Shown: in pieces, positions 1 through 42,317 of the stretch
Position numbering within the stretch: the first letter of the stretch is position 1
How the letters are laid out: the number at the start of each line of letters is the position of its first letter
From: Alistipes sp.
Lineage (GTDB): Bacteria > Bacteroidota > Bacteroidia > Bacteroidales > Rikenellaceae
Reading direction: 5' to 3'
Length of the DNA: 42,317 nt
NCBI GenBank assembly: GCA_017935185.1
Contig: JAGBIC010000025.1
Location: 1-42,317 of the forward strand
Translations under genes and position numbers: made by a program
The notes under the pieces: model-generated
Seen by the model: the letters and a program-made list of their open reading frames with translations, nothing else
What the model was told of the DNA's origin: nothing
Databases searched by the model: none

Positions 1-151
1 CCGTCCGTCCTCATTACCTTTCATTTCCTTGCACTTTCGCATCGGCGAGGCTTTCATCAAAAGTCCTCATAAGTCATTGAACATCAGTGCTGCCATCATT
101 ATTTCCCCTTATTCGTTAGATTTTTCCAGAGATAACAATTAAATTAAATAT
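1..151. other. Left edge, no recognised gene
   Basis: No gene can be supported here. On the plus strand one frame stays open from base 2 to a stop near 141, but its 46 residues match nothing I recognise. On the minus strand an ATG at 57-55 opens a frame that runs off the window edge and begins MKASPMRKCKEMKGNEDG; this could be the start of a truncated gene. Both are too short to judge. Confidence 0.3.
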
Positions 152-184
152 AGGCGGCCTTCCCAAAGGAATGTCGCCTATTTT
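152..184 (-). terminator. Rho-independent terminator after queG
   Basis: A hairpin with outer arms AGGCG and CGCCT and inner arms TTCC and GGAA closes just beyond the queG stop codon. A T-rich run follows on both sides, so it could work in either direction. Its position fits termination of the minus-strand queG transcript. Confidence 0.65.
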
Positions 185-185
185 C

Positions 186-1091
186 TTACTTTTTAATGTT
201 CTGTTTTATCCTCTCAAGTCCACAACGCTTCAGTGGCGTTCGCCCGAAACGTGACATAAAATCATCGTCACCCATCTCAAGCCACTCATCTGCCCGAATC
301 TGGCGCGGATCAAAAATAGGATCAAAGCGCTCGTTGTCATGCATCATGGCCTTTCGATTATATGGGCAGCAATTCTGACACTCGTCGCAACCAAAAATCC
401 AGCCATTCAGATCTATCTTCCCCTCTTGTTCCGCCTCGATTGTGCGGCATGAGATACATTGCGAGGTGTTGATGGTCATATTCTCTTGGACAGCCTTTGT
501 GGGGCAGTGGTCTATACATCGTCTACACTCACCACAACCTATACCGCCATAAGGCGTATCATAAACATCTACTCTATCACACAAAACCAACTCGCCCAAC
601 AATATATAACTTCCATATCGGGGTGTAATGAGCAGCGACTGTCGCCCTATCCAGCCCAAACCCGCCTCCACGGCATATTGCTTTTCAAGAATTGGAGCGG
701 AATCCACAAATGCACGGCCTTGCAGCGAAGGATACTCTTTTTGCAACTCGTGCAAGATGTACAGCAACATCTTTTTTATTGTCTTATGATAGTCAGTAGT
801 GCAGGCATACGATGCTATTTTACAATTATCTTTGCTACCATAGCCACCACTTATGGCAGATTTATAGCTAACAGCACACACCACAACACTCTGCGCCCCC
901 TCAACAAGCCTAGATGCATCAAATCGCATGTCAATATTACGACACATGTACTCGAGCGATGAGACATGGCCGCAATTTAGCCACCTATCGTAGACCACAC
1001 GATTATTATCGAATTTTTTAACAGGTGCTATTCCGCAAAGATTAAAGCCTGCTCTCTCCGACAATACCTTTATGCGCTCGTTTTCCAGCAT
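186..1091 (-). CDS. queG: Epoxyqueuosine reductase QueG
   Basis: A 301-residue cytosolic iron-sulfur, cobalamin-dependent enzyme that carries out the last step of queuosine synthesis, reducing epoxyqueuosine in the tRNA anticodon loop. The catalytic aspartate sits in FVDSAPILEK (Asp130). A ferredoxin-like part carries the first 4Fe-4S set, CGECRRCIDHCP (Cys186, 189, 192, 196). The second set is CISC near 212-215 and CDECQNCCP at 235-242. In better-known QueG proteins the second stretch reads CISY, so the extra cysteine at 215 is a small difference. The protein lacks the C-terminal HEAT-like repeat extension of longer QueG forms, as is common in Bacteroidota. It stands alone and is followed by its own terminator. 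The family call is secure. Confidence 0.93.
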   Translation of the reverse strand: MLENERIKVLSERAGFNLCGIAPVKKFDNNRVVYDRWLNCGHVSSLEYMCRNIDMRFDASRLVEGAQSVVVCAVSYKSAISGGYGSKDNCKIASYACTTDYHKTIKKMLLYILHELQKEYPSLQGRAFVDSAPILEKQYAVEAGLGWIGRQSLLITPRYGSYILLGELVLCDRVDVYDTPYGGIGCGECRRCIDHCPTKAVQENMTINTSQCISCRTIEAEQEGKIDLNGWIFGCDECQNCCPYNRKAMMHDNERFDPIFDPRQIRADEWLEMGDDDFMSRFGRTPLKRCGLERIKQNIKK

Positions 1092-1184
1092 GGGACAGAT
1101 TATTTACCTTATTAGACACTATAATGCCGTTATTTAGTATTTTTTTACTATATTCGCAAAAAATTTCTTATCAAGTACAAATAT

Positions 1185-2846
1185 ATGAATTTTAAGACAC
1201 TTCACGAATTACTTCACTCTAGTGTGGAGAAGTTTTCCGACAATATCGTATTTTCGATATTGAACGGAGAGCAAGTGAGCTATGCCGAGTTGGGTCGCCG
1301 CGTTGAGCATATCAAGGAACTGCTGCTCGGTGCAGGCCTGAATGCCGGAGATAAAGTTGCTATTTTGAGTAGCAGCATGCCTAACTGGGGTGCCGCATAT
1401 TTTGCAATCACAACAGCAGGCATGGTAGCCGTGCCTATCCTTCCCGATTTTACACCGGAAGAGCTCGACAAGCTAATCAAACACTCGGAGTCGAAAGCAC
1501 TATTGGTATCAGACAAACTCTTCACCAAGCTAAATAAAGAGACCGTTGCATCGCTAAATATCGTCATCCGCACAAAAAATCTGAACGTAATCTCGCAGAC
1601 GGTGAAAGAAGAGGGTAAAGCAACAATTCCGTCACCCGAGGATTTAGCCGTTATCATCTACACCTCGGGCACAACATCACAGCCCAAGGGCGTTATGCTG
1701 ACACACGGCAATTTGGCTCAGCAGATCAACTATATATATAAATTGTATCCCATTGGGCCCAATGACTCAATGCTATCGGTATTGCCCCTATCACACACCT
1801 ATGAGTGCTCTCTGGGTATGATTTATATCGTTGCAACAGGAGGTAACACAACATATCTTGAGAAGCCACCTACCCCATCGGTACTGCTTCCCGCGTTACG
1901 TAAGGTGCGCCCAACATGCTTCCTTATTGTGCCTCTAATCATTGAGAAGATTTACAACTCACAGATTCTTGGCAAATTCACCGCCAACAAGTTCATGAGT
2001 ACACTTTACGGCATCGGTTTTATCCGCCGTTTCCTACACCGAATTGCAGGTAAAAAGCTCAATCAGGCCTTTGGTGGTCGTGCCCGCCTGTTCATCGGCG
2101 GCTCGAAACTCGATGAGCGCGTTGAGAAGTTCCTTATGGAGGCAAATATCCCATATGCCATTGGCTATGGACTTACCGAAACTGCGCCACTTATCGCAGG
2201 TCAGATATCTCCAGCTGTGAAGGTTGGCGCCACAGGCCCTGCCATGGAGGGTGTTAAAGTTCGCCTTGACGACATTAACCCCGAAACAGGCCACGGAGAG
2301 ATTGTAACAACAAGCGCCTGTGTAATGCAGGGATATTACAAAAACCCCGAGGCCACATCAGCAGTATTCACTGAGGACGGATGGTTCCGCACCGGTGATT
2401 TAGGCTATATTGACGAAGATGGCTATATCTACATCAAAGGTCGATTGAAGAATATGATTCTTGGCCCGAGCGGAGAGAATATCTATCCCGAGGAGATTGA
2501 GACCGTTTTAAACTCACACGCATTCGTTTCAGAGTCTGTTGTAACCGAACAGGAGGGTCGACTGATTGCTTTGGTTCATTTCGACGTTGAGGCTATTGAG
2601 AAGCTCAAAGATGAGTTTATGGCCAGGCTAGAGGTTACTCGCGACGAGTGGAATCTCAAGAAAGACGAGTGGAACAAGCAGATGGAAGAGATTAAGCAGG
2701 AAGTTATGAAATACGTAAACTCAAAGGTTAATCGATTCTCTCGCATCACCGAAGTTGTAGAAGAGGAACAGGAGTTCGAGAAGACACCTTCAAAGAAAAT
2801 TCGACGATTCTTATATACCGACAGATCACAAAAAGACTCTAAATAG
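1185..2846 (+). CDS. AMP-forming long-chain acyl-CoA (or acyl-ACP) synthetase
   Basis: A 553-residue member of the ANL adenylate-forming family that activates a fatty acid with ATP. The phosphate loop is YTSGTTSQPKG (about 159-169), with Ser in place of the usual Gly after SGTT. YGLTETAP (328-335) and the hinge region GWFRTGDLGYIDEDG (about 399-413) are intact. The C-terminal lysine motif is TPSKKIRR near 534-541. The small C-terminal domain holds a charged, helical insert (about 473-510, rich in E, K and W), probably a coiled coil. There is no signal peptide. The gene stands alone, divergent from queG, and ends at a strong hairpin. The substrate cannot be read from sequence; fatty acid is inferred from overall resemblance to FadD-type ligases. 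Confidence 0.85.
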   Translation: MNFKTLHELLHSSVEKFSDNIVFSILNGEQVSYAELGRRVEHIKELLLGAGLNAGDKVAILSSSMPNWGAAYFAITTAGMVAVPILPDFTPEELDKLIKHSESKALLVSDKLFTKLNKETVASLNIVIRTKNLNVISQTVKEEGKATIPSPEDLAVIIYTSGTTSQPKGVMLTHGNLAQQINYIYKLYPIGPNDSMLSVLPLSHTYECSLGMIYIVATGGNTTYLEKPPTPSVLLPALRKVRPTCFLIVPLIIEKIYNSQILGKFTANKFMSTLYGIGFIRRFLHRIAGKKLNQAFGGRARLFIGGSKLDERVEKFLMEANIPYAIGYGLTETAPLIAGQISPAVKVGATGPAMEGVKVRLDDINPETGHGEIVTTSACVMQGYYKNPEATSAVFTEDGWFRTGDLGYIDEDGYIYIKGRLKNMILGPSGENIYPEEIETVLNSHAFVSESVVTEQEGRLIALVHFDVEAIEKLKDEFMARLEVTRDEWNLKKDEWNKQMEEIKQEVMKYVNSKVNRFSRITEVVEEEQEFEKTPSKKIRRFLYTDRSQKDSK

Positions 2847-2860
2847 TATCTGTCAAACAA

Positions 2861-2901
2861 AAAAAACAGGCCGAAGCAAAATGCTTACGGCCTGTTTTTT
2901 T
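2861..2901. terminator. Bidirectional terminator between convergent genes
   Basis: Arms AAAAAACAGGCCG and CGGCCTGTTTTTT are perfect complements, with a small inner AGC/GCT stem. T runs flank the stem on each strand, so it can end both the acyl-CoA ligase (+) and the lytic transglycosylase (-). It overlaps the first bases of the transglycosylase stop codon. Confidence 0.85.
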
Positions 2902-3637
2902 ACTGTGCTTGAGCAACCATCGGTAAACCCTCCTCAACCATTTTTGCAAAAATCTCGTAGCGATGTAGCACCTCTCGCACATACGCTTCGGTTTGGCGGC
3001 TACCTGAAAATTTACCATGGTGAACCAATTCGCTCTCATAAATTGCGGGGTCGGCTTTCATCTGAAGATAGCGGGCCACAACCTCCCATGAATTGTGATT
3101 TTCACCGTTGCTCTTTGCCAAACGGCGGGCATCGGAAACATGTCCTATACCACCATTATAGCAAGCAAGAATAATACTTATACGATCGTTATATGGAGTG
3201 GAAACGGGGATTTTTAACGTCTTGTCAATTTGCTTCAGCAACTTGCCGGCAAGACGTATGTTTGTTTCCGGGTCGGCTATTTGCTCAACATCAACATTAA
3301 ACTGACGACCGACAATTGGCATAATCTGCATAATACCAACTGCGCCGCGTTTTGATGTCAGACCAGATTTGAATCGCGACTCACTGTAGGCTATCGCACT
3401 CATCAAAATCCAATCCTGCCCCTCCTCTTCGCCAATACGACGCATCATATTATCGTATGATGATATGATCCACTCGTCAACCATCAGACTATCCTCATGA
3501 ATGGCTGTGGCGATAATTTCTTGGCTCTGCTGCGAAGGAATGGCTACATTCAGCGCATCATCATCAAGCAGCTCAAAGCCCAAAAGTGTTGTAAATAAAA
3601 TAAGAACGATCGAAATAAATGCTGTCTTTTTTGACAT
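2900..3637 (-). CDS. Lytic transglycosylase, SLT domain (MltF/Slt-like)
   Basis: A 245-residue exported or membrane-anchored enzyme that cleaves peptidoglycan glycan strands. A hydrophobic N-terminus (about 6-22) gives an anchor or signal peptide; no lipobox is seen. The goose-lysozyme-like domain has the catalytic glutamate in AYSESRF (Glu86) and the family motif GAVGIMQIMP (about 98-107), followed by NIRLAGKLL and the ACYNGG motif. It lacks the N-terminal solute-binding domain of full MltF, so it is a short form. It is the third gene of a pssA, porin, transglycosylase series on this strand, 44 bp after the porin, which fits envelope maintenance. The exact Mlt class is uncertain. Confidence 0.85.
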   Translation of the reverse strand: MSKKTAFISIVLILFTTLLGFELLDDDALNVAIPSQQSQEIIATAIHEDSLMVDEWIISSYDNMMRRIGEEEGQDWILMSAIAYSESRFKSGLTSKRGAVGIMQIMPIVGRQFNVDVEQIADPETNIRLAGKLLKQIDKTLKIPVSTPYNDRISIILACYNGGIGHVSDARRLAKSNGENHNSWEVVARYLQMKADPAIYESELVHHGKFSGSRQTEAYVREVLHRYEIFAKMVEEGLPMVAQAQ

Positions 3638-3681
3638 AATTGTGTGTTTTGCGGGCAGCTCACACTGCGCAATACAACACG

Positions 3682-5814
3682 CTAATCATAGAATCCCCAC
3701 GAAATGCCCAACTTGAACATACCCGGATTTTGCGGGTAACCAGCCACTGTAAAATATTGTCCGTTGCCGAACAATCCATTATTTGCATGCTGATACTTCA
3801 AGAAAATACGCATTCTCTTCCATTTAGCTGTAACAAATGCATCGAGGTAGGGATAATTTCCAACCTCATAATCACGCTGATTGTAAAACGCAGCCAATGC
3901 TGGATTGTATGACGGGGCATAAAAAGCCGTATTAAAACGTCCGTCAATACCAATCTGCAAACGCAACACCTTCTTTCTCTCTGCCCAGAATTCAAAATAA
4001 TACGACAGATAGGCACTGCATAATGGAACGGGAACAACCTCTTGATTGGTGCTCCACTGCATCAATACCCTGTGGTCTAAATGAAGTCCGCCTATGCGGA
4101 AATCTTTGCGAGCATACAAACTCGTAAGGCTCACCGTCTTGTTGGCCTGCGCAACCATACTGTTGGTATCATAATAAATTTTGTTGGATACCATACCTTG
4201 CCATACGCCAATCTCTAACGCCCAAACGGGAATCTCTAACGATGCCTCTATACGAGTTTCATTCTCCTTACCGAAGGAGTTGGACCACACATAGTGGTTC
4301 GAGAATAGGTTCTCCTCCCAATATGAGGGTGAAGTACGAGTCTGCGAGAAACGCCCTCGAAGGATAACCGGATGACCTCGGAAACGTGCCGTGAGTGCCA
4401 CATGGGCATTCAACGCCAAATCTCCGCTCTTATAGCCCGATGGGTAGTACTTGACATCTGCTCCCCAATCGGCAAATTTCTTTATCTTGCCACTAACCGC
4501 TCCGTATGCATACCAGGCCGTTTTTTTTTCGACACCATACTTACCTGATATGTAGTTATCAAGAGCGAGTTGTGAATATGCATACATATCGATACCTATA
4601 CCACCGCCCAAGCACCCCACAGCACCATCACGATCCCACGGTTGCGCCTCGACAAACAATCGGTTGGAGATAACTCTCTCACGAATTGAGTCACGCGATT
4701 CAAATGGCGATATAAACCAATCTTTGTAATACTCTTTCTCTACTGGCTCAAACTCACCATTCTCATTTACCGAGCCACGCTCGTCGGTATAAGTCGCTCG
4801 CCTGTCATTATAAAGTTTACTCCACGCATTATATTCAAAAATATGGCCAACATATACTGTCGGAAGGTCAGCCAGCGAAAAATCATAGTCGGTGACAGGT
4901 GCCAACGGTATGGCATAGGTCTGCTTAACAAAAAAAGCATTGTTGCGATATGAGTTATGGGCTTCGGCTTCAGCCAGCTTCATCGGCACGCCTGACGGAT
5001 GTTCATAGGTGGTATCAGCGACAGCCCACACACCCACAGCTCCACCATTTTCACGTTGTTTGATGCGATTGTTGATATATGCCGCATGGAGAGAATATCG
5101 CTTACCCGTATGCGAGGCCGCAACCGAAAGGTTGTGATTGGTTGTTCGCTGCCACTCATATAATCCTTGAGTACCTCGAGCCTTATAGCTTGCATTAAAG
5201 CCTGTTGATGGCGATATGTTGTGGGCCGTAGTAATCTCAAAATGCTCCTCGCGATAACGCTTCTGACCCGACTCAAGATATGTCATATTCAGATATGGCG
5301 TCTTCGAATTATAGAACGGCACATTGTCCATACGATATGTATAGGCATCATACGACTGTGCAAAGGCAAAATCGGGGCTACTATTACGCTCGAAATAGTT
5401 AAACGGCATTGTTGATTGGCCAAGTCCACCAAGTGTCATATCACCAACACCCTTAAGGTAATATGGATAGTCGATTCTCCACGATTGGAGTGTGGTATCA
5501 AGTGGCTCAATCTTTACATCATCCATCTCGCGGCTGACATTCCACATAAAGTTGGGCAGCGCTCTGATAGAATCACTAAAATAATACGACTCCAAAGGCT
5601 TGCGGATACGACGGGTACGTGTGGAGTCGGCCGACTCCTGCTCCTCGTCACCCTCCTGCGAGGCATAGGGATTAGTACCGCCCAATGAGACATTCTCGCC
5701 ATTTCGCTGGGCACGAGCCAGCGCAGCAGCATCGAGCTGGGCATACGCCGACTCTGGCAGCAGGATAAACATCACCGCTACTACACTCAATACTATGCTT
5801 ATGGTTTGTCTCAT
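3682..5814 (-). CDS. Outer-membrane putative porin (Porin_10-type)
   Basis: A 710-residue outer-membrane beta-barrel protein. A signal peptide ends near ESAYAQ (about residue 26). A charged, low-complexity stretch follows (NGENVSLGG...EEQESADSTRTRR), then a long region of alternating aromatic and polar residues ending in GFYD, typical of barrel strands. The arrangement, including the GDMTLGGLGQSTMPFNYFER segment, resembles the Bacteroidetes-specific putative porin family. The ligand is unknown; these proteins are usually non-specific or uncharacterised. It lies 27 bp downstream of pssA and 44 bp upstream of the lytic transglycosylase, suggesting one envelope operon. Confidence 0.8.
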   Translation of the reverse strand: MRQTISIVLSVVAVMFILLPESAYAQLDAAALARAQRNGENVSLGGTNPYASQEGDEEQESADSTRTRRIRKPLESYYFSDSIRALPNFMWNVSREMDDVKIEPLDTTLQSWRIDYPYYLKGVGDMTLGGLGQSTMPFNYFERNSSPDFAFAQSYDAYTYRMDNVPFYNSKTPYLNMTYLESGQKRYREEHFEITTAHNISPSTGFNASYKARGTQGLYEWQRTTNHNLSVAASHTGKRYSLHAAYINNRIKQRENGGAVGVWAVADTTYEHPSGVPMKLAEAEAHNSYRNNAFFVKQTYAIPLAPVTDYDFSLADLPTVYVGHIFEYNAWSKLYNDRRATYTDERGSVNENGEFEPVEKEYYKDWFISPFESRDSIRERVISNRLFVEAQPWDRDGAVGCLGGGIGIDMYAYSQLALDNYISGKYGVEKKTAWYAYGAVSGKIKKFADWGADVKYYPSGYKSGDLALNAHVALTARFRGHPVILRGRFSQTRTSPSYWEENLFSNHYVWSNSFGKENETRIEASLEIPVWALEIGVWQGMVSNKIYYDTNSMVAQANKTVSLTSLYARKDFRIGGLHLDHRVLMQWSTNQEVVPVPLCSAYLSYYFEFWAERKKVLRLQIGIDGRFNTAFYAPSYNPALAAFYNQRDYEVGNYPYLDAFVTAKWKRMRIFLKYQHANNGLFGNGQYFTVAGYPQNPGMFKLGISWGFYD

Positions 5815-5841
5815 GTTATTGGGTTGCCACTTAAAAACAAA

Positions 5842-6558
5842 CTACTTTTTACACAAATTTATTGCATATCTTACTATCGATATGACTATATATGCCAAAA
5901 TAATTGCCGGAACTGCAAAACGGGTAAAGAGTACGATCATCGCTACCGCAAATACAATAAATGAATATCGCAACTCATTGCCTCTCCACCCAAATCCGGC
6001 GAATTTCAAGGCGAACATTCTGATTGGCGATACGAGCAACACAGCCATAACAACGGCAAGAAGTATGATAATCTCTTTATAAAGAACAAACTCCCCTGCT
6101 ACCGCGAGCATAGCCATCGACAAGCAGAACAAGCCATTGGCAGGTGTCGGCAATCCGCAAAACTCGGCATGCTGGCTGTCGTCCACATTAAATTTAGCCA
6201 AACGCAAAGCCGAAAAAGCCACAATGATCAACGTTGCATATTGCAAAATATTTACAACACACTCACTCATGTTAGTCAACTCGGGGGCTGTGCCATACAG
6301 AGTCCATAAAGCCACCGAGGGAACCACTCCGAATGACACCATATCGGCCAAAGAATCAAGCTGCACACCTATTGCCGAGGTACTCTTGAGCAGACGGGCT
6401 GCAAAGCCATCAAAGAAATCGAATATTGCCGATGCCACCATCAGCCAAAATGCTGCAACAAAATCACCCTGCGTCAACAACACCACGACAGCCGATGTTC
6501 CGCAGAGCAAATTGCCCAGAGTTAACATATTAGGAATTGTAAACAATCTTATCTTCAT
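5842..6558 (-). CDS. pssA: CDP-diacylglycerol--serine O-phosphatidyltransferase
   Basis: A 238-residue integral membrane enzyme that makes phosphatidylserine, the precursor of phosphatidylethanolamine. The CDP-alcohol phosphotransferase signature is exact: D47-x2-D50-G51-x2-A54-R55-x8-G64-x3-D68-x3-D72. Several hydrophobic segments surround it. The start ATG lies 31 bp downstream of a minus-strand TAACTTTG box (6597-6590), which supports this start. It is the first gene of the pssA, porin, transglycosylase series. Its promoter is packed against that of manC, divergent from it. The type (bacterial class II, PssA of Bacillus kind) is inferred from length and topology. Confidence 0.9.
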   Translation of the reverse strand: MKIRLFTIPNMLTLGNLLCGTSAVVVLLTQGDFVAAFWLMVASAIFDFFDGFAARLLKSTSAIGVQLDSLADMVSFGVVPSVALWTLYGTAPELTNMSECVVNILQYATLIIVAFSALRLAKFNVDDSQHAEFCGLPTPANGLFCLSMAMLAVAGEFVLYKEIIILLAVVMAVLLVSPIRMFALKFAGFGWRGNELRYSFIVFAVAMIVLFTRFAVPAIILAYIVISIVRYAINLCKK

Positions 6559-6589
6559 TATTCATCAATTATTTTGACATACCAAGCGG

Positions 6590-6597
6590 CAAAGTTA
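6590..6597 (-). promoter_or_regulatory. -7 box for pssA operon
   Basis: Read on the minus strand this is TAACTTTG, matching the Bacteroidetes -7 consensus TAnnTTTG. It lies 31 bp before the pssA ATG. No clear TTTG element is found about 20 bp further upstream, where the sequence is a T tract and the opposing manC box. Confidence 0.6.
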
Positions 6598-6608
6598 CGA
6601 ATTTTTTT

Positions 6609-6616
6609 TATCTTTG
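6609..6616 (+). promoter_or_regulatory. -7 box for manC
   Basis: TATCTTTG matches TAnnTTTG and lies 33 bp before the manC ATG. It is only 11 bp from the opposing pssA box, so the two polymerase footprints must overlap. Confidence 0.6.
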
Positions 6617-6649
6617 TATAATTCTTAAAATCTCTTTTTATATTAAAGT

Positions 6650-7723
6650 ATGAATAATAATACATATTGCATTATAATGGCGGGCGGTATAGGCACACGT
6701 TTTTGGCCTATGAGCCGTCGTTCCAAGCCCAAGCAGTTTCTTGACATCTTAGGCACAGGCAAGTCGTTTATCCGTTCTACATTCGAGCGTTTCCTGCCAT
6801 TAGTGCCCGCCGAAAACTTTCTTGTAGTCACCAATGGCAGTTACAAAAAACAGGTTCTGGAGCACATCCCCGAGCTCAACGAGAGTCAGGTATTATGTGA
6901 GCCCATAGGTCGCAATACAGCACCATGTATTGCATATGCGGCATATATGCTTAAAAAGTTGCACCCCGAAGCCTCGATGATTGTCACACCCGCCGACCAT
7001 CTGATTCTTAATCAGAATGATTTTCTGTCGATTATCGGCGAGTGTCTCGATTTCTCACGCAAGAATGATGCACTAATGACTGTCGGAATTAAACCAAGCC
7101 GTCCCGACACAGGATACGGATATATCCAGAAGTCAAACAACGATACTATCAGCAAAGTGAAGTGTTTCACCGAGAAACCAAGCCTCGAACTTGCACAGAC
7201 ATTTGTCGAGTGCGGTGAGTTTTTCTGGAATTCCGGCATCTTCATCTGGACTGTTGAGAATATCATCAAAGCCTTCTCGGAGCATTTACCCGAACACCAT
7301 GCACTCTTCTCGGCCATCACCGACGATCTCGCAACCGAGCGAGAAGCAGCAGCCATCGAGCAGGTATTTTCGGAGTGTAAACCAATCTCCATCGACTATG
7401 GTGTAATGGAAAAGGCCGACAATGTTTATGTTCGTTGTGGCGATTTCGGCTGGAGCGATGTGGGAACATGGGGTTCGGTCTATCAGCTATCTCGCAAGGA
7501 TCGATACGCCAATGCCAAATTAGGTGATGGTTGTTACACACACAGCACTCGTAACACAATAATTTCTATCCCGAACGAGAAAGTTGCCATTATCAACGGC
7601 CTGAAGGATTACATTGTGGTCGACACCGATGATGTTCTTATGATATGCCCACGCAGCGAAGAGCAGAGCATCAAGAAATACATCGACGAAGTTAAGTTCG
7701 ACAAAGGTGACAAATATATTTAG
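6650..7723 (+). CDS. manC: Mannose-1-phosphate guanylyltransferase
   Basis: A 357-residue cytosolic nucleotidyltransferase that makes GDP-mannose from GTP and mannose-1-phosphate. The N-terminal signature is MAGGIGTRFWPMSRRSKPKQF (about 10-30), with the FWPxSR motif of this family. GRNTAPC, TPADHLI, GYGYIQK and the EKP active-site motif follow in order. The length matches the guanylyltransferase part only; there is no fused C-terminal isomerase domain. The isomerase is encoded separately as manA in this window, so the two would supply GDP-mannose for polysaccharide or glycoprotein synthesis. The OPT transporter gene begins 42 bp downstream and may be co-transcribed. Confidence 0.93.
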   Translation: MNNNTYCIIMAGGIGTRFWPMSRRSKPKQFLDILGTGKSFIRSTFERFLPLVPAENFLVVTNGSYKKQVLEHIPELNESQVLCEPIGRNTAPCIAYAAYMLKKLHPEASMIVTPADHLILNQNDFLSIIGECLDFSRKNDALMTVGIKPSRPDTGYGYIQKSNNDTISKVKCFTEKPSLELAQTFVECGEFFWNSGIFIWTVENIIKAFSEHLPEHHALFSAITDDLATEREAAAIEQVFSECKPISIDYGVMEKADNVYVRCGDFGWSDVGTWGSVYQLSRKDRYANAKLGDGCYTHSTRNTIISIPNEKVAIINGLKDYIVVDTDDVLMICPRSEEQSIKKYIDEVKFDKGDKYI

Positions 7724-7765
7724 TTGTAAATTTTCCAACAAAAAAAAATACAATATCAAAATCAT

Positions 7766-9709
7766 ATGGGACAACATAAACAAAACGTATCACTTCCCGA
7801 TAATGCATATCGCGAGCTAAAAGAGGGCGAAGAGTACAAGCCCCTCATGTCGGCCAATTCATCGCCGGCGGAGGTTACTCCCTATTCTGTTTCGATGGGT
7901 GTAATCATGGCAATTCTATTTTCGGCAGCCGCAGCGTTTTTGGGGCTTAAGGTCGGGCAGGTCTTCGAGGCGGCGATTCCCATCGCCATCATTGCCGTAG
8001 GCGTCGGAACAGCTTTCGGCAAGAAGAATATGCTTGGGCAGAATATTATCATTCAATCGATTGGAGCCTCTTCGGGTGTAATCGTGGCCGGAGCTATATT
8101 CACTCTGCCTGCGCTATACATTTTGGGTCTCGACGCAGCATTTTATCAGATCTTTCTCTCATCTCTTTTGGGAGGTGTGCTTGGCATAGTATTGCTTATC
8201 CCCTTCAGAAAATATTTTGTTAAGGAGATGCACGGCAAATACCCCTTCCCCGAGGCTACAGCCACCACCGAGGTACTGGTATCAGGTGAAAAGGGTGGCA
8301 ATCAGGCAAAATTGCTTGCCGTGGCAGGCCTTGTCGGCGGTTTGTACGATTTTGCCGTAAGCACCTTTGGTGCATGGACCGAGGCGGTATCCACTCGTCT
8401 TACTGCTTTTGGTGAAATGTGTGCCGACAAGTTCAAGGTGGTATTCTCACTCAACACCAGCGCAGCGGTATTGGGTTTGGGCTATATCATCGGATTGAAA
8501 TATGCTGTCATCATCACCGCCGGTTCATGCCTCGTTTGGTTTTTGATTGTACCATTGATTGGCTCTGTATCTCCCGATGCAGCAACGCTCTCTCCCGAGA
8601 CCATATTTACCGACTTTGGTCGCCCGATTGGTATCGGAGGCATTGCCATGGCCGGCCTTATAGGTATTATACGTCAAGCTGGAATCATTCGTCAGGCTGT
8701 GGGTCTGGCAGTCAGCGAATTAACATCAAAGAAGGATGCAAAATCGTTGATTATCGAGCGTACGCAGCAGGATTTGCCCATGAAGATAATCCTCTCGGTG
8801 CTTATAGCTGCCCTGCTGGCTTGCTGGATTTTCTTCCAGTTCGGTCTGCTTGGTAATGGTGTGCAGAGTATTGTTGCACTACTCATCGTTTTTGTAATTG
8901 CATTTCTCTTCACTACGGTTGCAGCAAACGCTATCGCTATTGTTGGAACCAACCCCGTATCGGGTATGACATTGATGACACTTATCCTGAGTTCGTTGGT
9001 TTTGGTGAGCATAGGCCTTAACGGCAACGCCGGAATGACCGCCGCACTGATTATCGGTGGCGTGGTATGCACAGCCCTATCAATGGCAGGAGGTTTTATC
9101 ACCGACCTAAAGATAGGTTATTGGCTCGGCACTACTCCTCGCAAGCAGGAGGGATGGAAATTCCTTGGCACATTTGTTTCTGCTGCGACAGTCGCAGGCG
9201 TGATGATTGTGCTTAACGACACCTATGGCTTTACAGGCGACAATGCCCTTGTAGCACCGCAGGCAAACGCTATGGCAGCTGTAATCCAGCCCTTGATGAC
9301 CGGAGGCTCTACCCCATGGATACTCTACTTTATGGGCGCAGCATTGGCATTGGTTTTGACAGCCATCGGAGTACCGGCTCTGGCATTCTCGCTGGGCATG
9401 TTCATCCCGATGTATCTTAACGCTCCGCTCGTAATCGGAGGACTTATTGCTTGGTTTGTATCCTCACGTTCAAAGGACGAGAAACTTAACAAAGCCCGTT
9501 TCGACAGAGGTACGCTTATTGCGTCCGGTTTCATTGCCGGAGGCGCACTGATGGGCGTTCTTTCGGCTGTACTTAAATTCGTGGGTGTTGAATGGTATAT
9601 GACCGAGTGGGCTGCAACAAAAGATGCCGAGTGGCTGGGTTTGGCCATGTATATAATTTTGATTGCATATATGGCATGGCACACCATGAAGGCAAAGAAA
9701 GAGGAATAA
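7766..9709 (+). CDS. OPT family oligopeptide transporter
   Basis: A 647-residue inner-membrane protein with at least a dozen hydrophobic segments spread along its length. It resembles the bacterial OPT family of proton-driven transporters: the segment AAAFLGLKVGQVFEAAIPIA near the N-terminus, the KYPFPEATATTEVL motif (about 155-170) and internal NPVSGMT are characteristic. A short polar tail and a lysine-rich C-terminus (KAKKEE) lie in the cytosol. Oligopeptide uptake is the family assignment; some OPT proteins carry metal chelates. Peptidase T follows 39 bp later on the same strand, which supports peptides as the cargo. Confidence 0.88.
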   Translation: MGQHKQNVSLPDNAYRELKEGEEYKPLMSANSSPAEVTPYSVSMGVIMAILFSAAAAFLGLKVGQVFEAAIPIAIIAVGVGTAFGKKNMLGQNIIIQSIGASSGVIVAGAIFTLPALYILGLDAAFYQIFLSSLLGGVLGIVLLIPFRKYFVKEMHGKYPFPEATATTEVLVSGEKGGNQAKLLAVAGLVGGLYDFAVSTFGAWTEAVSTRLTAFGEMCADKFKVVFSLNTSAAVLGLGYIIGLKYAVIITAGSCLVWFLIVPLIGSVSPDAATLSPETIFTDFGRPIGIGGIAMAGLIGIIRQAGIIRQAVGLAVSELTSKKDAKSLIIERTQQDLPMKIILSVLIAALLACWIFFQFGLLGNGVQSIVALLIVFVIAFLFTTVAANAIAIVGTNPVSGMTLMTLILSSLVLVSIGLNGNAGMTAALIIGGVVCTALSMAGGFITDLKIGYWLGTTPRKQEGWKFLGTFVSAATVAGVMIVLNDTYGFTGDNALVAPQANAMAAVIQPLMTGGSTPWILYFMGAALALVLTAIGVPALAFSLGMFIPMYLNAPLVIGGLIAWFVSSRSKDEKLNKARFDRGTLIASGFIAGGALMGVLSAVLKFVGVEWYMTEWAATKDAEWLGLAMYIILIAYMAWHTMKAKKEE

Positions 9710-9748
9710 TATCTCCCGTTAGACAATAATAATTAAGTTCTGAATATC

Positions 9749-10966
9749 ATGGAATTAAAAGATAGATTTCTAAAATATGTCTCTTTCGACACACAGTCAG
9801 ACGAAGAGAGTGCAACATTTCCCTCAACCGATAAACAGCTCGTGCTTCTGAACTTTTTGGCAGACGAGATGCGCTCATTGGGCATGACAGATGTCACTGT
9901 CGATAAATATGGTTACGCTATGGGCACTATTCTTGCAAGCAATGGTTGCGACAATGCCCCCGTAATTGGATTTATCGCCCATGTCGACACATCCCCCGAC
10001 ATGAGTGGCAAGGATGTTAAGCCGCACATCATCGAATCATACGATGGTTCGGACATCCAACTAAATGGCTCGCTCACGATGAAGGTGAGCGACTTTCCCG
10101 AGCTCAAAAATTTCGTGGGACACACATTGATTCACACCGATGGCACAACCCTACTGGGCGCTGACGACAAGGCCGGTTGTGCAGAGATTATGACTGCCGC
10201 CGAATATCTTATGTCTCATCCCGAGATTAAGCACGGCAAGATTCGCATCGGCTTCACTCCCGACGAGGAGGTAGGCCGAGGAGTGGACTATTTCGATGTG
10301 CAGGCCTTTGGAGCCGATTTCGCCTACACAATGGACGGCAGTGCCGAAGGTGAATTGGAGTATGAGAACTTCAACGCTGCGGCTGCGACAATCGAGATTC
10401 AGGGTCGCAACGTTCACCCGGGATATGCCAAGAACAAGATGATAAATGCAATTCAGGTTGCATGCGAGTTAAATGCGCTATTACCCACAGTAGAGCGCCC
10501 CGAACATACCGAGGGCTATGAAGGATTCTATCATTGTGTAGGATTTAACGGCACTGTTGAGAATGCAAAGATTTCATATATCATCCGCGATCATTGCAGC
10601 GAAAAATTCGAGCAAAAGAAGGTTTACATGTGGTCTTGCGTCAATCTGCTGCAAAAACGCTACGGCGAGAATGTTCTAAAACTTACGCTGAAAGATCAAT
10701 ACTTCAATATGCGCAAGATGGTAGAGCCACATCCTCATGTGATTGAAAAGGCAAAAGAGGCTATGCAGATGGCAGATGTTACACCCATAGTAAAGCCTAT
10801 CCGTGGCGGAACAGACGGCGCACGTCTTTCGTTTATGGGCCTACCCTGCCCCAACATATTTGCCGGCGGCATGAATTTCCATGGCAAATTTGAGTATTGT
10901 TCATTGAACACCATGCAGAAGGCTGTAAAGGTGATTGTTAATCTGGCCGAGCTGTGGGCTAAATAA
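9749..10966 (+). CDS. pepT: Peptidase T (tripeptide aminopeptidase)
   Basis: A 405-residue cytosolic zinc aminopeptidase of family M20B that removes N-terminal residues from tripeptides. Metal ligands and catalytic residues are all present: AHVDTSPD (His78, Asp80), GADDKAG (Asp140), PDEEVG (catalytic Glu173 and ligand Glu174), TMDG (Asp196), and a C-terminal histidine in NFHGKFEY. The length agrees with PepT of other bacteria. It follows the OPT transporter closely, so import and breakdown of small peptides appear to be coupled. The next gene begins 9 bp downstream. Confidence 0.95.
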   Translation: MELKDRFLKYVSFDTQSDEESATFPSTDKQLVLLNFLADEMRSLGMTDVTVDKYGYAMGTILASNGCDNAPVIGFIAHVDTSPDMSGKDVKPHIIESYDGSDIQLNGSLTMKVSDFPELKNFVGHTLIHTDGTTLLGADDKAGCAEIMTAAEYLMSHPEIKHGKIRIGFTPDEEVGRGVDYFDVQAFGADFAYTMDGSAEGELEYENFNAAAATIEIQGRNVHPGYAKNKMINAIQVACELNALLPTVERPEHTEGYEGFYHCVGFNGTVENAKISYIIRDHCSEKFEQKKVYMWSCVNLLQKRYGENVLKLTLKDQYFNMRKMVEPHPHVIEKAKEAMQMADVTPIVKPIRGGTDGARLSFMGLPCPNIFAGGMNFHGKFEYCSLNTMQKAVKVIVNLAELWAK

Positions 10967-10975
10967 TCAACTAAT

Positions 10976-11488
10976 ATGAATGGATTTAAAGAGATTGCGC
11001 CATCCCTGATAGACGATAATTTCATCAAAGCAATAGGCACTGATTGGATGTTGATTACCGCAGGTGATCATGTTGCCCACAACACCATGACAGCATCATG
11101 GGGCGGCGTAGGTTTTATGTGGAACAAACCCATTGCAATTGCAGTTATTCGTCCACAACGTTTCACCTACGAGTTCACCGAGCGCGAGCCTATGCTCACA
11201 TTATCGTTCCTCGACGAGGAGTATCGTCAGGCGCTAACATATTGCGGTACACACTCCGGTCGCGACGAGAATAAAATTTCAAAGGCAGGCCTTTCTGTCG
11301 CATTTACCGACGATGATGTGCCCGCGATATCTCAAGCACGCCTGGTTTTGGAGTGCCGCAAACTATACACCGATATGTTACGAGAGGAGAATTTCCTCGA
11401 CAAGAGTATTATAGAGAAGTGGTATCCCGCAAAAGATTACCACAAAGCCTACATATTGGAGATAACCCATGCTTATATAAAGGAGTAA
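10976..11488 (+). CDS. Flavin reductase-like FMN-binding protein
   Basis: A 170-residue cytosolic protein of the flavin reductase-like split-barrel family. The N-terminal part (LITAGDHVAHNTMTASWGGVGFMWNKP) is the usual FMN-binding region with its T-M-T/S-A-S-W-G core, followed by RPQRFTYEF. Family members reduce flavin or use bound FMN for reactions that remain unknown in most cases. It sits 9 bp after pepT and 3 bp before nadE, so all three are probably co-transcribed, though no pathway link is obvious. No substrate can be assigned. Confidence 0.82.
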   Translation: MNGFKEIAPSLIDDNFIKAIGTDWMLITAGDHVAHNTMTASWGGVGFMWNKPIAIAVIRPQRFTYEFTEREPMLTLSFLDEEYRQALTYCGTHSGRDENKISKAGLSVAFTDDDVPAISQARLVLECRKLYTDMLREENFLDKSIIEKWYPAKDYHKAYILEITHAYIKE

Positions 11489-11491
11489 AAG

Positions 11492-13426
11492 ATGAACAAC
11501 TACGGGTTTGTAAAAGTTGCTGCTGGCGTACCGACAATTTCGGTCGCAGATTGCAATCATAACGCACAACAGATTATCACACTGATGCAGGAGGCTTCGG
11601 CAAAGGGTGTAAAAATTATAGCATTCCCCGAACTCTCGCTTACAGGATGCACATGCGGGGATCTTTTCCTGCAACCTCTTCTACATAAGAGTGCAGAGCA
11701 GGCCCTCATGCAGATTGTTGAAGCAAGTGCAGATTTGTCGCTGGTTGCTGTTGTAGGCCTGCCATTAAAGGTGGGGAGTTTCCTATACAATTGTGCTGCC
11801 GTGCTCTCTCAGGGCATGCTTATCGGTATCGTTCCAAAAAGTCACATAAGCCACAGCAGTGAACGTAATGAGTTGCGTTACTTTAGTTCTGGGGGTAACG
11901 TTGCTGCCGAAGAGATTGAGGTGGCCGGATTCACCGTACCTTTTGGCATGGATTTGAGTTTTGCGATAGACGGAGTTCAGTTCGCCGTTGAGATTGGCGA
12001 AGATGCCACTGCACCTATCCCGCCATCTACACTGCAATCAGCATATGGTGCCAAACTCATCCTTAACCCCATGGCCAAAGCGATAGAGGTTGGCGGATAC
12101 GAATACCTATCATCTCTAATCGTCGCACATTCAAGGCGTTGCACAACCGCTTATATAACAGCCATGGCAGGTTTCGGAGAATCCTCAACCGACTTGGCAT
12201 ATGGGGGCGGTGCTATGATAGTCGAAAATGGGCACACGCTTGCTTACGCATCGCATCACAGTCTTGACAAACAACTTATTATTGCAGATGTAGACACCCA
12301 ACTTCTCGAGTACCGACGTCTGCTAAATAATATTGCGGGTTGCAATATTGAACTACCCGACTATCGACGATTTGACATATTTTCACCCATCGACGCCCCC
12401 GAGCAAGAGGTTAATTTCGACAGAGATGTCGATCCAATGCCTTTTGTGCCATCTGTAAATGCGGAACGCGCTGCAAGATGCAAGGAGGTATTTGAAACAC
12501 AATGCCTTGGGCTTGCAAAGCGCCTTCGCCACACATCTTGCAAGAGTGCCGTTATAGGCATTTCGGGCGGTCTTGATTCTACATTGGCTTTGCTGGTAGT
12601 GGCAAAAAGTTTCGACATGCTGGGGCTTGACCGGAAAGGGATAACCGGCGTTACCATGCCGGGATTCGGAACAACCGATCGAACATATCAGAATGCTGTT
12701 ACGCTGATTAAAGAGTTAGGTGTTACTTTCCGCGAAATTCCAATTGCTAAAGCATGCCACCAGCATTTCGAGGATATAGGACTACCCGAAGGCGACCATT
12801 CGGTTACATATGAAAATGCCCAAGCGCGCGAACGCACACAGATACTTATGGATGTGGCCAATATGACCGGAGGCATGGTAATCGGCACAGGCGACATGAG
12901 TGAGTTGGCACTCGGCTGGGCCACATACAATGGCGATCAGATGTCGATGTATGGGGTAAATGCCTCTGTTCCCAAGACATTGGTACGACAGATTGTCAAT
13001 TGGGCCGCAGCAACAGAGGAAAACGCCAAAGTGCAAAAGGCATTGATAGATGTCGTAGATACTCCTGTCAGCCCGGAGCTTCTGCCCGCAACCGAGAGTG
13101 GAGATATAGCGCAAAAGACCGAAGATCTGGTGGGGCCGTATGAGTTGCACGATTTCTTTATCTACAATTTCTTGCGACAAGGATTCACGCCATCGAAGAT
13201 ACTATTTTTGGCTGAACATGCGTTTAATGGGGTGTACGACCATGCAACCATAGTCAAGTGGCTAAAGATTTTCTTCCGTCGCTTCTTTGCTCAGCAATTC
13301 AAACGTTCTGCAATGCCTGACGGGCCCAAGGTCGGCAGCGTAGGACTATCGCCTAGAGGCGATTGGCAAATGCCGTCAGACGCATCTGCCAAAGCATGGC
13401 TTACAGAGTGTGAAATATTAAATTGA
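11492..13426 (+). CDS. nadE: Two-domain NAD+ synthetase, glutaminase site altered
   Basis: A 644-residue cytosolic enzyme that amidates deamido-NAD to NAD. The N-terminal nitrilase-type domain (1 to about 290) normally releases ammonia from glutamine; the C-terminal domain holds the ATP loop GISGGLDSTLAL (356-367). In the glutaminase domain the first catalytic residue Glu47 (FPELSLTG) and Lys116 (IVPKSHI) are kept, but the nucleophile cysteine is gone: the usual ICEDLW reads IGEDAT, giving Gly169 (codon 11996-11998). The rest of this stretch (PIPPS) and the synthetase domain (GTGDMSELALGW) look intact. The reading frame is unbroken. It is therefore probably ammonia-dependent in practice. Third gene of the pepT series. 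Confidence 0.9.
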   Translation: MNNYGFVKVAAGVPTISVADCNHNAQQIITLMQEASAKGVKIIAFPELSLTGCTCGDLFLQPLLHKSAEQALMQIVEASADLSLVAVVGLPLKVGSFLYNCAAVLSQGMLIGIVPKSHISHSSERNELRYFSSGGNVAAEEIEVAGFTVPFGMDLSFAIDGVQFAVEIGEDATAPIPPSTLQSAYGAKLILNPMAKAIEVGGYEYLSSLIVAHSRRCTTAYITAMAGFGESSTDLAYGGGAMIVENGHTLAYASHHSLDKQLIIADVDTQLLEYRRLLNNIAGCNIELPDYRRFDIFSPIDAPEQEVNFDRDVDPMPFVPSVNAERAARCKEVFETQCLGLAKRLRHTSCKSAVIGISGGLDSTLALLVVAKSFDMLGLDRKGITGVTMPGFGTTDRTYQNAVTLIKELGVTFREIPIAKACHQHFEDIGLPEGDHSVTYENAQARERTQILMDVANMTGGMVIGTGDMSELALGWATYNGDQMSMYGVNASVPKTLVRQIVNWAAATEENAKVQKALIDVVDTPVSPELLPATESGDIAQKTEDLVGPYELHDFFIYNFLRQGFTPSKILFLAEHAFNGVYDHATIVKWLKIFFRRFFAQQFKRSAMPDGPKVGSVGLSPRGDWQMPSDASAKAWLTECEILN

Positions 13427-13443
13427 AATCCACGCAAGATAAT

Positions 13444-14043
13444 ATGAGGAAGATCATTTTACTTTTTTCGGCTTTGATTTGCTTGTCACACCAAGAGGTT
13501 GCTGCGCAATCATTCACAGACCTACTAAAAGGCCTTATGGGCAGTTCTACCCAAACAGCTCCTGCCAGCAAACCTGTTTTTCCGTCAGACAGCGACCTTA
13601 TCGGCCGATGGGTCTATAAATCACTCGACATGGAATATCTCGGGTCGGATGCATTGGCAAGTATGGCCGTAACTGCCGCAAAAAGTCAGTTGTCAAGCCT
13701 TGCTACTAAATTTGGCATTGCCTCGGGACGTGACTACATCGATATTGAGCGCAGAAAGGCAACCGTTGTCAGCGGAGAGAGGAAGGGTGAAGCAAGATAC
13801 ACATATATTCCCTCAACAGGGCAGATGATCATCACCGCCGAGCACAACAAACAGAAGTATACCATTACAGCATGGGTTACGGTGCGTGAAGATGGTATTG
13901 CGGTTATGTTTAAGGCTGTCGAATTGGTTGCAATAGCATCTACGACAAAACAATATCAAGAAAACACAACATTACAAGCGCTTGGATCACTTGTAAACAG
14001 CTATCCAGAGATACGCATTGGAGCAATACTTGCGAGGCTATAA
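13444..14043 (+). CDS. DUF4923-like secreted protein
   Basis: A 199-residue exported protein of unknown function. I start it at the ATG at 13444, since the longer frame would need a TTG overlapping the nadE stop. A signal peptide ends near EVAAQ (about residue 22). The mature part begins SFTDLLKGLMGSS, then has a variable linker and a compact region starting LIGRWVYKSLDMEYLGSDALASMAVTA. This layout (GxW, then a helical segment, then beta-rich C-terminus) matches the lipocalin-like DUF4923 family of Bacteroidetes. It lies 17 bp after nadE and is probably the last gene of that operon. The family call is from memory of the pattern. Confidence 0.7.
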   Translation: MRKIILLFSALICLSHQEVAAQSFTDLLKGLMGSSTQTAPASKPVFPSDSDLIGRWVYKSLDMEYLGSDALASMAVTAAKSQLSSLATKFGIASGRDYIDIERRKATVVSGERKGEARYTYIPSTGQMIITAEHNKQKYTITAWVTVREDGIAVMFKAVELVAIASTTKQYQENTTLQALGSLVNSYPEIRIGAILARL

Positions 14044-14046
14044 AAC

Positions 14047-14082
14047 AAATGCCGGCATTTTTTTAGGATGTCGGCATTTTTT
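14047..14082. terminator. Bidirectional terminator
   Basis: Arms AAATGCCGGCA and TGTCGGCATTT pair with one G-U step around an 11-nt loop, followed by a T run on the plus strand. It lies between the convergent DUF4923 gene (+) and the SGNH hydrolase gene (-). Confidence 0.75.
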
Positions 14083-14099
14083 ATTGTATCAAATAATTG

Positions 14100-14816
14100 C
14101 TATTCCACTTTGGGGATGTGGCGCTTACCGGGCTTACGCTTCAGCACCTTGTCAATTGCATCACAAACCATAGGCTCCATGATTGTACGATAGCACTCAA
14201 GATTAGGGTGACAAGTATCTTTACTCCACTTTTCGGGCAGACCACCCTTGTCGTCGGTAAGCGCGGGATAGTAATTCAAGAAATGGATTTTGCTCTCTTT
14301 GGCATAAGCCTCCAACATCTTATTTAAATCGCGAATCTTCTGAGCTGGCTCAATATGTCGACGCCATCCGAACACAGATGTAGGGGTAATTGAACACAAA
14401 ACGACCTTGATTCCATTGGCCTTGGCCAACTCACACATTGACATGATATTACCAAGTGTATTCTCTGGAGTGATAAATCCATTATTCTGTGCAATATCGT
14501 TGGTTCCGGCAAGGATTACAACAACCTTGGGCTTAAGGTCGATTACATCGCGACGGAAACGTACCAGCATCTCTGAAGAGGTCTGACCGCTAATACCTCT
14601 ACCGACAAAATTATTTTTCTCGAAAAATTCCACATCGTAACGAGCCCAATTATCGGTAATAGAGTTACCCATAAACACCACTTCAGGATTGGTAGTAAGT
14701 TTTTCATTAGCCTCGGCATAACGATAGAACTGCGCCCAATCAGTTTTTTTGTCATTCTGCGCAAAGCCGCACACAGCTATCATGCAAAGAGCAATAGAGA
14801 ATAAAAATCGTTTCAT
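14100..14816 (-). CDS. Secreted SGNH/GDSL-type hydrolase
   Basis: A 238-residue exported esterase-like protein. A signal peptide ends at CGFAQ (about residue 20). The SGNH blocks are in order: block I VVFMGNSITDNW (nucleophile Ser in GNSI), block II GRGISGQTS, block III LAGTNDI, and block V DTCHPN with the Asp-His pair. The family removes acyl or acetyl groups, often from carbohydrates or lipids; the substrate here is unknown. The WxxxYxEA segment after the signal is common in Bacteroidetes members annotated as sialate O-acetylesterase or platelet-activating-factor acetylhydrolase. A minus-strand TATATTTG box (14865-14858) lies 41 bp upstream, supporting this start. Confidence 0.85.
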   Translation of the reverse strand: MKRFLFSIALCMIAVCGFAQNDKKTDWAQFYRYAEANEKLTTNPEVVFMGNSITDNWARYDVEFFEKNNFVGRGISGQTSSEMLVRFRRDVIDLKPKVVVILAGTNDIAQNNGFITPENTLGNIMSMCELAKANGIKVVLCSITPTSVFGWRRHIEPAQKIRDLNKMLEAYAKESKIHFLNYYPALTDDKGGLPEKWSKDTCHPNLECYRTIMEPMVCDAIDKVLKRKPGKRHIPKVE

Positions 14817-14857
14817 AGTTAATCCTTTTTTAATCTTAAATGATAATTACCATATTA

Positions 14858-14865
14858 CAAATATA
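14858..14865 (-). promoter_or_regulatory. -7 box for SGNH hydrolase gene
   Basis: On the minus strand this reads TATATTTG (TAnnTTTG). It lies in the 130-bp divergent gap, 41 bp before the ATG. No good TTTG element is seen at the expected distance. Confidence 0.5.
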
Positions 14866-14907
14866 TAAAATTATAGCCTAATCGCATAATGTTTAACGCA
14901 AAATTGT

Positions 14908-14915
14908 TAAATTTG
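14908..14915 (+). promoter_or_regulatory. -7 box for cysteate synthase-like gene
   Basis: TAAATTTG matches TAnnTTTG and ends 31 bp before the ATG at 14947, a usual leader length. The -33 element is not evident. Confidence 0.55.
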
Positions 14916-14946
14916 CACCAATCGAAATAATAACACTCAGAATATA

Positions 14947-16242
14947 ATGGATAAGTTTCAACCTACCAACTACACCCTTATGTGTGTAGCAAACGGCCGC
15001 CAGTTCGAGGACACGGGCTGGGTGCTTGAAGATCGCACATGCGAGCAACCCTCGCTGGTACGCGCAATTTATGAGAACAAGAGACTCACTCTTAAGGGTG
15101 ATGATTACGGTTTCTATAAATTCTGTGATTGGTTGCCAATCAAGCGACTGCTCAAGGGTTCGGCTGCTCCCGTGACATTCCGCAGCGAAAAGCTGGCTGC
15201 TCATTTGGGATTGAAGAATCTCTATATCACACTCAACGGCTATTCACCCAAGCATGGTGCAAAGATGTCTACATGTTCGTTCAAGGAGACTGAGGCATAT
15301 AGCGTATGTGGCCGTATGGGAGAGGAGGAGAAACGTATTCTCGTGGTTGCATCGGCAGGAAACACCGCTCGCGCATTTGCAAAGGTATGCTCTGAAAACA
15401 ACATTCCTCTTTTGCTATCGGTACCGGCCGACAACCTTTCGGCTTTATGGTTTGAGAAACCTCTGAATCCATGTGTAAAACTTATCTGCTGCGCAGAAGG
15501 CGGAGATTACTTCGATGCAATTCGTTTGGGCGATTTGGCACTTAAATCACCTATGTTCTATGCAGAGGGTGGTGCCAAAAATATTGCACGCCGCGACGGT
15601 ATGGCAACCACAGTTCTTTCGGCAACAACTACAATAGGTCAAATTCCCGACTACTATTTCCAGGCAGTAGGCAGCGGAACAGGCGCTATCGCAGCATGGG
15701 AGGCCAACCAGCGCTTGATTGAGGATGGCTCTTATGGCAACACCATGATGAAACTTATGGTATCGCAGAATGCTCCGTTTGTACCCATGTATGACGCATG
15801 GCGTGCCGATTCGCGAGCGATGCTTCCTTATGATGCCGACAAGGCCCGCCGCGATGTGATGATTATCGATGCCAAGGTGCTCTCTAATCGTAAGCCTCCT
15901 TATGGTTTGCGTGGTGGTTTGTATGACACTTTGAAGGCTACCGATGGTGAGATTCTTGTAGCTACAAATGCCCAGGCTCGTAAGGCTGCAAAACTTTTTG
16001 AGGAGCTGGAGGGTATCGACATCCATCCTGCCGCCGCAGTTGCAACAGCGACCCTTATCAAGGCTGCACAAGATGGCAAAATTGACCCCGAGAAGATTGT
16101 TATGTTGAACATCACCGGAGCTGGCGAAGAGAGATTCAAGCGCGAGCACGAGATTGTATATCTGCAACCCGAAAAGGTGTTCCCTCTCGATGTTGAGGCC
16201 GACGAGGTAATAGCTGCTGTGGAAGAGATGTTTGCAGAGTAA
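14947..16242 (+). CDS. Cysteate synthase-like PLP enzyme (threonine synthase paralogue)
   Basis: A 431-residue cytosolic fold-type II PLP enzyme. The PLP lysine is in TCSFKETEAYSV (Lys113), the phosphate-binding turn follows at ASAGNTARAF, and a second glycine loop is AVGSGTGAIAAWE. Generic annotation would say threonine synthase, but KFCDWLPI, the NLYITLNGYSP segment, TCSFKETEAY and EGGAKNIARRDGMATTVLSA resemble the methanogen-type cysteate synthase, which joins O-phosphoserine and sulfite to give L-cysteate. In Bacteroidota cysteate is the head-group precursor of sulfonolipids (capnine, sulfobacin). No acyltransferase or reductase of that pathway is in the window. manA follows 32 bp downstream. 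I favour cysteate synthase, with threonine synthase as the alternative. Confidence 0.78.
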   Translation: MDKFQPTNYTLMCVANGRQFEDTGWVLEDRTCEQPSLVRAIYENKRLTLKGDDYGFYKFCDWLPIKRLLKGSAAPVTFRSEKLAAHLGLKNLYITLNGYSPKHGAKMSTCSFKETEAYSVCGRMGEEEKRILVVASAGNTARAFAKVCSENNIPLLLSVPADNLSALWFEKPLNPCVKLICCAEGGDYFDAIRLGDLALKSPMFYAEGGAKNIARRDGMATTVLSATTTIGQIPDYYFQAVGSGTGAIAAWEANQRLIEDGSYGNTMMKLMVSQNAPFVPMYDAWRADSRAMLPYDADKARRDVMIIDAKVLSNRKPPYGLRGGLYDTLKATDGEILVATNAQARKAAKLFEELEGIDIHPAAAVATATLIKAAQDGKIDPEKIVMLNITGAGEERFKREHEIVYLQPEKVFPLDVEADEVIAAVEEMFAE

Positions 16243-16274
16243 TTTATAAGAAAGTTAGGTTAGGTAAAAAAAAT

Positions 16275-17261
16275 ATGTTGTATCCAATTAAATTTACCCC
16301 TCGTCTGAAAGAGCGTCTGTGGGGCGGCCACGAGCTACTCGCCAGCGTAAAGGCGGGCAAGGGGGTTAAAATAGATCCGACAAAGGCCTATGGCGAGAGT
16401 TGGGATCTGTCGGCAGTAGCTGGCGACATCTCGGTAGTAGCCAATGGTTTTTTGAAGAAGAATAATCTGGAGGAGATTATCGAGGTTTATATGGGCAACC
16501 TCATTGGCGACAAGAATTACGACCGCTATGGTTTAACTTTCCCGCTTCTGATCAAGAGTTTGGATTGCCACGATGATCTTTCAGTGCAGGTACACCCCGA
16601 CGATGAATTGGCCGCCGAGCGCCACAACTCATACGGCAAAACCGAGATGTGGTATGTGTCGGGCTGTCAGCCAGGAGCCGCATTATATGTAGGATTCAAA
16701 GACAACTCCATCACCCGCGAAGAGTATCTTAAGGCTCTGAACGAAGACCGTTTACCCGAGCTGATGAATCGTGTCGAGGTTAAGGTAGGCGATGTATTCT
16801 TCATCCCTGCCGGAACAATCCATGCACTTGGCAGTGGCATTGAGGTGGTAGAGATTCAGCAGACTTCTGACGTTACTTATCGCATATACGATTGGAATCG
16901 TGTGGACGAAAACGGCAAGGCCCGAGAGCTGCACACCGCACTGGCTGTCGACGCTATTGATTTTGCGCGCGACGCTGCATCATGCCACATGAAGTATGAG
17001 CCTGTTGCCAACAAAGCGGTTAAGATGGTTGATTGCCCCTATTTTACAACCAACATCATCAAGCTCGAAGGCTCGGCAGAGTTTGAATATGAGTCGCTCG
17101 ATTCATTTGTGCTGTATATTTGCGTAGAGGGCGAAGCCGATGTTAAGCTCGGGGATAATAGCGAACATTTAAGTCCCTATGAATTGGTCATGATTCCTGC
17201 TGAGGCCGATTGTGTTACGCTAACAGGTAACGGCAAACTATTAGAGGTATATATCAGATAA
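16275..17261 (+). CDS. manA: Mannose-6-phosphate isomerase, class I
   Basis: A 328-residue cytosolic zinc enzyme that interconverts fructose-6-phosphate and mannose-6-phosphate. The cupin zinc ligands are recognisable in SVQVHPDDELA, GKTEMWYV and PAGTIHALGSGIEVVEIQQTSDVTYRIYDWNR. It is the short form without the long helical insert of the enterobacterial enzyme. With manC in this window it would feed GDP-mannose synthesis. It starts 32 bp after the cysteate synthase-like gene and is probably co-transcribed with it, although the pathways are unrelated. It ends at a long perfect hairpin shared with the DUF5606 gene. Confidence 0.93.
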   Translation: MLYPIKFTPRLKERLWGGHELLASVKAGKGVKIDPTKAYGESWDLSAVAGDISVVANGFLKKNNLEEIIEVYMGNLIGDKNYDRYGLTFPLLIKSLDCHDDLSVQVHPDDELAAERHNSYGKTEMWYVSGCQPGAALYVGFKDNSITREEYLKALNEDRLPELMNRVEVKVGDVFFIPAGTIHALGSGIEVVEIQQTSDVTYRIYDWNRVDENGKARELHTALAVDAIDFARDAASCHMKYEPVANKAVKMVDCPYFTTNIIKLEGSAEFEYESLDSFVLYICVEGEADVKLGDNSEHLSPYELVMIPAEADCVTLTGNGKLLEVYIR

Positions 17262-17283
17262 TCATCAATCGCAGAATATCCAT

Positions 17284-17333
17284 AAAACAACGACCATGAA
17301 AAGTCTGACTTTTCATGGTCGTTGTTTTTCACT
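17284..17333. terminator. Bidirectional terminator with 20-bp perfect stem
   Basis: The arm at 17284-17303 is an exact reverse complement of 17309-17328, with a 5-nt loop (TCTGA). An A run on the left and a T run on the right give both strands a U tail. It ends manA (+) and the DUF5606 gene (-). The stem is unusually long for a simple terminator. Confidence 0.85.
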
Positions 17334-17390
17334 GTCTATCACTAGATTTTGTCAGGTTGCTTTGTAACACTGAACCAATCTATAATATAT

Positions 17391-17804
17391 TTACTCCTCG
17401 CTCTGCTCCTCTTGTGGCAACTTAAACTCGGTAAGACCTGCACCAACCAAAATGTTATACCAAGACAACGCCTTTTTAATATCAGAAACATGCACGCGCT
17501 CGCGGTCATACTCGGGCAACACCTCGGCAAAATAAGCCTTCATCTTCTCGGGAGACTCCTTGTGTGATAAACCCTCCTTGCCACCGTTATAAGCATACAT
17601 GCGAGTAAACACCTCTGCCAATGCGATGTCCTCACCCTCGGTAAACATCGAAATCTCCGACAAAGCGCTCACGCGAGATGTTGCAGCCGCATTGCTACGA
17701 CGGCCATCGGCCAACGATTCAACGATAATACCTGTCTTTGACTGCGCTACATACTTATAAAGGCCGGGCATGCCAGAAATGGCCAAAATATCCTTAAATT
17801 CCAT
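17391..17804 (-). CDS. DUF5606-family conserved protein
   Basis: A 137-residue cytosolic protein of unknown function, found widely in Bacteroidetes. The N-terminal MEFKDILAISGMPGLYKYVAQSKTG with GIIVESL is the typical opening: a small beta-rich part that resembles an SH3-like fold. A helical part follows (EKMKAYFAEVLPEYDRERVHVSDIKKALSWYNIL), then a short acidic tail (PQEEQSEE). There is no signal peptide or membrane segment. It lies 34 bp downstream of the mechanosensitive channel gene on the same strand and probably shares its transcript. Function is not known. Confidence 0.8.
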   Translation of the reverse strand: MEFKDILAISGMPGLYKYVAQSKTGIIVESLADGRRSNAAATSRVSALSEISMFTEGEDIALAEVFTRMYAYNGGKEGLSHKESPEKMKAYFAEVLPEYDRERVHVSDIKKALSWYNILVGAGLTEFKLPQEEQSEE

Positions 17805-17838
17805 AATCTATTGTATTAAGTTATTATAAATCTCTTTG

Positions 17839-18774
17839 TTATACTCTTTGACTCACATCATTATCCGACATCAAATGCACATCCAACTGCGGGAACGGGA
17901 AGTGCGCACCATGCTGCGGCAACTCCTTATAAATTGCCTCATGAACAGAATCATACAGATCCCAATAATCGGCATTATTAACCCACACGCGCAACTCTAT
18001 TACCACTGCACTGTCGGCCAACGCGTCGATACGGACATAAGGTGCAGGCTCGGCCAATGCACGGCCATCCCGCTTAATGATGTCCAATAAGGCGGCTCGT
18101 ATCGCATCATAATCATCACCATACGCCACCGACACTTTCCAACTGCACCTACGGGTCAATGATGTGGAATAGTTATTTATAATCGATGTAGATATCGCAT
18201 TATTGGGTATGTAAATCGTCTTTTTATCGGTTGTGTATATCACGGTATTAAACAACCCTATACTATCAACAGTTCCGGCCACCCCTTGCGCCTCGATATA
18301 ATCTCCCACACGATAAGGGCGCAACACAAGCATCATCACACCGCCTGCGAAGTTTTGCAGCGTTCCACTCAGCGCCATACCTATTGCCAAACCCATCGAG
18401 GCCAACATCGCCACAAACGAGCTAGAATCAAAACCTATGACCGAAACAATTACAAGTACTATAATCACATAGCCAAGTGTTTTGACAGCTGTAAGCAGGA
18501 ATGAGCGTAACGAAATTTCAACCTCGCGGTGCAACATGATATTGTCGACAAGTTTTACCATACGGCGCAAAACCCATCGACCGACATAAAAGATAATTAG
18601 CGCAATACAAACCTTTATTGCGGTCCATATCAGCCACTCAACCATCTGATGCCACACATCATTCAAATCCAGATCGGCAATACGATTCACGGCCTCGGCA
18701 AAGCGGGCTTTTTGAACGCTGTCGGGGAGCATCAGATTCTCTACTTGTTCAGCTTGTAGAAATTTATTGAGCAT
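17839..18774 (-). CDS. MscS-family small mechanosensitive channel
   Basis: A 311-residue inner-membrane channel that opens under membrane tension to release solutes. I start it at the ATG at 18774 (MLNKFLQAEQVENL), because a good -7 box lies 44 bp upstream and the 30 residues before it look non-native. Three hydrophobic segments precede the pore helix AMLASMGLAIGMALSGTLQNFAGGVMMLVLRPYRVGDYIE, which has the Gly/Ala pattern of MscS TM3. The beta domain then carries IYIPNNAIS, the usual motif. The short N-terminus marks it as MscS rather than a long MscK-like form. Confidence 0.9.
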   Translation of the reverse strand: MLNKFLQAEQVENLMLPDSVQKARFAEAVNRIADLDLNDVWHQMVEWLIWTAIKVCIALIIFYVGRWVLRRMVKLVDNIMLHREVEISLRSFLLTAVKTLGYVIIVLVIVSVIGFDSSSFVAMLASMGLAIGMALSGTLQNFAGGVMMLVLRPYRVGDYIEAQGVAGTVDSIGLFNTVIYTTDKKTIYIPNNAISTSIINNYSTSLTRRCSWKVSVAYGDDYDAIRAALLDIIKRDGRALAEPAPYVRIDALADSAVVIELRVWVNNADYWDLYDSVHEAIYKELPQHGAHFPFPQLDVHLMSDNDVSQRV

Positions 18775-18817
18775 AATTATAATATTGTCATTATTATATA
18801 TACCACTAAATCGATTG

Positions 18818-18825
18818 CAAAAATA
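18818..18825 (-). promoter_or_regulatory. -7 box for mscS-DUF5606 unit
   Basis: On the minus strand this reads TATTTTTG, matching TAnnTTTG, 44 bp before the start at 18774. It supports the shorter MscS start; the longer frame would begin upstream of this box. Confidence 0.5.
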
Positions 18826-18930
18826 GTTATTTTTTGCGATAATTACACTATCTTTACACAACAATCAGCCATAACCCAGCAACAGCATCCTACTATAATG
18901 TACCACAGAGCTTTACACAAAACATATTTG

Positions 18931-19722
18931 ATGTACGCGACCAAATTTATAATACTCTTGGCCGCAATCGTCACCGTTGGATGCAAGGGGTTTGCTTTGC
19001 CGGAATCGGACAGCAACATCCCGCAAGCCACCAACATCACAATCGCCGACCTTCACAAGCTCCTAAACGGCAAAACATTGGACATTACTCACGACATTAT
19101 CATAGGAGGTTATGTAACCTCAAGCGATGAAGAGTCGAACTTCTATAAAAGTTTCTGCATCGAGGATGCCACGGGTGGAGCAGAGATTATGGCCGGACTA
19201 TATGATTTGCACAACATCTACCCCAAAGGGTGCTACGTTACAATCTCGCTCAACGGATGCAGCGTAGGAGAGCATTATGGGGTTATGCAGATAGGGCTTA
19301 AAGCCTCGGAATACGACTACTATCCTACATCATATTTCGCCACTCGTGCCATTTTGGATCGACACATCACACGATACGACATTTTCAAGCAGATTCCGCC
19401 ATTACCCACAGCCATTGCAGACCTCAACACCTCGCAATGCGGCAGTTTGGTAAACATCGGACACCTACGCCTTGCAAGCAAAGAGTATCAGGACGTTTGG
19501 GAGATGAACACCGACGGCTGTTGGCTAGGCTATAACATTTTCGCCGATAACGACGGCAACACAATAGCCATACACACCTCCGATTATGCCGACTATGCCA
19601 AACACACAATACCTGATGGCACGGTGGCAATCAGCGGCATACTGCAATTAGGCAAAATTATGGGCAAAGAGTTTTTTATGATTAAGATGAGCCATGAGAA
19701 GGATTGCATACCTATTGATTAG
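18931..19722 (+). CDS. DUF5689-domain lipoprotein 1
   Basis: A 263-residue predicted lipoprotein. I start it at 18931 (MYATKFIILLAAIVTVGC); the lipobox cysteine is residue 18. After a short linker, the TNITIADLHKLLNGKTLDITHDIIIGGYVTSSDEESNFYKSFCIEDATGGAEI stretch is the core of the Bacteroidetes DUF5689 domain, an OB-like fold also seen in surface proteins of this phylum. A second beta-rich half follows (VNIGHLRLA... GTVAISGILQLG). Its role is unknown. The downstream DUF5689 gene begins 29 bp before this gene ends, so the two are translationally linked. It is divergent from the MscS gene. Confidence 0.75.
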   Translation: MYATKFIILLAAIVTVGCKGFALPESDSNIPQATNITIADLHKLLNGKTLDITHDIIIGGYVTSSDEESNFYKSFCIEDATGGAEIMAGLYDLHNIYPKGCYVTISLNGCSVGEHYGVMQIGLKASEYDYYPTSYFATRAILDRHITRYDIFKQIPPLPTAIADLNTSQCGSLVNIGHLRLASKEYQDVWEMNTDGCWLGYNIFADNDGNTIAIHTSDYADYAKHTIPDGTVAISGILQLGKIMGKEFFMIKMSHEKDCIPID

Positions 19723-20461
19723 CCTTATATTGCTAATATACCCTTCGGCCTGCAATAAGTCGAATGGCGATTTCGATTTGCCACCATACAACACCATAAG
19801 TATTGCCCACCTTAAGAGCATGGCAACCAGCTCTTCACGCATAATAGCTGATGACATTGCCATTGAGGGTTACATCCTTGCCAATGATCTGTTTGGTGAA
19901 TTTTATAAAAGCATAATCCTGTGCGACGACTCCGGTGGTATTGAGATTCTGGTCGATACCGAAAATAGCGCAGTGGAGTTTCCCGTCTTTACACATCTTA
20001 CGGTATTCTGTTCATCGCTATACATCGGCAATTATGGCGGGAAAATAGAACTTGGCACAAAGCCGACGGGCGCTTACAACATCAACCACATAGCCAAAAG
20101 CGACTTTACGCGCTTCTTCAAACTCGACAAAACCAACATCAAAGATATCAAAGCTCAAAGAGTGACTATCGACGCTATCACGCCACGCCACTCAGGCAAT
20201 TATATCCGCTTGGAAGATGTAACTTTCGGGACTCAAGCAGGAATGACGTGGTGCGACACCGACCCCGAGAACGGGAATCCAATCACCACTGAACGCACAA
20301 TCAGCGACAGAGATGGAAACACATTGGTTGTGCGAGTTTTATCCCACTATGCTTATGGCAACAAGAAAATTCCATCAGGCTATGGGAGTATTCAGGGTGT
20401 GGTAGAGTATTTCAATAACAAACCGTCGCTTCGTATCGTAAACAACAACTACGATTTCTAA
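19694..20461 (+). CDS. DUF5689-domain lipoprotein 2
   Basis: A 255-residue predicted lipoprotein with a hydrophobic signal and a lipobox cysteine at residue 20 (IYPSAC). The domain follows the same plan as its upstream neighbour: TISIAHLKSM, IADDIAIEGYILANDLFGEFYKSIILCDDSGGIEILVD, then a second half with VTIDAITPRHSGNYIRLEDVTF and GSIQGVVEY. The two proteins are clearly related but diverged, suggesting an old tandem duplication. The start codon is inside the 3' end of the first gene. It ends at a bidirectional terminator facing obgE. Function unknown. Confidence 0.78.
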   Translation: MRRIAYLLISLILLIYPSACNKSNGDFDLPPYNTISIAHLKSMATSSSRIIADDIAIEGYILANDLFGEFYKSIILCDDSGGIEILVDTENSAVEFPVFTHLTVFCSSLYIGNYGGKIELGTKPTGAYNINHIAKSDFTRFFKLDKTNIKDIKAQRVTIDAITPRHSGNYIRLEDVTFGTQAGMTWCDTDPENGNPITTERTISDRDGNTLVVRVLSHYAYGNKKIPSGYGSIQGVVEYFNNKPSLRIVNNNYDF

Positions 20462-20464
20462 TCA

Positions 20465-20493
20465 AAAAATGGGAACTGCACGCTCCCATTTTT
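20465..20493. terminator. Bidirectional terminator
   Basis: Arms AAAAATGGGA and TCCCATTTTT around a 9-nt loop lie between the convergent DUF5689 gene (+) and obgE (-), whose stop codon is only 2 bp away. A and T runs serve both directions. Confidence 0.8.
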
Positions 20494-20495
20494 CA

Positions 20496-21512
20496 TTATT
20501 TCTGCAACGCCTCCCAAAGCATATCTTTGAGTTTGGTTATATTCATATTGGCTACCGACGAGATAAAAACCGATGGCACACCCTCTGGAAGGAGAGGCTT
20601 CATCTGCTCTATCAACTCATCGTCCAACATATCGCATTTCGTAACGGCCAACAATCGTTGCTTATCCAACAGCTCGGGGTTATATTGAGTAAGCTCGCCT
20701 AACAAAACTTCATAATCCTTTGCAATATCATCGCTATCGGCGGGCACCATAAACAACAGCACCGAGTTTCGCTCAATATGACGCAGGAAGCGTGTTCCTA
20801 GGCCCTTGCCTTCATGCGCGCCCTCGATAATTCCCGGGATATCGGCCATTACAAACGATTTATGGTCACGCACCTCCACGATTCCGAGATTTGGCTCAAG
20901 GGTGGTAAACGCATAGTTTGCAATCTTAGGCTTGGCCGCCGACACCACTGACAGCAAGGTACTCTTTCCGGCATTGGGAAAACCTACCAGACCGACATCG
21001 GCTAGTACCTTCAGTTCAAGGATAAAAGCTCCCTCATCGCCCTCTTCTCCGGGCTGTGCATAACGCGGAGCCTGATTTGTTGCACTCTTAAAATGCCAAT
21101 TTCCCAAACCTCCTCGACCGCCTTTAAGCAAAACGAGTTGCTCGCCATGCTCGGTAACCTCTCCAACATACTCTATGGTTTTTGTGCCATCCTCCTCGTT
21201 TTCAATGACACGACGAGCCACAGTTCCCAGAGGTACGGGAATGATAATGTCGTTGGCATCTTTACCCGACGAACGAGCACCATGACCACCCTCTCCGTCC
21301 TCGGCAAATTGGTGACGCTGATATTTCAAGTGGATGAGTGTCCAATACTGACGGTCGCCCTGCAAGATAATGCTGCCGCCCTTGCCTCCATCACCGCCAT
21401 CTGGGCCACCGAAGGCAACAAACTTCTCACGACGGAAATGGCATGAGCCGGCACCGCCATGGCCTGAACGAGCAAATATCTTAACGTAGTCGACAAAATT
21501 AGAGCCTGCCAT
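20496..21512 (-). CDS. obgE: GTPase Obg (ribosome-associated)
   Basis: A 338-residue cytosolic GTPase that takes part in late assembly of the large ribosomal subunit. The N-terminal Obg fold is rich in glycine ([29 protein letters not shown], residues about 30-160). The G domain has G1 [12 protein letters not shown], the switch [10 protein letters not shown]3 [17 protein letters not shown] and G4 TKCDML. There is no long C-terminal extension. It has a clear promoter of its own directly upstream, which sits in the short gap after the outer-membrane protein gene. Confidence 0.96.
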
Positions 21513-21547
21513 ATTGTTTCTTTATTCGTTATTTATCTATTTGGCTG

Positions 21548-21579
21548 CAAAGATAAGGCTTTCCGCCCAATCTGCCAAA
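21548..21579 (-). promoter_or_regulatory. obgE promoter
   Basis: On the minus strand TTTG (21579-21576), a 20-nt spacer and TATCTTTG (21555-21548) match the Bacteroidetes consensus TTTG-N19/20-TAnnTTTG fully. The -7 box ends 35 bp before the obgE ATG. The -33 element lies 6 bp after the stop codon of the upstream gene. Confidence 0.8.
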
Positions 21580-21585
21580 TGGTTT

Positions 21586-24030
21586 CTATCTTCCAAATTT
21601 CCACGACACAACAGCATAGAATGTTCTGCCATAGGAGTATGTCAACACATCATCCTGCGGCGAGTAGATACGTTGTGCGCCACTAATGTAGTTACGAATT
21701 CTCGATTGCTCATAACCACCATACGCGATATCGCTTTTACCCAACAGGTTTCGCACCGACAAAGTAAGCGACAGACGCGAGGTTGCAAAATCAAACCATC
21801 TTGATACCGACACATCCACAGTCACGGCATCGTTTAACCTTTGCTGCTCGATAAAACTACGATATATCTCTTCGGAAGCAGAACTCTGGCGTGCAACACG
21901 CTCGGTACGGCGCACAAACGACGGATCGACATATCGCATAGCGGCCGCTTGCAATGAACATGATGCCACCCAGCCGCGATAGTTTATATAGGTCAATTCA
22001 GCCATGCCACACAACTGCGGAGCTCCACCGACAAAGCAACTACCCAAATAGCTTTCGCTGCGAGAACTTATTACGGTATTGTCGGCATCATCATAATGGC
22101 TGACAAACGGATTTTTATCATAGATGTAACGCCCTGCCGATGCAGCAAGAGAGGCTCGCCAATTCTCACTAAACCGCAACTTGGTCGCGGCCTCCACGCC
22201 ATATCGCATTGCGCCCAATCCATCAACAACCACATCGGTAAATGTTGAACTCAAATCATCATAGGCGCGATAGCTGTCAATTTGCGAATGGGTACTTGAC
22301 ATATACGCCGTAGCAACAACATCCACATCGGGTGAGGTGAATTTATAATTAAACTCCGCCGAAGCGATACCTTCCATAGAGGGATTGTCCACTATACGAT
22401 TATTATATTGTGGATTAAGAAACATGTTTTCCGTCTGCGGCAAACGGTTTGCCACCATAGCTACAAAATCGATATAATGGCGAGGCGACAAGGCATAACC
22501 CAGCGTTGCTTTTATGGTGTAAGGCGCAAAATCAATGGTGTTTGACTCACCATATGAGCCTCCGCCGGGGAATAACTCCTTCTCAAAATATCCTTTACGT
22601 TTTATGCGGGCACTCCCCACCTCTGCACCCACGCTCACGTGCCAACGATTACTATTATACTCAAACCGCACATCTGCCATAGCCGACATATCTATCAACT
22701 CATAATCATAACCAAATCTGTCACCTTGAGTGATCCTTCTATCGGGATTGCGCAAATCGTTCTGCTTTTTGCGTGAGAAAGTATCATCATCAACCAAATA
22801 ATAATCTATATCGATTAGATGTGATGCTCCGAGCATATCCCGCATCTGTTTATAATTTCTCGATGAATTATATCTGCCACGCAGGCTGTAATTCACTGCA
22901 AAATCCCCGCCCAAATCCGTGCGAAAATGAGCCAGCACTTCACCACGGGCTATTCTCTCCACCCTATCCTCCAAAGCATATACCGCACCATCCTGAGAGT
23001 GATAATTCTGGCGATATAACTCATCCCAATTTATTTGAGTATAACGCTCATCGCCACTACGCCATACTGTCTCAACCTCCGCAGCCACATCCTGACCCAC
23101 AAAATAGCTGGGCAGATAACGGTAGTTGTCGGGACGAGGAGTAAGGGCATCATACCACCCCAAAGCCGAGTAACGCCTATGGCCATAATCGCCACCTGCC
23201 GAGAGCAGCATTTTTGTATTCTGACCTATGTTTGTGCTATAACTTGCAACCATAAAAGGCACTGCATCACGTCTTACTCGAGAATTTCTGACCTCCCCCG
23301 ACTGACGGCCCCATGTAGGATTATAAAGATTATCTCCTCGCAGTGTAAAAACCTCTTGCGTAGAACCCGACCTCACGCCTCGTTCCGAAATCGTAGTAGC
23401 AGCCACAACAGACAACACCGAGCCGGAATCAAAGCTCTTACTTAAACGCAGGCCGGCATCTATGGCATTATTATACACGCCACATACATAAAGATCGTCA
23501 CCACCCTTTCCCGCCAAATACAACGAGAGACTCCATCCTCGGCGCATCAATCTGTTTACAGCAGCGCGAACGCCGCCAAGATAACCTTTCCCCGAGAAGA
23601 ACGCTCCGACGTTAACCCTATCCAATGGCATGCCATCTGCTGTGGTAAACTCATCGGCACCAGCCATACCGCCAATCTTATAGCGTTGAAGTCCGACACC
23701 AGCATAACCACTCTCCGAAAGACCCAAACGGCGCAAAAGCGAGATATTGGCACGCCGCATGGCAATTCCGTCAAGAGTGGCGTCACGTTCGGTATAATAG
23801 ACTCCACGACGCGCATACTCCACAAACGAAAAATGATAGGCAGTTGCTTCGTCAAAAAGATCGTAACTACGCTGCATGGCACGATAGAACAGAAGTGTAT
23901 CACTCTCAATAATCTCATCATCATAGCGTGCCTCGTCAATTTTATACATATAATAATCCTCCACACTCTCTTGAGCCATAACCACAAAAGAGCCTACAAT
24001 AAAGAGTATGGATAGTAAAATCTTCCGCAT
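21586..24030 (-). CDS. Outer-membrane beta-barrel protein, TonB-dependent-receptor-like
   Basis: An 814-residue predicted outer-membrane barrel. I start it at the ATG at 24030 (MRKILLSILFIVG); the longer frame would use a TTG. A signal peptide ends at VVMAQ. The segment GVGLQRYKIGGMAGADEFTTADGMPLDRVNVGAFFSGKGYLGGVRAAVNRLMRRGWSLSLYLAGKGG looks like a reduced plug followed by the first barrel strands. The rest is rich in alternating aromatic and charged residues, including LLSAGGDYGHRRYSALGWYDAL, and ends with a strand AVVSWKFGR. No N-terminal carboxypeptidase-like domain, TonB box or neighbouring SusD is seen. Ligand unknown. Confidence 0.72.
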   Translation of the reverse strand: MRKILLSILFIVGSFVVMAQESVEDYYMYKIDEARYDDEIIESDTLLFYRAMQRSYDLFDEATAYHFSFVEYARRGVYYTERDATLDGIAMRRANISLLRRLGLSESGYAGVGLQRYKIGGMAGADEFTTADGMPLDRVNVGAFFSGKGYLGGVRAAVNRLMRRGWSLSLYLAGKGGDDLYVCGVYNNAIDAGLRLSKSFDSGSVLSVVAATTISERGVRSGSTQEVFTLRGDNLYNPTWGRQSGEVRNSRVRRDAVPFMVASYSTNIGQNTKMLLSAGGDYGHRRYSALGWYDALTPRPDNYRYLPSYFVGQDVAAEVETVWRSGDERYTQINWDELYRQNYHSQDGAVYALEDRVERIARGEVLAHFRTDLGGDFAVNYSLRGRYNSSRNYKQMRDMLGASHLIDIDYYLVDDDTFSRKKQNDLRNPDRRITQGDRFGYDYELIDMSAMADVRFEYNSNRWHVSVGAEVGSARIKRKGYFEKELFPGGGSYGESNTIDFAPYTIKATLGYALSPRHYIDFVAMVANRLPQTENMFLNPQYNNRIVDNPSMEGIASAEFNYKFTSPDVDVVATAYMSSTHSQIDSYRAYDDLSSTFTDVVVDGLGAMRYGVEAATKLRFSENWRASLAASAGRYIYDKNPFVSHYDDADNTVISSRSESYLGSCFVGGAPQLCGMAELTYINYRGWVASCSLQAAAMRYVDPSFVRRTERVARQSSASEEIYRSFIEQQRLNDAVTVDVSVSRWFDFATSRLSLTLSVRNLLGKSDIAYGGYEQSRIRNYISGAQRIYSPQDDVLTYSYGRTFYAVVSWKFGR

Positions 24031-24037
24031 ATCAGAA

Positions 24038-24045
24038 CAAATATA
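24038..24045 (-). promoter_or_regulatory. -7 box directly before the barrel protein start
   Basis: On the minus strand TATATTTG is followed by only 7 nt (TTCTGAT) before the ATG at 24030. If it is used, the transcript would begin at or next to the start codon. Its -33 region would fall in the pepD terminator stem, where no TTTG is seen. Confidence 0.4.
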
Positions 24046-24046
24046 C

Positions 24047-24077
24047 AAAAAAAGGTCGGAAAAATCCGACCTTTTTT
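24047..24077. terminator. Terminator after pepD
   Basis: Arms AAAAAGGTCGGA and TCCGACCTTTTT with an AAAA loop form a perfect stem directly after the pepD stop codon. On the minus strand the stem is followed by a T run, so it would end the pepD transcript ahead of the barrel protein gene. Confidence 0.85.
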
Positions 24078-24099
24078 ACCATTATTGCAGCAGTTCTGA

Positions 24100-25548
24100 C
24101 TATATCGACTTCACTACCTGCTTGAGCAACTGCCAGAATTTATCTACGGTATCGATGTTCAATCGCTCATCAGGCGAATGTACCCCTAAGACGGTCGGGC
24201 CAAACGACACCATCTCCAGCGCAGGATACTTCTCGAGGAATAATCCACACTCCAATCCCGCATGCACCGCGCGCACCACAGGCTTCACTCCAAAGAGTTG
24301 CTCATAGCATGCCACTGTTCGTTTCAGCAACAGAGAATAGGGATTAGGACTCCACCCGGGATAGCCGTCGGAGTGCTCAACCTCGGCACCACCCAGCAAG
24401 AATACCGACTCGACAGACTGCATTGCATAGAGTTTTGCACTCTCGACAGACGAACGCTGCGAGGTGGTAACCACCACCTTATCGCTATGCGCAAACTTCA
24501 CCGACGCAAGATTCGTAGAGGTTTCAACAAGCCCTTGTACGGCCTGCGACATGGCAAGCACACCATTTGGAACACCAATAAGCGCACCCAACAACGCCTG
24601 CTGCGCCTTAAGCACCATCACCTCATCAACCGCATTAACCATCGAAAGGGTCAATTTCATATCAGGCTCTGTCATTTGCCACTCCTGCTTAATCTGCTGG
24701 GCGAACTCGCTATATCGTACATCAAACGCCGGCTGCTTATCCTGCGGTACACCAAAAACTGCCCAAGCTTCACGCGGGATAGCGTTACGCAGATTACCAC
24801 CATCGATATAGCTTACACGAGCGCCAAAATCATGTTGTGCCTCATAAAGCAAGCGCGCTACAATCTTATTTGAGTTCGCACGACCCTTGTTGATATCATC
24901 GCCCGAATGTCCGCCAACCAAATCCGACACCTCAAACTTATAGAAAGCATAACCTTGCGGAGCAGTCTCGCGCGGACAGTCAAACGTAGCAACCGTATCT
25001 ATGCCACCCGCACAACCGATAAAGATTTCGCCCTCATCCTCTGAATCAAGGTTTATCAAATATTTACCCGTAAGCATTCCCTCACCCAAGTTGAATGCAC
25101 CTGTAAGACCTGTCTCCTCATCCACAGTAAACAACGCCTCTATTGGGCCATGCTCCACCTCGGGATCGACAAGCATAGCCATGGCAGCTGCCATACCGAT
25201 ACCGTCATCAGCTCCCAAAGTTGTACCCTCGGCACGCACCCACTCGCCATCTACAACAGTTACGATTGCGTCGTTGTCGAAATCGAAGTTCACTCCCGAA
25301 TTTTTCTCACACACCATATCCATGTGTGACTGCAAAATCACCGTGGGCTTATTCTCATACCCGGGAGTAGCGCCCTTTCGCATCACCACATTGCCAATTT
25401 CATCTCTCTGCCACTCAAGGCCATGCTCCTCGGCAAAAGCTATAAGAAATTCGATTATCCTACCCTCCTTTTTTGATGGGCGGGGCACTTTTGTAATTGC
25501 ATCAAATATCTCCCAAACATGGTTGGGGTATAAATTTTTCATCTCCAT
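24100..25548 (-). CDS. pepD: Aminoacyl-histidine dipeptidase (peptidase D)
   Basis: A 482-residue cytosolic zinc dipeptidase of family M20C that cleaves Xaa-His and other dipeptides. Metal-site motifs are clear: ILQSHMDMVCEK (His and Asp), GADDGIGMAAAMA, and FTVDEETGLTGAFNL with catalytic and ligand glutamates. The dimerisation domain lies between about 200 and 390, with GGHSGDDINKGRANSNK. Length matches the E. coli enzyme. It has its own promoter of full consensus and its own terminator, so it is a single-gene unit. The start could also be the second ATG two codons on. Confidence 0.95.
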   Translation of the reverse strand: MEMKNLYPNHVWEIFDAITKVPRPSKKEGRIIEFLIAFAEEHGLEWQRDEIGNVVMRKGATPGYENKPTVILQSHMDMVCEKNSGVNFDFDNDAIVTVVDGEWVRAEGTTLGADDGIGMAAAMAMLVDPEVEHGPIEALFTVDEETGLTGAFNLGEGMLTGKYLINLDSEDEGEIFIGCAGGIDTVATFDCPRETAPQGYAFYKFEVSDLVGGHSGDDINKGRANSNKIVARLLYEAQHDFGARVSYIDGGNLRNAIPREAWAVFGVPQDKQPAFDVRYSEFAQQIKQEWQMTEPDMKLTLSMVNAVDEVMVLKAQQALLGALIGVPNGVLAMSQAVQGLVETSTNLASVKFAHSDKVVVTTSQRSSVESAKLYAMQSVESVFLLGGAEVEHSDGYPGWSPNPYSLLLKRTVACYEQLFGVKPVVRAVHAGLECGLFLEKYPALEMVSFGPTVLGVHSPDERLNIDTVDKFWQLLKQVVKSI

Positions 25549-25611
25549 AATATCTTTTTTTACCTGTTACTATATCAATTCTTGTCACTACCACATGCCG
25601 ACTAATTTGAG

Positions 25612-25643
25612 CAAATTTACAAATTATGTCTATTAAATTCAAA
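25612..25643 (-). promoter_or_regulatory. pepD promoter
   Basis: On the minus strand TTTG (25643-25640), a 20-nt spacer and TAAATTTG (25619-25612) match the Bacteroidetes consensus. The -7 box ends 63 bp before the pepD ATG. Confidence 0.75.
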
Positions 25644-25694
25644 TAGCTCAATATTTTTTTGTACTTTTATTCCATCAAAAAAAACAATCTCTAT

Positions 25695-27236
25695 ATGAAG
25701 CGCACCATTTTACTACTTATCATTGCCCTATCAATCATATCGGCAAATGCCCAGACTCCACAAGAGAGCGTATCGCTTACCGACATGACATTCGTAAGAC
25801 AGTCCTTTATACGCAACTTCTACAATCTGCGGAAAGTTGTAAGCCAGATAAACATGGAGGGCACCGATTTAATGTTGGAGCGCTCCGCCAACCTTATTAT
25901 CGAAAATGATGCAACAGTACCGACCCTGAAGCAAACAGGTCGCACATTGAATATTTCAGCAACAGAGGGAAATGTAAGTTCAATTATTCGAGTGGGGGCT
26001 TTTCACCCATACTTCACCTACGAGGCCACAATATCTACCATAGACAGTGGAGATACCACCGGTATTTCATTCTACCCCAATAGTGGCAAAGGCAAAGAGA
26101 TTCGCATCGTATACACAAACGGGAAGGTCATATCACTTGCCTCCGAGAATGGCGCCGACACCATTTTAGCCGAGAAGGAGGTTGGAGATTTTTCTGCAAT
26201 AAAACTACGAGTACAATATACAGGTGTACGATTCCACGTCTTCACGTTGCATGATGATGGCAGCGCCAACCTGCTTTATAGCGTACAGAATGACATGCGG
26301 GCTATCGACAGTTGCATAACCCACTCATTCGGCATCTACACATCATTGCCCAAAGGCGGCGACATCACACTTAACAAGGCCGAAGCCCTGCTCACTTGTG
26401 GTACAGGACAGGCCGACTCGCAAATTATACAATACAGCGACGGCACACCGCTAATTAAGGATGGCCGCCTCTATCTATGCCTGACCACACGAGGTTTTGA
26501 GCGCATTTTCGACTCTTATCAGGGTGTTTATTCAATCGATTTGGCTTCATATGAGGTGCGTTTGGAGGGTGCGCTGTTCTTCGGCAAGGGCGATGGCATA
26601 ATGTATGGATTCCACGCCACAAAGGTTGTTTATGATAAGGAGAGTAATAAATTCATGGTAATCACCACCACCCATGAAGATACTCACACTTTAGCCTACT
26701 GCTCAACCTCGGCCGACCTGCTGCACGGAGTTCACTATCTGGAGTGTACCGAATTGGTATTTCCTCACAGCTATACTGTAAACAAAGGTTTCAACACCGA
26801 AGATCCCGACTTTTTCTATGACAGCAAGGCCGGCAAGTGGCGTTTGGCATATTGCGCTCTAAAAGACAAGTCGTATGTGACATACCTGTGCGAGAGCGAC
26901 AATTGGAACGGTCCTTACACCCAGATTGCCGAGTCAAAACAAAACAACAACACCGGCATACGCATCGTGAGCGTGGGCGGAGAGCGCTATGTTTTAAGTG
27001 GCGGAACTGACACCACATACTACATCTACGACTACCCCACACTCGCTTATGAGGGAGTTTTCAACCACCAATACAGCGACGGAGGTCGCCGCGGTTGGCC
27101 AACCATTATCCCGATACAATACGGAAATTATGAGCGTTACTTATGGATTACATTCGACCGAGGTGCTCGCACGGGCCGATACTCCTACGGCACGCTATAT
27201 TTCTTCCTTGGCGATAAGATGTGGAAAAAAGAGTAA
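25695..27236 (+). CDS. Secreted GH43-like beta-propeller protein, uncharacterised
   Basis: A 513-residue exported protein. I start it at 25695 (MKRTILLLIIALS), which gives a clean signal peptide ending at SANAQ. Residues about 25-230 look like a beta-sandwich (LNISATEGNVSSIIRVG, TYEATISTIDSGDTTGISFYPNSG), of the kind often attached to GH43 enzymes. The rest has repeats typical of a five-bladed propeller: YSDGTPLIKDGRLYLCLTTRG, DGIMYGFHATKVVYDKESNKFMVITTT, DPDFFYDSKAGKWRLAYCALKD, SDNWNGPYTQIAES. The order (sandwich first, propeller second) is the reverse of most GH43 proteins, and I cannot assign the catalytic triad. Substrate unknown. fRMsr follows 3 bp downstream. Confidence 0.6.
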   Translation: MKRTILLLIIALSIISANAQTPQESVSLTDMTFVRQSFIRNFYNLRKVVSQINMEGTDLMLERSANLIIENDATVPTLKQTGRTLNISATEGNVSSIIRVGAFHPYFTYEATISTIDSGDTTGISFYPNSGKGKEIRIVYTNGKVISLASENGADTILAEKEVGDFSAIKLRVQYTGVRFHVFTLHDDGSANLLYSVQNDMRAIDSCITHSFGIYTSLPKGGDITLNKAEALLTCGTGQADSQIIQYSDGTPLIKDGRLYLCLTTRGFERIFDSYQGVYSIDLASYEVRLEGALFFGKGDGIMYGFHATKVVYDKESNKFMVITTTHEDTHTLAYCSTSADLLHGVHYLECTELVFPHSYTVNKGFNTEDPDFFYDSKAGKWRLAYCALKDKSYVTYLCESDNWNGPYTQIAESKQNNNTGIRIVSVGGERYVLSGGTDTTYYIYDYPTLAYEGVFNHQYSDGGRRGWPTIIPIQYGNYERYLWITFDRGARTGRYSYGTLYFFLGDKMWKKE

Positions 27237-27239
27237 GCT

Positions 27240-27713
27240 ATGGCAGAGAATCTGATTATTGCCGAGGGTGGCAAAAACGAGAAATACGAACTACTCTACA
27301 AGCAGGTTGCAGCTCTGATTAAGGGCGAGTGCGACCCAATCGCCAATATGGCCAATATTGCGGCCATGATACATACCACGTTCGGCTTTTGGTGGACAGG
27401 TTTCTATCGAGTGGCGGGTGATGAACTCGTATTAGGCCCATTCCAGGGGCCGTTGGCATGCAGTCGCATAAAGTATGGACGAGGAGTCTGCGGTACGGCT
27501 TGGAAGGAGCAACATACACAAGTTGTTCCCGACGTTGAACTATTCCCGGGACATATTGCTTGCAGTTCACTTTCGCGCAGCGAGATAGTCGTTCCCGTTT
27601 GGCATGGCAACGAGATTGTAGCAGTACTTGATATCGACAGCAAGGAGCTTGCAACATTCGACGAAACGGATAAAGTGTGGTTAGAGAAAATTACCGATCT
27701 TCTTTATAAATAG
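27240..27713 (+). CDS. msrC: Free methionine-(R)-sulfoxide reductase (GAF domain)
   Basis: A 157-residue cytosolic GAF-domain enzyme that reduces free L-methionine-(R)-sulfoxide, a repair step after oxidative damage. The three cysteines of the family are all present: PLACSRIKYGRGVCGTAW (Cys74 and Cys84) and FPGHIACSSLSRSEIVVPV (Cys108). GFWWTGFYRV and DIDSKELATFDETD are other family landmarks. The length is usual. It begins 3 bp after the secreted propeller gene and so is probably co-transcribed with it, without an obvious functional link. Confidence 0.93.
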   Translation: MAENLIIAEGGKNEKYELLYKQVAALIKGECDPIANMANIAAMIHTTFGFWWTGFYRVAGDELVLGPFQGPLACSRIKYGRGVCGTAWKEQHTQVVPDVELFPGHIACSSLSRSEIVVPVWHGNEIVAVLDIDSKELATFDETDKVWLEKITDLLYK

Positions 27714-27781
27714 GTATAATCATCATAATAATCGAAACTTGAATTTTTAGCCTCTCCTACCATAATTTTTTGATACAAAAA

Positions 27782-27813
27782 TTTGGTTTATAAAATAAAC
27801 TACTTTATATTTG
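27782..27813 (+). promoter_or_regulatory. Promoter of the membrane protein/regulator pair
   Basis: TTTG (27782-27785), a 20-nt spacer and TATATTTG (27806-27813) match the Bacteroidetes consensus perfectly. The -7 box ends 66 bp before the ATG at 27880, which supports the shorter start of the membrane protein. Confidence 0.8.
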
Positions 27814-27879
27814 CATCAAGAAAAGGGCATAAAACCCACTGAAAGTTTAATCACTCAACTATTACAATTATCTAAATTT

Positions 27880-28524
27880 ATGGAAAACAAGAAATTGACC
27901 GAGGCTCAGAGTTTAGAACTCATCACCTCAATGATTCAAGATTCACGAGCACGTTTGGCTCGCAACGTAGGCACTCCATTTCTGATTTGGGGCTACACCA
28001 CAATTGCAGTCTCGCTATTCAACGCCCTGACACTCTACATGGGCTGGAGCTATAATTGGGCATGGTCATGGTTCTTAATCCCCGTCATCGGATGGTTGGG
28101 GATGGTTCTGCTGAATAGGAACGAACCAAGCGCCCGCAACTATATCGACCGCATTGTCTCAATGATATGGATGGTTATGGGTTTATCTTTTGCATGGTTA
28201 CTTGTTGGTGCAGTGGTTTATGGAGGCTCAATAAGTTACCTTACAGTAGTTCTAATGGGTATTGGAACAGTATTAACGGGTTGCGTCATCAAGCATCGTA
28301 TTACAGCAATATGCGGCTGGGTAGCGATGTGCGCCTCTCTTATCTTTCCTGCTGTAATTTATATAAAGTCTAAAAGTGACTCTATTGAATCAATCTCCGA
28401 GGCTTGGATTTGGGGTGAACTGATACTCTTTGCCGCAATATTCCTCGTTATGATGGTTGTGCCGGGGCATATCCTCAACCACAAGTATAACCGCAAAGCC
28501 GACAACGTATGTTCAAAGAGTTAA
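27880..28524 (+). CDS. Membrane protein of unknown function, paired with regulator
   Basis: A 214-residue inner-membrane protein. I start it at 27880 (MENKKLTEAQSLELI); the longer frame would begin at a TTG inside the promoter's -7 box. A soluble helical N-terminus (about 1-35, with LITSMIQDSRARLARN) is followed by five or six hydrophobic segments and a short basic tail. The N-terminal MENKKLTxxESLxLIxxMI-type opening is common among Bacteroidetes membrane proteins that sit beside a small winged-helix regulator. The regulator gene overlaps its 3' end by 16 bp, so they are almost certainly made together. No enzymatic motif is seen. Confidence 0.75.
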   Translation: MENKKLTEAQSLELITSMIQDSRARLARNVGTPFLIWGYTTIAVSLFNALTLYMGWSYNWAWSWFLIPVIGWLGMVLLNRNEPSARNYIDRIVSMIWMVMGLSFAWLLVGAVVYGGSISYLTVVLMGIGTVLTGCVIKHRITAICGWVAMCASLIFPAVIYIKSKSDSIESISEAWIWGELILFAAIFLVMMVVPGHILNHKYNRKADNVCSKS

Positions 28525-28799
28525 ACCCACTGCTACACTCCGAGCTGCGCTTGGCTGTAATGTCTATTCTGCTGAGTGTCGAGAGTGCCGACTTTGTTTT
28601 TCTGCGGGAACAGACTGGTGCTACTGCCGGCAATTTGAGTGTTCAGATTGATAAATTGCAAAAGGCCGGATATATATCAGTAAACAAAAGCTTCAAGGGC
28701 AAAATGCCATGCACGACATGCGCCATTACTGAAACAGGCATAAAAGCATTTGAAGAGTATGTTTCAGCATTGAAAGAGTATATCAAACATGATTTATAA
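28509..28799 (+). CDS. Small winged-helix transcriptional regulator (MarR/PadR-like)
   Basis: A 96-residue DNA-binding protein. The sequence LNPLLHSELRLAVMSILLSVESADFVFLREQTGATAGNLSVQIDKLQKAGYISVNKSFKGKMPCTTCAITETGIKAFEEYV is a stand-alone winged helix: helix 2 and recognition helix TAGNLSVQIDKLQKAGY, then the wing KSFKGKMPCTTCAIT. A cysteine pair lies in the wing (CTTC), where most relatives have residues such as P-R-T, and could make the protein redox-sensitive, but this is speculative. It overlaps the upstream membrane protein gene by 16 bp and probably regulates that operon. Its target is not shown by the sequence. Confidence 0.85.
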   Translation: MFKELNPLLHSELRLAVMSILLSVESADFVFLREQTGATAGNLSVQIDKLQKAGYISVNKSFKGKMPCTTCAITETGIKAFEEYVSALKEYIKHDL

Positions 28800-28806
28800 G
28801 CCTATA

Positions 28807-28844
28807 AAAAGCGGTTGCCACGAAATAGCGCGGCAACCGCTTTT
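28807..28844. terminator. Bidirectional terminator
   Basis: Arms AAAAGCGGTTGCC and GGCAACCGCTTTT, exact complements around a 12-nt loop, lie between the convergent regulator gene (+) and the second GH43 gene (-). Confidence 0.85.
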
Positions 28845-28858
28845 ACAAACCTCAAAGG

Positions 28859-30925
28859 CTATTCAAAACGGATATGATAACGCTTCGGCTGATTATTATA
28901 CCAGCACTCCACAACCGCCTCCTTATTTGCCGACTCGGATTTGATGATTGAGATTTTCACCTTGCGACTGCTTGCCGAGGCAGAGATTTTGGGCACAGTA
29001 CCATCCTGTGCCAATTTGCATACAACCTCATAATCATTGTACCCCGTAATACCATTCTCATCTGTCGAGCGAATAGGTATTTCAGGAAGCTCCACAACCT
29101 TGCCGCCGACTTTAATAGTCACCTCCGGAACGACCGGTCGTTCGATTTTCTTGCCTTTTGCACTAAATCCCAGACCAACAATATCGCACAACTCTTCATC
29201 ATCAGGGCCAACAGCAACAAGATATAAAGCGTGCTTCTTATCGAGTTTGTCAACGGCCTCTGACACATTAACGCTATACTCGGTAACAGATTTTTCTGCA
29301 CCCGCAGGAACATCTATTTGGCCAATCTTCTTACCCTTCCAAGCATCGTTTGCCCATGGGCCGTCAAGCCACAACTCAATCGCGAAGGCCTTATCGCTCT
29401 TGGGCTGCAAGAAGAGGTTAAAATGGGTATTATTGCCCGCTTTTGTTCCCTCAAATGCTTTTAAACCCTTGGCATCCTGCGCCAGACCGCCAAAGCCAAA
29501 ATACTTATAACCAATAATATCACCATTCTTGACAGCACCGATAGTCATACCGTTATCCCACACATCAAATGAGTCCTGCTGCAACCCTATATTTGAAAGG
29601 TAACAGGCATAGCCCGCAGAGTAATATGCGTAAGGGTTAAGACCATAGATATGGAATCCTTCGGATGTAACCTCTGCACCCGTATAATTATCGCCATTCT
29701 GCGCCTTTGCACCCCAAATATTGTCTGGAGCATATGGGTCATAGCCTCGAATTATGACCTTTCCACCCTCCGCTACCGACTTTTCATCGCACTCGACAAT
29801 AACGGGAGCTACCATAGGCTGGCGAGCGAAACCGAACCCTCTGGGTGCACGGTGATAAAAGACATACCACTGTCCGTTAATCTGCTCAATACTACCATGG
29901 GTGTTATGACCCGCATACGAAGTCTGCAATGCAGAGCCATCCTGATTCAGTACAGGGCCTCGCGAATCAACCAAAACGCCACCACTCTTCCACGGGCCGA
30001 GTGCTGTATCACCATAGGCATATCGCAAAGCTGAATTTGTGCTACTCAAACCATAATCAGGACCAGAATAACCGCTATAAATCCATATGTATTTGTTGCC
30101 AATCTTACGAATTGATGCTGCCTCAAAGAAATTGAATCGAGCCAAATCCTCACCCTCATACACATGCGGATAGGTTGTGCCCTTGGGGTCACGAATTTCA
30201 CCATAACGGTAGCTTGCAGGAATAAAGTGGTTTATAACCTCTTTGCCGGGTCGCACAGAATACATTGTATTCTGGTCAATCTCGGCAGCCTGCGAACGCT
30301 GGAAGCCCCAATAACCATAGGCTCTGAAGCCAACCTCGTAATCGGGGTCGTTGGGGTCGGTAATATAATCTACATAAACCGCAGGGTCGAAACCAAACAT
30401 ACTACCCTCAACAACTCCTCGACCATCTTCGGTGAGATTGATCGGTGTAAATGGGCCGTCGGGGCGAGCGCCCTTTGCCACCATGGGCTCACGTCGCCAA
30501 CCACGGCTATGAGGATATAGATAATACTCCTTGCTACCATCTTTTTTGCGAATCTCCACCAAATCGGGAGCATACATCACGTCCCATTTCCCATCAATCG
30601 GATATGTAAAAATAGAACCTTCATCACGCCACGCCGTCAAATCCTCAACGGGAGCCGACCACTGGCGAATATCGGGACCGCAGTAACTCTTATTTCTTAC
30701 ATCATGCGAGCCAATTATATAAATTCTGTACTTCCCCGGATTATCGGGATCCTCGAAAACGCGAGGCTCGCCATCAGGCAGATGTTCCCATAAAGGCAGA
30801 TATGGATTACCCGCTTTGGTGTGAACAAACTCACCATCGGAAGCACAGCCCACATCACAGCACGAGGCCAACAACACCCCGGCCACACATACCATAATAA
30901 TAGTAGATAAACGTTTCATAATCAT
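28859..30925 (-). CDS. GH43-family glycosidase, multi-domain lipoprotein
   Basis: A 688-residue exported enzyme with a lipobox-like LLASC near residue 22, so probably a surface or periplasmic lipoprotein. The propeller spans about 45-385. Candidate catalytic residues: base Asp51 (DGEPRVF), pKa-modulating Asp121 (YAPDLVEI) and acid Glu268 (FFEAASIRKIGNKYIWIYSGY). HNTHGSIEQINGQWYVFYHR is the usual late-propeller motif. Two further beta-rich regions follow (about 410-560 and 590-688). Activity is probably on xylose- or arabinose-containing oligosaccharides, judged from neighbours. The start is 1 bp past the stop of the upstream GH43 gene, showing tight translational linkage. A second ATG at 30919 is an alternative start. 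Confidence 0.82.
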   Translation of the reverse strand: MIMKRLSTIIMVCVAGVLLASCCDVGCASDGEFVHTKAGNPYLPLWEHLPDGEPRVFEDPDNPGKYRIYIIGSHDVRNKSYCGPDIRQWSAPVEDLTAWRDEGSIFTYPIDGKWDVMYAPDLVEIRKKDGSKEYYLYPHSRGWRREPMVAKGARPDGPFTPINLTEDGRGVVEGSMFGFDPAVYVDYITDPNDPDYEVGFRAYGYWGFQRSQAAEIDQNTMYSVRPGKEVINHFIPASYRYGEIRDPKGTTYPHVYEGEDLARFNFFEAASIRKIGNKYIWIYSGYSGPDYGLSSTNSALRYAYGDTALGPWKSGGVLVDSRGPVLNQDGSALQTSYAGHNTHGSIEQINGQWYVFYHRAPRGFGFARQPMVAPVIVECDEKSVAEGGKVIIRGYDPYAPDNIWGAKAQNGDNYTGAEVTSEGFHIYGLNPYAYYSAGYACYLSNIGLQQDSFDVWDNGMTIGAVKNGDIIGYKYFGFGGLAQDAKGLKAFEGTKAGNNTHFNLFLQPKSDKAFAIELWLDGPWANDAWKGKKIGQIDVPAGAEKSVTEYSVNVSEAVDKLDKKHALYLVAVGPDDEELCDIVGLGFSAKGKKIERPVVPEVTIKVGGKVVELPEIPIRSTDENGITGYNDYEVVCKLAQDGTVPKISASASSRKVKISIIKSESANKEAVVECWYNNQPKRYHIRFE

Positions 30926-30926
30926 A

Positions 30927-32543
30927 TTATTTAAGAATTACACGGTCGTTTGCACGCTGATAGTCTATGTAATCGACATCAACATAGCCCCCCATATCTT
31001 TGGTGGCATAATTGAAGATGGCATACTTTGTTCCCATAAAGAACTTACGATAATCGAAACGCATCTTAATACTTGAACCAATCTCCTTCCACTCCTTGTT
31101 ATCAAGGCTATAATAGAATGTTGCCTTATCTTTCTTCTCTGTAAAATCACCATCAATACGCAGATATATAACATCCTGTTCAAGTTTCACCTCCTCGCGC
31201 AAATCTATCTCCACATCAGCTATACCATGGTTGGGCGTACGGTCGAAAATCGCATTCTGCGCCGACATACTCAAATATTTATCCACACCTCTACACTCTA
31301 CGGCCAACACCCCCGAATAGTCGTTAAAGGCGGCAAATCCTGCCACATCACCATCCTTCATACCACCGAGTTCCAACTTAACTCTGGCACTACATGTCGG
31401 GCCTTCCATGCGTTGCGTGATGGTGTTGGGCGCAACAAATAGATTATCAACTCGGCGAGCTGTTTTCAGGCGCAAATAACCCTTACGTTCTGAGAGTGTC
31501 CAGGCCTCGTCAACAGGATTATGATTCCACTGCCAATATAACGACAATTTCTCGTCATTAAACTCATCGCTACCGAGGATACCTTTGTTATTTTTATCCA
31601 AAACCAATCTCTTCTCTATTACCGAGCCTACATTTCCCTGTTCATCGCCGAGCATCGGCCACCCATCAACCCAACGGCATGGCATAACGGTAGGCACTCG
31701 CCCCACGCCATTGCGGTCTTGGAAAATCACACCATACCAATCACCCTCGGGCGAATCGACAACACAGCCCTGCGCCACCCCGCCATAGCCTTCGAAGTGT
31801 GTCTCAAGAATAACTTTTTTCTCATAAGGGCCGGTAATTTTATCGGCTCGATAGCACACCTCACGACGTACCTTACCACCCGGCCACGATATCATCATAA
31901 GGTAATATTTACCATTATGCTTAAATACCTGACTACCCTCGAGTAAGCCATTCTCCTCCTCATCGCGCTCAAAAATACGCATCTTTACACCATCCTCTTT
32001 CACTCCCGACAAATCGCTCTTTATCTCCTGCAACTCGCCCGTAGCATAAAAGATATACACCCTACCATCATCATCAAAGAAGAGTGATGCATCATGAAAA
32101 TGCTGCATGCGTGACACCAAAGTCCACTCCCCGGCAGGGTCGTCAGCCGTATAGAAATATGATTTAAAAGGCTGGTCGTTCGGCGAAAACAGTGCATAGA
32201 ACTTCCCATTATGATAGCGAATGGATGTCGCCCACTGACCTTTGCCATATACCGTGCCGCCAATGAGGTCGTACCGGGGATTGTCGGTCAACTTGTCAAA
32301 AATATAACTTATGGTCTCCCAATTCACCAAATCTTTTGACCGCATCACAGGTGCACCCGGCATGAGATGCATCGTGGTGCTGACCATGTAATAATACTCC
32401 CCTACTCTCACCACCGACATATCGGGGACATCGGCATAAATTACAGGGTTTCTATAACTTGCATCCACAATCTTCTCGGATGTGCATCCGACTGCACAAA
32501 CAATCACAAAACATAATAAGAGATTCGACACACACTGTTTCAT
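30927..32543 (-). CDS. GH43 subfamily 12-like xylosidase/arabinofuranosidase
   Basis: A 538-residue exported lipoprotein enzyme. I start it at 32543 (MKQCVSNLLLCF), giving a lipobox cysteine at residue 20 (CAVGC); the longer frame adds 11 residues before the signal. The propeller begins with YRNPVIYADVPDMSVVRVGEYYYMVSTTMHLMPGAPVM, a pattern of subfamily 12. Catalytic residues are Asp41 (PDMSV), Asp151 (HDASLFFDDDG) and Glu202 (LLEGSQVF). A C-terminal beta-sandwich (about 330-538) carries the usual ARVKLELGG...AAFNDYSG region. It would release xylose or arabinose from side chains or oligosaccharides. It lies between the GH31 and the other GH43 gene. Confidence 0.87.
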   Translation of the reverse strand: MKQCVSNLLLCFVIVCAVGCTSEKIVDASYRNPVIYADVPDMSVVRVGEYYYMVSTTMHLMPGAPVMRSKDLVNWETISYIFDKLTDNPRYDLIGGTVYGKGQWATSIRYHNGKFYALFSPNDQPFKSYFYTADDPAGEWTLVSRMQHFHDASLFFDDDGRVYIFYATGELQEIKSDLSGVKEDGVKMRIFERDEEENGLLEGSQVFKHNGKYYLMMISWPGGKVRREVCYRADKITGPYEKKVILETHFEGYGGVAQGCVVDSPEGDWYGVIFQDRNGVGRVPTVMPCRWVDGWPMLGDEQGNVGSVIEKRLVLDKNNKGILGSDEFNDEKLSLYWQWNHNPVDEAWTLSERKGYLRLKTARRVDNLFVAPNTITQRMEGPTCSARVKLELGGMKDGDVAGFAAFNDYSGVLAVECRGVDKYLSMSAQNAIFDRTPNHGIADVEIDLREEVKLEQDVIYLRIDGDFTEKKDKATFYYSLDNKEWKEIGSSIKMRFDYRKFFMGTKYAIFNYATKDMGGYVDVDYIDYQRANDRVILK

Positions 32544-32610
32544 AGTCAATTTAGGGTTAACAATTTTTATATTCAATCTTTATACGGCATCCATTCAAAA
32601 CTGCTTTCGC

Positions 32611-35202
32611 CTATTCAAAAGCGATTCTCTGCTTTTTTCCGCTATACTCCACCTCTTTCTGCACTCCATCGAGATTAACTACAAACAAGCGCTGTTTCGG
32701 CATACCTTCATATGATCCATTACGCTTACCTATTGTCACAACTTTATCGGCATCATTCCACTCAACAACTATTGTCGAATATGCACCCAATTCATAATTG
32801 TAGTTTATCCCTTCATCTTCGTATAGTGTAAATTCGGCATCAGCACCCGCATATATATTAAACACCAAAGGTGCGTCACTTTTCTCTGCCGTATATTGCT
32901 TGACAGGACCAAAAGGCAAAATCGAACCGCCTTTAACAAAAATAGGTATCTTCTCAATATTCACATCTGTATCGACATATTGTCCACCATCGAACCTCTT
33001 ACCACTCCAGAAATCGACCCATCCTGCTTCGTTTTCAGGAAGATAACTTCTGTATGATGTCACACCTGCCTCAACAACAGGATTTACCAACAGCGAACCT
33101 CCAAACATATATTCGACATCTTGCTTTAGAGCCTCCTCGTCGCCCGCAAAGTCAAACACCAAAGGACGCATCAAAGTATAACCCGACATTGACACCTTTG
33201 CCGCCTCAGAATAGATATAAGGTAATAATCGATAACGCAACTTTATAAAGTCGGTAATAATCCGCTCGGCCTCCACACCATACCGCCAAGGCTCTGTTTT
33301 ACTCTGATAACCGTGAATACGCATCAGTGGCAGGAAAGTAGATGCCTGCACCCAACGTAGCAGGGTCTCGATATAGGACTGATTAGTATATTGATCCGAT
33401 GGACGGAAGAAACCTCCGGCATCATATGTCCACCATGGCAAACCAGTGGCAACAAGACCCAATCCCGAGACAATCTGCTTGCGCAGAGTCTGCCAATCGT
33501 TACCCACATCGCCAGACCACAACACCGAGCCATATCGTTGTATTCCCGAGAAACCGCTGCGGGTGAAGATCATATTTCTATGCTCAGGCGCATCTTTTCG
33601 ACTACCTTCATATACTGTTTTACTCACCAGCAGCGGGTATACATTACGATATACCTCGCCGGGGATTGTATTATTGTTGACCTGACGACCCACCAAATTA
33701 TCATTCTCAGGCTCGGTTGCATCCTGCCACCACGCATCTATGCCATAGGGCCTTAATAGTCTGCTACTGAAATTCTCCCAATAATATGCGGCAGCCTCGG
33801 GATTAAAGAAATCAATCCACGAAGTCCCGGGTATATAAAAACCTCTATCGGTCATCTGCTGGCCAACCTCCGAGAGAGCATCAATTTTCGACCAGACTGA
33901 AAGCATAAGACGCATATTCATCTTATGTAAATCGCCCACCATCCGGGTAGGATCGGGATAGTTTTCCTCATCGAATTTCATCGAATTCCAACCATATTTA
34001 CCCCAATACTGCCAATCCTGAACAATCATATCGATAGGAATTTGACGTTTACGAAACTCGGCAGCATTTTCAATCAAGTCATTTTGGCTTACATATCTTT
34101 CACGGCAATGGATATATCCCAATGCCCATTGCGGCAACATCGGCACTTCGCCCGTTTGCTTGCGATATGAGGCGATAACCTCATCGGGGGTGCAGACAAA
34201 AATGGTATAATCCACACTCGATGCCACAGGAGAGTGCAATACAGTGGTATTGTCGACCAACTCATAGAAGATGGTCGGCTGATCGTTACGATCCAACTCG
34301 GCTGACACTTCGTGATGACCAGCCTTTAAATCGACAATAACCGATGCGGTAGGAGGTAGCCAATGATTGCGCAATTCAACCACAACCTCACCATCAATAC
34401 TAAGATTATGCCTACGAGCCATGCTCTGCCCTATATCCAGCAAAATGGCATATTTTCCATCGACAGGAACATCCAATACACCACTAAATATATTCGCTTG
34501 ACGAACCTCCTGCTTTGTACCCTCGGTAGAAGTAACATTCACAGATGCAATATCACCAACCTGATTGGTCTTTGATAATTTCAGAGAGTTATTTGACACA
34601 TTGTAGTTGGTCAAGCCATAATTATTCCACAACAAGCCATATCCTCGGCTCGACATCAGAAATGGTATGGCAATCTGCGTATTGACCTGTGTCAGGCGGC
34701 GTGACAATCCGCGAACATTATTATATCCATCCTGAAACTGCCCCAAACCATATAAATATTCATCTTCCGGCGACTCCACCTTCAGTTCCGCGCTAAAAGT
34801 GGACTCACCTTGTACCGTAGAGGCAACCAGATGATGCGACGTAGCCTTAAATATCTCTTGCCCATGAACGTCACATACTGCAAGTGTATGGTTCTGACCA
34901 TCAATCGTCAACATCATTCCTGAAGTCCTTATGATTGTGATTGCACCTTCTCGTGCCACTTTATATTTCACCTTGTCCTCGCGCGCTTCGGGTAGATATA
35001 TCCACTCAGGCAGATTGCGACCCTCAGCCTGCTGATATTGAACACGCACGACATTGGCATCCAGCAAATCAAAGCACAAAACCCCTTTGTCGAATGGTAT
35101 TTCTATCTTATTAGCCTCGCGAACCGAAGCACGTGTCGGCACAATAAAAAATAGACATACCAACACAAACAACACAACATTTTTACCTCTCATGAACATC
35201 AT
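32611..35202 (-). CDS. GH31 alpha-xylosidase-like enzyme with PA14-type insert
   Basis: An 863-residue exported glycosidase. A signal peptide ends near TRAS (about 26). The N-terminal beta-sandwich is interrupted by a PA14-like segment (about 225-310, ANIFSGVLDVPVDGKYAILLDIG...LKAGHHEVSAELDRND). The barrel carries the nucleophile Asp494 in DAWWQDATEPEND and the acid/base Asp565 in WSGDVGNDW. The WWxDATEPE form and the PA14 insert resemble Bacteroides alpha-xylosidases that act on xyloglucan oligosaccharides; alpha-glucosidase activity cannot be excluded. A strong terminator separates it from xylA, so it opens its own unit with the two GH43 genes. ATG at 35193 is an alternative start. Confidence 0.87.
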   Translation of the reverse strand: MMFMRGKNVVLFVLVCLFFIVPTRASVREANKIEIPFDKGVLCFDLLDANVVRVQYQQAEGRNLPEWIYLPEAREDKVKYKVAREGAITIIRTSGMMLTIDGQNHTLAVCDVHGQEIFKATSHHLVASTVQGESTFSAELKVESPEDEYLYGLGQFQDGYNNVRGLSRRLTQVNTQIAIPFLMSSRGYGLLWNNYGLTNYNVSNNSLKLSKTNQVGDIASVNVTSTEGTKQEVRQANIFSGVLDVPVDGKYAILLDIGQSMARRHNLSIDGEVVVELRNHWLPPTASVIVDLKAGHHEVSAELDRNDQPTIFYELVDNTTVLHSPVASSVDYTIFVCTPDEVIASYRKQTGEVPMLPQWALGYIHCRERYVSQNDLIENAAEFRKRQIPIDMIVQDWQYWGKYGWNSMKFDEENYPDPTRMVGDLHKMNMRLMLSVWSKIDALSEVGQQMTDRGFYIPGTSWIDFFNPEAAAYYWENFSSRLLRPYGIDAWWQDATEPENDNLVGRQVNNNTIPGEVYRNVYPLLVSKTVYEGSRKDAPEHRNMIFTRSGFSGIQRYGSVLWSGDVGNDWQTLRKQIVSGLGLVATGLPWWTYDAGGFFRPSDQYTNQSYIETLLRWVQASTFLPLMRIHGYQSKTEPWRYGVEAERIITDFIKLRYRLLPYIYSEAAKVSMSGYTLMRPLVFDFAGDEEALKQDVEYMFGGSLLVNPVVEAGVTSYRSYLPENEAGWVDFWSGKRFDGGQYVDTDVNIEKIPIFVKGGSILPFGPVKQYTAEKSDAPLVFNIYAGADAEFTLYEDEGINYNYELGAYSTIVVEWNDADKVVTIGKRNGSYEGMPKQRLFVVNLDGVQKEVEYSGKKQRIAFE

Positions 35203-35282
35203 ATCCCAACTATATTGCTTTTAATTTCTCGACAATAAATACTACACCTCATGCCAAACCATCGCCATCAATTTGTTAAAAA
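35203..35282. other. Leader region of the GH31-GH43-GH43 unit
   Basis: These 80 bp lie between the xylA terminator and the GH31 start. They must hold any promoter specific to the glycosidase genes, yet I find no clear TAnnTTTG on the minus strand. Expression may rely on a weak or variant promoter, or on read-through of the terminator. Confidence 0.35.
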
Positions 35283-35308
35283 TCAGGCGGAGATTAAACT
35301 CCGCCTGA
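35278..35308 (-). terminator. Strong terminator after xylA
   Basis: Arms TCAGGCGGAG and CTCCGCCTGA are exact complements with a 6-nt loop, followed on the minus strand by TTTTT. This is a textbook Rho-independent terminator, 64 bp past the xylA stop codon. Confidence 0.9.
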
Positions 35309-35371
35309 AAAGTGGAAATTGATTATCTTGACATTATGTATTTACTTCATGCAGTATAATTTAGGTTTGAC

Positions 35372-36682
35372 TTAGATATACATATTTACGATAGCCTCAT
35401 AAAGCTCCTGCTTGCCGCTGATCTGCTCGGGCTCATTCTCGTAGGCATACTCGACAACCTGCTCAAGGGTAAGCTTACCATCCTCGAAATCCTTACCAAT
35501 ACCGCAATCATACGAAGCATAACGATCAGAAACCATCTTCTCATACGGAGAGTTCTCAATGATATCGGCAGCAATCAACAAAGCACGAGCCATTGCATCC
35601 ATGCCCGCGATGTGAGCAATGAACAAATCCTCGGGATCGGTAGAATTACGACGTACTTTGGCGTCGAAGTTTGTACCGCCACCTTGTAGGCCGCCACCAC
35701 GAATGATTACCAACATTGCCTGCACCAACTCATACAAATCGATGGGGAACTGGTCGGTATCCCAGCCGTTCTGATAGTCACCACGGTTGGCATCAATTGA
35801 GCCCAACATACCAGCATCAACAGCACACTGCAACTCATGCTCGAAGGTGTGACCGGCCAATGTAGCATGATTTACCTCGATATTTACCTTGAAGTCCTTA
35901 TCCAAGCCATTAGCACGCAAGAAACCTATTACGGTCTCGGTGTCGACATCATACTGATGCTTCATAGGCTCCATAGGCTTGGGCTCGATAAGGAATGTAC
36001 CGTTAAAGCCCTGCTTACGAGCATAATCGCGAGCCATCTTAAGCATTGTAGCCAGGTGGCTCTTCTCGCGCTTCATATCGGTATTCAAAAGTGACATATA
36101 GCCCTCGCGACCACCCCAGAAGACATAGTTCTCACCGCCCAAAGCAATTGTCGCATCGATAGCATTCTTAATCTGCAACATTGCGCGTGCCGCAGCCTTG
36201 AAATCGGGATTGGTAGAAGCTCCGTTCATGTAACGCTTGTGACCAAACACATTGGCAGTACCCCACAACAATTTGATACCTGTCTCTGCCTGTTTCTGCT
36301 TGGCATACTCTACGATAGCCTTCAGGTTCTCCTCATACTTTCTGGGATCGGGATCCTCGTCAATCAAATCGACATCATGGAAGCAGTAGTACTCGATGCC
36401 CATCTTCTGCATAAACTCGAAACCTGCATCCATCTTTGCCTTCGCACGCTCCAAAGCACATGCAGACTCATTCCATGGGAATATCTTTGTTCCGGGACCA
36501 AACTGGTCTGCACCTTCCGCACAGAGTGTGTGCCACCATGCCATTGAAAAACGGAACCAATCTTTCATCTTGCGACCCGCAACAACCTGCTCGGGATTGT
36601 AGTAACGAAATGCCAAAGGATTCTTTGACTCCTTGCCTTCAAATTGGATCTTACCAATCTCAGGGAAATACTGTTTTGCCAT
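35372..36682 (-). CDS. xylA: Xylose isomerase
   Basis: A 436-residue cytosolic metal-dependent TIM-barrel enzyme that converts D-xylose to D-xylulose. Catalytic His102 and Asp105 are in [17 protein letters not shown] (about 189-195), the metal-binding [15 protein letters not shown] (Glu233, Lys235) and the GSIDANRGD motif are all intact. The length and the [10 protein letters not shown] opening match the class II isomerases used by Bacteroidetes. It follows xylB by 39 bp and ends at a strong terminator, so it is the last gene of the regulator, kinase, isomerase unit. Confidence 0.97.
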
Positions 36683-36721
36683 AATTTTAGTATGTTTTAA
36701 CTGGTTATTTTATATAATGTA

Positions 36722-38209
36722 TTATTTAATTCGTGACTCTACCTCCTTTTTCCATACCTGATAGCTTTTCTCGAGTATCTCGACATCCTCGGCCTTCGGC
36801 TCTACCACATCAAGGCATTTGAGCGAACGGAAGGCCTCCTCTCGGTTCTTGTAGTATCCGGCACCTAATGCTGCACCGCGTGCCGCACCCAAAGCACCAT
36901 CGGTATTAAACAACTCGATACGTGCCCCCGTAAGCGTTGACAAAGTCTGACGGAACAGCGGCGAAAGGAAGAGGTTTGCCTTGCCGGCGCGAATCACATC
37001 GGGTTTCAAGCCCAACTCCCTCATGATATCTATTCCGTAGCGAAACGAGAAAGCTATACCCTCCTGCGCTGCTCGCAAGATGTGAGCCGTAGAGTGGCGA
37101 TTCAGGTCGATACCCACTATCTCGGCGCCCGTAGTACGATTTTCCAATACTCGTTCTGCTCCATTTCCAAACGGCAACACAATCAAGCCATCCGATCCCG
37201 CAGGTGCTTGCTCAGCCAGGACATTCATTTCGGCGTAGTCGATTGTCTGCTGCACCACATGGCGACGCATCCACGAATTGAGGATACCCGTACCATTTAT
37301 ACACAGCAATATACCATAGCTGGGTGATGAGGGTATGTGGTTCACATGCACAAACGTATTAACTCGCGACAAAGGATCGGCTTTGGGAGTATCCACCACA
37401 CCATACACGACACCACTTGTTCCACCCGTTGCTGCAATCTCGCCTGCATTCATCACATTCAGCGAGAAGGCATTATTAGGCTGATCGCCTGCGCGATACG
37501 ATATAGGGGTTCCTTCGGGTATACCAAGCAGCTCTTCTGTAAGTTTGTCGGTTGTAGCCTCCACGCCGATACTCACACCCGCTTCAGGAATTATATTGTG
37601 GGGAATACCATAATAGTCGGCCACGAAATCGGCCCGCTGCTCCTGCTTGAAATCCCACAGGATTTGCTCTGACAGGCCGCTCACCGAAGTTGACACTCTG
37701 CCTGAAAGACGATAGGCGATATAATCACCCGGCAAAACAAAGCTGTCAATCTGCTCAAATATTTCAGGCTCATTTCGCTTTACCCACGCCAGCTTCGAAG
37801 CGGTAAAGTTACCCGGAGAATTAAGAGCATGCTCAAGGCAATATTCACGACCAATATTTTCAAGTGCCTCGGCACCAATCTCCACAGCGCGAGAGTCGCA
37901 CCATATTATCGATTTGCGCAACGACTTTTGCTCTTTATCCAAAACCACAAGGCCATGCATCTGATAACTTATACCAATACATGCCACATCATTCATTGGA
38001 TAGTGCTGTGCAATTTTGTTTATGCCCTCAACAACATATTGCCACCACATCTCGGGATCTTGCTCTGCCCAACCGCTCTGTACGGCATCAATAGGCATCT
38101 CTTGCGACGGATTTGTCGATGATGCCAGACATTCACCTGACTCTATATCCATCAGCGAAACCTTGATTGACGACGACCCAACGTCAATACCCAAACTTGT
38201 TTTACCCAT
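36722..38209 (-). CDS. xylB: Xylulokinase
   Basis: A 495-residue cytosolic FGGY-family kinase that phosphorylates D-xylulose to D-xylulose-5-phosphate for the pentose phosphate pathway. The N-terminal ATP fold begins SLGIDVGSSSIKVSLMD. A substrate-region YQMHGLVVLD follows, and the GDQPNNAFSLNV and GGTSGVVYGVV segments form the phosphate region. The C-terminal end has TDGALGAARGAALGAGYY, the usual FGGY signature area. It lies between the regulator and xylA, supporting xylulose over other FGGY sugars. Confidence 0.95.
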   Translation of the reverse strand: MGKTSLGIDVGSSSIKVSLMDIESGECLASSTNPSQEMPIDAVQSGWAEQDPEMWWQYVVEGINKIAQHYPMNDVACIGISYQMHGLVVLDKEQKSLRKSIIWCDSRAVEIGAEALENIGREYCLEHALNSPGNFTASKLAWVKRNEPEIFEQIDSFVLPGDYIAYRLSGRVSTSVSGLSEQILWDFKQEQRADFVADYYGIPHNIIPEAGVSIGVEATTDKLTEELLGIPEGTPISYRAGDQPNNAFSLNVMNAGEIAATGGTSGVVYGVVDTPKADPLSRVNTFVHVNHIPSSPSYGILLCINGTGILNSWMRRHVVQQTIDYAEMNVLAEQAPAGSDGLIVLPFGNGAERVLENRTTGAEIVGIDLNRHSTAHILRAAQEGIAFSFRYGIDIMRELGLKPDVIRAGKANLFLSPLFRQTLSTLTGARIELFNTDGALGAARGAALGAGYYKNREEAFRSLKCLDVVEPKAEDVEILEKSYQVWKKEVESRIK

Positions 38210-38265
38210 CTTCTTTATATTTTATTGTTTACTTTATTTATTATACAAAACAATAGCCGTAATAC

Positions 38266-39003
38266 CTAATATCGCCAATTGTCGATAAAGCCCATTTTCA
38301 GTTTGGCTTTCATCGCCTTACGATAGGCAGCTTTATCAAAAGTAAAATACTCGGCAGGCTTATGGGCAACCCCCGTCTGCTTCTCTCCTGTGGCTGACAA
38401 GAAACCCGACGAAAACATCTTTTTACGGAAATTTCTGTTATCAATCTCGATACCCAACACAGCCTCAAAGAGGCGCTGCAACTCTTTGATAGTAAATTTA
38501 CGCGGCAAAAGCTCAAAAGCAATAGGCGATTGCTGCATCTCTCGGCACAACATTCCAAGTGCCACCGATAAAATCTGCTTGTGGTCCATCGCCAATCGCT
38601 GAATTTCATCAATAGACACCCATTGCGCCCCCTTTGCAGAGGTGTGCTCATAAAGACGGTTATCCAACTTTATCAGCGCATAATACCCCACAGTAACCAC
38701 ACGCTCAGTTTGAATTTGATAACGCTGCCGAATCCAAGCAAGTTCATCGCCACTCACACGCCACGGATCAGAAAATATCTCAAGCTGCTTGAGATAATGA
38801 ATCTTCATTCCCGTAAGGCTTTCCAATACACGCACAGCAGCCTGCGGCAAGGTTTCATTCTGGTGAATCATCGAACCGGGTAATTTCATCCGCTCCAAAT
38901 TATTGTATGCAGGACGCTCGATTAACAACACACGCAACGAAACCCCATCAAATCCGAATAGAGCGCAATCTACTGATACCGATTGGTTGGTTTGTATAGG
39001 CAT
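38266..39003 (-). CDS. NUDIX-domain sugar regulator (NrtR-type), likely XylR
   Basis: A 245-residue cytosolic transcription factor with an N-terminal NUDIX fold (about 8-145) and a C-terminal winged helix (about 155-235, with FTIKELQRLFEAVLGIEIDNRNFRKKMFSSGFLSATGE). The NUDIX box is degenerate: the Gly is Ser44, Arg58 is kept, but the REUxEE stretch reads RVLESL (58-63), so the metal-binding glutamates are missing and hydrolysis is not expected. Regulators of this type control xylose and arabinose use in Bacteroides, binding a sugar or sugar phosphate as effector. It is first in the operon ahead of xylB and xylA, consistent with autoregulation. The two 21-bp repeats upstream are candidate operators. 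Confidence 0.85.
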   Translation of the reverse strand: MPIQTNQSVSVDCALFGFDGVSLRVLLIERPAYNNLERMKLPGSMIHQNETLPQAAVRVLESLTGMKIHYLKQLEIFSDPWRVSGDELAWIRQRYQIQTERVVTVGYYALIKLDNRLYEHTSAKGAQWVSIDEIQRLAMDHKQILSVALGMLCREMQQSPIAFELLPRKFTIKELQRLFEAVLGIEIDNRNFRKKMFSSGFLSATGEKQTGVAHKPAEYFTFDKAAYRKAMKAKLKMGFIDNWRY

Positions 39004-39054
39004 TGGCGATATAATTATTCTTTTTGTAAAATTATACGATTTTTTCTACATCTG

Positions 39055-39062
39055 CAAACTTA
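39055..39062 (-). promoter_or_regulatory. -7 box of the regulator-xylB-xylA operon
   Basis: On the minus strand this reads TAAGTTTG (TAnnTTTG). It ends 51 bp before the regulator ATG. Its upstream end overlaps the inverted repeat at 39060-39080. Confidence 0.6.
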
Positions 39063-39080
39063 TCGTAAAAAGTACGCTAA
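39060..39080. promoter_or_regulatory. Candidate operator 1 (imperfect palindrome)
   Basis: Arms TTATCGTA and TACGCTAA are inverted repeats with one mismatch, separated by 5 nt. It overlaps the -7 box and spacer of the operon promoter, where a bound repressor would block polymerase. A related site lies at 39126-39146. Confidence 0.5.
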
Positions 39081-39094
39081 CTATAAATCGTATT

Positions 39095-39119
39095 TGCCCC
39101 CACACCCTTCCTGTGGGCA
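39095..39119. other. GC-rich hairpin in the divergent gap
   Basis: Arms TGCCC(CC)ACA and TGTGGGCA pair with a two-base bulge around a 7-nt loop. No good T run follows, so it is a weak terminator at best. It lies between the two candidate operators. Confidence 0.35.
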
Positions 39120-39125
39120 TATTTG

Positions 39126-39146
39126 TTATGGTCAATTATACGTTAA
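39126..39146. promoter_or_regulatory. Candidate operator 2
   Basis: Arms TTATGGTC and TACGTTAA are separated by 5 nt, the same layout as the site at 39060-39080, with 15 of 21 bases identical. The left arm is degenerate. It starts 66 bp from site 1. Confidence 0.35.
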
Positions 39147-39347
39147 GTAATAACAAAACCATCAATGTCGTCAATACATTGTCAAAACATAGCGTATCCC
39201 CTCTCATATATCAGAATAGAATTATAAGTACTTATATCAAATATTATATTATTTACTTTTGATTTTTCGCTATCTTTGTAAAAAACCGAAATTTAGCACT
39301 AACCAATATGCCGAATTTCAACGCCTAACAATCTAAAAGATTAAAAC
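39147..39347. promoter_or_regulatory. AT-rich leader with cutC -7 box
   Basis: This AT-rich stretch of about 200 bp completes the 344-bp divergent gap. TATCTTTG at 39271-39278 is a good -7 box for cutC, 69 bp before its ATG; no matching TTTG is seen upstream of it. I see no small gene. Confidence 0.5.
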
Positions 39348-40076
39348 ATGCGAAAGATTGAAGTTTGCTGTTCAACACCCACAGAGGTCATAGAGGCCGA
39401 GAGAGCTGGCGCAACAAGAGTGGAATTGTGTGCCGCAATCGGATTGGGAGGCATTACCCCGTCATATGGTACAATAGAGACGGCAGCCAAAGCTACACGA
39501 CATATTGATATAAATGTACTTATTCGTTGCCGAGAAGGTGGGTTCTGTTACAACAGCGAAGAGATTGATATAATGTGTCGCGATATAGCCTACTGCCACA
39601 CCCAAGGCATACACGGCGTTGTGATAGGAGCATTAACTCCCGAAGGGGATATAGATATTCCAGCATGCCGAAAAATGATAGAGTACGCCGGTGATTTGTC
39701 AGTCACATTCCATAGGGCTTTCGACATTTGCAATAACGGAGAAAAAGCTCTGGAGAGTATCATATCGTTGGGATGTGACCGACTTTTAACCTCCGGCATG
39801 GAGGCCACTGCCGAACAAGGTGCCGCTTATATAGCTCAACTAATCAAACAAGCGGCAGGCCGCATAATAATTATGCCGGGGGCAGGAATCAAGCCTAACA
39901 ATATCGCTAATATTGAGCGTGCAACCTACGCCACAGAGTTTCACTCCACAGCCGCCACCGACATTTCGGACTCAGCTTTTGCCACTCAAAAATTGAGTTT
40001 TGCAGCCGACTTGAAGGGCGATGGCTATCTTCGACGTTCAAGTTACGAAATAATCAAGGCATTAGTAAACAATTAA
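39348..40076 (+). CDS. cutC: CutC family protein
   Basis: A 242-residue cytosolic TIM-barrel protein of the CutC family, named for copper homeostasis though that role is disputed. The opening KIEVCCSTPTEVIEAERAGATRVELCAAIGLGGITPS is diagnostic. NVLIRCREGGFCY, VTFHRAFD and the phosphate-loop-like MPGAGIKPNNI follow in the usual places. The length is typical. It has its own -7 box and is followed 37 bp later by the GH127 gene on the same strand. The link to a sugar locus is recurrent enough to notice but its meaning is unknown. Confidence 0.92.
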   Translation: MRKIEVCCSTPTEVIEAERAGATRVELCAAIGLGGITPSYGTIETAAKATRHIDINVLIRCREGGFCYNSEEIDIMCRDIAYCHTQGIHGVVIGALTPEGDIDIPACRKMIEYAGDLSVTFHRAFDICNNGEKALESIISLGCDRLLTSGMEATAEQGAAYIAQLIKQAAGRIIIMPGAGIKPNNIANIERATYATEFHSTAATDISDSAFATQKLSFAADLKGDGYLRRSSYEIIKALVNN

Positions 40077-40113
40077 ATAAAACAGATAAATAACCAACCT
40101 AAAAACTACAAGA

Positions 40114-41991
40114 ATGATACTAAACTTTTCAACCATCAAGAGGGCTGCGGCAACAACCCTTGCAGCTATAGTTCTAACTATTCCATCATTGGCACAAGCC
40201 CCCGAGGATGCTATGCAACCTCTTGCGCCAGGCGCTGTTAAACTGACAGACTTTTTCGAGAATGATATACAAAACTCGATAACAAATTGGAATAAAGGAG
40301 TCGTGCCCTACAAGAAATTTGTAGATTTCTTCCGTTACGGACGCGCACAATTCGCATTGGGCGAGATGTGGGGCAAAGCTGTTCGTTCGGGATGTATGTT
40401 CTACCGATACCAGCCCGACGAGGAGCTTAAGCAGATTATGGCTGCAACGGTGAAAGACCTGCTCTCTACACGCCGTTCAAATGGCAGTATCTGCTGTGTG
40501 GATGTTGATAAGCAACCTGATGGTCTGGGAGGTGATATGTGGGAGAGAAAATATGTTTTACTTGGCCTTGATGAATACTATCGCCACGTGGAAGCCGACC
40601 CCGAGGTCTTGAAAGCCATGGAGCAACAAGCGCAATGCATCATCGACCAGGTAGGCGAAGCCCCAAAAGTGTCGTTGGTATCACTAGGCTGGAGTCCAAA
40701 CCGTATCGAGTCATGCACGCTTCTGGAGCCCTTCATGCGTCTATATAATTGGACAGGCAAAAAGAAATATTTAGACTTCGCCACCTACATTGTATCTACA
40801 GGAGGTTCAATGGGTTACAACATCTTCCAGCAGGCTCTGGACAATGTCCCGCCGCACAAGATGGGTGGCCCATACCCAAAAGCATACGAAATGATGTCGA
40901 TGTTTGAGGGTCTGGTCGAGTATTATCGCGCAACAGGCGAAGAGAAGTGGAAGCAGTGCTTTATGAACCTCTATAACAATATCCGCCACAACGAGATAAC
41001 CATCATCGGCAACGGTGGTGGCGACCTTCCATACCACCCTGCTGTTATGGGAGAAGGTTGGGATAACACAGCACTCGAGCAGACCAATCCCTCTATCACC
41101 CGCATGATGGAGACATGTGTGGGAGTTACATGGATGAAATTCTGCAGCCAGATTTTGCGACTCACAGGCGATGTTTCAACCGTCGATGAGATCGAGAAAT
41201 ATATCTACAACGGATTGCTGGGAGCTATGAAACCCTCAGGAGATGGATTTAGCTACGTAAACCTTCTGAATGGTGAGAAAGTCACCAACTACGGCTGGGG
41301 ATGGAATTTCGATGGCCAGCAGGTGACATGCTGTAATCTGAACGGCCCGATGGGATTGGCTTATATTCCTTACGTTGCCGTAATGAATTCGAAAATAGGG
41401 CCGGTCGTAAATCTCTACAACGCTTTGGAAGCTAAGACTACAACTCCAAAAGGAAACAAGCTTACATTATCATTAAAAACCATCTTCCCAAAAGATAACA
41501 ATGTCGTAGTTGAAGTAAATCCCGACCGCAAAGAGCAATTCACACTACGCTTGCGTATCCCATCATGGAGCGACAATACGATTGTGAAACTCAATGGTCA
41601 CCGAGTTGACAATGTCGTAAAAGGTGAATATCTGGCATTGGAGCGCAAATGGCGCAAAGGTGACAAAATCGAGCTCACATTTGATATGAAGTGTCGCTTG
41701 ATTGACGCACCCAAAAGCAGCAACAGGGATGGTGACAACTTTCAGGCTGTGATATACGGCCCGATTGTTCTTGCGCGCGATGAAAATACCGATGCTGATT
41801 ACAACAAGCCCGTGCAGGTAATAGCAAACGCAGAAGGCCTGGTAGATATCAAGCGCACCAACCCCACACTCGCCACTACCCGCCAAGAGTTTATTGTTCC
41901 GACCACGGATGGCGACATTCGCATGATAGACTATGCATCAGTTAACGGATGGAATGGCAAAAAGGTCTGCACGTGGCTGCCGAAAAAATAA
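40114..41991 (+). CDS. GH127 beta-L-arabinofuranosidase-like enzyme
   Basis: A 625-residue exported enzyme with a signal peptide ending near SLAQA (about 29) and an (alpha/alpha)6 barrel followed by beta domains. The zinc-thiolate site of GH127 is complete: Glu333 and Cys335 in MMETCVG, and Cys406-Cys407 in VTCCNLNG, the first of which would be the nucleophile. The likely acid/base is Glu314 in VMGEGWD. The family removes beta-L-arabinofuranose, though some subgroups act on other sugars. It follows cutC by 37 bp and lies opposite the xylose genes, consistent with breakdown of arabinose-decorated glycans. Confidence 0.87.
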   Translation: MILNFSTIKRAAATTLAAIVLTIPSLAQAPEDAMQPLAPGAVKLTDFFENDIQNSITNWNKGVVPYKKFVDFFRYGRAQFALGEMWGKAVRSGCMFYRYQPDEELKQIMAATVKDLLSTRRSNGSICCVDVDKQPDGLGGDMWERKYVLLGLDEYYRHVEADPEVLKAMEQQAQCIIDQVGEAPKVSLVSLGWSPNRIESCTLLEPFMRLYNWTGKKKYLDFATYIVSTGGSMGYNIFQQALDNVPPHKMGGPYPKAYEMMSMFEGLVEYYRATGEEKWKQCFMNLYNNIRHNEITIIGNGGGDLPYHPAVMGEGWDNTALEQTNPSITRMMETCVGVTWMKFCSQILRLTGDVSTVDEIEKYIYNGLLGAMKPSGDGFSYVNLLNGEKVTNYGWGWNFDGQQVTCCNLNGPMGLAYIPYVAVMNSKIGPVVNLYNALEAKTTTPKGNKLTLSLKTIFPKDNNVVVEVNPDRKEQFTLRLRIPSWSDNTIVKLNGHRVDNVVKGEYLALERKWRKGDKIELTFDMKCRLIDAPKSSNRDGDNFQAVIYGPIVLARDENTDADYNKPVQVIANAEGLVDIKRTNPTLATTRQEFIVPTTDGDIRMIDYASVNGWNGKKVCTWLPKK

Positions 41992-42146
41992 ATGGTTACG
42001 CCCCTAAAAAAACAACAGAGTTGGGATACGAGAGAGGGCAAGATCTATAGATATATTTGTTAGATTACTCGGATTGCCCACTAAAAAAGAGGGTGTATAA
42101 AATCAAAAGATAATAGAGAACTAGGGGTACATCGCACGCTAAACAT
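41992..42146. other. Gap without a gene
   Basis: No reading frame of note. A plus-strand TATATTTG at 42052-42059 resembles a -7 box but has no TTTG at the right distance and no gene downstream on that strand. Confidence 0.4.
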
Positions 42147-42186
42147 AAAGCAGCCTGCCTAACGAACATGTTAGGCAGGCTGCTTT
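42147..42186. terminator. Terminator after the decarboxylase beta subunit gene
   Basis: The arm at 42147-42163 is an exact reverse complement of 42170-42186 (17 bp) with a 6-nt loop, beginning AAAGCAGCCTGCC. It lies 24 bp beyond the stop codon of the minus-strand gene. Confidence 0.85.
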
Positions 42187-42210
42187 GTTGTATAATATAT
42201 AAGGTATATA

Positions 42211-42317
42211 TTATCCGTGGAATGCCAACAAGATACCGGCAGCAACGGCAGAACCGATTACACCTGTTACGTTGGGACCCATAGCGTGCATCAAAAGGAA
42301 GTTAGAGGGGTTCTCAG
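42211..42317 (-). CDS. Sodium-translocating decarboxylase beta subunit, 3' end only
   Basis: Only the last 34 codons are in the window: [15 protein letters not shown], then [19 protein letters not shown] and a stop. This is the well-conserved C-terminus of the membrane beta subunit of oxaloacetate or methylmalonyl-CoA decarboxylases (OadB/MmdB), which couples decarboxylation to sodium export. The gene begins beyond the right edge. Which decarboxylase it serves cannot be told from this part; in Bacteroidales the methylmalonyl-CoA enzyme of propionate formation is common. Confidence 0.85.

Follow-up and report, generated by a model that had tools for sequence, protein, structure and literature searches.

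Predicted ammonia-dependent NAD synthesis and a probable stepwise retreat from glutamine as amide donor in Alistipes

Here we describe a two-domain NAD synthetase (NadE) whose glutaminase domain has lost its nucleophilic cysteine, encoded in the window, i.e., the whole stretch of 42,317 nucleotides analysed (contig JAGBIC010000025.1 of the Alistipes sp. assembly GCA_017935185.1). As far as comparison of sequences can tell, it is probable that this enzyme makes NAD with ammonia, as one step in a gradual retreat from glutamine as amide donor across a whole lineage of Alistipes. The sequences themselves show the lost residues, the recurrence of these losses, a shift in evolutionary rate that differs between the domains, and an assembled genome that lacks an intact NadE; from these we infer a loss of glutamine-dependent activity, the use of free ammonia, and an ecological cause. 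In the NadE reaction, ATP and deamido-NAD form an adenylate that is then attacked by ammonia, and in an ordinary two-domain NadE this ammonia reaches the synthetase by a tunnel from glutamine. The features of the gene are as follows.

11492..13426, + strand: nadE, long form, a two-domain NAD synthetase with a Cys-less nitrilase-type glutaminase domain (open ORF, 644 aa)
11492..12346, + strand: N-terminal glutaminase (nitrilase-type) domain, residues 1-285 (PF00795 at residues 9-272)
11630..11632, + strand: codon of Glu47, the retained triad glutamate
11837..11839, + strand: codon of Lys116, the retained triad lysine
11855..11872, + strand: counterpart, by alignments, of the YRE loop (Tyr127-Glu132 of M. 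tuberculosis NadE), residues 122-127
11996..11998, + strand: codon ggc of Gly169, replacing the nucleophile Cys, in EIGEDATAPIPPS
12419..13405, + strand: C-terminal synthetase (NH3-using) domain, residues 310-638, strongly conserved (PF02540 at residues 335-507)
12563..12580, + strand: SGGLDS pyrophosphate-binding loop of the synthetase domain, residues 358-363

The identity of the enzyme is well supported: the 644-residue product scores 827.5 bits against NF002730 (PRK02628; cut-off 473) and matches both NAD_synthase and CN_hydrolase of Pfam, and by Pfam and NCBIfam the nitrilase-type domain precedes the NAD_synthase domain, both at full length. The earlier note had reported the loss of the Cys of the Glu-Lys-Cys triad in an open frame, and the reading frame bears this out; the interval given for the motif, 11990-12025, covers it correctly. 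The triad is incomplete, with Glu47 and Lys116 in place, as the note also held, and aligned with the family Glu and Lys, and with Gly169 instead of Cys. The alignment recommended there was made and sets Gly169 at Cys176 of M. tuberculosis NadE, with no alternative Cys aligned at the nucleophile position. In a HMMER comparison, residues 3-640 align to M. tuberculosis NadE chains (6ofc, 3sdb; E 2.5e-136), and Gly169 stands opposite an Ala which, counted along the printed alignment with its two-residue offset, corresponds to native residue 176, the C176A site. The names of the nitrilase triad, of the GATase motifs and of catalytic residues beyond those in the cited literature follow general usage. 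In the loop, Ser122 stands for Tyr127 and Arg125 for Phe130, and Glu127 is the retained equivalent of Glu132 in the alignment; the YRE loop contacts glutamine and gates the ammonia tunnel (excerpt of PMC6946656). In the synthetase domain, S358, G359, G360, D362, S363 and other residues are invariant among the 27 sequences of alignment A1. The N-terminal domain is predicted from its sequence to be catalytically disabled. With Gly at the nucleophile position and a degraded glutamine-binding loop, the enzyme would make no ammonia of its own; the cytosol would supply it, and the synthetase domain would still adenylate deamido-NAD and then aminate the adenylate.

Examination of close relatives, also advised in the earlier note, placed this substitution in a wider context. 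The best 80 named relatives are mostly labelled Alistipes or Rikenellaceae; their loci comprise 67 with Cys and 13 with Gly, and a ruminant sample is named in the title of 12 of the 13 Gly loci versus 29 of the 67 Cys loci. The nucleophile site of the long NadE was read in 165 of 180 Alistipes genomes (in 11 of the other 15 the short form described below was read, and in four neither form), giving 133 Cys, 32 Gly and no third residue. The 33 distinct Gly genes use the codons GGC (18), GGT (12), GGA (2) and GGG (1), and all 32 Gly long genes read in the genus are free of stops over 612-644 residues. A tree was built by a quick method, without bootstrap and with the motif columns removed, from long NadEs of at least 590 residues carrying Cys or Gly at the site; near-copies (identity of at least 85% for Cys enzymes and at least 97% for Gly enzymes) were discarded, which left 85 of 173 rows. 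On this tree the Cys/Gly label requires at least five changes, four of them forced by the starred branches, and the Gly clades comprise 4, 11, 10 (including the window NadE), 5 and 2 rows, plus L141, a Gly case labelled Bacteroidaceae that groups outside Alistipes. If Cys cannot be regained, this tree implies six losses, each ending in Gly. Judged from this tree, the Cys-to-Gly change has arisen several times in the long NadE of Alistipes. The loss first noticed in a single enzyme is real, but it does not stand alone: the change is recurrent, and other amidotransferases of the same genomes are altered as well.

In the Gly lineages the glutaminase domain has changed faster, though purifying selection still acts on it, and conservation of the synthetase domain is high. 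Residue conservation was compared between 32 Gly and 42 Cys enzymes of Alistipes, ten outgroup rows and L141 being excluded. Tyr122, Glu124, Phe125, Glu170, Trp173, Ser194 and Lys202 are fixed in the 42 Cys enzymes and scattered in the 32 Gly enzymes, many N-domain positions other than these seven being unchanged in the Gly set. Glu47 is present in 31, Lys116 in 26 and Gly169 in all 32 Gly enzymes, and Gly169 is the sole N-domain site that is fixed in the Gly set yet differs from, or is unconserved in, the Cys set. N-domain entropy averages 1.62 bits in the Gly set versus 1.19 in the Cys set, and C-domain entropy 0.79 versus 0.87. The ratio of N- to C-domain branch lengths, estimated on a fixed topology with branches that are not independent, is 2.06 on Gly branches, 1.09 on Cys branches and 1.98 in the window's clade. 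Median omega in the N and C domains is 0.196 and 0.06 for 17 close Gly pairs, and 0.096 and 0.102 for 1412 close Cys pairs, the pairs in both sets being non-independent and many dS values lying near or above 1. The rise of omega is not universal, since in five of the 17 Gly pairs, including all three of the window's clade, the N-domain value (0.057-0.088) does not exceed the Cys median. Such a domain-specific pattern is to be expected when an enzyme loses one activity and retains the other.

The genome of the window encodes a second full NadE, a two-domain short form of 527 aa on a separate contig, and its full NAD_synthase matches (PF02540) number only two. A third match to PF02540, of 36 positions and 26.9 bits, above the Pfam cut-off, lies in a 402-residue frame that we take to encode a different enzyme sharing the ATP-binding loop, and a search of the whole genome, 75% complete, gave no third relative of the window NadE at E <= 0.001. 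A match to the short form is present in 175 of the 180 Alistipes genomes, and in 70 of the 70 with at least 90% completeness and at most 5% contamination. The nucleophile position was read in 73 of them and is Gly in every case, the window's genome included; rescue by the second NadE is rejected on this count. Beyond Alistipes, Gly occurs in L199, the only Rikenellaceae sequence of another genus that was read, and in L215, from another family of Bacteroidales, and Cys is found in 27 other Bacteroidales sequences. The LLPxYDxFDEYR-type loop of the Cys forms is absent from the Alistipes short forms. On the short-form tree the Cys/Gly label corresponds to two changes, and the N/C branch ratio is 1.80 for Gly and 1.25 for Cys.

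Both NadEs of the window's genome being disabled alike, free ammonia is the expected nitrogen source of its NAD synthesis. In 24 genomes the long and the short form were each read and each carry Gly (in eight further genomes with a Gly long form the short form was not fetched), and the same double replacement is seen in G001, G014, G015 and G082, which are 92-96% complete. Twelve of the 180 genomes have no long NadE match at E <= 1e-100; they include G124 (96% complete), G116 (90%) and G074 (97%), the last with a partial long NadE remaining. The sole full PF02540 match in G124 and in G116 is the short form, with Gly in both, so a Cys-less NadE appears able to serve as the only NAD synthetase.

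We then compared other glutamine amidotransferases, among them CarA (carbamoyl-phosphate synthetase), PyrG (CTP synthase), GuaA (GMP synthetase) and PurF (amidophosphoribosyltransferase). The search for class I glutaminase domains covered 13 genomes, of which 11 are Alistipes. CarA, read in ten Alistipes, has Cys in G177, G064 and G007, Ser in G000 (the window's genome), G014, G015, G082 and G003, Asp in G124 and Asn in G030; it was not found with PF00117 in G109 and G292. For PyrG, 13 Alistipes could be read (of 20 stretches picked as candidates in one search, three contained it). Its triad is intact in G177, G064, G007, G124 and G109; Cys is replaced by Gly in G000, G014, G082, G003, G131 and G135 and by Asn in G081, and in G015 Cys is retained and the triad His is replaced by Asn. 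PyrG was not found with PF00117 in G030. Full-length GuaA carries the motif GVCYGAQ in G177, G064, G007, G124, G109 and G292 and GICYGAQ in G055, and in G003, G014, G015, G082 and G030 a GuaA of 440-471 aa is devoid of the GVCYGAQ motif. In the short GuaA the GATase match covers only the first 76 of 190 positions. Across the genus, genomes of the short type number 62 and those of the full type 94, the classes being set by a gap in E-value (full at most 3.1e-43, short type at least 9.1e-40), with six genomes without a listed length, three frames cut short and a 513-aa frame in G093 inside the short type, and with the weak match of G009 counted as not found. The long NadE has Gly in 27 of 58 readable short-GuaA genomes versus 4 of 87 of the full type, shared ancestry being uncorrected in these counts. 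No GuaA appeared at the cut-off in the window's genome, where, at 75% completeness, an absence means little.

In PurF, a class II enzyme, the start reads ...EECGVFG in G177, G064, G007, G164, G124, G143, G020 and G002, and MSVLGVYG, without Cys, in G003, G006, G028, G029, G030, G113 and G116. No class II domain (PF13522) was detected in G000, G014, G015 and G082, nor in 400 kb of one G015 contig. The same search in the controls G064 (99% complete) and G124 gave PurF only and no GlmS, so that the missing GlmS in the window's clade says little and the missing PurF says more. The Cys of PurL is retained in every one of 29 loci (the thirtieth genome searched had no match), that of HisH in the four Gly-lineage genomes read (G000, G014, G015 and G082), and that of GlmS in G177, G003, G030 and G113; thus the use of glutamine is not wholly abandoned. 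The HisH frame of the window's genome has a TAG before the part that bears the triad His in other genomes. In clade A (G018, G095, G109 and G111) a Gly long NadE is found together with full-length GuaA, and PyrG is intact in G109, the one genome in which it was read, so the losses are neither one package nor a single series. Annotation by family models can mislead here: the curated cut-offs of models labelled 'glutamine-hydrolyzing' are passed by GuaA of G003 and, in the window's genome, by CarA and PyrG.

The amidotransferase losses suggest that NAD and nucleotides are built from free ammonia. It seems likely that in a gut lineage of Alistipes the glutaminase sites of most amide-transfer enzymes (both NadEs, CarA, PyrG, GuaA and PurF) have been switched off step by step, so that NAD, pyrimidines and purines would be made with free ammonia and glutamine would serve only a few enzymes such as PurL and HisH, the window's genome lying in the most advanced part of the series. 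The possible order of losses is obtained by reading the genomes as a series, independently of a species tree. An ordinary Alistipes such as G177 would have lost only the short-NadE site among the enzymes read; G124, which has no long NadE gene, would add the loss of CarA; and G030, with the Cys of its long NadE kept, would add those of CarA, GuaA and PurF. G003, G014, G082 and the window's genome would lack the sites of the two NadEs and of CarA and PyrG; their GuaA would be shortened (that of the window's genome was not found), and their PurF is either Cys-less or was not found.

The chosen residues may have a structural reason. The Cys of class I glutaminases lies in a nucleophile elbow with a disallowed backbone conformation (excerpt of PMC5871853). 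Should the corresponding turn of nitrilase-type NadE be strained in a similar way, Gly would be the easiest substitute for Cys; Asn, Asp and Gly in CarA and PyrG would fit this idea, and Ser would fit it less.

Glutamine is the usual cellular amide donor, free ammonia being scarce (excerpt of PMC3376133). The proposed retreat from glutamine probably took place because ammonia is plentiful in the gut habitat, and a habitat of steady ammonia is the likely cause. In mixed rumen cultures with peptone, net ammonia-N of up to 9 mM was reported (excerpt of PMC10499230). For human NadE, kcat/Km is 0.49 per s per mM with NH3 and 0.45 with glutamine, and the Km for NH3 is 42 mM (excerpt of PMC6946656); a Km as high as this would be a problem at low ammonia. 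External ammonia is usable in vitro by two-domain GMP synthetases (excerpt of PMC10526850). The use of NH3 by human NadE, together with human CPS1, discussed below, makes an ammonia-fed window NadE chemically plausible.

Several other explanations of the same data were considered. An artefact of assembly or sequencing might be suspected in a draft metagenome bin of 1.81 Mb, in 49 contigs and 75% complete, but it has almost no chance of being correct, as Gly is common to 32 genomes, is written in four different codons and sits among coordinated loop changes; sequencing error as the cause of Gly169 is rejected on the 32 genomes and the four GGN codons. The earlier note held that the enzyme would need ammonia from elsewhere, either free or from a partner glutaminase. 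On sequence the need for an outside source stands, and the partner has been weakened, since the second NadE has Gly too and no third relative was found. A separate glutaminase, or the glutaminase domain of another protein, could nevertheless feed NadE in trans, as in Thermus thermophilus: two-subunit glutamine-using NAD synthetases are known and an extended C-terminal loop is tied to glutaminase partnering (excerpt of PMC3376133), and the C-terminal region of the synthetase is kept, with many invariant columns at 597-636. We regard such feeding as quite improbable, because the only full paralog found is itself Cys-less, because no glutaminase gene was recognised among 28 window proteins (eight scanned with Pfam and NCBIfam, ten with NCBIfam, ten with Pfam, a few ORFs being unscanned), and because the enzyme's own glutaminase-type domain still occupies the place of the partner. 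At 75% completeness, the assembly of the window's genome could also lack a further NadE or a partner glutaminase.

It is somewhat less improbable, yet still doubtful, that the long NadE of the Gly lineages is a decaying duplicate or acts outside NAD synthesis, the short paralog alone making NAD. The existence of short-only genomes and the faster evolution of the N domain agree with decay; the lack of stops in the 32 Gly genes, a synthetase-domain omega of about 0.06 with invariant synthetase motifs, and the score of the window NadE far above the NCBIfam cut-off do not. Even if the long NadE decays, the conclusion on ammonia holds, as the short form is Cys-less too. Unlikely, but the strongest of these competitors, is a new role of the retained Glu-Lys-Gly pocket, such as glutamine sensing or the entry of ammonium to the tunnel. 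Among 75 Gly rows of the short form, Glu41 is kept in 75, Lys108 in 74 and Gly141 in 75; the retention of Glu41 and Lys108 is more than a dead pocket needs, and it counts against our main reading. Gly169 is likewise kept in all long Gly forms, and N-domain omega lies well under 1, with values in the window's clade as small as those of Cys enzymes. On the other side, the Lys of the long form is gone in six of 32 enzymes, the loop residues drift, and strain in the structure of the nucleophile turn could by itself suffice to keep Gly fixed. Ammonia-dependent synthesis as part of a retreat from glutamine thus remains the preferred reading.

Ammonia-using amidotransferases are generally seen as scattered exceptions. 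If the retreat is real, one bacterial lineage has turned several unrelated amidotransferases, of different folds, to ammonia via different residues, which would provide a natural experiment on when the coupling to glutamine repays its cost. It could then be tested whether the ammonia of the habitat sets the donor, why PurL and HisH resist, and why a dead glutaminase domain remains under purifying selection. The open-licence full-text literature yielded no description of a Cys-less two-domain NadE or of a comparable multi-enzyme loss, which is weak evidence of absence.

Among known systems, the window NadE is most directly compared with the NadE of M. tuberculosis (tbNadE; PDB 3dla, 3sdb, 6ofc), which it resembles in domain order, length class and synthetase motifs. 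In contrast to Cys176, Tyr127 and Phe130 of tbNadE it has Gly169, Ser and Arg, and it would make no use of glutamine. The donor predicted for it is that of the single-domain NH3-dependent NadE (type N) of Salmonella (excerpt of PMC3376133). Unlike type N, which is without a glutaminase domain, the window NadE retains the full-length nitrilase-type domain (PF00795) and the C-terminal region, and it would have come from the two-domain form via the loss of catalysis. The laboratory mutant C176A of tbNadE, crystallised with glutamine and an intermediate analogue (excerpt of PMC6946656), is altered at the same residue; the Alistipes change is natural, leads to Gly, is repeated, and is accompanied by the loss of the glutamine loop. 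A close parallel is carbamoyl-phosphate synthetase I (CPS1) of ureotelic vertebrates, in which a glutaminase-like domain is kept, its Cys is lost (Ser in the human enzyme) and free ammonia is used (excerpt of PMC4655335). The window NadE likewise has its glutaminase domain kept, the Cys lost and the synthase domain intact, and the Cys-to-Ser replacement of human CPS1 recurs in the CarA of five Alistipes. However, CPS1 has a class I GATase fold, belongs to another pathway and is one enzyme, whereas in Alistipes several enzymes of one lineage are affected.

The long NadE, the 644-aa two-domain NAD synthetase in which Gly169 replaces the nucleophile cysteine, was also read in records other than that of the window. 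Glycine likewise occupies the nucleophile position (EMGEDLW) at locus L141, from a goat-cecum record labelled Bacteroidaceae; the long-NadE tree places this sequence outside Alistipes, and its glycine is an independent loss. The long NadE of L043 (genome G009) is split over two frames, with open frames of 324 and 609 aa, and is the product of a frameshift or an assembly fault. Elsewhere in the window, a PALP enzyme (14947-16242) matches TIGR03844, the NCBIfam model of cysteate synthase, at 467 bits, above that model's cut-off of 324.9, and overlapping ORFs of 274 and 255 aa (18898-20461) each match the M949_1556 family lipoproteins below the cut-off.

The second NAD synthetase of the window's genome, G000, also lacks the cysteine:

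G000:C23:1783-3363 (contig C23), short-form NadE, Cys-less, loci L169 and L002

In the alignment of short NadE sequences, Glu41 is retained in all 75 rows with glycine at the nucleophile position, and Lys108 in 74 of the 75. The short NadE of L215 (G227), from another Bacteroidales family, reads TIGNDLL where the Cys motif is expected, and this change is another independent loss. In G292, from another genus of the Rikenellaceae, a Cys-less short NadE is accompanied by an NAD_synthase match (G292:C2:136818-137561); the frame that holds this match is 311 aa long and may encode a single-domain NadE.

Changes at glutaminase sites were found in other amidotransferases as well. The GMP synthetases L392, L394, L395, L396, and L412 are 440-471 aa long, with a shortened glutaminase domain that lacks the motif; this type occurs in 62 of the 156 Alistipes genomes that were assigned a GuaA class. 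PurF starts with MSVLGVYG, without the N-terminal catalytic cysteine, in L444, L445, L446, L447, L455, L457, and L438. The HisH gene of the window's genome (L393, G000:C13:10369-10935) contains an in-frame TAG before the region that in relatives holds the triad histidine.

In CTP synthase, the glutaminase cysteine is replaced by glycine or asparagine in L384 (G000:C42), L383, L386, L387, L475, L476, and L468, while L385 (G015) has the cysteine and carries asparagine for the triad histidine. The corresponding CarA position is aspartate in L402, asparagine in L403, and serine in five Alistipes genomes (L380, on G000:C27, and L378, L379, L381, and L382). This Cys-to-Ser replacement in Alistipes CarA is the same change as that named for human CPS1, the vertebrate carbamoyl-phosphate synthetase I, which takes ammonia.
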